DNA of 64,000 nt from Ignavibacteriales bacterium (GTDB lineage Bacteria > Bacteroidota > Ignavibacteria > Ignavibacteriales > SURF-24), in NCBI GenBank assembly GCA_026390815.1, contig JAPLFH010000054.1, positions 62,001 to 126,000 on the forward strand, read 5' to 3'. Position 1 is the first letter of the stretch. Each line of letters opens with the position of its first letter. The notes below the pieces were generated by a model. It searched no databases, was not told where the DNA came from, and saw nothing but the letters and a program-made list of their open reading frames with translations. Both the position numbers and the translations under genes were made by a program. Below, piece after piece: positions 1 to 64,000 of the stretch.

Positions 1-1
1 T

Positions 2-1246
2 GCATCGGCGAGAATTAAGGCTCACTGGAATGCCTGGGAAAATTTTAGGATGGCAGAAAAACTTTTGCTGGAAAACCTTACTAATGAGGATGATTATTTG
101 AGCCGACTTGATCTGGGTGATTTATATTTAATGATGGGACAGTATGAGAAAGCCAAAGAAGTTTTGAAAAAAGCTATAGAAAAAGATAAGGACCTTGCTA
201 GAGTTCATTCAAAACTGGCTATTACTTATTTCCGTTTGGAAGATTACAAAAAAGCAATTAAGAATTTTGAAATTGCAATCGATCAAGATCCGGATAATCT
301 TATTCTTCAGGCTGGACTGGCAGAATCATATTTAAAAGCTGAAATGATTGAGAAAGCGGAAGCAGGTTACAAGAAAATTTTAAATACAACACCGTTCAAT
401 GTAGAATCCTTAATAGGACTTGGAGAAATTTATACGCAAATGGCGGATAAGGAAGACACTGATTTATACCCTTTGGCAATTGATTGTCATACAAAATCCC
501 TTAATTATGCAAATTCAAATAAAGGCTCAAAAAAGTTAAAGCGCAGTGAATTGTCAGCAGTTCACTACTCGCGTGGATATGCACGGGTAAAATATTATGA
601 ATCCATGAAATTATCTAAAGATGAAAATGTTTTAATGCAGGCGATGGAAGATTTTAAATTATGCTATAATAATGATCCGGATAATCATAAAGCTAAACGT
701 GCCCAGGAAAAGATTCAGAAGAAATTTAATTATAGTTCAGTACACTGGCTTTCAGAAAAGTTTGGTCCTACAGCTATTTTCATTTTTTCATTTTTATTTT
801 TATTAACTGTGCAATGGTTGTACTTTGTTGGTAAACCAGTTTATGGAACCGGCAATTTTATGCTAAGTAATGAATCAATTGTAGAGTTGAAAAGATACGA
901 TGTACCAGACGAACTTTTAACAAAATTAAAATTAGTATTAGATAAAAAATTTACAAGCGAAGAAAAATTATTAACAAGGATCAAATTGATGATCAGCGAG
1001 CAAGAGCTTGAAAAATTCAAACCGCTAATTGCAGATGTATTAGAAAAGGAAAACAGTTTAAGAATCTGGCAGCCGATAGAAGTTGGTTACTATGGATTTT
1101 TAACTTTTGCTTCGCTGATATTTATGATTACCGGATTATACTTACCGCAAATACTTAAATTGAAAGTTGGTGGAATTGAATTGGAGAAAAGCGCCGTTGA
1201 TCAAATTAAAACGAACGTAACTTTAGGAATTAGCAAATGGAAATGA
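2..1246 (+). CDS. TPR-repeat membrane protein, 5' end outside window
   Basis: The frame is open from the first bases of the window. The first ATG at 50 has no usable ribosome binding site (AGG directly touches it), so the gene probably starts upstream; counting from that ATG the visible part is 398 residues. The N-terminal half contains tandem TPR-like helices, for example LGDLYLMMGQYEKAKEVLKK and LGEIYTQ, which normally act as protein-protein scaffolds. Two hydrophobic segments follow at about residues 238-262 and 340-365 (ATG-50 numbering), suggesting a membrane-anchored protein with a roughly 80-residue domain between them. I do not recognise a specific family. The next gene starts 150 bp downstream behind its own promoter-like element. 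Confidence 0.8.
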   Translation, partial: ASARIKAHWNAWENFRMAEKLLLENLTNEDDYLSRLDLGDLYLMMGQYEKAKEVLKKAIEKDKDLARVHSKLAITYFRLEDYKKAIKNFEIAIDQDPDNLILQAGLAESYLKAEMIEKAEAGYKKILNTTPFNVESLIGLGEIYTQMADKEDTDLYPLAIDCHTKSLNYANSNKGSKKLKRSELSAVHYSRGYARVKYYESMKLSKDENVLMQAMEDFKLCYNNDPDNHKAKRAQEKIQKKFNYSSVHWLSEKFGPTAIFIFSFLFLLTVQWLYFVGKPVYGTGNFMLSNESIVELKRYDVPDELLTKLKLVLDKKFTSEEKLLTRIKLMISEQELEKFKPLIADVLEKENSLRIWQPIEVGYYGFLTFASLIFMITGLYLPQILKLKVGGIELEKSAVDQIKTNVTLGISKWK

Positions 1247-1320
1247 TAGGTGAATAATTGTTAGTCCTGACAGCGATTTTGCAATTTTTTTTTTCGCTCA
1301 AATCCACGTAAGGAAATAAT

Positions 1321-1328
1321 TATCTTTG
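1321..1328 (+). promoter_or_regulatory. Bacteroidota-type -7 element
   Basis: TATCTTTG matches the Bacteroidota -7 consensus TAnnTTTG exactly. It lies about 70 bp before the acyl-CoA ligase fusion gene. No clean TTTG -33 box is seen at the ideal distance; a T-rich run lies about 24 bp upstream. Confidence 0.35.
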
Positions 1329-1396
1329 TTAATTGTCCGGCTTCAGTTATTTTCGTGTTGAACCAATAGAAAATTTTATTTTATAAGAAGTAAAAA

Positions 1397-3850
1397 ATGA
1401 ACTTTACCAAAAATTATTCTAAGACAGCTTTAATCCATAATGATAAAGATATTTCCTATGAAGAACTCATCAATTCAATAAGAAAATTTTCTTCACTCCT
1501 AAATATCACCAAGGGAGATCGCGTTGTAATCTTATCAGAGAACAGACCAGAATGGGGTTGCGCTTTTTTTTCTGTGTGGAATAAAAGAGGAATTGCTGTA
1601 CCGGTTGATTTTATGTCCGGCTCAGACGAAATTGCTTATATAATAAATGATTGCAAACCTACAACAATATTTACTTCCACAAACAATCTACCTGTAATTA
1701 AAATTGCTTTAAAGGAAGTTGATTATAATCCGGCTCTTATCATTTTTGAAGAATTAATGTTAGATGATAACGGAGACGAAGAAAAATTATTTCCGGACGA
1801 TAAGGATGATATTGCGGTAATAATTTATACTTCCGGAACTACCGGAAATCCAAAAGGAGTAATGCTTTCTTACGAAAATCTTTATTCAAATGTTGAATGC
1901 ATAACAGGACTGGATGTAATAGGATTCAAAGATAGGGTAATTGCTATCCTTCCGTTTCATCATTCTTTTCCGCTACAAGGATCTATGCTAATGCCCCTTT
2001 TCATTGGCGGTACTGTAGTTTTTCTTAGTCAACTTTCTTCAGAAGAGATTATAAAAACTATGCAAAGACACAAAGTTACAATGATAATTGGCGTTCCAAG
2101 GTTATATAAACTATTTCATGACAGTATAATGAAAAAGATAAATGCTAATAAAGTTGCAAAACTACTCTTCGGTGTTGCTAAACGGATAAACAATATTTCG
2201 CTTAATAGAAAACTGTTTAAAAAAGTGCAGGATACATTTGGCGGCAATATGAAATATTTTATCTGTGGCGGAGCCAAGTTAGATGAAACTATTGCTCAGG
2301 ATTTCTGGACGCTTGGATTCAAAACATTGGAAGGCTACGGAATGACAGAAGCTTCTCCATTAATATCTTTTAATCCACCAGAAAGAGTTAAAATTGGGTC
2401 AGTTGGTAAAGTATTCGAAGGAGCAAAATGCAAAATTGTTGATGATGAAATTGTTGTTACCGGCAGAAACATAATGAAAGGTTATTACAATAAAGAAGAA
2501 GATACAAATGATATTTTAAAAGATGGTTGGATTTATACTGGCGATTTAGGTTATGTGGACAAGGATGATTACCTGTACATTACTGGCAGGAAAAAAGAAA
2601 TAATTGTTTTACCAAATGGAAAAAACCTAAACCCGGAAGAAATTGAATCCAAGATAATTACAAATTACCCTTACGTAAAAGAAATTGGAGTAATTCAAAA
2701 AGAAGGACAATTATTAGCAATCATTTATCCGGATTTTGCATTACTGGAAAAAGATCAAATTGTTAGCATACAGGAAACAATCAAGTGGAATGTAATTGAT
2801 AAATATAACCGGTCGTCTTCATCTTATAAAAAGATTTTTAATTTTACTATTGTTCACAATGAACTTCCTAAAACACGGCTTGGTAAACTGAAACGATTTA
2901 CCTTGATGCAATTATTACAAAAAGAAAAAAAGGAAAAATCTGCTGTTGAAGTGCCGGATTACCAGGAATACAAACTGCTCGAAGAATACTTAGAATCCGT
3001 TGTAAAGAAAGATATTTTACCGGAAGAGCATGTAGAACTTGATCTCGGTCTTGATTCCCTGGACAGGGTGGAACTTCAAGCACATATCGAAAAGATGTTT
3101 GGGATTTCGATGACGGATGAAGATTTATCACATCATTCAACAGTTGAAAAACTTGCTTTATTTATAAAGGAAAAGAAAACAAAAATTGAAAATGAAGTTA
3201 TGCATTGGGGAAAAATGCTAAAGCAGGAAATCAAATATGATATTCCAAATAAAAATTATGTTCTCAAATCTTTAAAACTATTTTCAAAACCTTTTTTTAG
3301 ATTTTATATGAAGGTGGAAACCGAAGGATTGGAGAATATTCCAGATTCGCCAGTCATTATGGTTCCTAATCATCAAAGCTTTTTTGATGGACTTATGATA
3401 GCAAACATTTTAAAGAATAGAATGCTAAACAGAACTTACTTTTTTGCCAACGAAAAAAATATTAAATCAAAAATCAGTCAGTACGTTGCAAGGAATAGCA
3501 ACATCCTGGTAATGAACATAAACAAAAACCTTAAACTTACTCTGCAAAAAATAGCTGCTATTTTAAATGATGGAAACAATATGGTCATTTTTCCGGAAGG
3601 CAACAGAAGCAGAGATGGAAAGTTAACGGCTTTTAAAAAAACTTTTGCAATTATAAGTAAAGAACTGAACATACCAGTTATTCCAGTTGTAATTAAAGGT
3701 GCATACGAAAAATTTTCTGTTGAAAGCAAGTTTCCTAAACCAGGAAAGATCCAATTGAAATTTCTAAAACCAATTTATCCAGCCGATCTGGATTACGATG
3801 CAATAACCATGTTAACTCAAAACAATATTCAGAGTTATTTTCCCGAGTGA
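1397..3850 (+). CDS. Fused AMP-dependent acyl ligase / acyl carrier / acyltransferase
   Basis: This 817-residue protein has three domains. Residues 1 to about 500 form an AMP-binding acyl-CoA or acyl-ACP synthetase, with the P-loop IYTSGTTGNPKG near 142-153, GYGMTEASP near 313 and YTGDLG near 380. An acyl carrier domain at about 525-595 carries LGLDSLD, whose serine (about 554) is the expected phosphopantetheine site. The C-terminus, from about 630, is a PlsC-type acyltransferase with NHQSFFD (H-x4-D, near 657) and FPEGNRSRDG (near 731). Inference: it activates a fatty acid, holds it on its own carrier and passes it to a lysophospholipid or glycerol phosphate, as in 2-acyl-glycerophosphoethanolamine acyltransferase/acyl-ACP synthetase (Aas) enzymes. 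The internal carrier domain is the unusual part. Confidence 0.9.
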   Translation: MNFTKNYSKTALIHNDKDISYEELINSIRKFSSLLNITKGDRVVILSENRPEWGCAFFSVWNKRGIAVPVDFMSGSDEIAYIINDCKPTTIFTSTNNLPVIKIALKEVDYNPALIIFEELMLDDNGDEEKLFPDDKDDIAVIIYTSGTTGNPKGVMLSYENLYSNVECITGLDVIGFKDRVIAILPFHHSFPLQGSMLMPLFIGGTVVFLSQLSSEEIIKTMQRHKVTMIIGVPRLYKLFHDSIMKKINANKVAKLLFGVAKRINNISLNRKLFKKVQDTFGGNMKYFICGGAKLDETIAQDFWTLGFKTLEGYGMTEASPLISFNPPERVKIGSVGKVFEGAKCKIVDDEIVVTGRNIMKGYYNKEEDTNDILKDGWIYTGDLGYVDKDDYLYITGRKKEIIVLPNGKNLNPEEIESKIITNYPYVKEIGVIQKEGQLLAIIYPDFALLEKDQIVSIQETIKWNVIDKYNRSSSSYKKIFNFTIVHNELPKTRLGKLKRFTLMQLLQKEKKEKSAVEVPDYQEYKLLEEYLESVVKKDILPEEHVELDLGLDSLDRVELQAHIEKMFGISMTDEDLSHHSTVEKLALFIKEKKTKIENEVMHWGKMLKQEIKYDIPNKNYVLKSLKLFSKPFFRFYMKVETEGLENIPDSPVIMVPNHQSFFDGLMIANILKNRMLNRTYFFANEKNIKSKISQYVARNSNILVMNINKNLKLTLQKIAAILNDGNNMVIFPEGNRSRDGKLTAFKKTFAIISKELNIPVIPVVIKGAYEKFSVESKFPKPGKIQLKFLKPIYPADLDYDAITMLTQNNIQSYFPE

Positions 3851-4018
3851 TTTATAAGATCAAAAGGATTTTTAAGAAGCATTGTTTTATGAATATCAAA
3901 AATTTTTCTGACCATTGGCTGAACTGAATATTATTTAATTCAAGGGAAGATCGCTTGTTTTTGTTTCTAAGTCTGAGATAAGATAATATTCAAACCTGAT
4001 GATCTATGTTAATTAATT

Positions 4019-5218
4019 ATGAATTTTGATGAAATAAAATTGTTATTGCAAAAAGAATCCAGAGATTTTTTTGAATTACATAAACTTGAACAGCCAACAT
4101 CTTTTGCATTAAAATTTAATTCGCAAAAGAATCTGCCAATAAGAGCCATAACTGAACAGATAAAATGTTATCAAAAAGCCATTAAGAAACTTCCCGGTCT
4201 TTGCACAAAAACATTGATTTATGAATCGGTTGCACTTGAGCAAGCTTCAAGTGAAGCTACTGCAGTTTACAAATCCAGCCTGGTTAGCGGAAAAAGAATT
4301 ATTGATTTGACTGGTGGACTTGGTGTAGATTCGATTTTCTTTTCTAAAAATTTTTATGAAGTTTTTTACTGCGAAGATTCTGAAATACTTTGCGAAATAT
4401 TTAAGAAGAATCTTATTGCATTGAACATCAAAAATGTTAAGGCAGATTGTAGGGATGGAATAGCTGCGATCTCGGGTTTTCCGAATGAATATTTTGATTG
4501 GATTTATATCGATCCTTCCAGAAGAGATGGACAAAAACGATCAGTTGGATTGGAACACTGCAGACCAAATATTCTAATTCATCTTAAGGAATTATTTTAT
4601 AAGTCAGAAAATCTTTTAGTTAAAACCTCGCCAGCGATTGATTTTATAAAAATGAAAAGGCAGTTGCCGCATCTAAAAGAATTTATTGTTGTTTCTTTGA
4701 ATGGCGAATGTAAAGAAATACTTTTGAATTTAAATAGAAACTCACAATCAGCTGAAGTAAAGATTAAGGCGGTGTTATTAACGGACGAAAATCAAAAAGA
4801 ATTCGTCCGGTACGAAAACGATAATTACGCCAGGCAAATTGCAGCTAAAGTATTAACTTATTTTTATGAACCTGATGCTGCCATCATTAAAGCAAGGTTA
4901 ACGGAAAAACTAGCTGAACAATTTTCTCTTTTCTTCATAAATGATTCGATTGATTATTTAACCTCCGCCACCAATGTTGTAAATTTTCCAGGGAGAATAT
5001 TCGAAGTTGTAAGTGTGTTCATTTATAATAAAAAAAAATTAAGTACATATCTGAAAGTTAGATCAATAAATAAAGCCAACATAGCAAGGAGAGATTTTCC
5101 GGATTCACCTGAAACAATCCGTAAAAATTTTCATTTGAAAGATGGTGGAGATGATTATTTGTTTTTTACTAAAAATCAATCGAAAGATTTTATTGTAATT
5201 CATTGCAGGAAAAAATAA
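4019..5218 (+). CDS. Class I SAM-dependent methyltransferase, PG_1098/THUMP-like family
   Basis: This 399-residue protein has a Rossmann methyltransferase core. Motif I is IDLTGGLGVDS (about residues 96-106), and the acidic adenosyl-binding residue is in YCEDSE. The catalytic-type motif is DPSRRDGQKRSVGL (about 165-178). The DPxRRD form and the following C-terminal domain match the Bacteroidota PG_1098/THUMP-like group, presumed RNA methyltransferases. The substrate is not known to me. The GNAT gene follows after 10 bp, so the two are probably cotranscribed. Confidence 0.8.
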   Translation: MNFDEIKLLLQKESRDFFELHKLEQPTSFALKFNSQKNLPIRAITEQIKCYQKAIKKLPGLCTKTLIYESVALEQASSEATAVYKSSLVSGKRIIDLTGGLGVDSIFFSKNFYEVFYCEDSEILCEIFKKNLIALNIKNVKADCRDGIAAISGFPNEYFDWIYIDPSRRDGQKRSVGLEHCRPNILIHLKELFYKSENLLVKTSPAIDFIKMKRQLPHLKEFIVVSLNGECKEILLNLNRNSQSAEVKIKAVLLTDENQKEFVRYENDNYARQIAAKVLTYFYEPDAAIIKARLTEKLAEQFSLFFINDSIDYLTSATNVVNFPGRIFEVVSVFIYNKKKLSTYLKVRSINKANIARRDFPDSPETIRKNFHLKDGGDDYLFFTKNQSKDFIVIHCRKK

Positions 5219-5228
5219 GGATATTAAA

Positions 5229-5732
5229 ATGGAAACAGAGAATCAAAGTTCGAAATTAAAAATTGTTTCTGCACGTAAGGAAGATGTAACAATTGTTATT
5301 TCGTTTATTAAGCAATTAGCTGAATACGAAAAATTATCTAATGATGTTACCGCCACTGAAGAATTATTGACTAAGACATTATTTAGTCCTGGTTCAGTAG
5401 CGAAAGTTCTGCTTGCTTATTATGATGATGCACCAGCAGGATTTGCAATTTATTTTTTCAACTTTTCTACATTCGTGGGTAAACCAGGTTTATATCTGGA
5501 AGATGTTTTTGTAAAGCCACATCTTAGAGGAAAAGGAATTGGAAAAGCTATTCTTGTTCATCTTGCAAAAATTGCCATTGAAAAGGATTGTGGAAGATTT
5601 GAGTGGTCAGTTTTGAATTGGAATAAACCTTCAATTGAATTCTATAAAAATCTGGGAGCTAAACCGTTGGAAGAATGGAAAGTATTTCGATTAGATGGTA
5701 AGGCTCTTGAGAAATTATCAAAATCAAATTGA
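5229..5732 (+). CDS. GNAT N-acetyltransferase, diamine acetyltransferase-like
   Basis: A 167-residue single GNAT domain. Motif A reads LEDVFVKPHLRGKGIGKAIL, with the acetyl-CoA pyrophosphate loop RGKGIG, and motif B reads VLNWNKPSIEFYKNLGA with the usual catalytic-region tyrosine. The overall pattern resembles spermidine/diamine acetyltransferases (SSAT type), but substrate specificity cannot be read from the sequence. It lies 10 bp behind the methyltransferase gene and ends before a bidirectional terminator. Confidence 0.8.
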   Translation: METENQSSKLKIVSARKEDVTIVISFIKQLAEYEKLSNDVTATEELLTKTLFSPGSVAKVLLAYYDDAPAGFAIYFFNFSTFVGKPGLYLEDVFVKPHLRGKGIGKAILVHLAKIAIEKDCGRFEWSVLNWNKPSIEFYKNLGAKPLEEWKVFRLDGKALEKLSKSN

Positions 5733-5781
5733 TAATTCTTTTTAGCAACATCTTTAAAATTAGTGTTCGTCATAAAAAAAA

Positions 5782-5805
5782 GGAGAGCATAAGCTCTCCC
5801 TTTTT
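5782..5805. terminator. Bidirectional intrinsic terminator
   Basis: GGAGAGC (5782-5788), loop ATAA, GCTCTCC (5793-5799), flanked by an A-run on the left and CTTTTT on the right. It lies between two convergent genes and suits both. Confidence 0.85.
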
Positions 5806-5821
5806 CATTAATAAGTGTTAA

Positions 5822-6103
5822 TTATTTTGTTTCTGATTCTGTTTTAGCATTATCATCACTGCTTTTCATACCTGCATCTTTCTTATCGCTGCATTTATTT
5901 TCGCAATCTTTCATTTCAGTTTTGGCGCAGCAATTCATTATATTTTTTTTCTCTAATTTAGTATCGCAATTCATTTTATCTTTCTTAACAGATTTTTGTA
6001 CTGTTTTTACTTCTTTCTTTACTTTATCCTGAGCAAAAGAGGAATTAAATCCTGAAAAAAGAAATGCCGCTGCAATTATTGCTACAAAAAATTTTATGCG
6101 CAT
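5822..6103 (-). CDS. Small secreted Cys/Lys-rich protein
   Basis: A 93-residue protein with a clear signal peptide (MRIKFFVAIIAAAFLFSGF, cleavage probably after FAQ). The mature part is short, very lysine-rich and hydrophilic, with six cysteines in NCD, NCC and DCENKC arrangements and a repeated MNC triplet. No known domain is recognised. Six cysteines with neighbouring methionines suggest metal binding in the periplasm (inference only). A TAAATTTG promoter element lies 46 bp upstream on the same strand, so it is probably a monocistronic unit ending at the shared terminator. Confidence 0.7.
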   Translation of the reverse strand: MRIKFFVAIIAAAFLFSGFNSSFAQDKVKKEVKTVQKSVKKDKMNCDTKLEKKNIMNCCAKTEMKDCENKCSDKKDAGMKSSDDNAKTESETK

Positions 6104-6148
6104 AAATAACTCCTGATATTATGATTTGAAACTTATCTAACTGTGAAG

Positions 6149-6156
6149 CAAATTTA
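6149..6156 (-). promoter_or_regulatory. Bacteroidota-type -7 element
   Basis: On the minus strand this reads TAAATTTG, an exact TAnnTTTG match, 46 bp before the start of the small secreted Cys-rich protein. Confidence 0.35.
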
Positions 6157-6306
6157 AGTAAAAGGTTATAGAGTTCAAATGAAAATTTCAGATAAAAATT
6201 TTTGCTTGAAAATGGACCAGTAGAAAAATGTATCGAAAATTTTGTTGTATTTCATTTTCTCTTTACTTAGATTTTCGCTGGGTTCAATCACAAATTGGAG
6301 GTTACA

Positions 6307-6771
6307 ATGCCAGCAAAGAAGTTGAAAGAATTCCTGGATAAAAATAAAATTAAATACGTTAGTATTAAGCACTCACCAGCCTTCACCGCACAGGAAATTG
6401 CTGAATCAGCGCACATTACTGGAAAATGTTTTGCTAAAACTGTTATTGTAAAGATAGATGGCAAAATGGCGATGGCAGTTTTACCTGCCAAATATTTGGT
6501 TGACATTGATCTGTTGAAAGAAACAACTGGGGCAGAATTTGCGGATTTAGCAACTGAACAGGAATTTGAAGATCAATTTCCAGGATGTGAAGTTGGGGCA
6601 ATGCCGCCCTTTGGTAATCTTTATGGTATGGATGTCTTTGTTGCAGAAACATTAACTAAAGATGAAGAAATTGCTTTTAGTGCTGGAACCCATACGGAAG
6701 TTATTAAACTTCCCTTCAAGGATTTTGAAAGATTAGTTAAACCGAAGGTAATAAGTTTTTCGTTGAAATAA
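6307..6771 (+). CDS. YbaK/EbsC-family aminoacyl-tRNA deacylase
   Basis: A 154-residue protein of the YbaK/ProX editing-domain family, which hydrolyses mischarged aminoacyl-tRNA in trans. The family lysine is in CFAKTVIVK, and the substrate-pocket glycine motif appears as GAMPPFG in place of the more usual GxxSPxG. ATG at 6307 is chosen over the upstream TTG at 6295 because GGAGG (6297-6301) lies 5 bp before it. Which tRNA it edits cannot be told from the sequence. It stands alone between a divergent small gene and a separately spaced GNAT gene. Confidence 0.85.
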   Translation: MPAKKLKEFLDKNKIKYVSIKHSPAFTAQEIAESAHITGKCFAKTVIVKIDGKMAMAVLPAKYLVDIDLLKETTGAEFADLATEQEFEDQFPGCEVGAMPPFGNLYGMDVFVAETLTKDEEIAFSAGTHTEVIKLPFKDFERLVKPKVISFSLK

Positions 6772-6877
6772 GAAGTCCTTCATTTTTTTCAAAATTAGTA
6801 ATCAGGGAATAAAATTATCTTTCCTAAGTTTAATTACTTTAATATTCTAAAAAATTCGTATGGGAGTAAAGTATAAA

Positions 6878-7438
6878 ATGCAAAGCGAGTTGTTTGATAC
6901 AGACATTATGATTAGCCGTTACTACCTTGAAGATGTAGACAGGCTTTATGAAGCGGTGAGAGAATCGGTTGATGAAGTTTCTATTTGGCTTCCTTGGTGC
7001 CATCCAAATTATTCTAAACAGGAGGCTGTTGATTATATCAATTTCCAAATGGATGCCTGGGATTATGGTAATGAATTTAGCTTTAAAATTCTTGATAGAA
7101 AAAATGGAAAATTGATTGGTGGAGTTGGATTAAACCAGTTTATTAAAGAGCATAAAACAGTAAACCTTGGTTACTGGATTAGATCAGGTTATACTGGAAA
7201 GGGAATTGCTACAACTGCTGCAATTCTTTGTGCAAAATTTGGATTTGATGAAATTGGGATAAATAGGATTGAAATAATTGCAGCGGTTGAAAACTTTGCA
7301 AGCATTAAAGTAGCAGAAAAAACCGGAGCCAGAAAAGATTGTATTTTAAGAAATAGGTTGCTCATCCATGATAAAATATATGATGCTGTTTTATTTTCAT
7401 TAATTCCTGAAGATTTTAGCAACAAAATTATTTCCTGA
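6878..7438 (+). CDS. RimJ/RimL-family GNAT acetyltransferase
   Basis: About 186 residues if started at ATG 6878, which has GGGAG 11 bp upstream; an in-frame ATG at 6860 has no such site. The RimJ/RimL signature is present: GGVGLNQF, LGYWIRSGYTGKGIATTAA (acetyl-CoA loop YTGKGIAT) and NRIEIIAAVENFASIKVAEK. Family members acetylate ribosomal protein N-termini or small-molecule amines, and the substrate here is open. The cupin gene follows after 6 bp, suggesting an operon. Confidence 0.8.
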   Translation: MQSELFDTDIMISRYYLEDVDRLYEAVRESVDEVSIWLPWCHPNYSKQEAVDYINFQMDAWDYGNEFSFKILDRKNGKLIGGVGLNQFIKEHKTVNLGYWIRSGYTGKGIATTAAILCAKFGFDEIGINRIEIIAAVENFASIKVAEKTGARKDCILRNRLLIHDKIYDAVLFSLIPEDFSNKIIS

Positions 7439-7444
7439 TAGATT

Positions 7445-7768
7445 ATGAAATTAAAAAATATATTTTCGGAATTGCCAGATTCTAACCTTGAAGAAATTTT
7501 TGAAAGTTTGCTTGAAAAAGAAAACATTAGGATAGAGAGAATAGTTTCTACCGGACAATCATCTCCGGATGGATTTTGGTATGAACAGGAAATGAACGAA
7601 TGGGTGATTCTGCTTAAAGGTTCAGCTTCTATTTTATTCGAAAGTGAAGAAGAAGAAAGATTATTAACAACGGGAGATTATATTTATATTCCTGCCCAAG
7701 TAAAACACCGGGTAAATTGGACAGATAAAAATCAAGAAACAATTTGGCTGGCTGTTCATTTTAGATAG
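7445..7768 (+). CDS. Small cupin-domain protein
   Basis: A 107-residue single-domain cupin. The first cupin box is degenerate (WYEQEMNEWVILLKGSASI) and the second reads GDYIYIPAQVKHRV, with the metal-ligand histidine retained. The domain resembles stand-alone cupins of unknown substrate annotated in many Bacteroidota. It sits 6 bp behind the GNAT gene. A binding or isomerase role is possible, but nothing in the sequence fixes the function. Confidence 0.7.
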   Translation: MKLKNIFSELPDSNLEEIFESLLEKENIRIERIVSTGQSSPDGFWYEQEMNEWVILLKGSASILFESEEEERLLTTGDYIYIPAQVKHRVNWTDKNQETIWLAVHFR

Positions 7769-7811
7769 CTAGTAATCAAAAAGTCTGGTTCTAATCGTTT
7801 AAGATATAATT

Positions 7812-10100
7812 TTATTTTACAACCGAATGATTCTGTATTCTAAGCCACTTATCAATTTTTTCCAGATAGTACTTTAGACTGAATGGTTTGTAAATAATAT
7901 CATCCATACCCGCAGATAAAAACTTATCTGCTTCTTCTTTTAATGCAACCGCTGTAATAACAATAATCGGAATATTCTTATATCTGACATCTATCTCTCT
8001 AATTGAATTTGTAGCTTCAAATCCATCCATCTCGGGCATTACAATATCCATTGCAATTAAATCATATCTGCTGCCTTTGGCTAAAGTTAATGCCTCCCTC
8101 CCATTTTTAGCAGTGGTTACATTATAACCGGCATCCATAAGTATTTTTGCCTGAAAAGAATTATTAATTTCATTGTCTTCTACTATTAAAACATAATACC
8201 TGCTTCGCAATAACTTTAATTCCTCAATCGAGGCAGAGGAGTGTGAGATTTTTTCTTCATAATTATCAGGTTTTTTTATCAGTAAATCTTTTCTCAATTT
8301 AAATTTAGCCGAAAAGAAAAAGTTACTTCCTTTACCTTCTTCACTTTCTACATAAATATCTCCACCCATTAAATGGATAAATTCTTTACAAATCCTTAAA
8401 CCTAAACCGGTACCTCCGTATATTCTTTTATATGAGCTGTCTACCTGGGAAAAAGGTTTGAACAAAAGATCTAATTTATTTTTTGGTATACCAATTCCTT
8501 CATCTTTAACTGATGAGAGTATAAAAACGTGTCCATTTTGCATTTCATTAAGAGAAATATTAATTGCAATTTTTCCTTTAAGAGTAAATTTGATTGCATT
8601 ACTTAATAAATTGGCAAATATCTGTCTTAGGCGAACAGGATCGCCAATTAGAAGAAGAGGAACATCATCGGCAATGTTGCAGTTTATTTTTAAAGATTTC
8701 TCATCAGCTAAAGAAGATACAATGGAAATCGATTCATCCAATACTTCCCTTAGACTAAAATCAATTTCTTCTAATTCCATTCTTCCGGCTTCAATTTTAG
8801 AGATGTCCAGAATGTTATTAATAATATCTAAAAGTGAGGAAGCTGCACTTCGCGCTCTGGAAACGAATTGCTTTAATTCTTCCGGACTTTCATATGCATC
8901 TTGCTCAACTAATTCAAGGTAGCCAAGCACTCCGTTCATTGGTGTTCTAATTTCGTGGCTCATATTTGCCAAAAAAGTACTTTTAGCATCGCTTGCTTTT
9001 AATGCTTCTTTTGCAAGTCGATCAGATTTATTTTTTTCAATTCTTAACTCATCTTCTACAAGACGTCGTTCCCGTTCAAGATAAACTTCTTTTGTAATAT
9101 CGTGCAGATTTCCTTCACAATAGTATTCCTGAGTTTCTTCATCAATCATTAATTTATTATTTAAGGAAACAATTATTTCATTTCCGTCTTTCTTCTTTAA
9201 ATTAATTCTATAATTTTTAACTTCTCCCTGATCTTTACAGAGATTGAATAGAATACGTTTATCCTCAGGTTTAATATAAAGGTCATTTTCAACATTTATA
9301 TTTGAAAGTTCTTCCATCGAACTGTATCCAAGCATATTAACTAATGCCGGATTTGAAATTATAAATTTTCCATTATATTCCGTCTGAAAGATACCTTCCG
9401 CAGAATTATCGAATAAGGAATGAAATTTCCTTTCTGAAATTTCTATCCTGAATGATTTTTCAGCAAGATCAATTCTCATTTTAAAATTTACTGCGCTGGC
9501 AACAATGGAAAGCATGCCAAGGAATAAAATAAAGATTATTGATTCAAAAATATTTGGGATGAAGTAGATGGTGGCATTGTTAAGAAAAATGGCTGAAGAA
9601 AAGACCAGGTTGTAATAAATGGCTACAACTATTTGGTTCTTTACTTCCCAACTTAAAAACAATGCTGATGTAAATATTATTAAGCCGGCAATATGGGAAT
9701 TAAATTGAAGCGTAGTTGGGATCAGATAGATCATTATTGCCGATACAAGCACAATAGTAAGCAAAAGTAGGTGGACAAGTATTACTCGGTTATCCTTTTT
9801 GTGGAAAAAAAATGAATATGCCAAAACCCCAAATCCAATTAAAGTTTGTGTTAACCGTACTAAATATATTTGAGTTGCATGATTAGCAAAATATTTAACT
9901 TCAAATATTAGAGCAAATATACCGGCTATAGTAACCAGCATCGAAATAACTTTTAAGGGGGAAATTAATAGTTTTTCTAATTCGTCCTTAACACGTTCGT
10001 ATCTTTTGGAAGAGAAAGGAAGTTCTATTTTATAGATATAATTAGCAAAGGAACTATTCACCTTATTCATTAACATCCCTGCGTTGTTTTCGAAGTCCAA
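7812..10100 (-). CDS. Membrane hybrid sensor histidine kinase/response regulator
   Basis: 762 residues. Residues 48-205 form six or seven hydrophobic segments (a MASE-like membrane sensor). A PAS domain at about 225-340 (FDNSAEGIFQTEYNGKFIISNP) is followed by a short coiled coil. HisKA has the phospho-acceptor His382 in NMSHEIRTPMNG. The ATPase domain shows N box LLSNAIKF (Asn501), G1 DEGIGIP and G2 GGTGLGL. A C-terminal receiver has the acidic pair E641/D642, phospho-acceptor Asp685 in MDIVMPEMDG, Thr716 and Lys738. All catalytic residues are present, so it should be an active hybrid kinase. No output regulator lies next to it, so the phosphorelay partner is elsewhere. Confidence 0.92.
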   Translation of the reverse strand: MDFENNAGMLMNKVNSSFANYIYKIELPFSSKRYERVKDELEKLLISPLKVISMLVTIAGIFALIFEVKYFANHATQIYLVRLTQTLIGFGVLAYSFFFHKKDNRVILVHLLLLTIVLVSAIMIYLIPTTLQFNSHIAGLIIFTSALFLSWEVKNQIVVAIYYNLVFSSAIFLNNATIYFIPNIFESIIFILFLGMLSIVASAVNFKMRIDLAEKSFRIEISERKFHSLFDNSAEGIFQTEYNGKFIISNPALVNMLGYSSMEELSNINVENDLYIKPEDKRILFNLCKDQGEVKNYRINLKKKDGNEIIVSLNNKLMIDEETQEYYCEGNLHDITKEVYLERERRLVEDELRIEKNKSDRLAKEALKASDAKSTFLANMSHEIRTPMNGVLGYLELVEQDAYESPEELKQFVSRARSAASSLLDIINNILDISKIEAGRMELEEIDFSLREVLDESISIVSSLADEKSLKINCNIADDVPLLLIGDPVRLRQIFANLLSNAIKFTLKGKIAINISLNEMQNGHVFILSSVKDEGIGIPKNKLDLLFKPFSQVDSSYKRIYGGTGLGLRICKEFIHLMGGDIYVESEEGKGSNFFFSAKFKLRKDLLIKKPDNYEEKISHSSASIEELKLLRSRYYVLIVEDNEINNSFQAKILMDAGYNVTTAKNGREALTLAKGSRYDLIAMDIVMPEMDGFEATNSIREIDVRYKNIPIIVITAVALKEEADKFLSAGMDDIIYKPFSLKYYLEKIDKWLRIQNHSVVK

Positions 10101-10133
10101 ATTAATAAAATTTTAGTTAAAGAACACTAATTA

Positions 10134-10167
10134 TTGATGTCGGTCAAAAATTTATTCCATATCTTTG
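10134..10167 (+). promoter_or_regulatory. Bacteroidota-type promoter before PAP2 gene
   Basis: TTG (10134-10136), 23 bp spacer, then TATCTTTG (10160-10167), an exact TAnnTTTG -7 match. The expected start point is about 30 bp before the PAP2 phosphatase ATG. Confidence 0.45.
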
Positions 10168-10206
10168 GTTTAGTGCTTTATAAATTAAAATTTATGGATT
10201 TAACCA

Positions 10207-10782
10207 ATGCTCGATTTTTTTTATTCCATCGATGTAACTATTTTCTATTTTATTAACCAAACGCTTGCCAATCCTTTTTTTGATAAATTTTTTGTTTTTA
10301 TAACTGAGGTTAAAAATTGGTACATAGCTTTTGTTATTCTATGGTTAATTTGTTTTTTTAAGGGCGGTAGATTGGGTAAAGTGGCGGCTATTGGTTCAAT
10401 ATTTTTGGTTATAGTTTCGGATCAATTTAGTAGTTTTTTTGTTAAGAATTTAGTTGAAAGAATTCGTCCTTGTAACATTCTTCCAGGTGTAAGAGATCTT
10501 ACTGGTTGTTCAAGCAGTTTTTCCTTTCCATCTTCTCACGCGGTAAATAATTTTGCTGCGGCTGTATTTTTCTATAAATTTTTCCCAACCCTAAAGTGGA
10601 TTTTATTTATTGTTGCTACACTAATTGCATTTTCAAGAGTTTATGTTGGAAGACATTATCCTTCTGATATTGTTGGTGGAGCTATTATTGGTGCGGCAAT
10701 TGGTTATGTAATGGCGTTTTTATCACTTAAAATTAACGATTACATTGTTGCTAAATATAATTCCTTTACTGAAAAAAAATAA
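10207..10782 (+). CDS. PAP2-family membrane phosphatase
   Basis: A 191-residue integral membrane protein with the three-part acid phosphatase signature: KNLVERIRP, PSSH (PSGH variant) in SFPSSHAVNN, and SRVYVGRHYPSDIVGG, with both catalytic histidines and the aspartate. Five or six membrane spans surround these motifs. Family members dephosphorylate undecaprenyl pyrophosphate or phosphatidic/phosphatidylglycerol phosphate. A BacA-type UppP is also encoded at 47571, so a lipid phosphatase role is equally possible. It has its own promoter and a downstream terminator. Confidence 0.88.
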   Translation: MLDFFYSIDVTIFYFINQTLANPFFDKFFVFITEVKNWYIAFVILWLICFFKGGRLGKVAAIGSIFLVIVSDQFSSFFVKNLVERIRPCNILPGVRDLTGCSSSFSFPSSHAVNNFAAAVFFYKFFPTLKWILFIVATLIAFSRVYVGRHYPSDIVGGAIIGAAIGYVMAFLSLKINDYIVAKYNSFTEKK

Positions 10783-10844
10783 TGAATTGGGGAAGTCCAT
10801 ACTGGACAACAATCTGATCTTATACAATGGATGGTGTTTAAAAG

Positions 10845-10880
10845 TATTTGCAGGTCAAATAAAACTTCAACCTGCAAATA
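10845..10880. terminator. Hairpin between convergent genes, likely terminator
   Basis: Perfect 11-bp stem: TATTTGCAGGT (10845-10855) pairs with ACCTGCAAATA (10870-10880), 14-nt loop. It sits between the PAP2 gene and the convergent small gene. A T-run is weak, so termination is likely rather than certain. Confidence 0.55.
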
Positions 10881-10886
10881 AATTAA

Positions 10887-11117
10887 TTACATCTGTGGTA
10901 AGCTATCATCTTTTAGTGTAAGCTCTATCTTCAAATTGATTTCTGCCCCGCTGAACAGAGTGTATTTGATATTTCCAATGCTGCATCTATAATCTTCCCC
11001 AACCAGATCACTTACAACTTTAGAAATGCCAGATTCCAGTGAATCAATTGAAACTGATTTTAGTTTGTTATGAAGGATTTTGTTAATGTCAAGATCTCTT
11101 TCGTTTTCGAGTGCCAT
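10887..11117 (-). CDS. Small hypothetical protein
   Basis: A 76-residue hydrophilic, acidic protein without signal peptide, membrane span or motif that I recognise. The second half has alternating hydrophobic residues (KYTLFSGAEINLKIELTL), consistent with a small beta-sheet. It is supported mainly by its position: it ends 6 bp after a terminator-like hairpin and fills a gap between clear genes, and codon use matches the neighbours. No function is proposed. Confidence 0.5.
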   Translation of the reverse strand: MALENERDLDINKILHNKLKSVSIDSLESGISKVVSDLVGEDYRCSIGNIKYTLFSGAEINLKIELTLKDDSLPQM

Positions 11118-11295
11118 ATTTTATTACCTGTTAAATAATTGTTCTTTTTTTTATTAGACGGCTTCCATCTGAAAAGGTTTTACGTAAATTTACAACAAAA
11201 GATCGATTAAAGTTTTCTAAATAATTAAAAACATCAGATCAGCAGAAATTACATTTTCAGGTTGCAAAATGAAAGAACCCGGTATATGTTTCAAA

Positions 11296-12645
11296 TTATT
11301 TAGATCTAATTGCTTTTAGCAACTCCTCAGTTTTTTCATTCAATAATTTAATATTTCGCTTCGTTTCTACATTAAGGCGAATAATTGGTTCGGTGTTAGA
11401 CATTCTAACATTAAATCGCCAATCTTCATATTCTACGCTAAGTCCATCAGAATAATCTTTTTTACCGCCAGTGTACATTGAATCAAGTTCTTTAATTTTA
11501 GCCGCTGCATCAGAAATAGTTGAATTGATTTCTCCGGAACAAGGAAATTCATTAACCATTTCTTCAACTAATTGAGAAAAAGTTTTATTTTCTTCAGACA
11601 TAAGCTGCAAAACCAGAAGGAATGGAATCATTCCACTATCTGAATAAGAATTATCTCTAAAGTAATGATGCGCAGACATTTCACCGCCGTAAATTGAATT
11701 TACTTCACGCATCTTTGCTTTTATAAATGCATGTCCACTAATTGATTGAACTGGGTTTCCACCATTTGCTTCCACTATTTTAATTGTATTCCAAACTAAT
11801 CTTGGATCATGTACAATATTTTCACCCGGATGTTTCTTAAGTATTGATTTTGCCAGCAAACCTACAATATAATATCCTTCAATAAAATTCCCTTTTTCAT
11901 CAAAGAAAAAACATCGATCGTAATCTCCATCCCAGGCTACACCCAAATCAGCTTTATTTTTAATTACTGCATCAATTGTTGGCTGCCTGTTTTCCGGTAG
12001 AAGCGGATTAGGAACTCCATTTGGAAAATTTGAATCGGGATTGGTAAATACTTTAATCATCTTAATTGGCAAATCATTTTCTATAGAATCTAAAGCTAAG
12101 CCAACACAACCATTGCCGCCATTTACAACAACTTTAAACGGTTTAATCTTTTCGCTATTATAAAACTTTTTTAGATTTTGGATGAAAGGAGTCATAACAT
12201 CTTCCTTAATAACATTTCCTTTGTATTTACTAAGTTCATCGAATTCATTTCCCAAAATCATTCGTTCAATTTTATTTAAGCCAGTTTCATAGCCAACCGG
12301 AACAGAGTCTCTTTTTACGAATTTCATTCCATTATACTCAGGTGGATTGTGGCTTGCGGTTATCATAATTCCACCATCGGCATTTAAAAATGGGGTAGCG
12401 AAATAAATCATTTCTGTACCGCAAAGACCAATATCTATAACGTTAACACCGCTATCATTAAATCCATTAGCTAACGCTACAGATAATTCTTCAGAAGATT
12501 TTCTGATATCGTGACCAATGACCACGGTTTTGCATTTTATAAGTTTTGTGTATGCCCTACCGATTTTGTATGCTAAATCAGCGCTCAATTCACCGGGCAC
12601 TTTTCCTCTAATATCATATGCTTTAATGGCGGAAATTTTTTCCAT
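11296..12645 (-). CDS. Phosphomannomutase/phosphoglucomutase
   Basis: A 449-residue four-domain alpha-D-phosphohexomutase that interconverts hexose 1- and 6-phosphates for nucleotide-sugar synthesis. The phosphoserine loop is TASHNP (Ser98), the Mg-binding loop is DGDYDR (239-244), the sugar-binding loop is GEMSAHH (321-327), and a C-terminal phosphate-binding motif RMSNTEP is present. Length and order match the bacterial ManB/AlgC-like group. The start is supported by AGGAAG 5 bp upstream. GEMS is the signature seen in PMM/PGM enzymes with dual specificity, but the preferred sugar is inferred. Confidence 0.92.
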   Translation of the reverse strand: MEKISAIKAYDIRGKVPGELSADLAYKIGRAYTKLIKCKTVVIGHDIRKSSEELSVALANGFNDSGVNVIDIGLCGTEMIYFATPFLNADGGIMITASHNPPEYNGMKFVKRDSVPVGYETGLNKIERMILGNEFDELSKYKGNVIKEDVMTPFIQNLKKFYNSEKIKPFKVVVNGGNGCVGLALDSIENDLPIKMIKVFTNPDSNFPNGVPNPLLPENRQPTIDAVIKNKADLGVAWDGDYDRCFFFDEKGNFIEGYYIVGLLAKSILKKHPGENIVHDPRLVWNTIKIVEANGGNPVQSISGHAFIKAKMREVNSIYGGEMSAHHYFRDNSYSDSGMIPFLLVLQLMSEENKTFSQLVEEMVNEFPCSGEINSTISDAAAKIKELDSMYTGGKKDYSDGLSVEYEDWRFNVRMSNTEPIIRLNVETKRNIKLLNEKTEELLKAIRSK

Positions 12646-12794
12646 ACAATCTTCCTTTGAAATGACAGTTGTAAATCAATAAAACCTTTGAGTTAAAATA
12701 AAATATTTTTACAATAGATGAAAATAGTACAATGTGAGGTGGGAAAAAATTTTCAAGGCATAATTTTTCCATAGTTTTTTTGGAAACAACTTGA

Positions 12795-12802
12795 TAGCTT
12801 TG
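12795..12802 (+). promoter_or_regulatory. Bacteroidota-type -7 element next to a start codon
   Basis: TAGCTTTG is an exact TAnnTTTG match. It lies only 12 bp before the ATG of the zinc-ribbon gene, so that transcript would have almost no leader. Confidence 0.35.
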
Positions 12803-12814
12803 TACTACGAAAAA

Positions 12815-13135
12815 ATGGAGGTATACATCGAACAGAAATCTACGGTCAAATTACATTTCGTAAAATGCAATAATACAAAGTGCAATTCAATTTACTTAGT
12901 TGACCCAAATAAGAGTTTGAATGATTTAGGTTATTTATGCCCAATTTGCCGGGCAAAAACAAAAACTTCTCATGTTGTTCAATGTGCAAGCTGCCAGACA
13001 GTTATCAATTTTGTTCATGCTTTACCAACAGAAGAAAAATCAGTATTCTATGTTGATAAATGCTCTCATTGCATTGGCACAATTGAAGATGAATGGGAAA
13101 TTGAACCTTTATATACACCTGATTCTTACATCTGA
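12815..13135 (+). CDS. Small double zinc-ribbon-like protein
   Basis: A 106-residue protein with four cysteine pairs: C-N-N-T-K-C, CPIC, CASC and CSHC, enough for two structural zinc sites. The sequence between them is hydrophilic, and the C-terminus is acidic (IEDEWEIEPLY). There is no other recognised domain. The reading frame also opens at TTG 12791, but a promoter -7 element overlaps that region, so ATG 12815 is preferred even though no ribosome binding site precedes it. Nucleic-acid or protein binding is a reasonable guess only. Confidence 0.65.
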   Translation: MEVYIEQKSTVKLHFVKCNNTKCNSIYLVDPNKSLNDLGYLCPICRAKTKTSHVVQCASCQTVINFVHALPTEEKSVFYVDKCSHCIGTIEDEWEIEPLYTPDSYI

Positions 13136-13169
13136 TTAAAAAGAATTGTATGTGGTAACATTTTTAAGG

Positions 13170-13188
13170 AAAGAATACAATATTCTTT
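13170..13188 (+). terminator. AT-rich hairpin, possible terminator
   Basis: AAAGAATA (13170-13177), loop CAA, TATTCTTT (13181-13188), 35 bp after the zinc-ribbon gene. The stem is AT-rich and the T-tract short, so support is weak. Confidence 0.35.
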
Positions 13189-13302
13189 CTTTGGAATATA
13201 TAGTTAACCAAAATTTAAACTGTTTAAAAATTCAGTTTAAAATGAAAGAGAATATTTCTTCTGTGTTCTAATCCACTTCAATAAACTTCATCTGCAAAAT
13301 CG

Positions 13303-13343
13303 TTTGTTTCATATTTTTAATTGTGCTAACTTTTCGCACAATT
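13303..13343 (+). promoter_or_regulatory. Promoter with dyad operator before S46 peptidase
   Basis: TTTG (13303-13306), 20-bp spacer, TAACTTTT (13327-13334; one mismatch to TAnnTTTG). An 8-bp inverted repeat AATTGTGC (13319-13326) / GCACAATT (13336-13343) exactly flanks the -7 element, the geometry of a repressor operator. The peptidase ATG is 27 bp downstream. Confidence 0.4.
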
Positions 13344-13370
13344 TTATTCACTTCATAAATTCGAGATATT

Positions 13371-15572
13371 ATGAAAAATATACTATCCAAAAATCTGGGG
13401 AAAGTTTTATTAATTACTTCTGCACTTTTTATGTATGGCTGTTCTGGTTCTACAGATTTCAATAAATATTCCTTATACAATGGAATTAACCTGGATACAG
13501 TTAAAGCCGGGCGCTTTGATACAGGCAAAATGTGGACGTTCGATAATCCTCCAGTGGAATATTTTAACCAGACATATGGATTTAAACCTTCCGAACAATG
13601 GTTAGAAAAAGTAAGGAAATCTGCCCTTAGGTTTGCTTCTTACTGTTCTGCATCTTTTGTTTCTGAAGATGGACTAATTATGACAAATGACCATTGTGGT
13701 AGAGCCAGTGTAACTGCAGTTACAAAAGAAGGGGAAGACCTTCAGGAAACAAGTTTCTTTGCCGAAAAGCTTGAAGATGAACGACTTGTAAAAGATTTAT
13801 TTGTTGATCAGCTTGTTTCTATTAAAGATGTAACCAAGGAAGTTCAAAATGCAATTGCTGCAGGTAAAACTGATGAGGAAAAAATATCTAATAAATCTAA
13901 AATAATTGAAGAGATTACTTCCAAATTTAAAAAGGAATCCGGTTTAGAAGCATCTGTTGTTACACTTTATAACGGAGGTAAATATTCGTTGTATGCCTAT
14001 AAAAGATATAAAGATGTTCGCCTGGTATTTGCACCGGAAACACAGCTTGGCTTTTTTGGTGGCGATTTTGATAATTTTACTTATCCACGCTACAACCTTG
14101 ATGTAACTTTCTTCCGTGTTTATGATGACAGCGGTAAACCATTAAAATCAGAAAATTATTTTAAGTGGAGTCCCAAAAGTGCAATGGATGGTGAAGCAAT
14201 TTTTGTTGTTGGCAATCCTGGCAGAACTAATCGCTTAAACACGATTTCTCAACTTGAATACTTCCGTGATATTCAATATCCAACCATATTAAAAATGTTA
14301 AATGGTATTGTTGAAGTTTATGAGCAAACTATAAAAGATAATCCTGCAAAGGCTGATAAATTAATGGATCGTTTGTATGGCTACACAAATTCTCAGAAAG
14401 TTTATATTGGTGAAATAAAAGGATTAAATGATCCTTACCTTATGGCGCGGAAAAAAGATTTTGAAAAAACATTTAGATCAGCCGTTGAAGCAAATCCAAA
14501 ACTAGAATCTGAATACGGTGATGCCTGGGAAAATATTTCAAATCTGCGAAATGAAATACGAAAGTATTCCAAAACTATCACCGCTTATTCTTTAAGTCCT
14601 CTTCTTAAATCAGCATATTTTGATATAGCTAAAAATGTTATTACGCTTGCCAATCAATTACAAAAACCTGAGAATGATAGATTGCCTCAATATCAAGCTG
14701 CTCTTTTGGATTCAACTATTGACTCTATTTTTCCAAAGGATTTTGATAAAATGTATAATGACAGATTATTAAAAGTCCACGCTGATATAATTATTGATAA
14801 CCTTGGCAAAGATAATGAACTGGTTCAAAGACTTTTTGGTAATAAAAAAGGTAAAGAAGCAGCAGATTTTATTTTGAACAAATCAAAACTAGTTTCAAAA
14901 GAATCGCTTCAGGAATTTTTGAAAAACACACCTGAGCAAATACTTAATTCGGATGATCCTTTTATTTATTTTTTATTGAACACGCAGGATAAATTGGCTG
15001 AGTGCAGAGCTAAGGTAAAAGAATTGACAAATAAAGAAGAAGTTTATAATCAAAAATTAGGCAGAGCAATATTTGAAGTTTATGGTACTTCAATTCCACC
15101 AGATGCAACCTTTACTTTAAGAATTGCCGATGGAGTTGTTCAGGGCTATGATTATAACGGTACCAAGGCTCCGGCTAAAACAACTTTTTATGGAATGTAC
15201 GATAGATTCTATTCATTCCAGGAAAAATATCCCTGGAATTTACCTGAAAGATGGAAGAAGCCGCCAGCAGAGTTTGATATTTCTACACCGTTCAATTTCA
15301 TTTCTACTAATGATATTATTGGAGGAAATTCTGGCAGCCCGGTAATAAATAAAAATGCAGAAATTGTTGGTCTTGCATTCGATGGCAATATGGAAAGTTT
15401 ACCAGGTAACTTTATTTTTACCACTGAATTAAATCGCTGTTTAAGTGTTGCTTCTGATGGAATGATGGAGTGCATTAAGAATCTTTATAAGGCAACACGT
15501 CTTAGTGATGAATTAAAGCAAGGAAAGATTCCGGAAAAATATTTAATAAAAAGTGAAGAAGAGAAAAAGTAA
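13371..15572 (+). CDS. S46-family dipeptidyl-peptidase, predicted lipoprotein
   Basis: A 733-residue serine dipeptidyl-peptidase of family S46 (DPP7/DPP11 type), which removes dipeptides from peptide N-termini. The catalytic triad is His108 (TNDHCGRASV), Asp244 in the FTYPRYNLD block and Ser654 (GGNSGSPV). The residue 18 after the serine is Gly (AFDGN), as in DPP7-like enzymes; DPP11 has Arg there, so hydrophobic or broad P1 preference is inferred. The N-terminus ends in a lipobox (LFMYGC), so it is probably lipid-anchored in the envelope rather than free in the periplasm. It points to an organism that feeds on peptides. Confidence 0.93.
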   Translation: MKNILSKNLGKVLLITSALFMYGCSGSTDFNKYSLYNGINLDTVKAGRFDTGKMWTFDNPPVEYFNQTYGFKPSEQWLEKVRKSALRFASYCSASFVSEDGLIMTNDHCGRASVTAVTKEGEDLQETSFFAEKLEDERLVKDLFVDQLVSIKDVTKEVQNAIAAGKTDEEKISNKSKIIEEITSKFKKESGLEASVVTLYNGGKYSLYAYKRYKDVRLVFAPETQLGFFGGDFDNFTYPRYNLDVTFFRVYDDSGKPLKSENYFKWSPKSAMDGEAIFVVGNPGRTNRLNTISQLEYFRDIQYPTILKMLNGIVEVYEQTIKDNPAKADKLMDRLYGYTNSQKVYIGEIKGLNDPYLMARKKDFEKTFRSAVEANPKLESEYGDAWENISNLRNEIRKYSKTITAYSLSPLLKSAYFDIAKNVITLANQLQKPENDRLPQYQAALLDSTIDSIFPKDFDKMYNDRLLKVHADIIIDNLGKDNELVQRLFGNKKGKEAADFILNKSKLVSKESLQEFLKNTPEQILNSDDPFIYFLLNTQDKLAECRAKVKELTNKEEVYNQKLGRAIFEVYGTSIPPDATFTLRIADGVVQGYDYNGTKAPAKTTFYGMYDRFYSFQEKYPWNLPERWKKPPAEFDISTPFNFISTNDIIGGNSGSPVINKNAEIVGLAFDGNMESLPGNFIFTTELNRCLSVASDGMMECIKNLYKATRLSDELKQGKIPEKYLIKSEEEKK

Positions 15573-15600
15573 AAATTAATCCCAGTTTGATTTAATAGGA

Positions 15601-15625
15601 AAGCCGCCATTGGGCGGCTTTGTTA
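15601..15625 (+). terminator. Intrinsic terminator after S46 peptidase
   Basis: AAGCCGCC (15601-15608), loop ATTG, GGCGGCTT (15613-15620), then TGTTATT. A strong GC stem 28 bp after the peptidase stop. Confidence 0.75.
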
Positions 15626-15739
15626 TTGAACTCATGGTCTTTCATCTTTTTCAAAATTAGCCAGATATATCAAATCCTTCAACCAATGTTAAACAAGAAA
15701 TTCCTTCCACAGGAATTGAGAAGATTATTCCTGATTCTT

Positions 15740-16312
15740 TCATTTAGTAATGAAATAATTAATACCAACACCAACACTAAAAGTATTCCGCTCGTAGAAT
15801 TGATTATTCGAAATTGTATATTTAATAATCGGTTCAACTGCTACACTTGAGGAAAGAAAAAAATCAATTCCAGTATAAAAACTAAAATCTCTACCTTCTT
15901 CTTTGTTATCACCTGTTAATTTATTTGTCGCATATCTGAATTCAGCGCCGACAAAAGGGAATATACTGCCAGCTTGAATATAATAGCGTATCATTGGACC
16001 AATGCCAAAGTTCCTACTAAAATACTTTTGATTGTAACCACCTCCGTTTTTGGGTTCATATTTATCTTCGAAGTAGTAAAAACTAATACTAGTGCCAATT
16101 TCTAAATGATCCGTTATAAGAAAGGAAAATGATGGGTAGGCATCGAACGAGAGGGCAGTGTATTTATGATAATCATCTTCACTACTTGAGGATGAAAATG
16201 TAACATTGCCTCCAAGCTTATAATTACTCCTGGAAATTTTTCCCTGAGCATAAAAACTGGAATTAGCACTTAATAAAAAAAGAATGATGGAAATTACTAA
16301 TAGTTTTTTCAT
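15740..16312 (-). CDS. Outer-membrane beta-barrel protein (OmpX/OMP_b-brl type)
   Basis: About 190 residues with a signal peptide (MKKLLVISIILFLLSANSSF, cleavage after YAQG). The mature part has alternating amphipathic strands such as LSFDAYPSFSFLI, IGTSISFYYF and FGIGPMIRYYI, and ends in FSVGVGINYFITK, typical of 8-stranded barrels. The start is set at ATG 16312, with AGGGG 8 bp upstream, rather than at GTG 16321. The function is structural or unknown. Its upstream region is a G-rich repeat array, so its promoter must lie in the last 80 bp or be shared with the gene at 16847-17398. Confidence 0.75.
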   Translation of the reverse strand: MKKLLVISIILFLLSANSSFYAQGKISRSNYKLGGNVTFSSSSSEDDYHKYTALSFDAYPSFSFLITDHLEIGTSISFYYFEDKYEPKNGGGYNQKYFSRNFGIGPMIRYYIQAGSIFPFVGAEFRYATNKLTGDNKEEGRDFSFYTGIDFFLSSSVAVEPIIKYTISNNQFYERNTFSVGVGINYFITK

Positions 16313-16389
16313 GGCAAGCACCCCTGAATTGTTAAAAAATGAAAATCACGTAGCTAAATTAAGATTATATAAATAATAATCAAGAACAA

Positions 16390-16817
16390 TATTTGGGGAA
16401 AGGGACGAGGGAAACGGGACGGGGGACGGGGGAAACGGGACTGGGGAAACGGGAAAGGGAAACGGGAAACGGGAAAGGGAAAGGGAAACAGGAAAGGGAA
16501 ACGGGAAAGGGAAAAGGGAAAGGGAAACGGGACGAGGGAAAAGGGAAAAGGGAAAGGGAAAGGGAAACGGGAAAGGGAAACGGGAAAGGGAAAAGGGAAA
16601 GGGAAACGGGACGAGGGAAAAGGGAAAAGGGAAAGGGAAAGGGAAACGGGAAAGGGGAAAGGGAAAGGGAAACGGGAAAGGGAAACGGGAAAGGGGAAAG
16701 GGAAAGGGAAACGGGAAAAGGAAAAGGAAAAGGAAAGGGAAAAGGGAAAGGGAAACGGGAAAGGGAAACGGGACGGGGGAAACTGGACGAGGGAAACGGA
16801 AAGGGAAAAAAGAAGGG
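16390..16817. repeat. G-rich tandem array of GGGAAA / GGGAAACGGG units
   Basis: About 425 bp made almost only of runs of three to five G separated by A2-4, AAAC or ACGA on the plus strand. Four-run G-quadruplex motifs (G3-N1-7) occur throughout, and the strand is nearly pure purine, so it could also form triplex DNA. Higher-order copies are present: 16501-16575 recurs at 16580-16654 (79-bp period), and the block at 16641-16679 recurs at 16680-16718 (39-bp period). It lies between two minus-strand barrel-protein genes. Long open frames on both strands inside it are products of the repeat. Confidence 0.95.
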
Positions 16818-16846
16818 GAGTTTTTTGTCTCACGTTTGACTTTTCA

Positions 16847-17398
16847 CTAAAAATAGAATTGCCCCAATAAATGTATTGATGTGTACTGAGCTGTGGTGCC
16901 AGTAAAAGTTGAACCATACTCAACTCCAAATCCGGATTTAAATCCTTTATTTGCCAGATCTCTAAAATCTAATCCAACCAAAAGGGAAAAGACTGCGCCG
17001 ATATCGTAAGCATCAACATCGTTAAAGGTTCTGTCATTTAATAATAGCGGACCAATTGTTTCTTCAAGGTATCCAATTTTACCGAGCGGCTGTTGTAAAA
17101 TTCCTTTAAGAAAAATTCCTTTTACAAATGGATAATATCTTCCCTGCAAACCTGTTGGAAGTATCACTTCAATTTTGCGTGCGTAAATTACTCCAAGACG
17201 AAGTGGGAGACCACCAGTAAATGATGGAAGAAAATCCAAAGTAGCGCCAACTGTAAAGCAGGTTTGCGATGGCAGGTTTCCGCTAATGTTTCCAGCACCA
17301 CCATAAATACCAACGCCAACTTCTTTTATCTGGCAAAAAGAATTTGTATGAAAAAAAAAGAATAAAATTATTAATAATAAAATTGATTTGGACTTCAC
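16847..17398 (-). CDS. Secreted outer-membrane-like protein
   Basis: About 183 residues with a signal peptide (KSILLLIILFFFFHTNSFCQ) and a mature region of glycine-rich beta strands (VGVGIYGGAGNISG, FGVEYGSTFTG) ending in a terminal phenylalanine (HLLGQFYF), the usual outer-membrane barrel ending. The start is most likely GTG at 17398: AAGGA lies 8 bp upstream, inside the last codons of the PspC gene, so the two genes overlap slightly and are translationally coupled. A frame from 17425 would lack a ribosome binding site. The specific function is unknown. Confidence 0.7.
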   Translation of the reverse strand: MKSKSILLLIILFFFFHTNSFCQIKEVGVGIYGGAGNISGNLPSQTCFTVGATLDFLPSFTGGLPLRLGVIYARKIEVILPTGLQGRYYPFVKGIFLKGILQQPLGKIGYLEETIGPLLLNDRTFNDVDAYDIGAVFSLLVGLDFRDLANKGFKSGFGVEYGSTFTGTTAQYTSIHLLGQFYF

Positions 17399-17402
17399 TT
17401 GG

Positions 17403-17588
17403 TTATTCCTTTTCCGGAATAACAACCCAAAGAATTATATAAACAAGTATTCCTGGAAAAGCAGCACTGAAAATGGATACCAGAACATAAACAATTCTAA
17501 CAAGAGAATAATCGAGGTTTAAGTACTCAGCTATACCAGCACAAACGCCAGCAATCATTTTATTATGAGAACGACGCAATTGTTTCAT
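17403..17588 (-). CDS. PspC-domain small membrane protein
   Basis: 61 residues forming one PspC domain: the start KQLRRSHNKMIAGVCAGIAE, followed by YLNLDYSLVRIVYVL and a second hydrophobic segment ending LWVVIPEKE. PspC proteins take part in envelope-stress responses in other bacteria. This short form without partner domains is common in Bacteroidota, where its role is less clear. It is coupled to the downstream barrel-protein gene, which fits an envelope role (inference). Confidence 0.85.
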   Translation of the reverse strand: MKQLRRSHNKMIAGVCAGIAEYLNLDYSLVRIVYVLVSIFSAAFPGILVYIILWVVIPEKE

Positions 17589-17717
17589 CTTAACTCCAGA
17601 TAAAAATCTATTTTAATATTTTAAAAACAGGATGCCAAACACTAACCAATTCCTATGTCCTTCTTCCAGGAATTTATTTTCTTACTTACTGTCAAGTAAC
17701 AAGAGTATTTATTAATT

Positions 17718-17869
17718 AAATTCCAAATAACAAAAAACAAAATCCAAACAAACTCCAATCCTCAAATTCCAATTTTTAAAGAAAAACATTTTTTTCTGCT
17801 ATATTCTCCGGTATGCAATAATTGGAATTTGAAATTTGTTTGCTATTTGCAATTTGATTATTGGTATTT
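17718..17869. repeat. Long imperfect inverted repeat in intergenic region
   Basis: The 316-bp gap 17589-17904 contains two AT-rich arms (17718-17776 and about 17818-17869). They pair over stretches such as CAAATTCCAATT against AATTGGAATTTG, with about 40 bp between them. This resembles interspersed CAAATTCC-type intergenic repeats. I see no gene in the gap. Confidence 0.55.
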
Positions 17870-17904
17870 AACTATTTCTCCTTTCTTGGTGTATCGTAAA
17901 TTTA

Positions 17905-19122
17905 TCAGTTGCTGCTTATTTCATTAATTGATTTCTTAATAATTTCAATTGCTTCCATAACCTGTTCTTCAGTTATAACAAGTGGTGGAGCAAAACGGAT
18001 TATATGATTGTGTGTTGGTTTTGCAAGTAAACCATAATCACGCATCTTCAAGCAAATATCCCACGCTTCCTTGCCGTTCATTGGTTTAATTACAATTGCA
18101 TTCAACAAACCTTTACCTCGTACAAGCTCAATCATTTCATTTTTAATTTTCCGCGCTTCATCCCTAAATAATTTTCCCAATTTTTCAGCGTTCTTGGCAA
18201 GCTTTTCATCTTTAACAATTTCAAGCGAAGTAATTGCAACACGTGCAGCTAATGGATTTCCGCCAAATGTAGAGCCGTGCTCACCAGGTTTAATACAAAG
18301 CATTATATCATCATTTGCTAACACAGCAGAAATTGGCATTGTGCCACCAGAAAGCGCCTTTCCTAAAATTAACACATCTGGTTTAACGTTCTCATGATCG
18401 CAGGCAAGCAGTTTCCCGGTTCGCGCAATGCCTGTTTGTACTTCATCTGCAATGAACAAAACATTTTTTGCTTTACACATTTGGTACGCTTTGGAAATGT
18501 AACCTTCATCCGGAACAAAAACTCCTGCCTCGCCTTGAATTGGCTCTACCAAAAATCCCGCAACGTTTGGATCCTGCAAAACATTTTCTAATGCTGATAA
18601 ATCGTTATAAGGAATTTTTATAAATCCGGGAGTGTAAGGTCCATATTCATTATAAGCATCAGGATCGCTGGACATAGAAATAATTGTAATTGTTCTGCCG
18701 TGGAAATTTCCCTCGCATACAACAATCCTGGCTTCATTCTCTTTTATTCCTTTCTTTTGATAAGCCCACTTTCTGCATAACTTCAAAGCTGTTTCATCTG
18801 CTTCTGCGCCGGAGTTCATTGGAAGAACTTTATCATAGCCGAAGTATTCGGTTATAAATTTTGCATAAACGCCTAATTGATCATTAAAAAACGCACGGGA
18901 AGTTAGAGTTAAAGTTTTTGCCTGGTCAATCATTGTTGCAATTATCTTAGGATGACAATGCCCCTGGTTAACTGCCGAATATGCTGAAAGAAAATCGTAG
19001 TATCTTTTTCCTTCAACATCCCAAACAAAAACTCCTTTACCTTTTGCAATTACAACCGGCAGTGGATGATAGTTATGAGCGCCGTATTTTTCTTCTAAAT
19101 GAATATAATCTTGAGAAGTCAT
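17905..19122 (-). CDS. rocD: Ornithine aminotransferase
   Basis: A 405-residue class III PLP-dependent aminotransferase that converts ornithine and 2-oxoglutarate to glutamate-5-semialdehyde and glutamate. Family blocks are clear: [43 protein letters not shown], the PLP lysine in LGKALSGG and [13 protein letters not shown]. Length and motifs match ornithine aminotransferase better than acetylornithine or GABA aminotransferases. It is a single gene with its own promoter element (19156-19163, minus) and no arginine-degradation partner nearby. Confidence 0.9.
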
Positions 19123-19155
19123 AAAAACTCATTTTGTTAATAGATATTTTTGTTA

Positions 19156-19163
19156 CAAATCTA
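19156..19163 (-). promoter_or_regulatory. Bacteroidota-type -7 element before rocD
   Basis: The minus strand reads TAGATTTG, an exact TAnnTTTG match, 34 bp before the ornithine aminotransferase start. Confidence 0.35.
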
Positions 19164-19350
19164 TCGAAATTTAATTACACAATCGAGAGTGAAATTATGT
19201 TTTTATTACTTTAGTAGAAAGAATAGTTGTCATTTTAAAAGCGGTGTTTATATACATAACCAGACAAGCCGGAACCAAACATTTAAGAATTGGCGAATCG
19301 GTGAATCGACGAAACGGGGATATCAGATTCTGCATTTTTAAGAATATTCA

Positions 19351-19569
19351 TTGCTCAAATACTTTTGCCGTTTTGCAATGATTTTAAGAACTAACTACAT
19401 AGCTGGTTCTGGGCACCGGAAGAGAGGAGGTTCGAGAATTATTTATTATTGGCATTCAGTAAAAGAAATAATTTTAATGCTCTTAATTTATCCAAAGAGT
19501 GTTCAAGATGATTTGACAGATGAACAACTGAAAATATTAAAGAAAGTGTTGGAGGAAGAAATAAAATGA
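19351..19569 (+). pseudogene. Decayed HigB/RelE-type toxin
   Basis: The C-terminal part (KRGGSRIIYYWHSVKEIILM, then YPKSVQDDLTDEQLKIL) matches the end of HigB2-type RelE toxins. It sits exactly where the toxin should be: its stop overlaps the antitoxin ATG in ATGA. Before it, only IAGSG and a short degenerate stretch remain. Compared with the usual form, the roughly 12-residue segment between GSG and KRGG that carries conserved basic residues is missing, as are most of the first 50 residues. The open frame (TTG 19351) is therefore a remnant, probably without ribonuclease activity. I found no intact N-terminus in the other frames upstream. Confidence 0.65.
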
Positions 19570-19859
19570 ATGATAAATTATTTAATGAATTACTTACAAG
19601 TATAAAACAAGGTGGTGAAATCTTACACGGCTCTAGAAAAGCAAAACGTGTTTTTAATTTTGATGATCCAGATGTTAAAACAATAAGAGAACATTATGGT
19701 TTATCGCAAGATAAATTTGCTAAGCTGCTTGGAATAAGTGCTGGAACCTTGCGGAATTGGGAACAAGGTAGAAGAAAACCAGATGGTCCAGCAAGAGTAT
19801 TACTTTGCGTAGCAGCTAAACATCCAGATGCAATTCTTGATTCTCTTTATAGTTCCTAA
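19566..19859 (+). CDS. HTH antitoxin, HigA/NadS type
   Basis: 97 residues. After a short N-terminal arm (FNELLTSIKQGGEILHGSRK) comes an XRE-type helix-turn-helix (IREHYGLSQDKFAKLLGISA, then GTLRNWEQGRRKPDGPA), the standard layout of antitoxins paired with HigB/RelE toxins. It should bind DNA and repress its own operon. The protein is intact although the partner toxin is decayed, so it is now an orphan antitoxin. The start codon overlaps the toxin stop by 4 nt, the usual coupling in this family. Confidence 0.85.
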   Translation: MNDKLFNELLTSIKQGGEILHGSRKAKRVFNFDDPDVKTIREHYGLSQDKFAKLLGISAGTLRNWEQGRRKPDGPARVLLCVAAKHPDAILDSLYSS

Positions 19860-19901
19860 AATTATTTCATTCTCGCTACGGAAAATTAAATTATTTTTCG
19901 G

Positions 19902-20046
19902 CTGTCAAGGTCCACGAGCCTGTCCGAGAACTAGTATTGCAAGAATAAAAATCCAATAAGAGGGGGTTATAAATTATTTAAATGCAATATTGTGAAAATT
20001 AATTTAACAAATCTAAGTTCTCGGACAGACTCCCACACTTTGACAG
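19902..20046. repeat. Palindrome 1, split by MITE
   Basis: CTGTCAAGGT (19902-19911) and ACTTTGACAG (20037-20046) form a 10-bp stem (one G-T pair) once the inserted element is removed. The loop is CCAC, present twice (19912-19915 and 20033-20036) as the target duplication. Confidence 0.8.
19916..20032. mobile_element. 117-bp MITE related to the adjacent IS
   Basis: The left end GAGCCTGTCCGAGAACTA (19916-19933) and right end AAGTTCTCGGACAGACTC (20015-20032) are 18-bp inverted repeats with two mismatches. The left end is identical to that of the IS at 20158. It has no coding capacity, and it is flanked by the 4-bp duplication CCAC. It is therefore a non-autonomous element that the neighbouring transposase could mobilise. 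Confidence 0.85.
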
Positions 20047-20157
20047 AGATAACTTTAATTGATACTAAAAGTGAGATAGTGGTGTAGATAAAATTCAATC
20101 CACTAATTTTATAAAAATAATTCCGCTAGCTGGATGAACAATCCTGTCAAGGAATGG

Positions 20158-21781
20158 GAGCCTGTCCGAGAACTAATGCAAATATATAAAAGTATTAATA
20201 TATTTTGGTAGCAAAAATCGTGAGCTCCAAAAATGAAATTTCGTCCATACCAGCAACACCAAGTAATAATGTTTCCAAATAATCTGGAAGAACTTATCCC
20301 TGAAAATCATTTGATTAGAATAATTGATTTAATTGTTGAACAACTTGATTTTAAAAAATTATATAATAGTTATAGTGAAGAAGGACAACCTGGGTACCAC
20401 CCAATGATGTTGGTAAAAATATTATTATATGGCTATTCAGTGGGGGTAAGGAGTTCAAGAAAAATTGCGGAGAAATTATTAAGTGATATTTACTTTATGT
20501 ATCTGGCCGGAATGCAGAAACCGGACTTCAGGACAATAAGTGACTTCAGGAAAAACAAAAAGGAATACCTGATAGAATATTTTAAGCAGGTACTTCAGAT
20601 ATGTAAACGTATGGGTTTATTTTCACTAGGGCATGTAGCAATAGATGGGACAAAGATAGAAGCAAATTCATCAAGAAAAATGATGTTGGATAAAGATGAT
20701 CTCTTAAGACTTGAAAGCAATGTTGAGGAAAAGATACGCCATATAATCGAATGTGCAGATAAAATAGATAAAGAAGAGGATAAAAAATACGGGGAAGACA
20801 AAAGAGGGGAGGAACTTCCAGAAGAACTATCAGGCAAGGAGAAACTCTTAGAAAAGATAAAACAGGCAAAGAAACATCTTGAGGAAAATAATTTAAAGAG
20901 AGTAAGCCTAACAGATCCGGAATCAAGAATAATGCTGACTAATAATAGGGGTACTGATATATGCTATAATGTTCAAGCAGCTATAGATAGTGAACATCAG
21001 GTAATATTAGCATGTAAAGCATCGAGTAAAGAAGATGATCATGGTAATTTAATTCCAGTATATGAAGAAGTTGTTCAGAATGCAGGAGAAAAACCGAAAG
21101 AAGTATCTGCCGATGCAGGATACCAAAGTGGAAGAATCTATAATTATTTGGAAAAGAATAAAATAGATGCGTATCTGCCTGATTGTAAAATAAGCGCTGA
21201 GACGGATGAATCGGGTAAAGAAATAATCGGGAAATTTGATAGAAGGAAGTTTATATATAACGCAATTGCTGACACTTATACTTGTCCAAATGAGAAGCAG
21301 ATGAAATTTAAGAAAAATGATAAACGTAATGGAGTAAAGTTCAAAATATATAAAGGTCAATCATGTAAAGACTGCAAACTTAGAAGAGAGTGCATAAGTA
21401 AGCAAACTGCGAAGTTCAGAGAGATAAATATATATGAAAACGATAAGTTTAAGACTGAAATGCGGAATAAACTATTATCTACTGAGGGAAGAATAAAGTA
21501 TAAGAAAAGAATGCTCATAGAGGCTGTCTTTGCACATCTAAAAAGAACAATGTTGTTCAGACAGTTCTTGCTTCGCGGAATTGAAAAAACCAATTGTGAG
21601 TTGAGTTTACTTTGTACTGCTTACAATATTAAGAAATTATGGAAACAGTTAAGTCTGGAAACTATATAATGCCAGATATTAATTTTTCGTAAGAGAAATA
21701 AAATATCCAAAAATTTTAATCTGGTAATACTAAAAAATTACTTTTTTATTTAACTAAAAAAGGTAGTTCTCGGACAGGCTC
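20158..21781 (+). mobile_element. IS1182-type insertion sequence, complete
   Basis: A 1624-bp element with perfect 18-bp terminal inverted repeats: GAGCCTGTCCGAGAACTA (20158-20175) and its complement TAGTTCTCGGACAGGCTC (21764-21781). It is flanked by the direct duplication ATGG and carries one intact transposase gene. Intact ends, target duplication and open frame indicate a recent, potentially active insertion. Confidence 0.93.
20233..21669 (+). CDS. IS1182-family DDE transposase
   Basis: A 478-residue full-length transposase. The N-terminal DUF772-like domain (PYQQHQVIMFPNNLEELIPE, then GYHPMMLVKILLYGYSVGVR and SDFRKN) is followed by the DDE core, with Asp138 in AIDGTKIEANSS, Asp294 in SADAGYQSG and Glu430 in EAVFAHLKR. 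A CKDCKLRREC zinc-like knuckle lies before the last acidic residue, as in this family. There are no frameshifts. Codon use is more A-rich than in the neighbours, fitting horizontal origin. It presumably also acts on the 117-bp MITE with the same ends. Confidence 0.93.
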   Translation: MKFRPYQQHQVIMFPNNLEELIPENHLIRIIDLIVEQLDFKKLYNSYSEEGQPGYHPMMLVKILLYGYSVGVRSSRKIAEKLLSDIYFMYLAGMQKPDFRTISDFRKNKKEYLIEYFKQVLQICKRMGLFSLGHVAIDGTKIEANSSRKMMLDKDDLLRLESNVEEKIRHIIECADKIDKEEDKKYGEDKRGEELPEELSGKEKLLEKIKQAKKHLEENNLKRVSLTDPESRIMLTNNRGTDICYNVQAAIDSEHQVILACKASSKEDDHGNLIPVYEEVVQNAGEKPKEVSADAGYQSGRIYNYLEKNKIDAYLPDCKISAETDESGKEIIGKFDRRKFIYNAIADTYTCPNEKQMKFKKNDKRNGVKFKIYKGQSCKDCKLRRECISKQTAKFREINIYENDKFKTEMRNKLLSTEGRIKYKKRMLIEAVFAHLKRTMLFRQFLLRGIEKTNCELSLLCTAYNIKKLWKQLSLETI

Positions 21782-21827
21782 ATGGTCCTTGACAGCCAGG
21801 GAACAGACCACAAGGGTTAGGATATTG

Positions 21828-21861
21828 ACATTTGCAAAGCAAGTTTCTAACTTGCAAATGT
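21828..21861. repeat. Bulged palindrome
   Basis: ACATTT then GCAAGTT (21828-21833 and 21839-21845) pair with AACTTGC and AAATGT (21849-21861), loop TCT and a 5-nt bulge. It lies in the 456-bp non-coding stretch 21670-22126, which otherwise holds the IS right end and the next palindrome. Confidence 0.6.
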
Positions 21862-21926
21862 TAGAATTATGAATTAGAGAGATTCATGAAAATATGTGGC
21901 AATTCGATAAACAAATTCATCTAACA

Positions 21927-21967
21927 ATGGGACTAATTGTCCCGTTACACAAAGCAATTAGTCCCAT
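21927..21967. repeat. 13-bp perfect inverted repeat
   Basis: ATGGGACTAATTG (21927-21939) pairs perfectly with CAATTAGTCCCAT (21955-21967), with a 15-nt loop that contains a second, competing pairing (GGGAC with GTCCC). No T-run follows, so it is not an ordinary terminator. Confidence 0.65.
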
Positions 21968-22126
21968 AACAAAGTGCATTCTAAATTTATTTTTAGCTCT
22001 TTTATTAATAACTTCAGCATTATCCTGTAAATATTTCCAAGACTTTATAAAGCCAACTATTGCTGTAGTGAATTTCAAGTCTTTTTTTAAATGCAAATGA
22101 ATTTTTTAATAATTCGGAGAATAGCA

Positions 22127-23161
22127 ATGAAAAATTTTATCTTGATTATTTTAACTATTTTATTAACTTTTTTAAACAACATAATACTTGCACAAAATCC
22201 ACCACCACCACACCCCCCTGAAGCAAATATGAGTTTAGTAGCTTTTTACGATGATCCTTGGAATGACTTTCATTCATGGGCATTTATTTACTCCGGATGG
22301 TGTAGATATTATAGTAGTGCTGATTTCGGTTATGAGTTACAGAAGTATGAAAGTAACCAATGGGTAACAAAAATTAATATCGAATTTTATCATTTAACTC
22401 AACCTGATATGAGTGGTAACTGGCAAGGGTATGATGGATTACAATTCCTTGATGCAGCAGCTATATATGGTAATGGAGATTATCGTGTTAAGGGTTATTG
22501 TACAGCTGAAAATACCCCTGCAAGTGATGAGGCTGTATCAGACTGGGCATATGGTTCAATAACAGATGTAGTCAGTCCTGAAACCCCAGTTTCATTTGAT
22601 GGTTCTTGGCAGTCAAATCATCCATATATTTCCTGGGATGCTAATAGTGAATATGATTTAAAGGATTACGTCGTTTACAAAAAAATAGGTTCTGGAAGCT
22701 GGGCATATCGTGCTTCAACAACTGCCACACATTATTCAGATATAAACGAAAACCCTTACACAGAAGGTGATAAACGTTTCGTTTATTATAAGGTTACTGC
22801 CAGAGACTATACAAACAATGAATCAGCAGCTACTTCACAAGAAGTTTTTGTTTGCAATCCGTGGCTTGAAAAAACCAAATCTGCTGATGAAATTTCTTAT
22901 ACATATGAACTTTCACAAAATTATCCCAATCCCTTTAATCCAACAACCGTAATTAAATTTCAATTAGCTCAAAGTACGTTTGTTAGATTAACTGTTTACA
23001 ATCAGTTGGGGCAGGAAATCTCAGTCTTGTTAAATGATAATCTTGAAAAAGGTAAACACAGTGTAGAATTTAATGCGCAAAATTTACCGAGTGGAATATA
23101 TATTTATCAATTAAAAGCCGGTAACTTTACAATGGTCAATAAAATGATATTAACAAAATAG
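22127..23161 (+). CDS. Secreted FN3-like protein with T9SS sorting domain
   Basis: About 344 residues from ATG 22127, which has GGAG 7 bp upstream; the frame also opens at ATG 22091 but would then precede the signal peptide by 12 residues. It has a signal peptide ending at LAQ, a proline-rich stretch (NPPPPHPPE), an uncharacterised domain rich in Trp/Tyr, a fibronectin III-like segment (residues about 170-260), and a C-terminal sorting domain starting SQNYPNPFNPTTVIKF and ending GIYIYQLKAGNFTMVNKMI. The tail directs export by the type IX system and surface attachment. The substrate or partner is unknown. The gene begins about 345 bp beyond the IS. Confidence 0.8.
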   Translation: MKNFILIILTILLTFLNNIILAQNPPPPHPPEANMSLVAFYDDPWNDFHSWAFIYSGWCRYYSSADFGYELQKYESNQWVTKINIEFYHLTQPDMSGNWQGYDGLQFLDAAAIYGNGDYRVKGYCTAENTPASDEAVSDWAYGSITDVVSPETPVSFDGSWQSNHPYISWDANSEYDLKDYVVYKKIGSGSWAYRASTTATHYSDINENPYTEGDKRFVYYKVTARDYTNNESAATSQEVFVCNPWLEKTKSADEISYTYELSQNYPNPFNPTTVIKFQLAQSTFVRLTVYNQLGQEISVLLNDNLEKGKHSVEFNAQNLPSGIYIYQLKAGNFTMVNKMILTK

Positions 23162-23181
23162 CATATTGATAAATTTGTAAA

Positions 23182-23206
23182 AAGGGGTAAGATAAACTTG
23201 CCCCTT
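23182..23206 (+). terminator. Hairpin between two T9SS cargo genes
   Basis: AAGGGGTAAG (23182-23191), loop ATAAA, CTTGCCCCTT (23197-23206), with one G-T pair. It lies 20 bp after the first gene and overlaps a possible TTG start of the next, supporting the later ATG. No strong T-run. Confidence 0.45.
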
Positions 23207-23227
23207 AAATACATATTAGGGATTATT

Positions 23228-25261
23228 ATGGCTTTTGGATTTACGAAACTCTGCATATTATTACTATACTTTATTCCACTTCTTCATACTTCATTTACGC
23301 AAGATATAACAAATTTTCACAGAATGATTTTCAATGGCGATAAAACTGCTCTTATGGAATATAAAAATAACCAAAAGCAAATAATTAGTAATCAAAATTC
23401 CAAGACCTATACTTTAACTGTAGATGCAGATTTTAAAATGGAAGGTATTTGGATATTAAGTGCAAGTGGTAGCGAATATTTAAATTTTACAAAAAATACC
23501 CAGTATATTTTTAAAGTAGCATCTGATAGCTTACAGATATTTACAAATTACTATCAGCAAGAAATCCCATATCAACATACAGTTTTTTATAAAGAAGCAT
23601 ATATAAACAATGATTTAACAATTACTATTAAAAAAGTTGAAGCTAATAAAACAAAATATTTTAATTTGCTGCGGGCTGAAAATATAACTTTGCTGCTTAA
23701 CCAAATAGATCTTGTATATAGAACTAAGAAATTTAACGGAGGTATCGTAATCGAGCAAATATTGAATAATAGACCTTACTATATATTGCGGTATAACAAT
23801 TTTCCAAATAAGAATATAAGTTGCGAGTGGGCTGTAAAAGGTAAGCAGCGATCAAATAATGGTGACATATACATTTTAAATGGTCAACTAAAAAATTCAG
23901 ATATAGATTCAATAGTGCAAAATAATCCTTTGAATTATAAACATGCTCATTTCCATTACAGTTTCCCGGATTCGATAATGTCGCAAATAATTCACGTTGG
24001 GTTTTTTCCGTTCGGTCATTATTATTTGGATGATCCAGTTTATAAATTACCACTTAATGTTAGTATTTACCAAGATACAAGTGCCTCGATTGATTTGATA
24101 GCCTCTAAGTTCTGGCAACAGGTTGATTTACATGGTTCTGGAAAGGAGAATTTAGAAAGTGCTCAAATGCGTATTGGCAATGGTAAAATATATGGCTATA
24201 CCTCAAAATCAAGCTATGATAAACCATTTATTCTTTCGGAAACCGAGGACGCATATTTTGGTTTTACTCCTACTTACTGGTTTGGAAAATATATTAATCA
24301 AACAAACACAATAAGAATAAGGGGTGATTGGGGGATAAGGAATGATCAACAGCTATTTCTTTCGCAATCAAATGATGTACTACCACAGTACCCGCCCAAA
24401 ATACAAATAAGTAACCAAGACAGTGTAATTTTAGAAAAAGAAATATTATCTGAATTATTTACAATTTCTATTGCTGCAGGTTACGTCCCTGATAGTTTGA
24501 GATTTCCAGTTCCACCGGATAAATATAAGGTAGTTGTCATGAACGATAAGAGTGAAGTTGCACATAAACCAGCTATTACAAAAGCAACTGCGGTATTTGA
24601 TTTGAGGAATGAAGATAAGAATCCACCAAACATGATTTTATTTCAGATACTTTCCGGTGATAGAATAAACAATATTATTACCCCTGCTACTAAGAATACT
24701 ATTCGTTTTAAGCTGGAAGATGACGACTCTGTATCTAATGTGCAATTGTTCTACAGGTCTGAAAATGATTTGAATTGGTCAGAACTACCGCTGAGCATAA
24801 CCGAATTGTATTATCAAACTGAAATACCGGTATTATCATTCAATTACTATTCACTAAAGATAAATGCGGAAGATCCCTCCGGCAATTCGATTAGTATAGA
24901 AATGGTACCAGCCTTTTTTTATAGTAAAAGCACATCAATAAAAGTTGATAAGCATGAAATTATTAGTTCCTTTAAACTATATCAGAACTTTCCCAATCCG
25001 TTTAATCCAACAACAACAATAAAATATGCTCTGCCAAAATCATCATATGTTGAGTTGAAGATTTATGATCTTATAGGAAGAGAGATAAAAACTTTAGTTT
25101 CAGGTAATGACACAGAGGGATATAAAGAAGTTGTATGGGATGGAAGGAACAATTCAGGTGAGCAGGTTTCAAGCGGGATTTACTTTTATCATTTTAAAGC
25201 TTCTTCAACTGAGGATGGAAAGGTGTTTGAGAAAAGCGCCAAGCTGATGCTTCTAAAATAA
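23228..25261 (+). CDS. Large secreted protein with T9SS sorting domain
   Basis: About 677 residues from ATG 23228, which has AGGG 6 bp upstream and sits directly at the signal peptide (FTKLCILLLYFIPLLHTSFT). The body (about 30-560) has no domain that I recognise; it is rich in aromatic residues and short beta strands. Near residues 480-575 an Ig-like segment precedes the C-terminal sorting domain, YQNFPNPFNPTTTIKYALP, followed by a FlgD-like repeat (VVWDGRNNSGEQVSSGIYFY). It is a predicted surface or extracellular protein exported by type IX secretion. Substrate unknown. Confidence 0.8.
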   Translation: MAFGFTKLCILLLYFIPLLHTSFTQDITNFHRMIFNGDKTALMEYKNNQKQIISNQNSKTYTLTVDADFKMEGIWILSASGSEYLNFTKNTQYIFKVASDSLQIFTNYYQQEIPYQHTVFYKEAYINNDLTITIKKVEANKTKYFNLLRAENITLLLNQIDLVYRTKKFNGGIVIEQILNNRPYYILRYNNFPNKNISCEWAVKGKQRSNNGDIYILNGQLKNSDIDSIVQNNPLNYKHAHFHYSFPDSIMSQIIHVGFFPFGHYYLDDPVYKLPLNVSIYQDTSASIDLIASKFWQQVDLHGSGKENLESAQMRIGNGKIYGYTSKSSYDKPFILSETEDAYFGFTPTYWFGKYINQTNTIRIRGDWGIRNDQQLFLSQSNDVLPQYPPKIQISNQDSVILEKEILSELFTISIAAGYVPDSLRFPVPPDKYKVVVMNDKSEVAHKPAITKATAVFDLRNEDKNPPNMILFQILSGDRINNIITPATKNTIRFKLEDDDSVSNVQLFYRSENDLNWSELPLSITELYYQTEIPVLSFNYYSLKINAEDPSGNSISIEMVPAFFYSKSTSIKVDKHEIISSFKLYQNFPNPFNPTTTIKYALPKSSYVELKIYDLIGREIKTLVSGNDTEGYKEVVWDGRNNSGEQVSSGIYFYHFKASSTEDGKVFEKSAKLMLLK

Positions 25262-25417
25262 GTACAATGTTATTGTTTGTTTTTGTAATGCCAGTTGGTT
25301 TGTTGTTTCTTTTTGACCAAGTGATCGAAGATGTTAATTATAAGTTTCAGATTGTTATTTTTTGATGTAACTCTTATAGATAGTGTTTATTTAATCATTC
25401 AATAAAAGGAGATAGTT

Positions 25418-26317
25418 ATGAAAAAGAATTTACTTTTTATTGCTGCTATTTTATTTTTGTTCACCGCTGTTATCTTTCCGCAAGATCAGGGAATGACAGG
25501 TGAAACCCATAGGAAAAATGTTGGTAAAATTCTGTGGGCAAAAGAAAGAATACTAAAGGATGCCCAGGATCAGATAACATACGAAACTGTTTTTAATGTA
25601 TCTGACCCGGTGTACGGAAGAGTTTTTCTTGAAAAAAGCCTGCCGCGTCTTTCTGAAGGACTGGGGGATAATTGTTTCAACAATAATTCTAACTTTCGTT
25701 TGATGGTATTTGTGGATGGAGTTGATAAAGGAATTATCAATCAAAATTATTTACCGGGTGGGAAAACATGGACAACTTGCCAAATCTGTCTTAATTTATC
25801 TCCTGGGGATAACCCGGATGATGTCAACGGAGGTGTTCCAGAAAAGTGGGCTGAATTGGTAAAAACATTACCAAATGGGACCCATGAATTTAAATTTGAG
25901 TTTTATGGTGGTGATGGAGATAAATGTTTAAAGAAATTTGCAGAGGGATCTTTTACTTTGAATAAATCTGGAGAAATGGTTGCCGGAAAACTTAATAAAC
26001 TTCCAATTGCAAAAATGAAAGATGCGGCACTTCAATCATCTATGCTAAAAGCAATAAAGGATAAAGGCTGGAAGAATGAATCACCAATTAAAGTTGTAAT
26101 AGTTGAAGATGACTGGAGAATCATCCGGGATTATCTTGGGAATATTCTTCGCAGGGAAATTAACACAAACGTAATATTAAAGAATAATGATGGCAACTGC
26201 CGGTTGACTGATATTTCTTTTACACAGGAATACAAGGGTGGAAATAAGTATGGTGTTACTGAAGTTTATGGTATCGGAATGAAAAATATTCCGTTCGATT
26301 GTGAAGCTGCTAAGTAA
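25418..26317 (+). CDS. Secreted protein of unknown function
   Basis: 299 residues with a strong ribosome binding site (AAAGGAG, 7 bp before ATG) and a signal peptide (KNLLFIAAILFLFTAVIFP, cleavage near FPQ). The mature protein has several cysteines, including a CQIC pair near residue 121, and lacks a T9SS tail, so it probably stays in the periplasm. The C-terminal 100 residues (IKVVIVEDDWRIIRDYLGNI, then RREINTNVIL) look like a separate compact domain. No family is recognised. It has its own leader and a clear terminator, so it is a single-gene unit. Confidence 0.75.
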   Translation: MKKNLLFIAAILFLFTAVIFPQDQGMTGETHRKNVGKILWAKERILKDAQDQITYETVFNVSDPVYGRVFLEKSLPRLSEGLGDNCFNNNSNFRLMVFVDGVDKGIINQNYLPGGKTWTTCQICLNLSPGDNPDDVNGGVPEKWAELVKTLPNGTHEFKFEFYGGDGDKCLKKFAEGSFTLNKSGEMVAGKLNKLPIAKMKDAALQSSMLKAIKDKGWKNESPIKVVIVEDDWRIIRDYLGNILRREINTNVILKNNDGNCRLTDISFTQEYKGGNKYGVTEVYGIGMKNIPFDCEAAK

Positions 26318-26340
26318 AAGCCCAAATTAAATTTTATATA

Positions 26341-26386
26341 AGTCTGAACCCGGTTATATGCAATGAACTTGGTTCAGACTATTTTT
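26341..26386 (+). terminator. Intrinsic terminator
   Basis: AGTCTGAACC (26341-26350) pairs perfectly with GGTTCAGACT (26371-26380), followed by ATTTTTAT. It lies 23 bp after the secreted-protein gene. Confidence 0.8.
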
Positions 26387-26501
26387 ATCTAATATTAAAT
26401 TAACTACTAAAAAACAACCTGCTCTATTGCCCCAAAATCATTACACTTGCTATTCCATTTTTGATTCCATAATTTTTGCCCAGTATTTTAATATAGAGTA
26501 A

Positions 26502-26921
26502 ATGGATATAAAAACATTATCATTTGATGTAAAGACAAAAGGCTTTAACGATTTAATCGATATTACTGATAATGTTCAATCGCTTATCAGCAGCTCCGGG
26601 TTATCAGAAGGAAATGCGCTGGTATTTGTGGTTGGCTCTACGGCTGGAATAACAACCACCGAGTTTGAGCCCGGTTTGAAAAAAGATCTGCCAGAACTTT
26701 TTGAAAAATTAATTCCTTCGAACAAAAATTATCATCATGATAACACCTGGCACGATGGTAATGGTTATGCGCATTTAAGAGCATCAATTCTAGGCGCATC
26801 TTTCACCGTTCCTTTTTCCAACAAGCAGCTTTTACTTGGAACATGGCAGCAAATAATTCTTATCGATTTTGACAATCTACAGAGAACCAGACATATTATT
26901 TTACAACTAATTGGTAAATAA
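26502..26921 (+). CDS. YjbQ/UPF0047-family protein
   Basis: A 139-residue single-domain protein of the YjbQ/UPF0047 family, for which weak thiamine phosphate synthase activity has been reported in other bacteria. The conserved block HHDNTWHDGNGYAHLRAS and following GTWQQIILIDFD are intact, with the metal-binding histidines. Length matches the family (about 135-140). It is followed after 9 bp by a nuclease-like secreted protein, but that neighbour gives no functional clue. Confidence 0.85.
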   Translation: MDIKTLSFDVKTKGFNDLIDITDNVQSLISSSGLSEGNALVFVVGSTAGITTTEFEPGLKKDLPELFEKLIPSNKNYHHDNTWHDGNGYAHLRASILGASFTVPFSNKQLLLGTWQQIILIDFDNLQRTRHIILQLIGK

Positions 26922-26930
26922 GAGTTCATT

Positions 26931-28046
26931 ATGAATAAACATTTGTACTATATAAAACTGTTAGCAATCCCGGTATTATTTCTTTTCGGCGGCTGGGGAA
27001 AAGTTGCCCATCAAAAAATAAATTATAATGCAGCACAATATTTCCCCAAGGAAATGAACGGTTTTGAAAACTGGAAGGACTATCTTTCTGAGCACGCTTC
27101 CGATGCGGATAACAGAAAGGGAAGCGATCCTACAGAAGGCATTAAACATTATATAGACATCGATAGTTACTCCGAGTTTGTTACAAATGGATTTATATCT
27201 CAAAATTTAGATTCGATGGTTATGCTGCACGGGGCAGCTTATGTGAACGACCAGGGGATTTTACCATGGGCAACGATTACTACTTTCGATTCTTTGAAGA
27301 AATGTTTTAGCAGAAAGGATTGGAACAGAGCAAAATTTTTTGCGGCAGATCTTGGACATTATGTTGGTGACGGACATATGCCGCTTCATATTACAAAAAA
27401 TTATAATCCGGGTGGATTGCATTCCAGGTATGAAAGCAATCTAATGAGCCGGTATGCAGATCAAATAATTTTTAATACGGATTCTATCGGCTACGTTTCA
27501 AATACTTCCGATTTTATTTTTCATTATATCTATTCAAATTATTCATATGTCGATTCAGTAATTCAGTCGGATATTAATTCAAAAAGTACTGCCGGAAACA
27601 CAAACAGCGATTTGTATTATTCAACCTTGTGGAGTCAAACAAAAAACTTTACAAGCGATCTATTAAACCATGCAGCTAAAAATTTAGCTGTGTTAATATA
27701 TTCCGCTTGGGTAGAAGCCGGCAAACCACAAATTGTTACGCAGGTAAAGGATGAAAGAGGATCTTCAAATTTCCGGCTATTTCAAAATTATCCGAATCCT
27801 TTTAATCCATCAACAGAAATTGGTTTTCAACTTGCTTCGTTTAGTACTGTAACTTTAAAAATATTTAATGTTCTTGGAACCGAAGTTGCAACATTGGTAA
27901 ATGAAGATAAACCAGCAGGTAATTATGAAGTTGTGTTTAATACCAGTAGGAGTGAGGTTACTTCGCACCTAACAAGTGGAATTTATTTTTATAAGCTTAC
28001 TGCAGGAAGTTACTCAACAACTAAAAAGATGATGGTGATGAAATAA
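26931..28046 (+). CDS. S1/P1 nuclease-like zinc protein with T9SS tail
   Basis: 371 residues. After a signal peptide the mature protein begins GWGKVAHQ, the tryptophan/histidine N-terminus used as a zinc ligand in S1/P1 nucleases and zinc phospholipase C. Further ligands are in HASDADN, GIKHYIDID, LGHYVGDGHMPLH and HSRYESNL. A sorting domain (FQNYPNPFNPSTEIGFQLA, ending TTKKMMVMK) shows export by type IX secretion. It should cleave nucleic acid or phosphoester substrates outside the cell; which one is not decided by sequence. Confidence 0.85.
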   Translation: MNKHLYYIKLLAIPVLFLFGGWGKVAHQKINYNAAQYFPKEMNGFENWKDYLSEHASDADNRKGSDPTEGIKHYIDIDSYSEFVTNGFISQNLDSMVMLHGAAYVNDQGILPWATITTFDSLKKCFSRKDWNRAKFFAADLGHYVGDGHMPLHITKNYNPGGLHSRYESNLMSRYADQIIFNTDSIGYVSNTSDFIFHYIYSNYSYVDSVIQSDINSKSTAGNTNSDLYYSTLWSQTKNFTSDLLNHAAKNLAVLIYSAWVEAGKPQIVTQVKDERGSSNFRLFQNYPNPFNPSTEIGFQLASFSTVTLKIFNVLGTEVATLVNEDKPAGNYEVVFNTSRSEVTSHLTSGIYFYKLTAGSYSTTKKMMVMK

Positions 28047-28272
28047 AAAAAGGTAATACTGACTTGAATCTTCCCCAGTTTAAATAAGAAGAGATTAAAA
28101 ATAAATTTGGATCCGAACTAAGTTCAATCACGCCGTAATTAATCTTTATCCATTATTTACTTAAAAGCCACTAAATCATTCCTTTTCCATACCACATATC
28201 TTTTTCAATAAAAAGTTACTATTTGCCAATTTGCTTATTCCACCTTTTAGTATTACTTTTACAATGTAATTC

Positions 28273-28294
28273 CGCCCCGTTGAGGGCGTTTTTT
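28273..28294 (+). promoter_or_regulatory. Terminator/attenuator hairpin directly before rimP
   Basis: CGCCC (28273-28277), loop CGTTGA, GGGCG (28284-28288), then six T (28289-28294), only 5 bp before the rimP ATG. No gene reads into it on this strand within 220 bp, so it is best explained as a leader attenuator. It would also cover the region where the ribosome binding site should be. Confidence 0.6.
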
Positions 28295-28299
28295 GTTAT

Positions 28300-28752
28300 A
28301 TGAATATCTTACAGAAAAAAATATCAGATCTTGCCTTACAAGTAACAGAAGGTTTAGGTTTTCTACTTATAGAAGTTGTCTACAAAGGCGACGAAAGGAA
28401 TCGAATTATTCAGATTTTTATTGATAGTGAAACCGGTGTATCCGCAGACGATTGTGCAGCAGTAAGCTTTCAATTAGCAAAGATTTTGGAAGAACAAGAT
28501 TTAATTCCATATAAATATCGGTTAGAAGTTTCTTCGCCTGGTACCGAGCGACCATTAAAATTCCTGAAACAATTTCCCAAACACTTGAACAGAAAATTTG
28601 AGGTAATTTACCACGCTGAAGAAGAAATGAATAAAATAGAAGGTAAGCTTATTCAAATAGATGGCGAAGATCTTTACTTCAGCCAAAACAAAAATGAATT
28701 AATGATTAACTTTAATAAAATTAAGTCAGCAAAAGTAATAATTAGCTTTTGA
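28300..28752 (+). CDS. rimP: Ribosome maturation factor RimP
   Basis: A 150-residue RimP, which helps assemble the 30S subunit. The N-terminal domain has the expected DDCAAVSFQLAKILE and YRLEVSSPGTERPLKF blocks, followed by an SH3-like C-terminal domain. Length is normal. It is the first gene of the rimP-nusA-infB cluster and is preceded closely by a terminator-like hairpin; no clear Shine-Dalgarno precedes its ATG. Confidence 0.93.
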   Translation: MNILQKKISDLALQVTEGLGFLLIEVVYKGDERNRIIQIFIDSETGVSADDCAAVSFQLAKILEEQDLIPYKYRLEVSSPGTERPLKFLKQFPKHLNRKFEVIYHAEEEMNKIEGKLIQIDGEDLYFSQNKNELMINFNKIKSAKVIISF

Positions 28753-28770
28753 AGTTGGAGGAAAAAATAA

Positions 28771-30018
28771 ATGAATAGTGAGATAGTTGAATCCTTCTCC
28801 CAGATGGTTAGAGAAAAGAATATCGATAAGGATGTTCTTGGAGGAATAATCGAGGAAATATTCGGAATACTTGTTAAGAAAAAATATGGACTCGAAGCAG
28901 TATATGATGTAGTTGTTAATATGGATAAGGGTGATATAGAAATATTTCTTGAAAAACAAATTGTTGAAAATGTAGTTGATCCAAATATTGAAATTAGTTT
29001 AGAGGAAGTAGAAAAACGCGGCAATGATGATGGATTAGAAGTCGGCGAAGTTTTTGTTGAAAAATTAGATTTAAGTTCCTTTGGCAGAAGATTGATAAAT
29101 CTTGCTCGTCAGAGTTTAAACCAGAAAATCCGTGAACTTGAAAAAGATATTATTTATAATGAATATATTGAAATGCTTAACGAGATAGTTGTTGGCGATA
29201 TTTACCAGGTTAGAAAGAATGACATTCTTGTTAACCATAATAAGAATGAATTGCTACTTCCGCGCCACGAACAAATCCCGAGAGAAAAATATCGCAAAGG
29301 AGAGACTGTTAGAGCAATTGTAAAAGAAGTTAAAAAAACGCCGAATGGTCCGGTAATTATCGTTTCCCGCGCTGATAATTTATTCCTGCAAAGATTGTTT
29401 GAAATTGAAATACCAGAAATTTATGATGGCGTAATTGAGATAAAAGGAATTGCAAGAGAACCAGGTGAAAGAGCAAAGGTTGCAGTCGAATCTTCCGATG
29501 GAAGAATTGATGCTGTTGGAGCATGCGTTGGAATGAAAGGTGTTCGTATCCATGCAATAGTAAGAGAACTGAACAATGAAAATATTGACGTTGTTAATTT
29601 TTCTGATGACATAGAAGTATATATTCAAAGGGCATTATCACCTGCTAAACTAAAAGCAATTTCTGTTGATGAAGACACAAGAAAAGCAACAGTGGTAGCT
29701 GATAGCGATCAGGTTTCATTAGTTGTTGGAAGAAACGGAGTAAATATTCGACTCGCAATGAAACTTACTGGTTATGAAATTGAAGTTATTAGAGAAGAAA
29801 AATCGTATGAAGAATATGAAGAAGACATTGAATTGGTAGATCTGAAAGAAGAACTTGGTAACGAAGTTTATGAAATTCTAATCAACCACCGGTTCGATAC
29901 GGCATTGGAAGTATTAACTGCAAAACCAGAAAAGTTAAAAGAAATTTCTGAACTTAGTGAAGAGAAAATTGCCGAAATAATTGAAATACTTAAAAATCAA
30001 TTTGAAGAAGAAGAGTAA
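28771..30018 (+). CDS. nusA: Transcription termination/antitermination protein NusA
   Basis: 415 residues: N-terminal RNA polymerase-binding domain (about 1-125), S1 domain (about 130-200), and two KH domains with GACVGMKGVRIHAIVREL and VVGRNGVNIRLAMKLTGYEI, followed by a short helix-hairpin-helix-like tail. It lacks the C-terminal acidic repeats of proteobacterial NusA, as is usual in Bacteroidota. Ribosome binding site TTGGAGG lies 12 bp upstream. NusA increases pausing and intrinsic termination, which makes the hairpin before rimP a possible feedback site. Confidence 0.95.
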   Translation: MNSEIVESFSQMVREKNIDKDVLGGIIEEIFGILVKKKYGLEAVYDVVVNMDKGDIEIFLEKQIVENVVDPNIEISLEEVEKRGNDDGLEVGEVFVEKLDLSSFGRRLINLARQSLNQKIRELEKDIIYNEYIEMLNEIVVGDIYQVRKNDILVNHNKNELLLPRHEQIPREKYRKGETVRAIVKEVKKTPNGPVIIVSRADNLFLQRLFEIEIPEIYDGVIEIKGIAREPGERAKVAVESSDGRIDAVGACVGMKGVRIHAIVRELNNENIDVVNFSDDIEVYIQRALSPAKLKAISVDEDTRKATVVADSDQVSLVVGRNGVNIRLAMKLTGYEIEVIREEKSYEEYEEDIELVDLKEELGNEVYEILINHRFDTALEVLTAKPEKLKEISELSEEKIAEIIEILKNQFEEEE

Positions 30019-30037
30019 ATAATTGCGGATTGCTAAT

Positions 30038-30067
30038 TGAGGTTAACGGAATTAAATAATTCTGTTA
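30038..30067 (+). promoter_or_regulatory. Hairpin in nusA-infB gap
   Basis: GGTTAACGGAATT (30038-30050), loop AAAT, AATTCTGTTATCC (30055-30067): 13 pairs with one mismatch and one G-T. No T-run follows; it may be an RNA-processing or stability structure in the operon mRNA. Confidence 0.4.
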
Positions 30068-30091
30068 TCCGAAATCTAAAATAGGAAAAAT

Positions 30092-32806
30092 ATGTCCGAA
30101 GAAGCCAAGACAAAGAAAGTTAGAATTTACAAATATGCATCTGAGTATAATCTATCAGCAGATTCGTTGTTAGAATTCCTCCAGAAGAAAGGACACGATG
30201 TAAAATCGCATATGTCCGCTCTATCGGATGATATGATTGCGGATATTACTGCTCATTTCAAAAAGGATATTGAAAAGGCGGAAAAACATTACCGTAAGAT
30301 TTCGGAATTTCAAAAAAAGAGAGCGGAGAAATCGGAGCAGCCCAGCAAGGAAGAACCAGTAAAAGTAGAAGTAAAAACTGTTGTTGAGGAAATTCCTAAA
30401 GTTGAAGAAATTCCTCCGGTTGAGGAAATTGTTGTAAAAGAAACTCATGTTGAAGAAATAGTTCACCAGGTTGAAATTGTAGCCGAAGTTGAAGAGAAGG
30501 AAAAAGATAGAAAAGAAATTGAAGAGACTCCTGTAGTTTTAGAAAAGCCAACCGAAGAAACTGACAATCCCACGGAACAGACTGAAATTCTGAGTTATCA
30601 GACGGATATGGAAAAGGAAATTAAGCAGCGTAGAGGCTTAACTATTGTTGGTAAGATGGATCTTGATAAAGGTAAGAAAAAACCTGTGGTTTCTCCGGAT
30701 AGAACAAAATTATCCAAAGGTGAAGAAACTGTACGCGAAGGTGTTCCCGCAAAAGATTTAAAAGTTAAAACTGCTGCTGAAGAATCCGAACTGGATCAAT
30801 CTAAAAAGAAAAAGAAAAAACCAAAAGCAAAGAAAAAACTAAAAGTAGAAACAACTGAAGAAGTAGTTGCAGTCCCAAAGAAAAAGAAATTTAAGCGCAT
30901 TGAAGTTGATGGCAGGGAAGTGGATGAAGCAATTAAAAGAACGCTTTCCAGTTTTGATGATTCGGTTGTGGCAGAACGTGCAAGCATAAGAAAAAGAAAG
31001 AAAAAGGAAAAAGCAGAAATTCAGGAAAGAAAACTTGAAGAACAGCTTGCAGACGAAAAGAAATTAAAAGTTACTGAGTTTATTGCTGTTAGCGAAATTG
31101 CAAACCTGATGAATGTTCCTGTATCCGATGTTATTTCTAAATGTATCGGATTGGGCATTATGGTTTCTATCAACCAGCGACTTGATGTTGATACAATAAC
31201 TCTGGTTGCAGATGAATTTGGTTTTGAAGTTGAGTTTCAGGATGAGTATTCATCAGAAGAGTTGGCTGATACACCGGATACCATTGCATCCTTGAAACCA
31301 CGTCCACCGGTAGTTACAATTATGGGGCACGTTGATCATGGCAAAACATCATTGCTTGATCGGATAAGATCTACTAACGTTGTTTCCGGTGAAGCGGGTG
31401 GAATAACACAACACATTGGTGCTTACCAGGTAAACGTACAGGGAAAGTTCATTACATTTTTAGATACACCGGGACACGAAGCTTTTACTGCAATGCGCGC
31501 CCGTGGTGCAAAAGTAACAGATATTGTTGTTCTTGTTGTTGCTGCGGATGATGCTGTAATGCCACAAACTGTGGAAGCTATAAATCATGCTCAGGCTGCA
31601 AACGTTCCAATTATTATTGCGATAAACAAAATAGATAAACCAGGCGCTAACCCGGATAAAATTAAACAGCAGCTTGGCGATAGAAATATTCTGGTAGAAG
31701 AATGGGGTGGAAGATATCAATGTATAGAAATATCTGCTAAAGCTGGTAAAAACATTGAAGAACTATTAGAAAGAATTTTGCTTGAAGCAGAAGTGCTTGA
31801 ACTAAAAGCTAATCCAGATAGAAAAGCCCGCGGAACTGTTGTAGAAAGCCAGCTTGATAAAGGACGTGGAATTACCGGAACAATCCTGGTACAAAAAGGC
31901 ACGCTGGAAATTGGTGATCCATTTGTTGCGGGTGTAAATCATGGACGTGTTAGAGCTATGTTTGATGAAAGAAATAATAAAGTGATGAAAGCAAGTCCAT
32001 CAGCGCCGGTTATGGTGCTTGGCTTTGAAGGAGCGCCTCAGGCAGGTGATACTTTCGTAGTTGTAGAATCCGAAAGAGCTGCACGTGAAATAAGCATTAA
32101 ACGTCAGCAGTTAAAACGTGAACAGGATCAAAGACAAGTTCACCATATTACACTTGATGAAATTGCACATCAGATTAGCATTGGCGGAGTTAAAGAACTT
32201 CCACTTATTGTTAAAGGTGATGTGGATGGATCTGTAGAAGCACTTTCCGATTCTTTGATGAAATTATCGAATGAAGAAGTTATAATTCGTGTTATTCATA
32301 CAGGAGTAGGACAAATTTCTGAAGGTGATGTTCTATTAGCTTCCGCATCTGGAGCAATTATAATTGGTTTCCATGTTCGTCCAAATTTAAATGCCCGTAA
32401 ACTTGCTGAAGCCGAGAAAGTTGATATCCGGCTTTACAACGTAATTTATGATGCAATCAACGAAGTGAAATCTGCTCTTGAAGGATTACTCTCACCGGTT
32501 ATTTCAGAAGAAATTACTGCAACCGTTGAAATTAGAGAAACATTTAAAGTGCCTAAAGCAGGAACAATTGCAGGCTGTTATGTTCAGGAAGGTAAGATAC
32601 AAAGATCTAATAAAGTAAGATTGATTCGCCAGGGAATTGTAACCTGGGAAGGTGAGCTCGATTCCTTAAGAAGATTTAAAGACGATGTTAAAGAAGTTGA
32701 TGCTGGCTATGAGTGCGGCTTAAACCTGCACAACTTTAACGATATAAAAGTTGGGGACATAGTTGAAGCATATAAATTTATTGAAACTAAAAAGAAATTA
32801 GAGTAA
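30092..32806 (+). CDS. infB: Translation initiation factor IF-2
   Basis: 904 residues. An IF2_N domain at the start ([20 protein letters not shown]) is followed by a long charged Glu/Lys-rich linker (about 80-330), a second IF2_N-like segment, then the GTPase with G1 GHVDHGKTS (about 411-419), G3 DTPGHEAF and G4 NKID, and the EF-Tu-like and C2 fMet-tRNA-binding domains. It places initiator tRNA on the 30S subunit. It overlaps rbfA by one base (TAATG), so the two are translationally coupled. Confidence 0.96.
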
Positions 32807-33162
32807 TGTCATTCAGAATAGAAAAAGTATCTAAGTTGATAAAAGAAGAGATTAGTATAATCTTTCTTTATAAACTGAAAGATCCTGCATTTGGACTTAT
32901 TACAATTACAGATGTAAAAGTTAGTCCGGATTTACGGGTTGCAAAAATTTATTTTTCGGTTTTTAATAAAGAAAAAAGAAATTTTGTACTGGAAAAAGTA
33001 AACGAAGCAAAAGCATTAATTAGAACAGAATTAGCCCAAAGAGTTAAGCTGCGCTTTGTTCCTGATATTGATTTCTTTATTGATGATACAATTGATTACG
33101 TCGAAAAGATGGAAGGAATTTTTAAAAAGATTCATGAGAATGATAAACAAAACAACGACTGA
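32806..33162 (+). CDS. rbfA: Ribosome-binding factor A
   Basis: A 118-residue KH-like fold protein for 30S maturation. RbfA blocks KLIKEEISIIFLYKLKDPAF, ITITDVKVSPDLRVAKIYFS and LRFVPDIDFFIDDTIDY are all present. Start and preceding infB stop share one base; the end overlaps the likely truB start by about 29 bp. Its position between infB and truB is the classical order. Confidence 0.94.
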   Translation: MSFRIEKVSKLIKEEISIIFLYKLKDPAFGLITITDVKVSPDLRVAKIYFSVFNKEKRNFVLEKVNEAKALIRTELAQRVKLRFVPDIDFFIDDTIDYVEKMEGIFKKIHENDKQNND

Positions 33163-33871
33163 TCTTACTGAAGTTGATTTTGAACAAGGCGAAGTTGTTC
33201 TTATTGATAAAATGATTAATAGACCATCGTTTCATATTATATATAAAATCAGGAAAACTATTGGTGTAAAAAAAGTTGGTCATGCCGGTACGCTTGATCC
33301 TAATGCAACTGGTTTACTTATTGTTTGCACTGGCAAAAAAACTAAAGAAATAGAATCGTTTCAGAATCTTGAAAAAACATATACCGGAACAATTACACTT
33401 GGTTCGGCAACAAAGTCGATGGATTCCGAATCTGAAGTGATAGAACAAAAAAGTACTGATGGTATAAGTGAAGAGGATATTTATAAAGCAAGAGATTTAT
33501 TTCTTGGAAAGATAAACCAAACTCCACCGATGTACTCGGCTATTAAGCATAAAGGAAAAGCACTTTACAAATATGCAAGAAAAGGAATTGAAGTTTACAG
33601 GGCATCCAGGGAAATAAATGTTTATAAATTTGAAATTACCCAAATCGATTTGCCCAATATTTATTTTGAGATTAATTGTTCAAAAGGAACTTACATTAGA
33701 GTATTAGCGAATGATTTAGGACAAGTGCTTGGCTGTGGCGCTTATTTAAGCAGTTTAAATAGAACTCGAATTGGTGAATATAATGTTAAAGATGCTCTTA
33801 CAATTGACGAGTTTATTAATTTATTTAAGAAAAATATTTCAATAGCACCAGTTATGCAGATTAACAATTGA
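33134..33871 (+). CDS. truB: tRNA pseudouridine-55 synthase
   Basis: About 245 residues from ATG 33134 (MRMINK; ATG 33140 is the alternative). The frame is open back to 33056, but that would overlap rbfA by over 100 bp. The catalytic aspartate is Asp55 in GHAGTLDPNATGLL; other family blocks are TPPMYSAIKHKGKALYKYAR and CSKGTYIRVLANDLG. It modifies U55 in the T-loop of tRNAs. Confidence 0.94.
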   Translation: MRMINKTTTDLTEVDFEQGEVVLIDKMINRPSFHIIYKIRKTIGVKKVGHAGTLDPNATGLLIVCTGKKTKEIESFQNLEKTYTGTITLGSATKSMDSESEVIEQKSTDGISEEDIYKARDLFLGKINQTPPMYSAIKHKGKALYKYARKGIEVYRASREINVYKFEITQIDLPNIYFEINCSKGTYIRVLANDLGQVLGCGAYLSSLNRTRIGEYNVKDALTIDEFINLFKKNISIAPVMQINN

Positions 33872-33911
33872 TTTTATTCGTTAAGGTACAAAGACCGTAA
33901 AGAAAACATAA

Positions 33912-34850
33912 ATGAAAATCTTTCAAGATATATTGCAGGTTAGTAAAAAGAAAAATACTGTTCTAACAATCGGAACATTTGATGGCTTCCATTTAGGTCA
34001 TCAAAAAATAATGGAGCAGGTTATTATTGATACTAACGGAAGAGGTGGCAGAAGTCTTGTAATTACTTTCGAACCTCATCCAAGAAATGTAATTTCTAAA
34101 GATTATAATCTTAAACTGTTGACTTCAACAGAAGAAAAAATTTCTTTAATAAAAAAAGCAGGCATTGAAAATATTCTTATTATAAAATTCTCTGAAGAAT
34201 TTTCGAAGTTAACAGCGGAAGAATTTATTAGAGATTATATCGTTGCAAAAATTGGAGCGAGTGAATTAGTAATCGGTCACGATCATCGTTTGGGAAGGGA
34301 CAGAATTGGCGATGAGAGCAAACTTAAAGAGTTGGGTAAACAATTTTCTTTTGATGTTGCTCCGGTAAATGCTGTAAAAATTAATGGAGAAATTGTAAGC
34401 AGTACAATAATCAGGGCTGCCTTGCTTGAGGGTAATATTGATAAAGCAAATGCTTTTCTTGGAAGAAGTTATTCTTTTTCCGGGAAAGTTGTTACGGGTG
34501 CTATGCGAGGACGAGAACTTGGTTTCCCAACAGCAAACATTGAATTAGATGAAAATCAAAAACTTGTTCCGGCTAATGGGATTTATATTGTGGAATTTTT
34601 TGTTAACTCAAAAAAACATTTTGGATTGATGAACATTGGAACACGCCCAACTTTTGAAGATTCATTAAAAGTTGTTATTGAAGTTTACCTTTATGATTTC
34701 AATAATGATATTTATGGAAAAAATGTATCGGTAAATATAATTCACCGTATGCGCGAAGAATTGAAATATCCAGCAAAAGAAGAATTAATTGCGCAAATGG
34801 AAATTGACAAAATTAAAGGATTAGAAATAATAAAAAGATTAACTAACTAA
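33912..34850 (+). CDS. ribF: Bifunctional riboflavin kinase/FAD synthetase
   Basis: 312 residues in two domains. The N-terminal FMN adenylyltransferase has LTIGTFDGFHLGHQKIM (nucleotidyl-transfer HxGH-like) and IGHDHRLGRDRIG; the C-terminal riboflavin kinase has MRGRELGFPTANIEL and MNIGTRPTF. It makes FMN and FAD from riboflavin. Location between truB and rpsO is a common order. No FMN riboswitch is visible in the 40-bp gap before it. Confidence 0.95.
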   Translation: MKIFQDILQVSKKKNTVLTIGTFDGFHLGHQKIMEQVIIDTNGRGGRSLVITFEPHPRNVISKDYNLKLLTSTEEKISLIKKAGIENILIIKFSEEFSKLTAEEFIRDYIVAKIGASELVIGHDHRLGRDRIGDESKLKELGKQFSFDVAPVNAVKINGEIVSSTIIRAALLEGNIDKANAFLGRSYSFSGKVVTGAMRGRELGFPTANIELDENQKLVPANGIYIVEFFVNSKKHFGLMNIGTRPTFEDSLKVVIEVYLYDFNNDIYGKNVSVNIIHRMREELKYPAKEELIAQMEIDKIKGLEIIKRLTN

Positions 34851-34902
34851 TTAACCCCGGTTAAATCTGGAGTTACATCGTACAATAAAAAGGAGCAAAA
34901 CA

Positions 34903-35172
34903 ATGCCTATTACATTTGAAGAAAAACATGAACTTATCAGGAAATATGGTAAGAACGAAAAAGACAGCGGAACCGCCGAGGTTCAAATTGCAATTCTTAC
35001 AAAAAGAATTAACGATTTGACAGGACATTTTGCTGTACACAAAAAGGATCATCATTCAAGACGTGGATTGATGATGCTGGTTGGTAAAAGAAGAAGAATG
35101 CTCGATTACCTTGCAGATAAGGATATTGAGCGATACAGAAATATTATAAAAGAATTAAACATAAGGAAGTAG
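34903..35172 (+). CDS. rpsO: 30S ribosomal protein S15
   Basis: An 89-residue S15, with the rRNA-binding blocks [40 protein letters not shown] and [12 protein letters not shown]. Ribosome binding site AAAAAGGAG lies 8 bp before ATG. It is followed after 7 bp by pnp, the widespread rpsO-pnp pairing. Confidence 0.96.
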
Positions 35173-35179
35173 AACGTAA

Positions 35180-37294
35180 ATGGTATATACAAAAGAAGTT
35201 GAAATTGGCGGTAAGATTATTTCTATTGAAACCGGCAGATATGCTAAGCAAGCGGATGGTGCTGTTATGGTTCGCCTTGGCGATACGATGGTTTTTGTTA
35301 GCGCCGTTGCCTCGGATGAAGTAAAAGAGGATCAGGATTTTTTCCCTTTATCTGTTGAATACAGAGAAAAATCTTTCGCAGCCGGAAAAATTCCAGGTGG
35401 ATTTTTCAAACGTGAAGGAAAGCCTTCTGAAAAAGAAGTTTTAAGTGCAAGATTAATTGATAGACCACTTCGCCCATTATTTAATAACAATTTTAAGAAT
35501 GAAACTCAGGTTATTGCTTTCGTTTATTCATTCGATGGTGAAAATGAATCTGATATTCTTGGTGCAATCGGTGCATCAACGGCACTTACAATTTCAAGAA
35601 TTCCTCTGCTAGAGCCAATTGGTGAAGTTAGAGTTGGAAGAATAAATAATCAGATAATTATAAATCCAACTTTGGCAGAAATTGCAATAAGTGATTATGA
35701 ACTTATTGTTGCTGGTACAGCCGATTCTATTATGATGGTTGAAGGCGAAGGTAACGAAATTGGTGAAGTTGAACTTCTGGATGCTCTAAAAGTTGCGCAC
35801 GAGGAAATTAAAAAACTGGTTCAAGTTCAGATTGAACTCAGAGAGTTATGCGGCAAACCTAAGATGGAAGTTGCGGTAAAAACTGTTGATGAAAATCTTG
35901 TTACTGATGTTAAAGCCCTTGCACATGATAAATATGCGGAAACAGTTTCAACAATTCTTGCAAAAGAAGAACGCTCGGCTAAGAATAAAGAAATAAACAC
36001 TTTTGTACTTGAATCACTGAAAGAAAAATATCCCGATCAGGAAAAAGAAATTAAGCAACTGCTGCACGATACTGAAAAAGAATTAATGCGCAAAAGAATC
36101 CTTGATGAAGGCTTGCGTCTTGATGGAAGAAACACTACACAAATCCGTAATATTTCTATTGAGCTTGGTGTGCTACCTCGTACTCACGGATCAGCTTTGT
36201 TTACGAGAGGAGAAACACAAAGTTTAACAACACTTACGCTTGGTACTAAGAATGATGAACAGAAAATAGATGGTCTGCAGGAAGAGTACACTAAAAGATT
36301 TCTGCTGCACTATAATTTTCCTCCTTTTTCTGTTGGTGAAGTTGGAAGAATTTCCAATGTTGGAAGGAGAGAAGTTGGCCACGGAAATCTTGCTGAACGG
36401 GCAATTAAAAAGTTAATGCCCGATGAATTAAAATTTCCCTATACAGTACGCTTGAATTCAGACATACTTGAATCAAATGGTTCCTCTTCTATGGCAACAG
36501 TGTGTGCAGGTTCATTGGCTTTAATGGATGGTGGAGTTCCACTTAAAAAACAAGTTGCTGGTATTGCAATGGGATTAGTAAAGGAAGAGAATAAATTTTC
36601 AGTACTTTCAGATATTCTTGGTAATGAAGATCATCTTGGCGATATGGACTTTAAAGTTGCCGGAACCACAGATGGAATAACTGCCATCCAAATGGATATT
36701 AAGATTCAGGGAATCTCTTTTGAAATTATGGAAAAAGCTCTGGCTCAGGCAAAGGAAGGAAGATTTCACATCCTTTCCATTATGAACGAAGCTATTCTAA
36801 AACCAAAGGAAACAATTTCTAAGTATGCTCCAAGTTTGATAACAATTCAGATTCAAACTGATCAGATCGGATTGCTGATTGGACCAGGTGGAAAGACAGT
36901 TCAGGGACTTCAGAAGCTTTATGGTGTTGATATCAATATACAGGAAGACGGAACTGTAAGCATTGCAGCAGCGGATAGCGAAGCTGCACGTAAATGTAAA
37001 GATTACATCAAACTTCTTACTGCTACTCCAGAAATTGGTGAAGTTTATGAAGGAAGAGTTATTAAAATTATGGAGTTCGGTGCGTTTGTGGAATTTATGC
37101 CGGGCAAAGAAGGATTGCTTCACATTTCGCAAATAGATAATAAAAAGATTGCTAAAGTAACTGATGTTATGAAAGAAGGAGATACTTTTAAAGTTAAATT
37201 GTTGAAAGTTGAAAACGGAAAATACAGTTTAAGTAAAAAAGCTTTATTGGCTCCTGAAAAACCAATTAGAACAGAAGAACCAAAACAAGGTTAG
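35180..37294 (+). CDS. pnp: Polyribonucleotide nucleotidyltransferase
   Basis: A 704-residue PNPase with two RNase PH domains: the first has AGKIPGGFFKREGKPSEKE, the second has LFTRGETQSL and LPRTHGSALF. They are joined by an alpha-helical domain and followed by KH (IGLLIGPGGKTVQGLQ) and S1 (GEVYEGRVIKIMEFGAFVEF) domains. It degrades RNA 3' to 5' by phosphorolysis. Normal length. With the RNase E/G at 38492 it puts two core RNA-decay enzymes within 1.2 kb. Confidence 0.96.
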   Translation: MVYTKEVEIGGKIISIETGRYAKQADGAVMVRLGDTMVFVSAVASDEVKEDQDFFPLSVEYREKSFAAGKIPGGFFKREGKPSEKEVLSARLIDRPLRPLFNNNFKNETQVIAFVYSFDGENESDILGAIGASTALTISRIPLLEPIGEVRVGRINNQIIINPTLAEIAISDYELIVAGTADSIMMVEGEGNEIGEVELLDALKVAHEEIKKLVQVQIELRELCGKPKMEVAVKTVDENLVTDVKALAHDKYAETVSTILAKEERSAKNKEINTFVLESLKEKYPDQEKEIKQLLHDTEKELMRKRILDEGLRLDGRNTTQIRNISIELGVLPRTHGSALFTRGETQSLTTLTLGTKNDEQKIDGLQEEYTKRFLLHYNFPPFSVGEVGRISNVGRREVGHGNLAERAIKKLMPDELKFPYTVRLNSDILESNGSSSMATVCAGSLALMDGGVPLKKQVAGIAMGLVKEENKFSVLSDILGNEDHLGDMDFKVAGTTDGITAIQMDIKIQGISFEIMEKALAQAKEGRFHILSIMNEAILKPKETISKYAPSLITIQIQTDQIGLLIGPGGKTVQGLQKLYGVDINIQEDGTVSIAAADSEAARKCKDYIKLLTATPEIGEVYEGRVIKIMEFGAFVEFMPGKEGLLHISQIDNKKIAKVTDVMKEGDTFKVKLLKVENGKYSLSKKALLAPEKPIRTEEPKQG

Positions 37295-37333
37295 TTCTTA
37301 AAATATTTTTTTTGAATAGTACTTTTTGACCAT

Positions 37334-37372
37334 CCCCGGTCATCACCGCTTAATGATGAATTGATGCCGGGG
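37334..37372 (+). terminator. Long hairpin after pnp
   Basis: CCCCGG-T-CATCA (37334-37345) pairs with TGATG-CCGGGG (37362-37372), 11 pairs with one bulged T and a 16-nt loop. It lies 40 bp after pnp. No T-run, so it could end the transcript only weakly or protect the mRNA 3' end. Confidence 0.5.
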
Positions 37373-37394
37373 TAAGTCATCTTCGGAAATAAAA

Positions 37395-38465
37395 TTGAAT
37401 ATCGGGAAATTAAACCTGAATAATAGAGCCATCCTGGCACCTATGGTAGAGGTAACAGATGCGCCGCTACGACAGATATGCCGCGAATACGGTGCTGGGT
37501 TAACATTTACTCAAATGATTAGTGCAAAAGGAATATTTGAAAATTCTTTCTACTCCCTAAAAGCTCTTGCTTTTAATCGAAGTGAAAAGCCAATCGCCAT
37601 TCAACTAATTGCAAACGAACCAGACTATTTAAAGAGAGCCATTAAAGAAGTAAAATCACTTCAACCGGATTTAATTGATTTAAATTGCGGATGTTCTGTT
37701 CCTCAGGTTTGCAAATTTGGTTTGGGGGCAGCAATTCTTGATGATCCAATCCTTCTTGCAAAACTTGTTAAATCCATGGTGGAGTCAGCCGGTGATATTC
37801 CGGTTTCCATAAAGATAAGATTGGGGCGGGATAAAAATAATATTACTGTTATGCGTAATGCAAAAATAATTGAAGAGAATGGGGCTTCTCTTATGAACAT
37901 TCATGCAAGAACAAGAAATCAATCTTATTTAGAATTGCCTGATTGGAGCTGGATAAAAAGAGTAAAAGAAGAAGTTAATATTCCGGTTATGGGGAATGGT
38001 AATCTGTTTGAGCCAGAAGACTGCATAAATTTAATAAATGAAACCGGTTGCGATTTCGTTTTTATTGCAAGAGGCGCTTTAGGCAATCCTTTCATTTTTA
38101 AAAGATTTAACGCACTGTTAGAAACAGGTGTAGATCCCGGTCCACCAACTGTGGATGAAGTTGGCACGGTTGCATTAAGACATTTGAAATTAAATATAAA
38201 AGATTCCGGCGAAGAGCTTGGGATTAAAAAAGCACGGAAAAATTTGATTTGGTATTTTAGATTCTACAATGGCATTACTCATTTAATCAATACAATTTTT
38301 ACAATTGATAATGCTGCATCTGTAGAACAATTTATTCTTGATCATATTGAGAAGATCAGGAACAATAATTATCCTGAAGAGAATTTCGATAAAATAACAA
38401 AGAGTTTCAATGAACGAGTTCTCTTTTGGTTAAATAACAATCAGCCCGTGGAAACAGTAAATTAA
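37395..38465 (+). CDS. tRNA-dihydrouridine synthase (DusB-like)
   Basis: 356 residues. The TIM-barrel FMN enzyme starts NNRAILAPMVEVTDAPLRQ and has the catalytic cysteine region DLNCGCSVPQVCKFGLGAAI, the phosphate-binding VMGNGNLFEPEDC, and FIARGALGNP. It reduces uridines in the tRNA D-loop. The start appears to be TTG 37395 (GGAAAT upstream); the first ATG in frame would remove the beginning of the barrel. Which Dus subfamily it belongs to is best judged by phylogeny, so no symbol is given. Confidence 0.88.
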   Translation: MNIGKLNLNNRAILAPMVEVTDAPLRQICREYGAGLTFTQMISAKGIFENSFYSLKALAFNRSEKPIAIQLIANEPDYLKRAIKEVKSLQPDLIDLNCGCSVPQVCKFGLGAAILDDPILLAKLVKSMVESAGDIPVSIKIRLGRDKNNITVMRNAKIIEENGASLMNIHARTRNQSYLELPDWSWIKRVKEEVNIPVMGNGNLFEPEDCINLINETGCDFVFIARGALGNPFIFKRFNALLETGVDPGPPTVDEVGTVALRHLKLNIKDSGEELGIKKARKNLIWYFRFYNGITHLINTIFTIDNAASVEQFILDHIEKIRNNNYPEENFDKITKSFNERVLFWLNNNQPVETVN

Positions 38466-38491
38466 TCGTTCATTTAAAGAGTGTTACTTTT

Positions 38492-40078
38492 ATGGTAAAA
38501 GAAATTATTATAAATTCATCTACTTCGCAAACTCGCGTAGCTATTATCGAGGATAATTACTTAGTAGATTTTTTTGTTGACCATCCAGAAAAACGAAGGA
38601 TGGTTGGCGATATTTATTTGGGCAAAGTGGCAAGAGTTCTACCAGGTATTAAAGCTGCTTTTATAGATATTGGTATGAAGCACGACGCCTTTCTTCACTT
38701 TTCGGATATTGGAGATAGGCTTGAAGGTTTGCAAAGTATTTTGGATGAGGATTCTGACATAGATGAAGATGATGACGAGCCATTTAACGGGCAAGCTCCA
38801 GCTAAAATAAGCCAGCCACAGGTTGATGAATATGCCAGAAGAGAGATTCCAATTCCAAAGCTTCACAAAGGGCAGGAAATTCTTATTCAGATTACAAAAG
38901 AACCAGTTGGAAATAAAGGAGTTCGGGTTACATCTTCAATTTCATTACCCGGAAGATTTTGCGTTCTTCTTCCATTTGATAATAAAATTGGTATCTCAAA
39001 AAAAATCTCAGACTTTAAAGAACGGCGTAGATTAAAATATATTGCAAGGGGAATAATCCCAGAGAACTGTGGATTGATTATTAGAACAGCAGCTAAAGAA
39101 CAAACTGAAGAAGCTCTTTCTGAAGATTTAAAATACCTCTGGAAAACCTGGGAAGATCTGCAAGCTTCTGTTAAAACAGAAAAACCACCATCGTTGGTTT
39201 ACCAGGATTTAAGCACTACTTCAAGTGTAATCAGAGATCTGTTTACCCCGGATGTTTCTAAGATATTCATCGATTCTAAAAAATTATACAAGCAGATTAA
39301 AAGTTATATCCATTTACTTCAGCCCTCACTTGAAGACAAAATAGAATTGTTTAGAGAACAATCATCTATTTTTGAATCTTTTAAGATTGAAGAGCAGATA
39401 AAAATGTTGATGGGACGCCGGGTTCCGCTTCCTGCGGGCGGATATATTATTATTGATCATACAGAAGCAATGGTTGTTGTTGATGTGAACAGTGGACGAT
39501 ATGCTGCAAAGAAAGAACAAGAATTGAATTCACTTAGAACTGATTTGGAAGCAGCCCGCGAAATTGCCCGGCAGCTTAGGTTAAGAGATATTGGTGGATT
39601 AATTGTAGTGGATTTTATTGATCTTGATGATGATAAAAATCGTAAGAAAATTTATGATGAACTTAAAAAAGAATTTAGAAAGGATAGAGCGAGAGTTTCT
39701 GTTTTACCAATGACTGAATTTGGTTTAGTTCAGATTACCAGGCAGCGCATCCGGGAGAACATTCTTCATATTATGAATGAGGTTTGCCCATTTTGTGCCG
39801 GGACCGGATTATTGACAAAAAAATCAAATCTTATTCACGAAATTGAAGAATGGTTGAAGCGATTTAAAAGAAGTTCAAGTGAAAAACTTCTTATTCTAAA
39901 TGTTCATCCTTCTTTAGGTAAAATATTAAAACAAGGGAAAATTAAAACAATTACAAAATTACAATTCAAATTTTTTATTAAAATAAAATTAAATGAAATG
40001 GATTCCATAAATCCCGCTACATTCCAATTTGTTTCTGTAAAAACGCAGAAGGATTTAACGGCGGAATATATTTCGTAA
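38492..40078 (+). CDS. rng: Ribonuclease E/G family endoribonuclease
   Basis: A 528-residue RNase G-like enzyme. An S1 domain at about 38-130 is interrupted by a very acidic insert (DEDSDIDEDDDEP). The catalytic core holds Mg ligands Asp331 (VVDVNSG) and Asp374 (IVVDFIDLDDD), and the Zn-link cysteines Cys432 and Cys435 (CPFCAGTG). There is no long C-terminal scaffold, so a full RNase E degradosome platform is absent. It cleaves single-stranded AU-rich RNA and helps mature rRNA and tRNA. Confidence 0.92.
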   Translation: MVKEIIINSSTSQTRVAIIEDNYLVDFFVDHPEKRRMVGDIYLGKVARVLPGIKAAFIDIGMKHDAFLHFSDIGDRLEGLQSILDEDSDIDEDDDEPFNGQAPAKISQPQVDEYARREIPIPKLHKGQEILIQITKEPVGNKGVRVTSSISLPGRFCVLLPFDNKIGISKKISDFKERRRLKYIARGIIPENCGLIIRTAAKEQTEEALSEDLKYLWKTWEDLQASVKTEKPPSLVYQDLSTTSSVIRDLFTPDVSKIFIDSKKLYKQIKSYIHLLQPSLEDKIELFREQSSIFESFKIEEQIKMLMGRRVPLPAGGYIIIDHTEAMVVVDVNSGRYAAKKEQELNSLRTDLEAAREIARQLRLRDIGGLIVVDFIDLDDDKNRKKIYDELKKEFRKDRARVSVLPMTEFGLVQITRQRIRENILHIMNEVCPFCAGTGLLTKKSNLIHEIEEWLKRFKRSSSEKLLILNVHPSLGKILKQGKIKTITKLQFKFFIKIKLNEMDSINPATFQFVSVKTQKDLTAEYIS

Positions 40079-40099
40079 AATTTTCATTCTGTGGATTTA

Positions 40100-40121
40100 G
40101 TTCCGGCATAATAGCCGGAAC
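40100..40121 (+). terminator. Hairpin after rng
   Basis: GTTCCGGC (40100-40107), loop ATAATA, GCCGGAAC (40114-40121). It lies 22 bp after the stop; the T-run is poor (CATTCTAAAATT). Confidence 0.5.
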
Positions 40122-40148
40122 CATTCTAAAATTAGGATTCAACAACTT

Positions 40149-40179
40149 CTTTTGTCACCAAAATATCTTTTCGTAAATT
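40149..40179 (+). promoter_or_regulatory. Consensus Bacteroidota promoter
   Basis: TTTG (40149-40152), 19-bp spacer, TAAATTTG (40172-40179): both boxes and spacing match the Bacteroidota sigma-A consensus exactly. Transcription should start near 40186, giving a leader of about 50 nt before the transaldolase gene. Confidence 0.6.
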
Positions 40180-40236
40180 TGGAATGGGTTTGTATTATCA
40201 TAATATTATTTTTAGCCAACATAGAAAGAGAGAATT

Positions 40237-40884
40237 ATGAAATTTTTTATCGATACCGCAAATATTGCTGAAATTAAAGAAGCAGCTTCTTTAGGAATTC
40301 TTGATGGTGTAACTACTAATCCATCTCTTGTTGCAAAAGAAGGGAAAGAATTCCGAGCCTTACTTAAGGAAATTCTTGAAATTGTTGACGGACCTATCAG
40401 CGCAGAAGTTATTTCAACAGATTATAATGGAATTCTAAAGGAAGCGCACGATCTGGCTTCCATGCATAAAAACATTGTTGTTAAAGTACCTTTAATTAAG
40501 GAAGGACTGAAAGCTGTAAAAACTTTATCCGATGAAGGGATAAATACAAATGTAACTTTGTGCTTCTCACCATCTCAGGCGTTATTAGCTGCAAAAGCTG
40601 GTGCAACTTACATTAGTCCATTTATTGGTAGATTAGATGATATAAGCATGAATGGAATGGATTTAATTCAACAAATAGTTCAGATTTACAGAAATTATGA
40701 TTATAAAACAGAAGTTTTGGTTGCAAGCATTCGCCATCCAATGCATCTTGTTGAGGCTGCCTTAATTGGTGCCGATGTAGCTACAATGCCCTTTAGTGTT
40801 ATAAATAAATTATTCAATCATCCTTTAACGGATCTTGGTTTACAAAGTTTTCTAAATGATTGGAAAAAACTACAACAAAAATAG
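40237..40884 (+). CDS. tal: Transaldolase, short TalC/FSA-type
   Basis: A 215-residue member of the small transaldolase/fructose-6-phosphate aldolase group. The sequence opens with [16 protein letters not shown], the Schiff-base lysine is Lys83 (VVKVPLI), and [20 protein letters not shown] and SPFIGRLDD are intact. It acts in the non-oxidative pentose phosphate pathway. A strong consensus promoter precedes it. The next gene (gcvT) starts 8 bp after its end, so the two are probably cotranscribed. Confidence 0.92.
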
Positions 40885-40891
40885 ATTGGTT

Positions 40892-41974
40892 ATGAAAAAA
40901 ACTACTCTTTATTCAGTACACGAAAAATTAGGCGCCAAGTTAATTGAATTTGCCGGTTATATGATGCCGGTTCAATATTCATCGATAATTGCAGAGCATA
41001 AAGCTATTCGCAATTCAGTTGGTGTTTTCGATGTTTCGCACATGGGCGAAATTTTTATCAAAGGTAAAAAAGCGCTCGACTTTGTTCAGCACATTACAAT
41101 CAATGATGCTTCAAAGCTAACAAATGGAAGAGTTCAATACTCGGCTATGTGTTATCCTGATGGTGGAATTGTAGATGATCTTCTTGTTTATAAGCTAAAC
41201 GATGAAGAATTTATGCTTGTTGTTAACGCTTCAAATAAACAAAAAGATTATAACTGGATGATTGAGAATAATAAATTTGGTGTTGAGATTCTTGATCTAT
41301 CAGATGATTATACGCTGCTCGCGGTTCAGGGACCAAAATCCGGTGATGTTCTTCAGAAAATATGCAATCGAACATTGAATTTGGAATACTATCATTTCTT
41401 CGAAGCAAAATGTGCAAAAGTTAATATGATTGTTTCCCGAACTGGTTATACTGGTGAGCTTGGATATGAATTATATTTTAAAGGTGATGAAAAAGTGGCT
41501 GAAAATGTTTGGATGCATATCTTTGAAGCTGGCAGGGAATTCAATATTCAACCTATTGGATTAGGTGCAAGAGATTCCCTAAGACTTGAGATGGGTTTTT
41601 GTCTTTATGGAAACGATATTGATCAAACTACTAATCCTTTGGAAGCCGGACTCGGTTGGATAACTAAATTGAATAAAGAAAATTTTATTGCTAAAGATGC
41701 AATATTAAAAGTAAAAGCTGATGGTCTGAAAAGAAAGTTGGTTCCAATTATATCGGAAGAAAAATCTTTTCCACGCCACGGTTATGATTTAACTTTAGAT
41801 GGTGATAAGGTTGGAACAATAACAAGCGGAACTGTAAGTCCTGTTTTGGAAAAAGCAATCGCACTTGGTTATGTCGATTCAAAATTTGTAAAAGATGATG
41901 CTCAAATTAATTTTTTAATCCGCGGTAAAGAAGTTCCGGCACGAATAACTAAATTACCGTTTGTAAAAAAGTAA
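40892..41974 (+). CDS. gcvT: Glycine cleavage system aminomethyltransferase
   Basis: 360 residues from ATG 40892; the frame is open to 40856 but would overlap tal. T-protein motifs: GVFDVSHMGEI, GGIVDDLLVYKL, GYTGELGYELY and GARDSLRLEMGFCLYGNDID. It transfers the methylene group of glycine to tetrahydrofolate in the glycine cleavage complex. GcvH and GcvP are not in the window. Confidence 0.95.
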   Translation: MKKTTLYSVHEKLGAKLIEFAGYMMPVQYSSIIAEHKAIRNSVGVFDVSHMGEIFIKGKKALDFVQHITINDASKLTNGRVQYSAMCYPDGGIVDDLLVYKLNDEEFMLVVNASNKQKDYNWMIENNKFGVEILDLSDDYTLLAVQGPKSGDVLQKICNRTLNLEYYHFFEAKCAKVNMIVSRTGYTGELGYELYFKGDEKVAENVWMHIFEAGREFNIQPIGLGARDSLRLEMGFCLYGNDIDQTTNPLEAGLGWITKLNKENFIAKDAILKVKADGLKRKLVPIISEEKSFPRHGYDLTLDGDKVGTITSGTVSPVLEKAIALGYVDSKFVKDDAQINFLIRGKEVPARITKLPFVKK

Positions 41975-41996
41975 TATTTGGAAAGCTATTTAAAAA

Positions 41997-42740
41997 ATGA
42001 AGATTAATATAAATTTTTCCCCTTCGCTTGTAGAAGAACTGTACTTTGCCGGTAAGAATACTGTTGTTATTGATGTTCTTAGGGCTACCACTACAATTGT
42101 AGAAGCGTTAAAAAATGGCGCTAAAGAAGTGATTCCTGTAAGTACTTTTGAGTTTGCTCAAAAAGCTTCTGGTAGTTTTTTTGGCGGGCAAACTCTTCTT
42201 GGTGGTGAAAGAAACACAAAAAAGATTGAGGGATTTAACTTAGGCAATTCACCATTGGAATATACCAAAGATGTAGTTAATGGAAAATCGATTATTCTTT
42301 TTACAACTAATGGTTCCAAATCAATTGTAAAAGCTAAGTTTTCAAAAAATCTTTTCATTTGTTCGTTTATTAATCTTCATACAGTTGCAAAACATACAGC
42401 TCAATTAGGTAATGATCTGGAAATTCTTTGCGCTGGAAGAAACGGTGGATTTAGTATTGAAGATTCAGTTTGTGCAGGCAAACTTGTTGCAGAAATTTTA
42501 ACTCACAATAGCGAAGCTGTTCTGACAGATTCGGCTAAAGCGGGTTTAGTTTTATCCAAATCGTATGGCAAAAGTCTATTGAAAATTTTGAAAGAAAGTG
42601 AGCATGGTAAAATTTTAGTTGCAAATGGGTTTATGGATGATGTAAAATATTGTGCGCAGGTAGGTATTATTGATTTACTTCCGGTTTACAGCGAGGGAAC
42701 AATTAAAATTCCAGCTAGTTTATCTAATGGAAACGTTTAA
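41997..42740 (+). CDS. 2-phosphosulfolactate phosphatase family (ComB-like)
   Basis: A 247-residue member of the ComB family, with IDVLRATTTIVEALKNGAKE, LGGERNTKKIEGFNLGNSP, FTTNGSKSIVKA and CAGRNGGFSIEDSVCAG. The archetype removes phosphate from 2-phosphosulfolactate in coenzyme M synthesis, but bacterial members without that pathway are common and their substrate is uncertain. No other sulfolactate or coenzyme M gene is nearby. It lies 22 bp after gcvT and 18 bp before ftsK. Confidence 0.8.
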   Translation: MKININFSPSLVEELYFAGKNTVVIDVLRATTTIVEALKNGAKEVIPVSTFEFAQKASGSFFGGQTLLGGERNTKKIEGFNLGNSPLEYTKDVVNGKSIILFTTNGSKSIVKAKFSKNLFICSFINLHTVAKHTAQLGNDLEILCAGRNGGFSIEDSVCAGKLVAEILTHNSEAVLTDSAKAGLVLSKSYGKSLLKILKESEHGKILVANGFMDDVKYCAQVGIIDLLPVYSEGTIKIPASLSNGNV

Positions 42741-42758
42741 GTAAAAGTTAGTTAAAAA

Positions 42759-45209
42759 ATGGCTCTTAAAAAAAAAATAAATAACTTAACTAACACAGAA
42801 AAATATTTTGTTGTTTCGGTAGAAAAAAAGAAAAAAATCCTTGGGATTTTTCTGCTGGTAATTTCACTGTTGTTATTTTTAAGTATAATTTCATACTCTT
42901 CAAAAGATCAAGCTAATCCTCCTTTGCAGCTTAAAGATTTTGTCCGGGTTTTCTCTCCAGATCCTTCATTTGCAAAACAGATTGATGAAACACAAAACTG
43001 GCTTTCGGTCTTTGGTGCATACATCTCTAACTTTTTTGTTAATGCTACTTTAGGATTTAGCTCGATTGTTTTTCCAATTATTATTTTTATCTGGAGTTTT
43101 GAAATTTTACGGAAAAACAAGAACACCAAATTCGCTTTAAGTTTATCCAACTTCTTAATTATTGCTGCTATTCTTATTGCTACTTTATTTGGTGTCCTAC
43201 GGTTTAAATTAAATGTTTTTAGCAGTTTGAATGAACTATCCGGTAATGCTGGTGGTTTTCTTGGATTAACATTAAGTCGGTTGCTTGGTGGTTTAGGCAG
43301 TTTGATTCTACTATCAACATTAATACTTATTACTTTAATTATTGCAATTGATTTGAAACTTAGCAGGTTACTTGAGTTTTTTAAGAGCTTGTTTGAAAAA
43401 GATGAAACAAAATTATCAGCGGAAGAGCGCCAGTCAAAATCAGAAAAAAATCTTTCCAAAATAAAGGAGTTGAAAGAAGATAAACCTAAACGAACACGAT
43501 TAATGAAGTTTAAAAATGATGAAGCTGAAGCTGCTGAACAGGGCGAGGAAACCAAGATTCGAATAGTCCGTTCTGAAGAACCGAAAACTGTTGAAGAAAA
43601 AGTTGAAGAGAAAGATGTTAAATCTGAACAGAAAAAGGAAGACAAGAAAAAAACTGACACTCAATCAATCCAGGAAATTGATAAAGACATAGAAGCCAGG
43701 CTTCCTAATCAATGGGATGAAATTATAAATTACAAAAAACCACCAATTACATTACTCGATCCTGCGCCGGAAGAAAATTATAAAGTTGCAGAAGAAGAAT
43801 TAAAAAAGAATGCTGAACTGTTAAAAGAAAAATTATCTTTGTTCGATATTAAAATTGAGGATATTACGGTTACACCGGGACCAGTAGTTACACTTTATGA
43901 AATTGTTCCTGAACCCGGCGTTAAGATAAGCAGGATTGTTAGTCTGGAGCACGATATTGCTCTTGCGCTTGCCGCAAGAGGAATAAGAATAATTGCTCCA
44001 ATTCCTGGAAAAAGTGCAATTGGTGTAGAAATACCAAATGCTGAAGCAGCTTTGGTTAATGCCCGTTCGGTACTTTCAAAATCAGGCGAGATAAAAGATG
44101 AACTTCCACTTGCCATTGGAAAAACAATAGTAGGTGATGTTCTTATAACCGACCTTGCAAAAATGCCGCACCTGCTTATTGCCGGTTCAACTGGTTCCGG
44201 AAAAAGTGTTGGAATAAATATGATTATCTGCAGCTTGCTTTTTTCCAAGGATCCATCAGATGTAAAGTTTGTTATTATCGATCCAAAAAAGATTGAGCTT
44301 TCTTTCTACCAGAAATTAAACAAACATTTTCTTGCTGTTTCACCTGATCTGGATGAAGAGATAATTACGACTCCACAAAATTCTGTTCTGGTACTTAAAT
44401 CAGTTGAATATGAAATGGAAAAAAGGTACAACCGCCTTGCTAAAGCAGGAGTTAGAAATATTGTAGATTATAATCAGAAAGTTGCTGATCCTAAAAGACG
44501 ACCAAAAGATACCGATGAAGTGCAGCATTATAAAATGCCATATATAATTGTAATAATTGATGAGCTGGCTGATTTGATGATAACAGCAAGCAAGGAAGTG
44601 GAAGAGCCAATTGCGCGCCTTGCTCAATTAGCACGTGCAGTTGGAATTCATTTGGTGCTTGCAACTCAGCGTCCATCTGTAAATGTTATTACCGGTGTTA
44701 TTAAAGCCAATTTTTCTGCAAGGATGGCTTACCAGGTTGCAACAAAAGTTGATTCGAGAACTATCCTGGATATGAACGGTGCCGAACAATTGCTTGGAAG
44801 AGGAGATATGTTGTTCCTTCCATCAGGAACACCTAAACCGATTCGTGTTCAGAATGCTTTTATTTCTACAGAAGAAGTTGAAAGAATAACAAACCATATT
44901 TATTCGCAGCCAGGATATTCTAAAAGATATTTCCTTCCGTCGCTTTATGAAAAGAAGAAAGAATCAGAAGGTGGATTTCTTGCCGACCGTGATCCGATGT
45001 TTGATGACGCAGCTAAAGTAATTGTTAGACATCAGCAGGGTTCTGTTTCGCTTTTACAAAGACGTCTTAAACTTGGCTATTCCAGGGCAGCAAGAATTGT
45101 TGATCAGCTTGAAGAAGCTGGAATTGTGGGTCCTGCCGATGGAAGCAAGGTGCGTTCAGTTTTGGTAGATGATGAGCAACAATTGGAAACAATATTACGC
45201 AGTCTTTAG
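42759..45209 (+). CDS. ftsK: DNA translocase FtsK
   Basis: 816 residues. Four membrane helices at the N-terminus (about 28-205), then a charged linker rich in Lys/Glu (about 210-320), then the motor: Walker A GSTGSGKSVG near 476-485, Walker B YIIVIIDELADL near 592-603, and the C-terminal winged-helix gamma domain (SVSLLQRRLKLGYSRAARIV) that reads polar DNA motifs. It couples chromosome segregation to cell division. Length matches Bacteroidota FtsK. Confidence 0.95.
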   Translation: MALKKKINNLTNTEKYFVVSVEKKKKILGIFLLVISLLLFLSIISYSSKDQANPPLQLKDFVRVFSPDPSFAKQIDETQNWLSVFGAYISNFFVNATLGFSSIVFPIIIFIWSFEILRKNKNTKFALSLSNFLIIAAILIATLFGVLRFKLNVFSSLNELSGNAGGFLGLTLSRLLGGLGSLILLSTLILITLIIAIDLKLSRLLEFFKSLFEKDETKLSAEERQSKSEKNLSKIKELKEDKPKRTRLMKFKNDEAEAAEQGEETKIRIVRSEEPKTVEEKVEEKDVKSEQKKEDKKKTDTQSIQEIDKDIEARLPNQWDEIINYKKPPITLLDPAPEENYKVAEEELKKNAELLKEKLSLFDIKIEDITVTPGPVVTLYEIVPEPGVKISRIVSLEHDIALALAARGIRIIAPIPGKSAIGVEIPNAEAALVNARSVLSKSGEIKDELPLAIGKTIVGDVLITDLAKMPHLLIAGSTGSGKSVGINMIICSLLFSKDPSDVKFVIIDPKKIELSFYQKLNKHFLAVSPDLDEEIITTPQNSVLVLKSVEYEMEKRYNRLAKAGVRNIVDYNQKVADPKRRPKDTDEVQHYKMPYIIVIIDELADLMITASKEVEEPIARLAQLARAVGIHLVLATQRPSVNVITGVIKANFSARMAYQVATKVDSRTILDMNGAEQLLGRGDMLFLPSGTPKPIRVQNAFISTEEVERITNHIYSQPGYSKRYFLPSLYEKKKESEGGFLADRDPMFDDAAKVIVRHQQGSVSLLQRRLKLGYSRAARIVDQLEEAGIVGPADGSKVRSVLVDDEQQLETILRSL

Positions 45210-45237
45210 TATAACATTCAACTTTTGGATGATTGAA

Positions 45238-45864
45238 ATGAAAAATATCTTTAAATTAATTTTAATACTGATGATGCCAGCAGTTTTGCTTTGTCAGAAT
45301 GGAAATCAGGTATTAAAAAACCTTCAAACTAAGTTTGAATCTATCACCAATTTCAGCTCTGAGTTTTCACAATCCAGCAGATTTGCTGATAGTAAAAAAC
45401 CAATTACTTACTTGGGAAAATTCTTTTTTGAAAAGGAAAATAAATACAGAATTGAACTGAAGAATTCTGAAATAATTTCTGATGGTAAAACCATTTGGAA
45501 TTATAACAAAGCTGCAAAAAAAGTAATACTTGGCAACGCTGAAGATAATTCTTCTTCATTTTCTTTAAAAAATATTGTTTATGAATATCCCTCCCAGAGT
45601 AATGTAGAATATGTTGGCAAAGAAACAATGGATGGAAAATCCTGCGAAGTTATCCGTTTAACTCCCAAAGAAAGGAAGAAAAGTTTTGAAGCAATAAAAA
45701 TTTGGGTGGATGATTCCAATCTTATTAAAAAAGTTGAAATAAGTGATAATAATGGAGCGACCTTAGAATTTGAACTTTCCAATATAAAATTGAACCAAAA
45801 AATTTCTAACGACAAATTCAATTTCAGCCCAACAAAAGGAATAGAAGTTATTGACCTCAGATAA
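45238..45864 (+). CDS. lolA: Outer-membrane lipoprotein carrier LolA
   Basis: 208 residues from ATG 45238, which begins the signal peptide (KNIFKLILILMMPAVLLC). The frame is open to 45169, but that would overlap ftsK. Family features: FESITNFSSEFSQSS, GKFFFEKENKYRIEL, SDGKTIWNYNKAAKK and a C-terminal FNFSPTKGIEVIDL. LolA carries lipoproteins across the periplasm. It follows ftsK as in many bacteria. Confidence 0.88.
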   Translation: MKNIFKLILILMMPAVLLCQNGNQVLKNLQTKFESITNFSSEFSQSSRFADSKKPITYLGKFFFEKENKYRIELKNSEIISDGKTIWNYNKAAKKVILGNAEDNSSSFSLKNIVYEYPSQSNVEYVGKETMDGKSCEVIRLTPKERKKSFEAIKIWVDDSNLIKKVEISDNNGATLEFELSNIKLNQKISNDKFNFSPTKGIEVIDLR

Positions 45865-46924
45865 CAAGACAAGTTTTACAATTAAGCAAACCACCGGGGT
45901 TATTATTTCTCTCCTGCTTACCGCAATTTTTTTGTACATTGCTTTTCATGGTGTAAATTTCAGTCGTATCATTAATCTAATTTCTCAATCTTCTATTTTC
46001 TGGATAATAGTTTTAATTCTTTCGTTATTGCTCTCCCATTTCTTAAGGGCAGTCCGTTGGAAAATCATTATTGGTTCAGTCAAACCAAATGCATCTTTAT
46101 TAAATTTATTTGGAGCATTAATGGTTGGGTATGGTGTTAACTGTGCTATACCACGCCTTGGTGAAGTTTCCCGTGCGGTTGTTTTAGGTAGATGGGAAAA
46201 ATTGTCCAGATCTTCTTTGTTCGGAACGGTAATAGTGGAAAGAGTAATTGATATTTTGGCTTTTGCTGCAACAGTTGTAATTAGTGCTTTTATCTGGACT
46301 GGAAATCTATATGCAAATTTCCCCTGGTTAAAAACTTCAATATATATTGTTACAGTTTTGATGGTTGCAATTATTTTATTCCTCTTCCTATTGATTGAAA
46401 TGAAAGAGAAATTGTCTAAGGTAATTGTTAGAATTATTGGGAAAGTTTCCGAAAAATTCGCTAACAAAATTGCTTACATTTTCGAAATGCTATTGATGGG
46501 ATTTGGAAGTTTAAAGGGAATTAGGAATTATTTCCTTACCGTGTTGATTACTGTAATTATTCTTTTAATTTACGCGCTTAATTCATACATCGGATTTCTG
46601 ATTGTTGGGATGGAAAATATTACTTCCGTAAACTACGGTATGGCTTGGATGGTTATGAGTATTAGTTCAATAGGAGTTATTATTCCCACACCTGGGGGTA
46701 CCGGTTCCTACCACACACTTGCCAAATCGGTACTGGTATTATTGTTTGGTTTTGGAGAAGAAATAAGTCTTGCATATGCCATTGTTACACATATTGTATC
46801 ATATTTGCTTTTTGTTGTTACTGCACTTGTTTTTTTCTTTTGGCTGGATAAAAAATATGCTAAACGTAATGGAAGAAGAGAAAAATTTTCTGATATTATT
46901 AAAACACAAATGGATGAAGAATGA
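45851..46924 (+). CDS. Flippase-like membrane protein (YbhN/LPG synthase TM family)
   Basis: A 357-residue polytopic protein (about eight helices) of the lysylphosphatidylglycerol synthase transmembrane / YbhN family. Conserved elements are FLRAVRWKIIIG, NCAIPRLGEVSRAVVL and the VIPTPGGTGSYH loop. Such proteins are thought to flip lipids or lipid-linked sugars. The start is TTG 45851, overlapping lolA by 14 bp, with AAAGGA 10 bp upstream; no ATG occurs in the first membrane helix. The stop overlaps the next ATG (ATGA). Confidence 0.82.
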   Translation: MTSDNKTSFTIKQTTGVIISLLLTAIFLYIAFHGVNFSRIINLISQSSIFWIIVLILSLLLSHFLRAVRWKIIIGSVKPNASLLNLFGALMVGYGVNCAIPRLGEVSRAVVLGRWEKLSRSSLFGTVIVERVIDILAFAATVVISAFIWTGNLYANFPWLKTSIYIVTVLMVAIILFLFLLIEMKEKLSKVIVRIIGKVSEKFANKIAYIFEMLLMGFGSLKGIRNYFLTVLITVIILLIYALNSYIGFLIVGMENITSVNYGMAWMVMSISSIGVIIPTPGGTGSYHTLAKSVLVLLFGFGEEISLAYAIVTHIVSYLLFVVTALVFFFWLDKKYAKRNGRREKFSDIIKTQMDEE

Positions 46925-47562
46925 AAAAATTACTATTACTACTTTTTTTTGTTAGTATAGAATTAAACGCACAAATTGATATTAGTGCAGGTATGGGCAT
47001 TAATTTTTCATCAATGGCTTCATTGAACGATTATATAAGCGCACTGAATCCCTCCAACCAGCTTACAACATTTAATTCCAACGTTGAGTTTTATGGCGAG
47101 GTTGGTTATTTATATTCAAACAGTTTTCTTTTAGCGCTTGATTATTCATTCTCGATTTTTTCTTATACTAATCAATATGCGGGAATTGGAAAATATGAAT
47201 TAGCATTTAATCAGCATTCTCCAACAGTAATGGCTTATTACCATATTAAAGGTGATGGATATAAATTTAAATTAGGTGGGGGATTAGGTTTAAGATATGT
47301 TTCACTTTCCGAAACACTACCGCAATCTAACTCATCAAAAAACTACACAGCAACTGGATTTGGTATTCTGTTAAAGGCAGAAGGGAACACTTCTATTGGA
47401 AAAAATATTTATGCTACCATTGCACTAATTTTAAAAATGGATTATCCAGGCGTACCAAAGTCCGGCGGTACTTCTTTATCTTACAATCCTTCAAGCATCC
47501 AGGATGTAAATGTTAATGCTGTATCCGGTGGAATTAGACTTGGAATACTCTACACTTTTTAA
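46921..47562 (+). CDS. Outer-membrane beta-barrel protein
   Basis: 213 residues with signal peptide (KKLLLLLFFVSIELNA, cleavage before QID) and alternating barrel strands (ISAGMGINFSSMA, VEFYGEVGYLY, FKLGGGLGLRYV) ending in IRLGILYTF with a terminal phenylalanine. It is coupled to the preceding membrane protein by ATGA overlap and is 8 bp from uppP. No specific family was recognised. Confidence 0.75.
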   Translation: MKKLLLLLFFVSIELNAQIDISAGMGINFSSMASLNDYISALNPSNQLTTFNSNVEFYGEVGYLYSNSFLLALDYSFSIFSYTNQYAGIGKYELAFNQHSPTVMAYYHIKGDGYKFKLGGGLGLRYVSLSETLPQSNSSKNYTATGFGILLKAEGNTSIGKNIYATIALILKMDYPGVPKSGGTSLSYNPSSIQDVNVNAVSGGIRLGILYTF

Positions 47563-47570
47563 GAGGAACT

Positions 47571-48413
47571 ATGAACATTATTGAAGCGATAATTCTGGGT
47601 GTTGTTCAAGGACTTACAGAATTTTTACCGATAAGCAGCACAGCTCATTTAACAATTGCTGGTAAGTTGATGAATGTAATTTCTCAGGCAAATCCGGAAA
47701 GATGGACGGCATTTATCGCAGTTATCCAGTTAGGAACGATGTTAGCGGTGGTAATTTATTTCTGGCTGGACCTTTGGAAAATAATAACTGAGTTTTTAAG
47801 CAACAACTTTTTTAAAAGAAAAAAATTTGCAGAACAAACATTAAATTCCAAAATGGGATGGTATATTCTAATTGGTACTTTACCAATCGTTATTCTTGGA
47901 TTAAGTTTTAAAAATGCAATAGAAGGTGCACTTACTAAAAATTTATTGGTAATTTCCATAAGTTTGATTGCACTTGCAGTCTTACTTGCAATCGCAGAAA
48001 AAGTTAGCAAGTATGTAAAAGATATTCATCAGGTAAAATGGTATGATGCTTTACTCGTTGGTTTTGGTCAGGCGATGGCATTAATTCCTGGAGCATCGCG
48101 TTCCGGTACAACAATTACAGCCGGATTATTTTTAGGATTCAACAGAGAAACCGCAGCAAGATTTTCATTTTTGCTTAGCATTCCAGCGGTTTTAGCAAGC
48201 GGTTTGCTTGAGCTTAAAGAATCATTACCATACATAAATTTATCCGATATTGTAAATCTCAGCGCCGCCGCTTTAGCGGCTGGCATCAGCGGTTATTTGG
48301 CAATTGATTTTCTTTTAAAGTTTCTTAGAAAAAATTCAACTTTCATTTTTATATATTACAGAATAATTTTGGGTGTTGGAATTTTGTTATTGCTTGGGTT
48401 ACATTATGTTTAA
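47571..48413 (+). CDS. uppP: Undecaprenyl-diphosphatase UppP/BacA
   Basis: A 280-residue polytopic enzyme that recycles undecaprenyl pyrophosphate for peptidoglycan and other glycans. Both signature regions are present: LGVVQGLTEFLPISSTAHL at residues 8-26 and PGASRSGTTITAGLFLG. Length is normal. GAGGAAC lies before ATG. It ends a run of cell-envelope genes. Confidence 0.95.
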   Translation: MNIIEAIILGVVQGLTEFLPISSTAHLTIAGKLMNVISQANPERWTAFIAVIQLGTMLAVVIYFWLDLWKIITEFLSNNFFKRKKFAEQTLNSKMGWYILIGTLPIVILGLSFKNAIEGALTKNLLVISISLIALAVLLAIAEKVSKYVKDIHQVKWYDALLVGFGQAMALIPGASRSGTTITAGLFLGFNRETAARFSFLLSIPAVLASGLLELKESLPYINLSDIVNLSAAALAAGISGYLAIDFLLKFLRKNSTFIFIYYRIILGVGILLLLGLHYV

Positions 48414-48502
48414 CCAAGCTTGGAATGTAAATATGGCTAATTACATTTCGCCCTTTCCAACATTTCATTAACAAATATTTGAAATAATATAAAGGAGTAA
48501 CA

Positions 48503-49204
48503 ATGTTTAAATCTCTAATTTCAGTTTTCTTAGTAATGCTTATACTTGGTTGCAATAATTCAAAAAAAACAGAAGGTGCAGCGATGCAAGAAGCTGATTC
48601 AACAAAATCAAAGGAGTCAACTGTGGACATGAATTCAATTGAAAAAGTAATTAGTAAAACTCCAGACTCAATAACTGTTGCCACAATCACTACAAAACTT
48701 GGTAATATTGAAGTAGAGTTATATACTAACGATGCACCAAAAACCACACGTAATTTTATTGGGTTAAGCATGATGGGATTTTTCAATAACATTATATTCC
48801 ACAGGGTTTCCAAAGGATTTGTAATTCAAGGTGGCGATCCTACAGGAAGTGGCAGCGGTGGCTCAAGCATTTATGGTGGTGAGTTTGAAGACGAATTAAA
48901 TCCTGAAACAAATAGTTATAAAAACGGATATGACCGTGGTGTACTTGCAATGGCTAACAAAGGTGAAAACACAAATACCTCCCAGTTTTTCATTATGCTT
49001 AGCGATGTACCACAAATGCCAAAAAAATATACAATCTTTGGCAAAGTAATTAAAGGAATGAATGTGGTTGATAAAATAGCTGCTGGTAAAATTGTTCCTC
49101 AAATGGGTCCAACCGATGGTAAACCAGAACAACCAATCGCAATGGAAAAAGTATCCGTTGAAAAACGGGTTTCTAAAATCAACAGCATTTTTGATACAAA
49201 ATAA
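48503..49204 (+). CDS. Cyclophilin-type peptidyl-prolyl isomerase, lipoprotein
   Basis: 233 residues. The N-terminus has a lipobox (VMLILGC), so the enzyme is probably lipid-anchored in the periplasm. After a Ser/Lys-rich linker (25-55) comes a cyclophilin domain with FHRVSKGFVIQGGDPTG, GGEFEDEL and SQFFIMLSDVP; the catalytic arginine is in HRV. It assists folding of secreted proteins. Ribosome binding site AAAGGAG is 7 bp before ATG. Confidence 0.9.
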   Translation: MFKSLISVFLVMLILGCNNSKKTEGAAMQEADSTKSKESTVDMNSIEKVISKTPDSITVATITTKLGNIEVELYTNDAPKTTRNFIGLSMMGFFNNIIFHRVSKGFVIQGGDPTGSGSGGSSIYGGEFEDELNPETNSYKNGYDRGVLAMANKGENTNTSQFFIMLSDVPQMPKKYTIFGKVIKGMNVVDKIAAGKIVPQMGPTDGKPEQPIAMEKVSVEKRVSKINSIFDTK

Positions 49205-49216
49205 ATATTGTGAATC

Positions 49217-49266
49217 GACATAACTTGCCGGCTTGTAATTCATGAGTCAAGTTATGTCAATTCTTT
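49217..49266 (+). terminator. Intrinsic terminator
   Basis: GACATAACTTG (49217-49227) pairs perfectly with CAAGTTATGTC (49248-49258), then AATTCTTTT. It lies 12 bp after the cyclophilin gene and before holA. Confidence 0.65.
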
Positions 49267-49273
49267 TAATACA

Positions 49274-50299
49274 ATGGCTAAAAAGAAAGTAGAAGTACCA
49301 TCCATATATACAATAGGAAAGTTTCTAAAAAAAGAAACTCTGCTTCCAATCTATTGTTTTTATGGTGATGATACTTTTAGTATTGAAAACGCGGTTAAAG
49401 CTGTGGAAAAAGTTGTTGATCCATTTTTAACCTCCGACTTTGATAAAGAAATTATTAACGCAGAAGAAAGAACAGTTGTTGAAGTGATCGATTTAGCTTT
49501 AGCTTTTCCATTTGGTTCAGAAAAGAAATTAATAATTCTAAAAGATTTTGATGAACTAAAAGGAGATAAAAAACAATTTGCTCCATATGTAAAAAATCCT
49601 TCTGCATCAACAGTAATGCTGATTACAAAATATGGTAATATTGCTAATCTTGAGGCAGAACCATTTGCCGCACTTCTTGATAAGAATTTTCTGTTTGAAG
49701 CTAATGAGTTAAAAGGAAAAGATCTTTCAAGTTGGATAGTTAAATTCGCAGCGAAAAATGGAAAAATTATTTCCACAGAAAATGCTGAACTTTTAATTGA
49801 TACTGTTGGTGACAACAGAACACTGATTGAAATGCAGCTTCAGAAAATATTTACGTACCTTGGCGATAATAAAGAAATTAGACTTGATGTTATTAAGAGT
49901 GTTGCTTCCCAGCTAAAAGAATATATCATTTTTGATTTGCTTAATGCAGTTGGCAGCAGAAATAAATCAAAAGCAGTTGAGGTTCTTTTTAATCTACTTG
50001 CACAGGGGGATGAAGATAAGCAAGCACTTTTTATTCTTGCTATGCTTAATAAATACTTTACCAGCATCGCTCAAATTCCAGAGTTAGAAAAGGATAATAT
50101 TACCGAACAGGCTAAAGCAAGAATTATTGGAACTCATCCTTACTATTATAAGGAATACGTGAAGGCAAGTAATTTTTATAAGGAACCAAAGATTCTTAAA
50201 ATTAGCAGAGCATTGCTAAATGCTGATGTTACTATGAAAACAACTTCAACAGATACTAAGACTGTAATGCTAATGCTTTTAGCAGAAATATTTCAATGA
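49274..50299 (+). CDS. holA: DNA polymerase III delta subunit
   Basis: A 341-residue HolA, the clamp-loader wrench subunit. The sequence starts with a basic tail, then YCFYGDDTFSIENAVKAVEK in the AAA-like domain I, LAFPFGSEKKLIILKDFDEL, and a C-terminal helical bundle domain (AQGDEDKQALFILAMLNKYF). Length is typical. It overlaps no other gene, and the terminator of the cyclophilin gene ends just before it. Confidence 0.9.
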   Translation: MAKKKVEVPSIYTIGKFLKKETLLPIYCFYGDDTFSIENAVKAVEKVVDPFLTSDFDKEIINAEERTVVEVIDLALAFPFGSEKKLIILKDFDELKGDKKQFAPYVKNPSASTVMLITKYGNIANLEAEPFAALLDKNFLFEANELKGKDLSSWIVKFAAKNGKIISTENAELLIDTVGDNRTLIEMQLQKIFTYLGDNKEIRLDVIKSVASQLKEYIIFDLLNAVGSRNKSKAVEVLFNLLAQGDEDKQALFILAMLNKYFTSIAQIPELEKDNITEQAKARIIGTHPYYYKEYVKASNFYKEPKILKISRALLNADVTMKTTSTDTKTVMLMLLAEIFQ

Positions 50300-50468
50300 T
50301 TGGTTAAAGTGATTAGATTGCTTGATCATTTTAAATTTGATAACTTATTTATTTTTATCAAACAAAAGCCCAGCTATTGAGTACGGAATCCTTGCTTTTG
50401 CTCACTCATTTCTGTAAAATTGACCTGAAAAATCTGAAACAATTTTTAACTATAAGAGTATAATATCA

Positions 50469-51050
50469 TTGTTGAACAATTTATCAACGCTTACTGACGA
50501 ACAACTTATAAGCGAGTTTCAAATTAATAATACAGTTGAAGCTTATGAGCTACTGGTTAAGCGATACAAAGACCCGTTGATGAACTTCGTTTACCGCTTT
50601 GTTGGCGATAGGGATGTAAGTTCTGATGTTGTTCAGGATACAATGATTCGTTTTTATCTGAATAAAGATTCTTATAAATCCTTTGCAAAGTTCTCTACAT
50701 GGATTTATACAATTGCTACTAATCTGGCTAAAAATGAATTGAAAAGAAGGAAAAGGAAAAGACTTTTTTCTATAGATAATGATGATGATGAACAAGAAAT
50801 AGTTATTAAAGATAATGCAGCTTTACCGGATGTTCTTGCGGATAGTGAATTAAAGAACCGGATAATTGAAAAAGCACTTTCCAAAGTAAAACCTGTTTAT
50901 AGAGAAGTTGTTATACTTAGAGATGTGCAGGACTTATCATACGAGGAAATAGCAGAAATTACGGGTTTATCAATTGGAACCGTTAAATCGAGAATTAATC
51001 GTGGAAGAACACAACTACAAAAATTGTTAAAATTTATATACCATGAGTAA
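50469..51050 (+). CDS. ECF RNA polymerase sigma factor
   Basis: 193 residues. Region 2 includes YKDPLMNFVYRFVGDRDVSS and VVQDTMIRFYL; region 4 includes LSYEEIAEITGLSIGTVKSR, followed by an INRGRTQL tail. The order, length and NRGR ending identify an extracytoplasmic-function sigma-70 factor. The start is a TTG (50469 or 50472) with only a weak AAGAG before it. The next gene, a single-span membrane protein, begins 5 bp after its stop and is probably its anti-sigma partner. Confidence 0.9.
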   Translation: MLNNLSTLTDEQLISEFQINNTVEAYELLVKRYKDPLMNFVYRFVGDRDVSSDVVQDTMIRFYLNKDSYKSFAKFSTWIYTIATNLAKNELKRRKRKRLFSIDNDDDEQEIVIKDNAALPDVLADSELKNRIIEKALSKVKPVYREVVILRDVQDLSYEEIAEITGLSIGTVKSRINRGRTQLQKLLKFIYHE

Positions 51051-51055
51051 CGCCT

Positions 51056-51721
51056 ATGTTAAAAAATTACAATGATGAAAAATTTACTAATGTGATAAAT
51101 TCACTAAGGGAATTGCCACACATACCTGCTCCAAACGATTTTGAAGTAAATCTAAAAAGGGAACTGAATACTGTTTCGCAAATACCTCTTCCAAAACCTG
51201 TGCGATACTATTCGTTTTCTAGGAAATTTGCTCCTGCATTTGGATTAGCAGCAATTTTATTTTTAATCTTTTTGATGATCTTGAACCAAGGTCCATCTGA
51301 AATTGAAAACCCATTTTTAAAACCGCCATCTTTACGCACTTCTTCCAGTAATCTTAAAAGTGAACAGCTCAATAATCAAATAATAATTACTGAAAACGAT
51401 GTTGTGATCGATAAAACAAAACCTTTGGAGGTAAAATCCTCCGCTTCAGGTCCAGTTTTAAATAACTTAACAAAACCGGAATTTGCTGCTGAAAGTAAGA
51501 AGAATAAATTTATTGATTTAATTTATGCTACAACGGATGAAAATAACATCGATAAAAGTTTACGCGTAAAACCTGGTAGCAAAACACTTAATAATAATAA
51601 TACCGGTCAAACTGTAGATTTTAATGGATTTAATATTATTCAAGATGAAGACCAGACGATGGATGAACTTAGAGCCAGAATGGATTCTTTAAAGAAAGAG
51701 ACAAAGGGAAAAAATAAATAG
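51056..51721 (+). CDS. Single-span membrane protein, probable anti-sigma factor
   Basis: 221 residues with a cytoplasmic N-terminal part (1-57), one membrane helix (about 58-77, FAPAFGLAAILFLIFLMIL) and a Ser/Asn/Lys-rich periplasmic part. It is 5 bp behind the ECF sigma gene, which is the standard anti-sigma arrangement. The zinc-type HxxxCxxC motif is absent, so if it is an anti-sigma factor it belongs to a non-zinc group. This call rests on position and topology. Confidence 0.6.
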   Translation: MLKNYNDEKFTNVINSLRELPHIPAPNDFEVNLKRELNTVSQIPLPKPVRYYSFSRKFAPAFGLAAILFLIFLMILNQGPSEIENPFLKPPSLRTSSSNLKSEQLNNQIIITENDVVIDKTKPLEVKSSASGPVLNNLTKPEFAAESKKNKFIDLIYATTDENNIDKSLRVKPGSKTLNNNNTGQTVDFNGFNIIQDEDQTMDELRARMDSLKKETKGKNK

Positions 51722-51955
51722 TGATAATGTAAATCTCATTTTCCAATAATTACAAAGATTCCCATTCGGAAGGAACAGGGGACTATTTTGGGGAAGTCAA
51801 TTCGCAGCTAAAAGTTATCCCGCGGGTAATTATATGAAACAGTTTTTGTGATTTGTTAATTAACTTTTAGATCGAAGAATCTTGTGTACCTATCAGTTTA
51901 TTGCATACAACGTGGAGCTTACTCCAAAATCATTAACAAATAATTTTAATATAAC

Positions 51956-51986
51956 TTTACAGAGTTTCCTGAATTACTTAAGTTTG
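51956..51986 (+). promoter_or_regulatory. Bacteroidota-type promoter
   Basis: TTTA (51956-51959), 19-bp spacer, TAAGTTTG (51979-51986). The -7 box is exact, the -33 box has one mismatch. The ATG of the FAD oxidoreductase is 18 bp downstream, so the leader would be short. Confidence 0.4.
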
Positions 51987-52004
51987 GATTAAAAATAGGT
52001 AGAT

Positions 52005-53120
52005 ATGGATTTCGATACACTTATTATTGGTGCCGGCGTTGTTGGACTTGCGACTTCCGAAATTTTTTCCAAAAATAATCAACGCGTTTTGGTTGTTGAA
52101 AAAGAAAACAAGATTGGGACTGGTGTTTCCAGCCGAAACAGCGAAGTAATCCATGCTGGAATTTATTATCCAAAGGATTCGCTAAAATCTCTGCTTTGCA
52201 TCCGTGGCAAAATTCTTTTGTACGAATGGTGTTTGAACCATAAAGTTTCCCACTGCCGTTTAGGTAAATACATTATAGCAATAAACGATGAAGAAAAAGC
52301 AAGATTAGAAATGATAAAGGAGAATGCCGGCAATGCTGGTATGGATGAACTTTATTTTGCAACATCCGAAAAAATAAATGAAGACGAGCCGGAAATTCAT
52401 TCTGTTGGTGGTTTGTATTCTCCAACAAGCGGGATCATTTCTGCACACGGGCTTATGGATTCGCTTAAGGTAAAATCCCAACAACATGGAACTGATTTTC
52501 TCTTTTGTTCTAAAGTAAAAAGCATTACAAAAAATTCTCAATCCACCGGTTACTTTGTGGAAATAACTGATGCATCAAATCAAGCAAGTGAAATTGAAGT
52601 TGCAAAAATAATTAATTGTGCTGGTTTGTACGCTGATGAAGTAGCTTTAATTCTTGGTGTTGATGATGCCTCCTATAAGCAGAAATTTGTAAAAGGAAAT
52701 TACTTTAAACTATCCGCACGTAAATACAAGTTTAATCATTTGGTTTATCCGGTACCACTTCCAAAACTACACGGACTTGGGGTTCACATCACTTTAGGAT
52801 TAGAGGGGGAAGTTAAGTTTGGTCCTGATGTTGAAAATTTAGCTGTAAGAATTGAAGAATATTCAGTTGATGAAAATAGAAAAACTGCTTTTTATGAAGC
52901 GATAAAAACTTACTTACCAAAAATTGAAATGGATGATTTAATAGAAGATATGTCAGGGATAAGACCCCGGCTTGCTGCTGATAAAGAATTCAATGATTTT
53001 ATTATCAATGAAGAATTCAACCGTAACTTACCAGGAATTATTAATTGTGTTGGAATAGAATCGCCAGGACTTACAGCCTCACTTGCAATTGCAGAATATA
53101 TTTATGGAAGATTCAACTAA
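52005..53120 (+). CDS. FAD-dependent oxidoreductase, L-2-hydroxyglutarate oxidase-like
   Basis: A 371-residue DAO-family flavoprotein. The Rossmann FAD motif is IIGAGVVGLATSEIF at the N-terminus, and the substrate/FAD block is GTGVSSRNSEVIHAGIYYPK, characteristic of LhgO/YgaF L-2-hydroxyglutarate oxidases. A second FAD region, INCAGLYADEVA, and the C-terminal GIESPGLTASLAIAEY are present. It probably oxidises L-2-hydroxyglutarate or a similar 2-hydroxy acid and feeds electrons to the quinone pool. Confidence 0.85.
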   Translation: MDFDTLIIGAGVVGLATSEIFSKNNQRVLVVEKENKIGTGVSSRNSEVIHAGIYYPKDSLKSLLCIRGKILLYEWCLNHKVSHCRLGKYIIAINDEEKARLEMIKENAGNAGMDELYFATSEKINEDEPEIHSVGGLYSPTSGIISAHGLMDSLKVKSQQHGTDFLFCSKVKSITKNSQSTGYFVEITDASNQASEIEVAKIINCAGLYADEVALILGVDDASYKQKFVKGNYFKLSARKYKFNHLVYPVPLPKLHGLGVHITLGLEGEVKFGPDVENLAVRIEEYSVDENRKTAFYEAIKTYLPKIEMDDLIEDMSGIRPRLAADKEFNDFIINEEFNRNLPGIINCVGIESPGLTASLAIAEYIYGRFN

Positions 53121-53225
53121 TTACTTAAACTTATCTTCCATTTTTATTTGAATGACTGTTATGATAGTTTTCTCACTTTTTCACTATATTGCGTTTGAAT
53201 TTTCCGTATTCATTTGAGGCAAAAA

Positions 53226-54821
53226 ATGTGCGAAAATAAAAGTCTTAACCAGGCAGCAAACAATGCGGATCAAAATAAAATTGATAAAGATGATTCGACG
53301 GAATTAACTCCTATGCAAAATAAAGATCAGGAAATTATTGAACTTAAGAAATCCCTCGACAGGTTTATTCAAATAACTTCAAAGATAAATGAATTCCTTT
53401 GGTCAGTGATTTATGTTGATGGAATTGAAGATGTGTTTTACACATTATCCCTGGAAAAAATTACAGGCTACACTCCAGAAGAACTTAAAAAAATGCCTGG
53501 TAGGGGTTTAAATTTAGTATTTGGTGAAGATGCTGCTTTAGTAAAAGATAAACTCTCACAATTTGAAAAAGATCCCAATCAATTGTCTATCGACCTGATC
53601 TATAGGATTGTTAAAAAATCCGGTGAACCAGTTTGGCTTAAGGAAAGTATTGTAGTTGAAAGAGACAAGTTTGGAAAAATAACCCGGTACGATGGAATTG
53701 TTTCCGATATATCTGAGATTAAAAAAATTGAAGATGCTTTAAAAAAGTCAGAAGATTCACTAGTTCAATCAAATAAATCAAAGGATAGATTTATATCAAT
53801 CATCTCTCACGATCTGCGTGCCCCGTTTACAAGCATTTTAGGATTTGCAGAAATATTATTAAATGAATCGGATCTATCAGCAAATGATAAACGTGAATAT
53901 TTGAATTACATTTATGAATCATCACAAAATCAATTGCAACTTGTTAATTATCTTCTGGATTATTCCCGGTTGCAAACCGGCAGAACAAAACTGGAACTAC
54001 AAAGAATAAAAGCAAAAACACTGGTTTATAGCTGTGTATCTGCTCTAACTGGAAATGCTATGAGAAAAGATATTACTATTAAGACTTTTGCTCCGGCGGA
54101 TATTCATATACAAGCTGATGAACGATTGATTACCCAGGCACTTACTAATCTTTTAAGTAATGCAATAAAATTTACTGAGGAAGGTAAATCGATTGAAGTT
54201 TCCGTAAATGTTTTTAAGAAAGGTTGGATAGAGTTTGTTGTTAAAGATGAGGGATTAGGTATTTCAGAAGCAAATAAACCAAAAATTTTTCAATTTGATC
54301 AAAAAATTTCTACTGAAGGGACTAAAGGAGAAAAAGGAACTGGTTTAGGTTTAACTCTTGTTAAGGAAATAATTGAAAAACATAATGGAGATATTTGGTT
54401 TTACTCCGAATTAGGCAACGGAAGTGAATTTCATTTTACAATATCCGAAGCTACCAACACTATAATTCTTGTAGAAGATGAAAACGCTTCAATGATATTA
54501 TGGAAGAAATTGATAAATAGAAATCTTCCAAATTTTGAAGTTATAACAGCAAGCAATGGTTACGAAGCGATAGGAATTATACAAAAACAAATCCCAACTA
54601 TTGTAGTTACTGATCATCAAATGCCGTTAATGAACGGAATTCAACTGATTACATCTTTACGAAAAAAAGATGAGAATTTTAGGATTCCTGTAATTGTAAT
54701 TTCTGGGGTTGAAATTGAAGAGATAAAAGAAAAATATTTGAAGCTGGGGGTAGAAACAATTCTTTCTAAACCAGTTGACCTTAAACAATTTCAAGAGATA
54801 CTTTTAAAGTTGGCGAATTAA
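53226..54821 (+). CDS. Soluble PAS hybrid histidine kinase
   Basis: 531 residues from ATG 53226, which has GAGG 6 bp upstream; TTG 53214 is an earlier in-frame option. No membrane span. A coiled region is followed by PAS/PAC (about 45-180, GYTPEELKKMPGRGLNLVFG), HisKA with His195 (SIISHDLRAPFTS), HATPase (LLSNAIKF, DEGLGIS, GTGLGL), and a C-terminal receiver with Asp463 (VTDHQMPLMNG). All key residues are present. It senses a cytoplasmic signal; the partner is unknown. Confidence 0.92.
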   Translation: MCENKSLNQAANNADQNKIDKDDSTELTPMQNKDQEIIELKKSLDRFIQITSKINEFLWSVIYVDGIEDVFYTLSLEKITGYTPEELKKMPGRGLNLVFGEDAALVKDKLSQFEKDPNQLSIDLIYRIVKKSGEPVWLKESIVVERDKFGKITRYDGIVSDISEIKKIEDALKKSEDSLVQSNKSKDRFISIISHDLRAPFTSILGFAEILLNESDLSANDKREYLNYIYESSQNQLQLVNYLLDYSRLQTGRTKLELQRIKAKTLVYSCVSALTGNAMRKDITIKTFAPADIHIQADERLITQALTNLLSNAIKFTEEGKSIEVSVNVFKKGWIEFVVKDEGLGISEANKPKIFQFDQKISTEGTKGEKGTGLGLTLVKEIIEKHNGDIWFYSELGNGSEFHFTISEATNTIILVEDENASMILWKKLINRNLPNFEVITASNGYEAIGIIQKQIPTIVVTDHQMPLMNGIQLITSLRKKDENFRIPVIVISGVEIEEIKEKYLKLGVETILSKPVDLKQFQEILLKLAN

Positions 54822-54910
54822 TTATCTCCAATAAAAAATATCCACATCATAATTTCAATTTTATTATTTTGTTGGTGTAATTATCAATTTTCATAAATCT
54901 GATTTTAGAA

Positions 54911-55441
54911 ATGGTGGAGAATATTATTCATAATACAGGTTTGAGCAAAAATTGGTTTGCTCTTTACACAAAACCGCGGCACGAATTTAAAGCTTCTGAA
55001 AATTTACATTTGGTAGAGGTAGAGCATTATCTTCCTACGGTTACAAGATTAAAGCAATGGAGTGATAGAAAGAAAAAAATAATTGAACCATTAATTCGTG
55101 GTTATATTTTTGTTTTTGTAACGGAAAAAGAAAGATTTCTTGCCTTGCAGCAAAATGGTATTGTAAGGTGCGTTTCATTTCATGGTCAACCGGCAATTAT
55201 TCCGGAATGGCAAATTGAAAACCTTAAAAAAATGCTAAACCGCGATTCTGATTTTACACTTTCGGAAGTAATTAAAGTTGGAGCAAAAGTAAAAGTAATA
55301 GATGGACCTTTCCAGGGCGTAATTGGAGTAGTAAATTATACTCAAAGCGGAAAAACTATTTCAATTACAATTGATATGTTGAAACGTTCGGTTACGGCTG
55401 TATTACCAGCGGAAAGCGTTGTAAAAGCATTGGAAGAATAA
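54911..55441 (+). CDS. UpxY/RfaH-like NusG-family antiterminator
   Basis: 176 residues. The NGN domain reads WFALYTKPRHEFKASENL, with LPTVTRLKQWSDRKKKIIEP and PLIRGYIFVFV; a KOW motif follows (VIDGPFQGVIGVV). This is the specialised NusG paralogue type (UpxY/RfaH-like) that lets RNA polymerase read through long operons, often capsule clusters. Here there is no glycan operon behind it: its stop touches the next ATG, which belongs to a nuclease gene. Confidence 0.85.
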   Translation: MVENIIHNTGLSKNWFALYTKPRHEFKASENLHLVEVEHYLPTVTRLKQWSDRKKKIIEPLIRGYIFVFVTEKERFLALQQNGIVRCVSFHGQPAIIPEWQIENLKKMLNRDSDFTLSEVIKVGAKVKVIDGPFQGVIGVVNYTQSGKTISITIDMLKRSVTAVLPAESVVKALEE

Positions 55442-56419
55442 ATGTCCAGAAAAAAAACAAACCAAACAGAATTGTCAAAACTTTCCAAAGGTGAAAGTGT
55501 AAATCATTTTCTTCTTGTTAAAAAGTGTGAAGTTAAAACCGGGAAGAATATAAAAAATTACCTTAGCTTAGAACTGGGTGATGCAACAGCCTCACTTTCT
55601 GCAAATGTTTGGGATAATTATGATGCTATTTTTTCATCCATAAAAATTGGTAACGTTGTTAATGTGCAAGGTGTAATTGATGAATACCAGGGGCAGTTGC
55701 AAATTAGAGTAAAAGGAGTGAGATCGCTAAATCCCGATGAAATATTTTCTGCAGAGGATTTTCTTCCAACATCTAAAAGAAAATTGGATGAAATGGAAAA
55801 AGAACTTTGGGATACAATTGAAGCCATTCAGAATCCATATCTTCTAAAATTATTAAAATCTATTTTGCAGGATGAAATTTATCAGAAGTATATCAAAGTA
55901 CCTGCCGGCAAATCATGGCATCATTCCTATATTCATGGATTGTTAGAACATACTTTAGAAATTATTAAAATCTGTAAATTAACTTCGGACTTTCATCCGG
56001 AAGTTAATAGCGATTTGCTAATTACCGGAGCAATACTACATGATTTTGGCAAAACAAAAGAATTAACATTTAGTCCATCTTTCGATTATTCTGATGTTGG
56101 CAGATTACTTGGACATATTGTTATTGCAGCAATGGATATTAATCGAAAGTGCGATGAGATAATAGATTTTCCCGAAAGTTTGAAGAACCAACTCCTTCAT
56201 TTGGTTTTAAGTCACCAGGGAAAATTAGAGCAAGCTTCACCGGTTGTGCCTAAAACTTTGGAAGCAATAATCCTTTACCACGCCGATGAATTAAGCGCAA
56301 AAGCCAATGCCTACAAATCCGCAATTGGAGCGGAGGCAAAAGGAGATAATAATTGGACAAAGTACATTCAACTGATCAGCTCTCAATTATATATTCCGGA
56401 AGAATTTAACCGGCAATAA
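55442..56419 (+). CDS. YhaM-type 3'-5' exoribonuclease (OB + HD)
   Basis: 325 residues: an N-terminal OB-fold nucleic acid-binding domain (YLSLELGDATASLSANVWDN, VVNVQGVIDEYQGQLQIRV) and a C-terminal HD phosphohydrolase domain with HSYIHGLLEHT, GAILHDFGK (the HD pair) and LVLSHQGKLE. This is the layout of the B. subtilis YhaM 3'-5' exonuclease. It starts immediately after the UpxY stop, so the two proteins are made together. Confidence 0.88.
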   Translation: MSRKKTNQTELSKLSKGESVNHFLLVKKCEVKTGKNIKNYLSLELGDATASLSANVWDNYDAIFSSIKIGNVVNVQGVIDEYQGQLQIRVKGVRSLNPDEIFSAEDFLPTSKRKLDEMEKELWDTIEAIQNPYLLKLLKSILQDEIYQKYIKVPAGKSWHHSYIHGLLEHTLEIIKICKLTSDFHPEVNSDLLITGAILHDFGKTKELTFSPSFDYSDVGRLLGHIVIAAMDINRKCDEIIDFPESLKNQLLHLVLSHQGKLEQASPVVPKTLEAIILYHADELSAKANAYKSAIGAEAKGDNNWTKYIQLISSQLYIPEEFNRQ

Positions 56420-56446
56420 AAACAAGTAAATCAATCAGGAGTAAAA

Positions 56447-57235
56447 ATGAAGAATCTAAAAAACTTCTTACATACAACTTTGTTATTAGTTATTCTTTTG
56501 TGCGGTTCATCGCTCGCACAATCTGTGGAAGCTCTTCTAAAAGAAGGTGATGAATTGACCGAAGAAAAGTTTGACAATCAAAAAGCATTGGAAAAATATC
56601 TTCAGGCAGATAAAATTTCACCTAAAAACTTTGATGTATACTGGCGAATAAGTCGGGCTTATGTTGATATTACCGAACATATGCCAGCTGTAACCGATGA
56701 ACAAAAAGATGCGCAATTAGCAAAATATCAAATTGCTTATGAATGGGCAGACAAATCAGTTAAACTTGCTCCTGATAAATCCGTTACTTATTTACGAAGA
56801 GCGATTGCTAATGGAAGAATTGCTTTGTTCAAAGGAGTATTTTCTGTAATTGGAATTGTGAATGGGGTTAGAGCTGATTTAGAAAAAGCAATTAAACTTG
56901 GCAATGGCGGTAACACAATTCAGGCAACTGCGCATTACGTACTTGGCAGAACACATGCTAAGGTATGCGAGAAAGCTTATCTGATAAGGTTGCCATTAGG
57001 ATTAGGCTGGGGTGATACAGACATTGCTGAAAGTGAATATAAAAAAGCGATAGAGCTTCGTTCAAATTACAGAATGTTTTACATGGATCTTGCAAAGTTT
57101 TATGTTGAGGATGATGAATACCAGAAGGCAAAAGAGTATTTAGTAAAAGTTGAGAAATCACCAAAACAAGATGAAGATGATGACCGGCTTCTTGCAGAAT
57201 CTAAAGCCTTGATGGAAAAGATTAAGAACAAATAA
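56447..57235 (+). CDS. Periplasmic TPR-repeat protein
   Basis: 262 residues with a signal peptide (NFLHTTLLLVILLCGSSLAQ) and about five TPR-like helix pairs (ALEKYLQADKISPKNFDVYW, AYEWADKSVKLAPDKSVTYL, AESEYKKAIELRSNYRMFYM, YLVKVEKSPKQ). No catalytic motif. Such proteins act as periplasmic scaffolds or in envelope assembly. Ribosome binding site AGGAG is 6 bp before ATG. It follows YhaM by 27 bp. Confidence 0.8.
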   Translation: MKNLKNFLHTTLLLVILLCGSSLAQSVEALLKEGDELTEEKFDNQKALEKYLQADKISPKNFDVYWRISRAYVDITEHMPAVTDEQKDAQLAKYQIAYEWADKSVKLAPDKSVTYLRRAIANGRIALFKGVFSVIGIVNGVRADLEKAIKLGNGGNTIQATAHYVLGRTHAKVCEKAYLIRLPLGLGWGDTDIAESEYKKAIELRSNYRMFYMDLAKFYVEDDEYQKAKEYLVKVEKSPKQDEDDDRLLAESKALMEKIKNK

Positions 57236-57295
57236 ATTATTCTTTTATTGTTCATACTTATGTTCGGTTGCTTTATCCAAAGTTAGGAGAATTAT

Positions 57296-57994
57296 ATGAA
57301 AAAATTTACACTAACTATTGTTTTAATATTTAGTTTATTTCGAATGATTAATGCCTCTACTTTTTTTTGTTTTCCTAACACAAGTTTTACAATACCAGAG
57401 ATCGCTCGCCGAGCAGGTGTTTCAGCTTCATTCAAAGTAATATTTGATGTAATAAATTTTGAAGCAACTAATATTAAAATAAGTTCTTTAGATAGTCTTT
57501 CTTACATTGGATTATATGAAAAAGCAAACATAGAAAATCTTAAAAATCTTATTTATCTCAAAGATACTTTGAATGCCGAATTAATATTCAGGTATATCAT
57601 AACACCGGTGTGTAAAATAAATCGAGATTATGCTGAAGCGGTTTCTGATAATGAAATTCATTTTGTAAATCGTGAGGCTCAAGTACGAAAAAGTGGGCCA
57701 CATGAAACTAACTGCAAAAAGTTCGATACTCTATTTATAAAAACTGTTATCCGTTATCGACCTGGTTCATCTCATCCTTCAAATATTTTGGTTGAGCGTA
57801 TTTTTGAAGATGGCAAAGACTCTTCAATAATTCATGTAAATAGTCATCCCGAATACGAAAGTGAAATATTAAAGATATCAAATCAATATTCTAAAGAATA
57901 TTTTACAAATAGAGATTCCAAAATTAAATATTATTTTATTCGTTTTTTATTGTTGAGGGAAATTCCAGAGTGTAATGGGCGATATGAATTTTGA
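57296..57994 (+). CDS. Secreted protein with weak TonB C-terminal-like segment
   Basis: 232 residues with a signal peptide (KKFTLTIVLIFSLFRMINAS). The next stretch, TIPEIARRAGVSASFKVIFD, resembles the start of TonB C-terminal domains (YP-x-A-R-x-A-x-x-x-G), but the rest fits poorly, so the assignment is tentative. Three cysteines are scattered further along. It has AGGAG upstream and its own start, and I cannot tell whether it works with the TPR protein before it. Confidence 0.6.
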   Translation: MKKFTLTIVLIFSLFRMINASTFFCFPNTSFTIPEIARRAGVSASFKVIFDVINFEATNIKISSLDSLSYIGLYEKANIENLKNLIYLKDTLNAELIFRYIITPVCKINRDYAEAVSDNEIHFVNREAQVRKSGPHETNCKKFDTLFIKTVIRYRPGSSHPSNILVERIFEDGKDSSIIHVNSHPEYESEILKISNQYSKEYFTNRDSKIKYYFIRFLLLREIPECNGRYEF

Positions 57995-58036
57995 TAGTAA
58001 ACCTACTATTATTAAATTGTTGGTTGGAGTTGGTAA

Positions 58037-58780
58037 TTGAATAATAGAGCAGAACTTTTAGAAAAACTAAAGAAAGCAGAAAATGTTTTGTTCTTTACCG
58101 GCGCAGGTATATCAGCCGAGAGCGGTATTTCCACTTTCCGTGGTGCGGATGGAATTTGGAATAAATTAAAACCGGAAGAACTTGCTAACTTCGATGCCTT
58201 CCTCAGAAATCCAAAGATGGTTTGGGAGTGGTACCAGTATAGAAGAAAAATAATTCACAATTCTAAACCAAATCCTGCTCATTTAGCCATCGTTGAGTGC
58301 GAGAAGTATTTTAAGGAAGTTGTGGTTGTTACACAAAATGTTGATAACCTGCATTACCGGGCTGGAAGTAAAACAGTTCATGAATTGCACGGCAATATTG
58401 AAAGAAACTACTGTATTGATTGTAAAACATTTTACAACTCTCCCGATTTTGCAAATGAAGGTGATGCTCCAAGATGTAAATGCGGTGGACTTATTCGTCC
58501 TGATATTGTTTGGTTTGGAGAGTTTCTTCCACAGGATGCGTTCACAGCATCTGAAACAGCAGCAGAAAAATGTGATATTTGTTTTGTTGTAGGAACATCC
58601 GCAGTTGTTTATCCGGCAGCTCAAATACCTCAGATTGCTCGTAAATTTGGCGCTTATTTAATTGAAATTAATTTAGATGAAACAGAGTTGACGTATTTAG
58701 TTGATTATTCATTTAAAGGAAAAGCTGGTGATATTTTACCGGAATTATTGGAAGAAGTAAAGAAAGTAAAATCAGTGTAA
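58037..58780 (+). CDS. cobB: Sir2-family NAD-dependent protein deacylase
   Basis: A 247-residue sirtuin with FFTGAGISAESGISTFRG (NAD site), TQNVDNLH, catalytic HGN (LHGNIERNYC), zinc cysteines CIDCK and CKCGG, and VVGTSAVVYPAAQ. A Y-x-x-R motif in WYQYRRK matches class III sirtuins that remove succinyl or malonyl groups, so desuccinylase activity is likely in addition to deacetylation. The start is TTG 58037, supported by GGAG 7 bp upstream. Confidence 0.92.
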   Translation: MNNRAELLEKLKKAENVLFFTGAGISAESGISTFRGADGIWNKLKPEELANFDAFLRNPKMVWEWYQYRRKIIHNSKPNPAHLAIVECEKYFKEVVVVTQNVDNLHYRAGSKTVHELHGNIERNYCIDCKTFYNSPDFANEGDAPRCKCGGLIRPDIVWFGEFLPQDAFTASETAAEKCDICFVVGTSAVVYPAAQIPQIARKFGAYLIEINLDETELTYLVDYSFKGKAGDILPELLEEVKKVKSV

Positions 58781-58839
58781 ATAAGTTGAATTATGTTATT
58801 CACAGTTATTAATTTTCGAAATTCAGAATCCATTGTTCG

Positions 58840-59256
58840 TTATTCAAAATTCTTTTCAGCTTCAGCATAATCAAATTCAGTTTCATAAATCCTGGCTTTA
58901 ATGGATTTGACATTTTGTGGAAGTTTTATTGCAGCAATTTCCTTTAAAATATATTTGGAAATATTTTCTGCGGTAGATTCGAAATCAACAATAACCATCT
59001 TCGAATTCAATTTTACCAATGCGTCCTTAAGTTCAACATCTTTGTTTGAAACCATGCAGGAGTGATCTATTTTTTCAATGATTGGTGAAATCATTTTTTC
59101 AAGATCGTAGTAGTCTATAACCATTCCGTTTTTATCTTCATCACCAGATAATTCCAGTAACAATTTGTAAGTATGCCCGTGTAGATTTTTACATTTTCCT
59201 TTGTGGAATGATAAACGATGCCCCATTTCCCAGCGGAATTCTTTAGCTATTTTCAT
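58840..59256 (-). CDS. queD: 6-carboxy-tetrahydropterin synthase QueD
   Basis: 138 residues from ATG at 59256, the start that shares one base with the queE stop (TAATG). Zinc-site histidines are in GHRLSFHKGKCKNLHGHTYK; other family blocks are NGMVIDYYDLE and FESTAENISKYI. It makes the pterin intermediate of 7-deazaguanine (queuosine) synthesis. Translationally coupled to queE. Confidence 0.93.
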   Translation of the reverse strand: MKIAKEFRWEMGHRLSFHKGKCKNLHGHTYKLLLELSGDEDKNGMVIDYYDLEKMISPIIEKIDHSCMVSNKDVELKDALVKLNSKMVIVDFESTAENISKYILKEIAAIKLPQNVKSIKARIYETEFDYAEAEKNFE

Positions 59257-59894
59257 TAAACACCTTTTGTTGATGGTTCCCAAATGTACTTATGTAGCTG
59301 AAGCTGGAATCTTACATTCAGCCTATCTTCTAAAATCCAATTTACCAAAGTTATCGGTTTAAGATCGCTAAAGACACAACCAAAAAGAATTTGATTTTTT
59401 TTATCCAATTGATATTCCTCAATAATTTTTTTTGTCCAATCATAATCTTCTCTACTCCCGATAACAAATTTAACTTCATCAATTTGTTTAAGATAGTTTA
59501 AATTTTGGTAAAGGTTTTTCTTAACCATTTTACTTGAGGGACATTTAAAATCCATAATTATTTTTACCCGTGGATCAACTTCTTGAATCGATAAACTGCC
59601 ACTGGTCTCAAGCATTACTTCATAGCCACGATCGCTCAGCACTTTCATAAGTTCAAGAGATTCTTTTTGAACGAGAGGTTCTCCACCAGTAACTTCAACA
59701 AGATTACAATTGTATTGCTTTATCTCTTCAATAATTGAATCTATGGTTTTATCCTTACCCTCAAAAAATGCATATTCTGTATCGCAATAGGAACACCGTA
59801 AATTGCAATAGGTAAGTCGGATAAAAACGCAAGGAAGTCCGACTTTGCTGCTTTCCCCCTGGATGGAATAGAATATCTCATTTACTTTTAGCAT
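59256..59894 (-). CDS. queE: 7-carboxy-7-deazaguanine synthase QueE
   Basis: A 212-residue radical SAM enzyme with the cluster motif CNLRCSYCD near residue 31-39, VFIRLTYC, and the SAM-binding VTGGEPLVQ. It converts carboxytetrahydropterin to CDG. Together with the overlapping queD it covers two consecutive queuosine steps; QueC and QueF are not in the window. No preQ1 riboswitch is recognisable upstream. Confidence 0.93.
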   Translation of the reverse strand: MLKVNEIFYSIQGESSKVGLPCVFIRLTYCNLRCSYCDTEYAFFEGKDKTIDSIIEEIKQYNCNLVEVTGGEPLVQKESLELMKVLSDRGYEVMLETSGSLSIQEVDPRVKIIMDFKCPSSKMVKKNLYQNLNYLKQIDEVKFVIGSREDYDWTKKIIEEYQLDKKNQILFGCVFSDLKPITLVNWILEDRLNVRFQLQLHKYIWEPSTKGV

Positions 59895-60077
59895 TATTGT
59901 CTTTCATTTTACGGTTATAAAGATAAGTATCCGTACTTTATTTATAAAGGGAATAACTACGGAAGCTTCAAAAATGGAAAGACAAAAAGGAGGCGATAAA
60001 TACTGATTAATTGATCCGGTTCCCCTTTTGACTTCTGACATTTGAAGTAACAAGGCAAAAAATGAACTGAAATTTGA

Positions 60078-60085
60078 TATTTTTG
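60078..60085 (+). promoter_or_regulatory. Bacteroidota-type -7 element before rpsT
   Basis: TATTTTTG, an exact TAnnTTTG match, 65 bp before the rpsT start. No well-spaced -33 box was found. Confidence 0.3.
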
Positions 60086-60150
60086 GAATTGGCAGAATAA
60101 CCTAAAATATGTTATATTTTAACTGTAAAAAAAATAATTTAAGGACAGAA

Positions 60151-60432
60151 ATGGCTCATCACAAATCAGCTAAAAAAAGAATTAGAAGCAATGAAAGAAA
60201 AAGAGTGTTTAACCAGGCTGCTAGTTCCAAGATTAAAACTTTGACAAAAAAAGTGCTAAATGCAGAAGATAAAACCGAAGTAGATAAAGTTTATAAAGAA
60301 GCAGTTGCCACAATAGATAGAAATGTAAATAAAGGTAGAATTCATAAAAACACAGCGGCTAGAAAAAAATCAGCTTTAACCAAACATGTAAATTCTTTAC
60401 CTGTTGCAGAGCCTGCGGCTGTTAAAGCATAA
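60151..60432 (+). CDS. rpsT: 30S ribosomal protein S20
   Basis: 93 residues from ATG 60151 (MAHHKSAKKRIRSNERKR), with AAGGA 5 bp upstream. The frame opens 14 codons earlier at 60109, but that extension is not S20-like. The rest is a basic helical bundle (NVNKGRIHKNTAARKKSALT) with a short Ala-rich tail. It binds 16S rRNA early in assembly and ends before a strong terminator. Confidence 0.94.
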   Translation: MAHHKSAKKRIRSNERKRVFNQAASSKIKTLTKKVLNAEDKTEVDKVYKEAVATIDRNVNKGRIHKNTAARKKSALTKHVNSLPVAEPAAVKA

Positions 60433-60455
60433 TTAGAAATAAATTTTTGCAAAAT

Positions 60456-60485
60456 AAAAGCAATGCAAAAACTGCATTGCTTTTT
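60456..60485. terminator. Bidirectional intrinsic terminator
   Basis: AAAAGCAATGCA (60456-60467), loop AAAAC, TGCATTGCTTTT (60473-60484), followed by T. It is a perfect 12-bp stem between convergent rpsT and the GlmU-like gene. Confidence 0.88.
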
Positions 60486-60502
60486 CTATATTCATAAGCA
60501 AA

Positions 60503-62011
60503 CTATAAACTACTTATGGCATCAATTCCTTCTGGCATAGGCAAATAAAATTTAACTGGCTGTAACTGCCCATCCCTTTTAATAATTCTTTCCACACGTT
60601 TTTTAATAATTACACTGTGTTCTATAAAAATATCATCTTCTATTATCGAGCCGAAAATATAGCTGGTCCCTTTTATTAAAACATTCTTTCCAATAATTAA
60701 AGGAAAGTCATCGCTGCCGGTCATATTTACGCTTGATTCTATACGGCTGTTTTCGCCAATAACAATATTTCCTTTAATAATATCACCTGAAAGAATTTCC
60801 ACATTATTTTCAATAACAAAACTCTGGTTATAAAAACAGGAGAGATGTACATTTTCCCAAACAGTTACATTCTTACCAAAAACAACATTGCCGTTTACAT
60901 AAACATTTTTTTTCAAAACAAGGTTGTAATTAAGTTTTACTCCGTTGCCGATATGTACTCCTTTACCAATCTCAATATCGAGTGGAATTCCTTTTTTATC
61001 CATTTCTAAAATTTCATCAATAACATTTTCATCGATAAAGAAATCTTCTGGATCATTTATTTCAATTACATCCTTTAGTTTTTCATAAGCCAGGGAGCGC
61101 GCCAAAGCCTCCATTTCTCTTAAAACAGATTTGTTATTGAAACCCATTAGAACATATTGATAGCATGGGCTAACAGCACCAACAACATATCCATTTTGAT
61201 TGAATAAGGAAATAAGATCCGTAATATAAATTTCTTTCTGAACGTTATCGTTGGTTAAACTGCCAATCAATTGGAATAATTTTTTAGAGTTAAATGCGTA
61301 GACACCTGAATTAAATTCATTATTATCAATTAATTCTTTTTTTGTATAAGAATAAATTTTGTTTTTATATTTTAATTTATATGGTTCATCTTCCTGCAAA
61401 TGAAGAATATCCTTATGTTCAATAATCTCAATTACTTTGTCAAGATCATCACCGGAGGATTTACCATTTATATCCTTTGTTTTTACCCGGATAATTCTGC
61501 CGTAATTATTCAATTCGGGAGCACCTTTATAAATTCCGGTAAGCACCATCATATCGCAATGCGATTCAATAAATTTTTCTCTGAACATCGTAATTGTATT
61601 TTCATCGATCAAACCCATATCACCAGGCAGAACGTAAATAATTCCATCAAATCTTGCGGGATCAATCCGGTCTAACGCAACCTGAACAGCATGACCTGTA
61701 CCATTTTGTTCTTCCTGCAAAGCAAACAATGTGTTTTTTCTTTTCCCAATTACTTCCATAACATCCCGGGCTTTTATTCCAACTACAATAATATTATTGA
61801 TATCCGGGATTGCCTTAACGCAAGTGTTATACACTCTTTCAACTGTTGGAATATTCCAAATACTGTGCAGCATTTTTGATCGATGAGATTTAATTCTTTT
61901 ACCATGACCAGCCGCAAGTATAATAGCTGTTTCTTTGAATTGAAAATTAAAATCTGAAGATAATTCATCTACAGATTCGTACAGTTTTTTAGATTCTACC
62001 GTTTCTTCCAT
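60503..62011 (-). CDS. GlmU-like sugar nucleotidyltransferase
   Basis: 502 residues. After about 30 extra N-terminal residues comes a nucleotidyltransferase domain with ILAAGHGKRIKSHRSKMLHS, QEEQNGTGHAVQVAL and VLPGDMGLI, as in GlmU uridylyltransferase. The C-terminal third is a left-handed beta-helix of hexapeptide repeats (IGKGVHIGNGVKLN, VYVNGNVVFGKNVTVWENV). The GlmU acetyltransferase residues are not recognisable, so it may make UDP-GlcNAc or another nucleotide sugar without the acetyl-transfer step. Confidence 0.75.
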   Translation of the reverse strand: MEETVESKKLYESVDELSSDFNFQFKETAIILAAGHGKRIKSHRSKMLHSIWNIPTVERVYNTCVKAIPDINNIIVVGIKARDVMEVIGKRKNTLFALQEEQNGTGHAVQVALDRIDPARFDGIIYVLPGDMGLIDENTITMFREKFIESHCDMMVLTGIYKGAPELNNYGRIIRVKTKDINGKSSGDDLDKVIEIIEHKDILHLQEDEPYKLKYKNKIYSYTKKELIDNNEFNSGVYAFNSKKLFQLIGSLTNDNVQKEIYITDLISLFNQNGYVVGAVSPCYQYVLMGFNNKSVLREMEALARSLAYEKLKDVIEINDPEDFFIDENVIDEILEMDKKGIPLDIEIGKGVHIGNGVKLNYNLVLKKNVYVNGNVVFGKNVTVWENVHLSCFYNQSFVIENNVEILSGDIIKGNIVIGENSRIESSVNMTGSDDFPLIIGKNVLIKGTSYIFGSIIEDDIFIEHSVIIKKRVERIIKRDGQLQPVKFYLPMPEGIDAISSL

Positions 62012-62263
62012 TTTACCCCTTTAAAATATTTTTCATTTGAATCCGAATTGTTTTTCTAAGTAATTATAAAATAACTCAATAAAATTTCAAAGACAATTTT
62101 GCACAAGAAGTTTTCTTTTTGTTTATACTTTGGAAAAGATGATTTATTTATGGTTTTGGACTATTTATGTTTGCTGTGGTTTCCTTGACAACCATGACTA
62201 TTTTTGTTATGTTTTCACCCAATACAACGGCAAAAAAGTATTTATAAAAATTGGAGAAGTTCT

Positions 62264-63673
62264 ATGAAGTTTTTTACTTTAAAAATAATAATTTCCTTTT
62301 TTTTATTCCTGAACGCTGCCTCATTTAGCCAAACTGGGGATTGGAAATATGTTCAGAAAATTTCCTTTCCAGCTACACTGGCAGATTCTACCATTAGTCC
62401 ATATTCATGCGTAGTTGATTCAAAAGATAATTTGTGGATTATATCAGCCCGGGTTACAAGCGCATCTGCACATAATGCACTTTTTAAAGCTGGACCGGAA
62501 GATACTTTATTAACAGAAGTAGTTGATTACACAGCCAAGGGTGATACTTTAAATGTTAGAGCATTAATAGGTTTAACCGCAATAGATGATGATATTCTTG
62601 TTACCTCTAAATGTAATAAGTTAATTCATCCGGCTGGTGTATCCAGGGGATATTATTATTTAGATGGAGATACAAGTAAAGCAACTCTTTATGGCTTTAA
62701 TATGGGCAATGCAGGATGGGGAACGGAAGTTTACGGTATTACAGCTACAAAGGATTCAATTGTATTTGCGGGTTTAGCTTACGGTGGAACTTCCATACGT
62801 GGTTATAATTTTTCTTTATCCAGAACTGCACCTGGTTATGCCGCATATATTGATATGGCTAGCTTAACTCCAGCAGAACCTGGTGGTCCAAATTCAGGTG
62901 GATTTGATATTATAAGAGATTGCGCTGTTGATCCAAATGAAGATTACAATAACCCGGAAACAGTTTGGTACACTTCCAGAAATTCTTTAAATAGTACTAG
63001 TGCAAATGGTGGAATAGCAAGATGGGCAGGTGGAACACAAACCGATCCTAAAAGTTATGTTGGACAAAGAGTTACAGATGCCTCAAGCGATCTATCGGTT
63101 GGTTCCTGGATTCCTTATGGAATTACAATAGATAACAAACACAAACTTTGGGTTGCTGGAATAGATACAACCAGAAGATGGGTAAAAGCATTTGAGGTTG
63201 ATAATTTTAACTTTGCTAATGCAGTGGAAGAATTACCGGCACAATATAGTACATCTAACCCGGATCCAAATGGCGCTCCTTTACGTATGCCAACGGATGT
63301 GGCTTTTACAAAAGATGGTTATACAGCTTATGTAATAGATGCAGCTCAAAAGGCAGCTTACAGATTTTCTTCTAAACCCACTGGTGTTGAAAATGAAAAA
63401 ACACAACCGATTTTGTTTGCACTTAAACAGAACTACCCAAACCCATTCAATCCTTCAACTGTAATCAGTTATTCGTTGCCAAAAGGTATGAATGTAAAAT
63501 TGGTTGTAACAAATTCGCTTGGACAGGAAATAGCAACATTAATTGATGGATTTAAGTTGGCTGGTAATTATTCAAAAACATTTAATGCGCAAAATCTTTC
63601 TAGCGGAATTTATTTTTATACCTTAAAAGCAGATAATCTGATGTTTAGCAAAAAGATGATGCTTGTTAGATAA
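62264..63673 (+). CDS. Secreted protein with T9SS sorting domain
   Basis: About 469 residues from ATG 62264, with GGAG 7 bp upstream and a signal peptide right after it (FFLFLNAASFSQ); the frame is open to 62204. The body has repeats of the type PYSCVVDSKDNLWIISARV and PYGITIDNKHKLWVAGID, suggesting a beta-propeller of the NHL/SMP-30 kind. The tail is a T9SS sorting domain (LKQNYPNPFNPSTVISYSLP, ending SKKMMLVR). An extracellular or surface binding or hydrolase role is inferred. Confidence 0.8.
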   Translation: MKFFTLKIIISFFLFLNAASFSQTGDWKYVQKISFPATLADSTISPYSCVVDSKDNLWIISARVTSASAHNALFKAGPEDTLLTEVVDYTAKGDTLNVRALIGLTAIDDDILVTSKCNKLIHPAGVSRGYYYLDGDTSKATLYGFNMGNAGWGTEVYGITATKDSIVFAGLAYGGTSIRGYNFSLSRTAPGYAAYIDMASLTPAEPGGPNSGGFDIIRDCAVDPNEDYNNPETVWYTSRNSLNSTSANGGIARWAGGTQTDPKSYVGQRVTDASSDLSVGSWIPYGITIDNKHKLWVAGIDTTRRWVKAFEVDNFNFANAVEELPAQYSTSNPDPNGAPLRMPTDVAFTKDGYTAYVIDAAQKAAYRFSSKPTGVENEKTQPILFALKQNYPNPFNPSTVISYSLPKGMNVKLVVTNSLGQEIATLIDGFKLAGNYSKTFNAQNLSSGIYFYTLKADNLMFSKKMMLVR

Positions 63674-63969
63674 TTTTATTGGTTCTTGATGCTGGGTAAT
63701 TGATTTGATAGAATGAGAAACTGTTATCCAGCATCCGATCTTAAATCACTTTTCTGTTGCCATTCTACTCCAGCTAAACTTTGTTATTAATTTTAATTCA
63801 TGCCCCACTTTGTTCAATACACTCTATCAAATAATATATTTTTCAAAGTTACTGGAAAATAATTTTTGCACAATAATATTAACCAAGGAATTAGTCAACA
63901 ATATTTTTATTATTTTAGCAAAAAGAATTTCATTCGTTATTTATCAAAGAAAAATTGAGTAGAACCAAT

Positions 63970-64000
63970 ATGGAAAAAATATTTAAATGTCTTGGCTTGG
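63970..64000 (+). CDS. Possible start of a gene cut by the window end
   Basis: ATG at 63970 opens ten codons (MEKIFKCLGL) and continues past the window. There is no strong ribosome binding site. The 296-bp stretch before it (63674-63969) holds only AT-rich DNA and one long-looped inverted repeat, GATGCTGG (63688-63695) with CCAGCATC (63728-63735). Confidence 0.25.
   Translation, partial: MEKIFKCLGL

What the first reader, a model, noticed from the sequence alone, without database searches (positions are those of the whole stretch)
19902..21795. IS1182-type element and a MITE each inserted exactly in the tetraloop of a palindrome
Removing the IS (20158-21781) restores CTGTCAAGGA-ATGG-TCCTTGACAG, a perfect 10-bp stem with a 4-nt loop. 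Removing the MITE (19916-20032) restores CTGTCAAGGT-CCAC-ACTTTGACAG, the same stem with one G-T pair. In both cases the duplicated target is precisely the four loop bases, although the loop sequences differ (ATGG, CCAC). Two independent insertions at the same structural position argue that this transposase recognises the hairpin or cruciform and cuts at its loop. Insertion into palindromic repeats is known for some other IS families; I am not aware of an exact loop-duplication rule for this one.
Basis: partly seen in the sequence, partly recalled or inferred. Interest (0 to 1): 0.85.

Follow-up and report, generated by a model that had tools for sequence, protein, structure and literature searches.

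The report
IS1182 elements landing in hairpin loops
A jumping gene and its miniature copies insert exactly into the four-base loop of a repeated hairpin-forming DNA sequence, duplicating just that loop; relatives in Pseudomonas do the same in unrelated hairpins with four- or five-base loops, which suggests that this enzyme group finds its targets by DNA shape as well as by sequence.

Summary
The genome holds one IS1182-family IS and seven 117-bp MITEs with the same ends. All eight lie at the centre of a palindrome. In six, the 4-bp target duplication is exactly the tetraloop; the other two have palindromic arms but unequal loops, probably recombinant copies.

The palindromes are not part of the element. 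They belong to a REP-like family (CTGTCAMGGW-NTGG-WCCKTGACAG, with compensatory arm changes). Empty copies occur in this genome and in another genus that lacks the MITE. Other MITEs with the same ends, in other genera of the class, sit in the same kind of palindrome, with one counterexample. Because arms and loop are conserved, the two window cases cannot separate shape recognition from sequence recognition; for this element sequence clearly matters.

Relatives help separate them. A second IS1182 in the same genome duplicated the TGAA loop of an unrelated palindrome. ISPpu20-like elements in Pseudomonas plasmids sit in seven unrelated terminator hairpins; in six the duplication equals the loop, whether 4 or 5 nt, and natural empty sites exist for five. 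Other IS1182 members do not follow the rule. Hairpin targeting is published for IS1272, and loop-only duplication was proposed there as a model; this is a natural example.

The parts
19902..19911 (+). left arm of the target palindrome holding the MITE (CTGTCAAGGT)
19912..19915 (+). target duplication copy 1 = loop (CCAC)
19916..20032 (+). 117-bp MITE with the IS ends (GAGCCTGTCCGAGAACTA...AGTTCTCGGACAGACTC)
   Evidence: 7 copies in the genome, 90-100% identical
20033..20036 (+). target duplication copy 2 = loop (CCAC)
20037..20046 (+). right arm of the palindrome holding the MITE (ACTTTGACAG)
20144..20153 (+). left arm of the target palindrome holding the IS (CTGTCAAGGA)
20154..20157 (+). target duplication copy 1 = loop (ATGG)
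20158..21781 (+). IS1182-family insertion sequence, 1,624 bp, 18-bp terminal inverted repeats
20233..21669 (+). transposase gene, 478 aa (DUF772 + DDE_Tnp_1_6; NF033551 transpos_IS1182 424 bits, cut-off 270)
21782..21785 (+). target duplication copy 2 = loop (ATGG)
21786..21795 (+). right arm of the palindrome holding the IS (TCCTTGACAG)

Best explanation
An IS1182-family IS (DDE transposase) and its non-autonomous MITEs use members of a REP-like palindrome family as targets. Both strands are cut at the 5' edge of the four loop bases, so filling in duplicates exactly the loop. Shown: the family of the transposase, shared ends, position in the palindrome, duplication = loop, and existence of the palindromes without the element. 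Inferred: the transposase acts on the palindrome while its hairpins are extruded (cruciform or single-stranded hairpin), joining each 3' end of the element to the 5' side of each loop, which is why the stagger equals the loop. For this group the transposase also reads sequence (conserved NTGG loop and GGW/WCC neck). In the related ISPpu20-like group it accepts terminator hairpins with unrelated arms and loops.
For: Eight of eight copies in the genome lie in the palindrome family; six have duplication = 4-nt loop, with 9-10 of 10 pairs. Empty members of the family in G000, and nine in G004, another genus of the same family without the MITE. The arms of 25 sites (empty plus reconstructed) covary: 94% of cells paired, 6 of 10 pairs with changes on both sides, covariation 0.373 against 0.124 shuffled, 0/500 shuffles as high. 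MITEs with the same ends in other genomes of the class, with loop duplications CCAT, GTGG, CCAC, GTGG, ATGG in the same kind of palindrome. A second IS1182 in the genome (32% identity) duplicated the TGAA loop of an unrelated palindrome, CCCCTCCA-TGAA-TGGCGGGG (sequence); four empty copies of that palindrome exist. ISPpu20-like elements (about 30% identity to the window transposase): GGTA (4), ATATT, CAAGT, TCACT, TTAAT, GTAAT (5) each equal the loop between perfect 7-12-bp arms. Natural empty sites carry a single loop copy, and joined-flank matches exist for two more sites.
Against: No natural empty site of the window's own two insertions is held; they are reconstructed in silico. In two of eight copies the loops differ between the sides (C31 CCAT/TTGG, C46 GCAT/ATGA), which needs recombination or decay. 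L198 (G654) has a CTAG duplication in non-palindromic DNA, and L203 has loops differing by one base. In L111 the loop is 3 nt and the duplication is 4. Conserved arms and loop in this element's targets fit plain duplex recognition. Nothing here observes cruciform extrusion or cleavage.
Confidence: 0.66

Rival explanations
1. The transposase dimer recognises the palindromic REP-like sequence as ordinary double-stranded DNA (dyad-symmetric half-sites plus an NTGG/CCAN core) and cuts with a fixed stagger of about 4 bp at the dyad axis. The loop equals the duplication only because the repeat has a 4-nt centre.
For: All eight copies are in one small repeat family with a conserved loop and neck, although many other hairpins exist (about 20 GC-rich 10-bp/4-nt hairpins in 850 kb). 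Other IS1182 members (L100, L104, L105, L107) have 4-bp duplications centred on a weak dyad, CYGCT-N10-AGCGG, with no hairpin.
Against: In ISPpu20-like relatives seven sites share neither arms nor loop, and the duplication is 4 or 5 bp, equal to the loop in six. The target arms of the window's element vary by compensatory changes while insertion position stays fixed.
Confidence: 0.3
2. The palindrome arms belong to the mobile element (a larger unit that moves with its arms), so the loop duplication is an illusion.
For: The arms are similar at all insertions in the genome.
Against: Empty palindromes without the element in G000 and nine in G004, which lacks the MITE; loops differ between copies but agree across the two sides of a copy; natural empty sites exist for the Pseudomonas relatives.
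Confidence: 0.02
3. Chance coincidence, or a repeat or assembly artefact.
For: The genome is a draft of 59 contigs.
Against: Background of such centres is 1.24e-4 per position; eight of eight copies on five contigs; the same pattern in other genomes.
Confidence: 0.01

Closest known systems
IS1272 / TnSha1 (IS1182 family, staphylococci)
   Same: Same IS family; targets are stem-loops of varied sequence (PMC5678879, PMC4923244). Fig. 13 of PMC5678879 draws a 'pathway c' in which 3' ends join at the 5' side of the loops and the loop is duplicated.
   Different: IS1272 replaces the whole stem-loop and makes no target duplication; here the stem stays and the loop is duplicated. The window's element also keeps to one palindrome family.
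ISPpu20-like IS1182 elements (Pseudomonas plasmids)
   Same: Same family (about 30% identity); duplication = hairpin loop at six of seven distinct sites.
   Different: Targets are unrelated terminator hairpins with 4-5-nt loops, not one REP family; ends are CAGNCTGTGTGAAAAC.
IS1397 and ISKpn1 (IS3 family) in PU/REP sequences of enterobacteria
   Same: Insertion inside REP palindromes; target choice attributed to the transposase (quoted in PMC1525189).
   Different: Another transposase family; exact loop position and duplication lengths are from memory and were not checked here, because the primary papers are not held.
ISRm22 and other REP-targeting IS (Tobes and Pareja 2006)
   Same: Insertion at the palindromy axis of a REP; some copies have mismatched direct repeats explained by recombination, like C31 and C46 here (PMC1525189).
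   Different: That survey names five families (IS3, IS110, IS4, IS256, IS5) and not IS1182, and states no loop-duplication rule in the passages read.

Membership tests
IS1182 family | transposase over the curated cut-off of NF033551 (transpos_IS1182) | tested here: met
   424.2 bits, cut-off 270; Pfam DUF772 and DDE_Tnp_1_6
IS1182 family | single transposase ORF between short terminal inverted repeats, total about 1.3-1.9 kb (size range from memory) | tested here: met
   1,624 bp, 478-aa ORF, 18-bp ends identical
IS1272-type stem-loop replacement | stem-loop deleted and no target duplication | tested here: not met
   both arms present and loop duplicated at the window sites
REP-like target family | dispersed intergenic palindromes with covarying arms, present without the IS | tested here: met
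   empty copies in G000 and G004; covariation 0.373 against 0.124 shuffled
REP proper (RAYT-linked) | Y1 (TnpA-REP) gene flanked by the same palindromes, high copy number | tested here: inconclusive
   Y1_Tnp genes exist in the genome, but none of the five examined has this palindrome within its locus; only about a dozen copies were found in G000
MITE of this IS | same terminal repeats and same target duplication as the IS, no coding capacity | tested here: met
   18 bp identical at the left end, 16 of 17 at the right; 117 bp; same loop duplication

The most novel reading that the evidence does not exclude
A clade of DDE transposases in the IS1182 family integrates into extruded hairpin loops, and the size of the loop sets the length of the target duplication: the loop-duplication branch that was only drawn as a model for IS1272, now with natural examples and empty sites in two distant element groups.
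Probability: 0.5. Interest if true: 0.7.

Novelty: new variant of a known kind. Interest (0 to 1): 0.56.

Why it matters
Most DDE transposases cut linear duplex with a fixed stagger. If the stagger here is set by a hairpin loop, transposition would depend on cruciform or single-stranded DNA (supercoiling, transcription, replication), and these elements would settle harmlessly in REPs and terminators. The ISPpu20-like set, with 4- and 5-nt loops and natural empty sites, makes the question testable in the laboratory. The rule also helps to find element ends and MITEs in genomes.

Tried and rejected
Exact-arm search CTGTCAAGG-N{1,12}-CCTTGACAG gave nothing, because empty copies vary; a looser pattern found them. 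Integron attC was considered because flanks at C31 carry GTTGNNCAAC repeats; the gene context is ordinary chromosomal genes and no core sites fit, so it was dropped by inspection. RAYT origin of the palindromes was not shown. Close homologues of the transposase in the genome contigs and viral contigs collections were few or none. A family-wide rule was rejected: G347 copies have AACGTCA as part of the element and no loop duplication; G188 and G304 elements are flanked by A/T tracts; proteobacterial L100, L104, L105, L107 have 4-bp duplications in weak dyads. L114, an end fragment beside an effector gene of a plant pathogen, was left unanalysed. The Siguier reviews and an IS1397 paper are not held, ISfinder could not be consulted, and a search for ISPpu20 in papers found none.

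Full report
What is there. The IS (20158-21781) and the MITE (19916-20032) have the ends and flanks stated. Removing each leaves CTGTCAAGGA-ATGG-TCCTTGACAG and CTGTCAAGGT-CCAC-ACTTTGACAG; the duplicated bases are exactly the four central ones. The 478-aa transposase scores 424 bits against the curated IS1182 model, cut-off 270. MITE and IS share 18 bp at the left end exactly and 16 of 17 at the right.

All copies in the genome. The genome (4.52 Mb, 59 contigs) has one IS and seven MITEs, one of them decayed. Sites, arm-loop|loop-arm: IS CTGTCAAGGA ATGG|ATGG TCCTTGACAG; C54 CTGTCAAGGT CCAC|CCAC ACTTTGACAG; C15 CTGTCAAGGT GTGG|GTGG ACCTTGACAG; C15 second copy CTGTCAAGGT GTGG|GTGG TCCTTGACAG; C32 CTGTCACGGA TTGG|TTGG TCCGTGACAG; C32 second copy CTGTCAAGAA CCAT|CCAT TCCTTGACAG; C31 CAGTCACGGT CCAT|TTGG TCCGTGACAG; C46 (decayed) GCGTCACCGA GCAT|ATGA TCCGTGACAA. 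Six of eight have duplication = loop. In C31 both sides look like the same half of the repeat in opposite orientation, which fits recombination between two insertions (inference); Tobes and Pareja describe such hybrids for ISRm22 (PMC1525189).

The palindromes are older than the insertions. Empty relatives occur in G000 (CAGTCACGGT-CCAC-ACCGTGACTG at C32:54546; CTGTCAAGGT-GTGG-ACTTTGACAG at C32:93194; more distant ones at C6, C31 and C53). G004, a genus of the same family without the MITE, has nine empty ones, some perfect (CTGTCAAGGT-ATGG-ACCTTGACAG; CTGTCGAGGA-ATGG-TCCTCGACAG with a compensatory change). Over 25 sites the arms covary far above shuffles (94% of cells paired; covariation 0.373 against 0.124), while the centre is nearly always NTGG in one orientation. 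This is a REP-like family; no link to a Y1 transposase was found.

The same ends elsewhere. The exact 17-base end occurs in ten other genomes of the class, with none for the reversed control in any listed genome. Reading their flanks gives different MITEs of 97-152 bp. Those with both ends and a matching loop duplication are L194 CTGTCATGAA[CCAT]TCCTTGACAG, L201 CGATCATGGA[GTGG]TCCATGACCT, L204 CAGTCAAGGA[CCAC]TCCTTGACTG, L206 GTGTCGTGGA[GTGG]TCCATAACAT and L207 CTGTCAAGGA[ATGG]TTTTTGACTG. L203 has perfect arms but loops CCAT and CCAC. L198 has a CTAG duplication without a palindrome. So this group targets the NTGG palindrome across the class, nearly always.

Shape or sequence? In 850 kb of this genome there are 105 ten-bp/4-nt palindromes with at most one mismatch, 20 of them GC-rich, yet all eight insertions are in this one family. 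Sequence therefore matters for this element. But the second IS1182 of the genome (C5, 32% identity) duplicated TGAA in CCCCTCCA-TGAA-TGGCGGGG, the centre of another palindrome family with four empty copies. And ISPpu20-like elements on Pseudomonas plasmids sit in seven unrelated hairpins: AGAAAGGAGCC[GGTA]GGCTCCTTTCT; AGGGCCC[ATATT]GGGCCCT; AAACCCGCC[CAAGT]GGCGGGTTT; AAAAAGCCCGGC[TCACT]GCCGGGCTTTTT; AAAAACCCGCC[TTAAT]GGCGGGTTTTT (ISPpu20 itself, pWW53); AAAGGCCCGC[GTAAT]GCGGGCCTTT; and AAAATGGGCGC[CATG]GGCGCCCATTTT, where the loop is 3 nt and the duplication 4. Two copies about 10% divergent occupy the ATATT hairpin in different plasmids (L110, L112). Other plasmids hold the GGTA, ATATT and CATG sites empty with a single central copy, read directly (L180-L183). 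Joined-flank queries match one empty record at 98.3% for CAAGT and many at 100% for TCACT. In ATATT the outer A and T could pair, leaving 3 nt, so its loop length depends on that pair.

Mechanism. Shown: position, duplication, target family, empty sites. Inferred: each 3' end joins at the 5' edge of a loop in the two opposite hairpins of a cruciform, so repair duplicates the loop. This is pathway c of Wan et al. 2017 (PMC5678879), proposed beside the replacement pathway they found for IS1272. The rival is dyad recognition of linear DNA with a stagger of 4-5 bp; it explains the window as well but the ISPpu20-like set less well.

Generality and novelty. The rule is not family-wide: G347, G188, G304 and several proteobacterial elements do otherwise. 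Hairpin targeting in IS1182 is known (PMC5678879, PMC4923244, and the Siguier review they cite). REP targeting is known in other families (PMC1525189). The exact loop duplication in two IS1182 groups, with a stagger that follows the loop, was not found in the papers available; ISfinder could not be consulted.

Noticed in passing
G000:C5:27724-29097 (L017): Second IS1182 member, 32% identical, with a TGAA loop duplication in CCCCTCCA-TGAA-TGGCGGGG; four empty CCCC[AG]YCA-TGAA-TGRYGGGG palindromes exist in the genome.
   Followed up: partly
G000:C31:1941-2057 and C46:113018-113134: MITE copies whose two flanking loops differ (CCAT/TTGG; GCAT/ATGA) although the arms are palindromic; likely recombinant or decayed insertions.
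   Followed up: partly
G000:C15:8458-8574 and 9612-9728 (L022): Two MITEs in opposite orientation about 1.1 kb apart in related intergenic repeats (84% over 119 bp of flank).
   Followed up: no
G353:C9:42648-43961 (L158): IS1182 element flanked on each side by a complete small hairpin, GAACTAC-TCC-GTAGTTC on the left and GAACTAC-GGA-GTAGTTC on the right: whole stem-loop on both sides with the loop flipped.
   Followed up: no
G347:C1 three copies (L148-L150): IS1182 copies with AACGTCA inside both ends and a conserved right flank (C.CGCTACAAGCAG-like), no target duplication: another sequence-specific mode in the family.
   Followed up: partly
L100, L104, L105, L107: Proteobacterial IS1182 elements with 4-bp duplications at the centre of CYGCT-N10-AGCGG-like dyads, not hairpins.
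   Followed up: partly
window 20120-20143 and G000:C32:94358-94424: A 67-bp repeat at 88% identity, with a CCCGCTAGCGGG palindrome, flanks the IS target here and a MITE target on C32, so the target palindrome sits in a larger dispersed repeat.
   Followed up: no
window 19566-19859: 97-aa helix-turn-helix protein resembling a HigA-type antitoxin just upstream of the MITE; a similar stretch (75% over 136 bp) lies near the C31 MITE.
   Followed up: no
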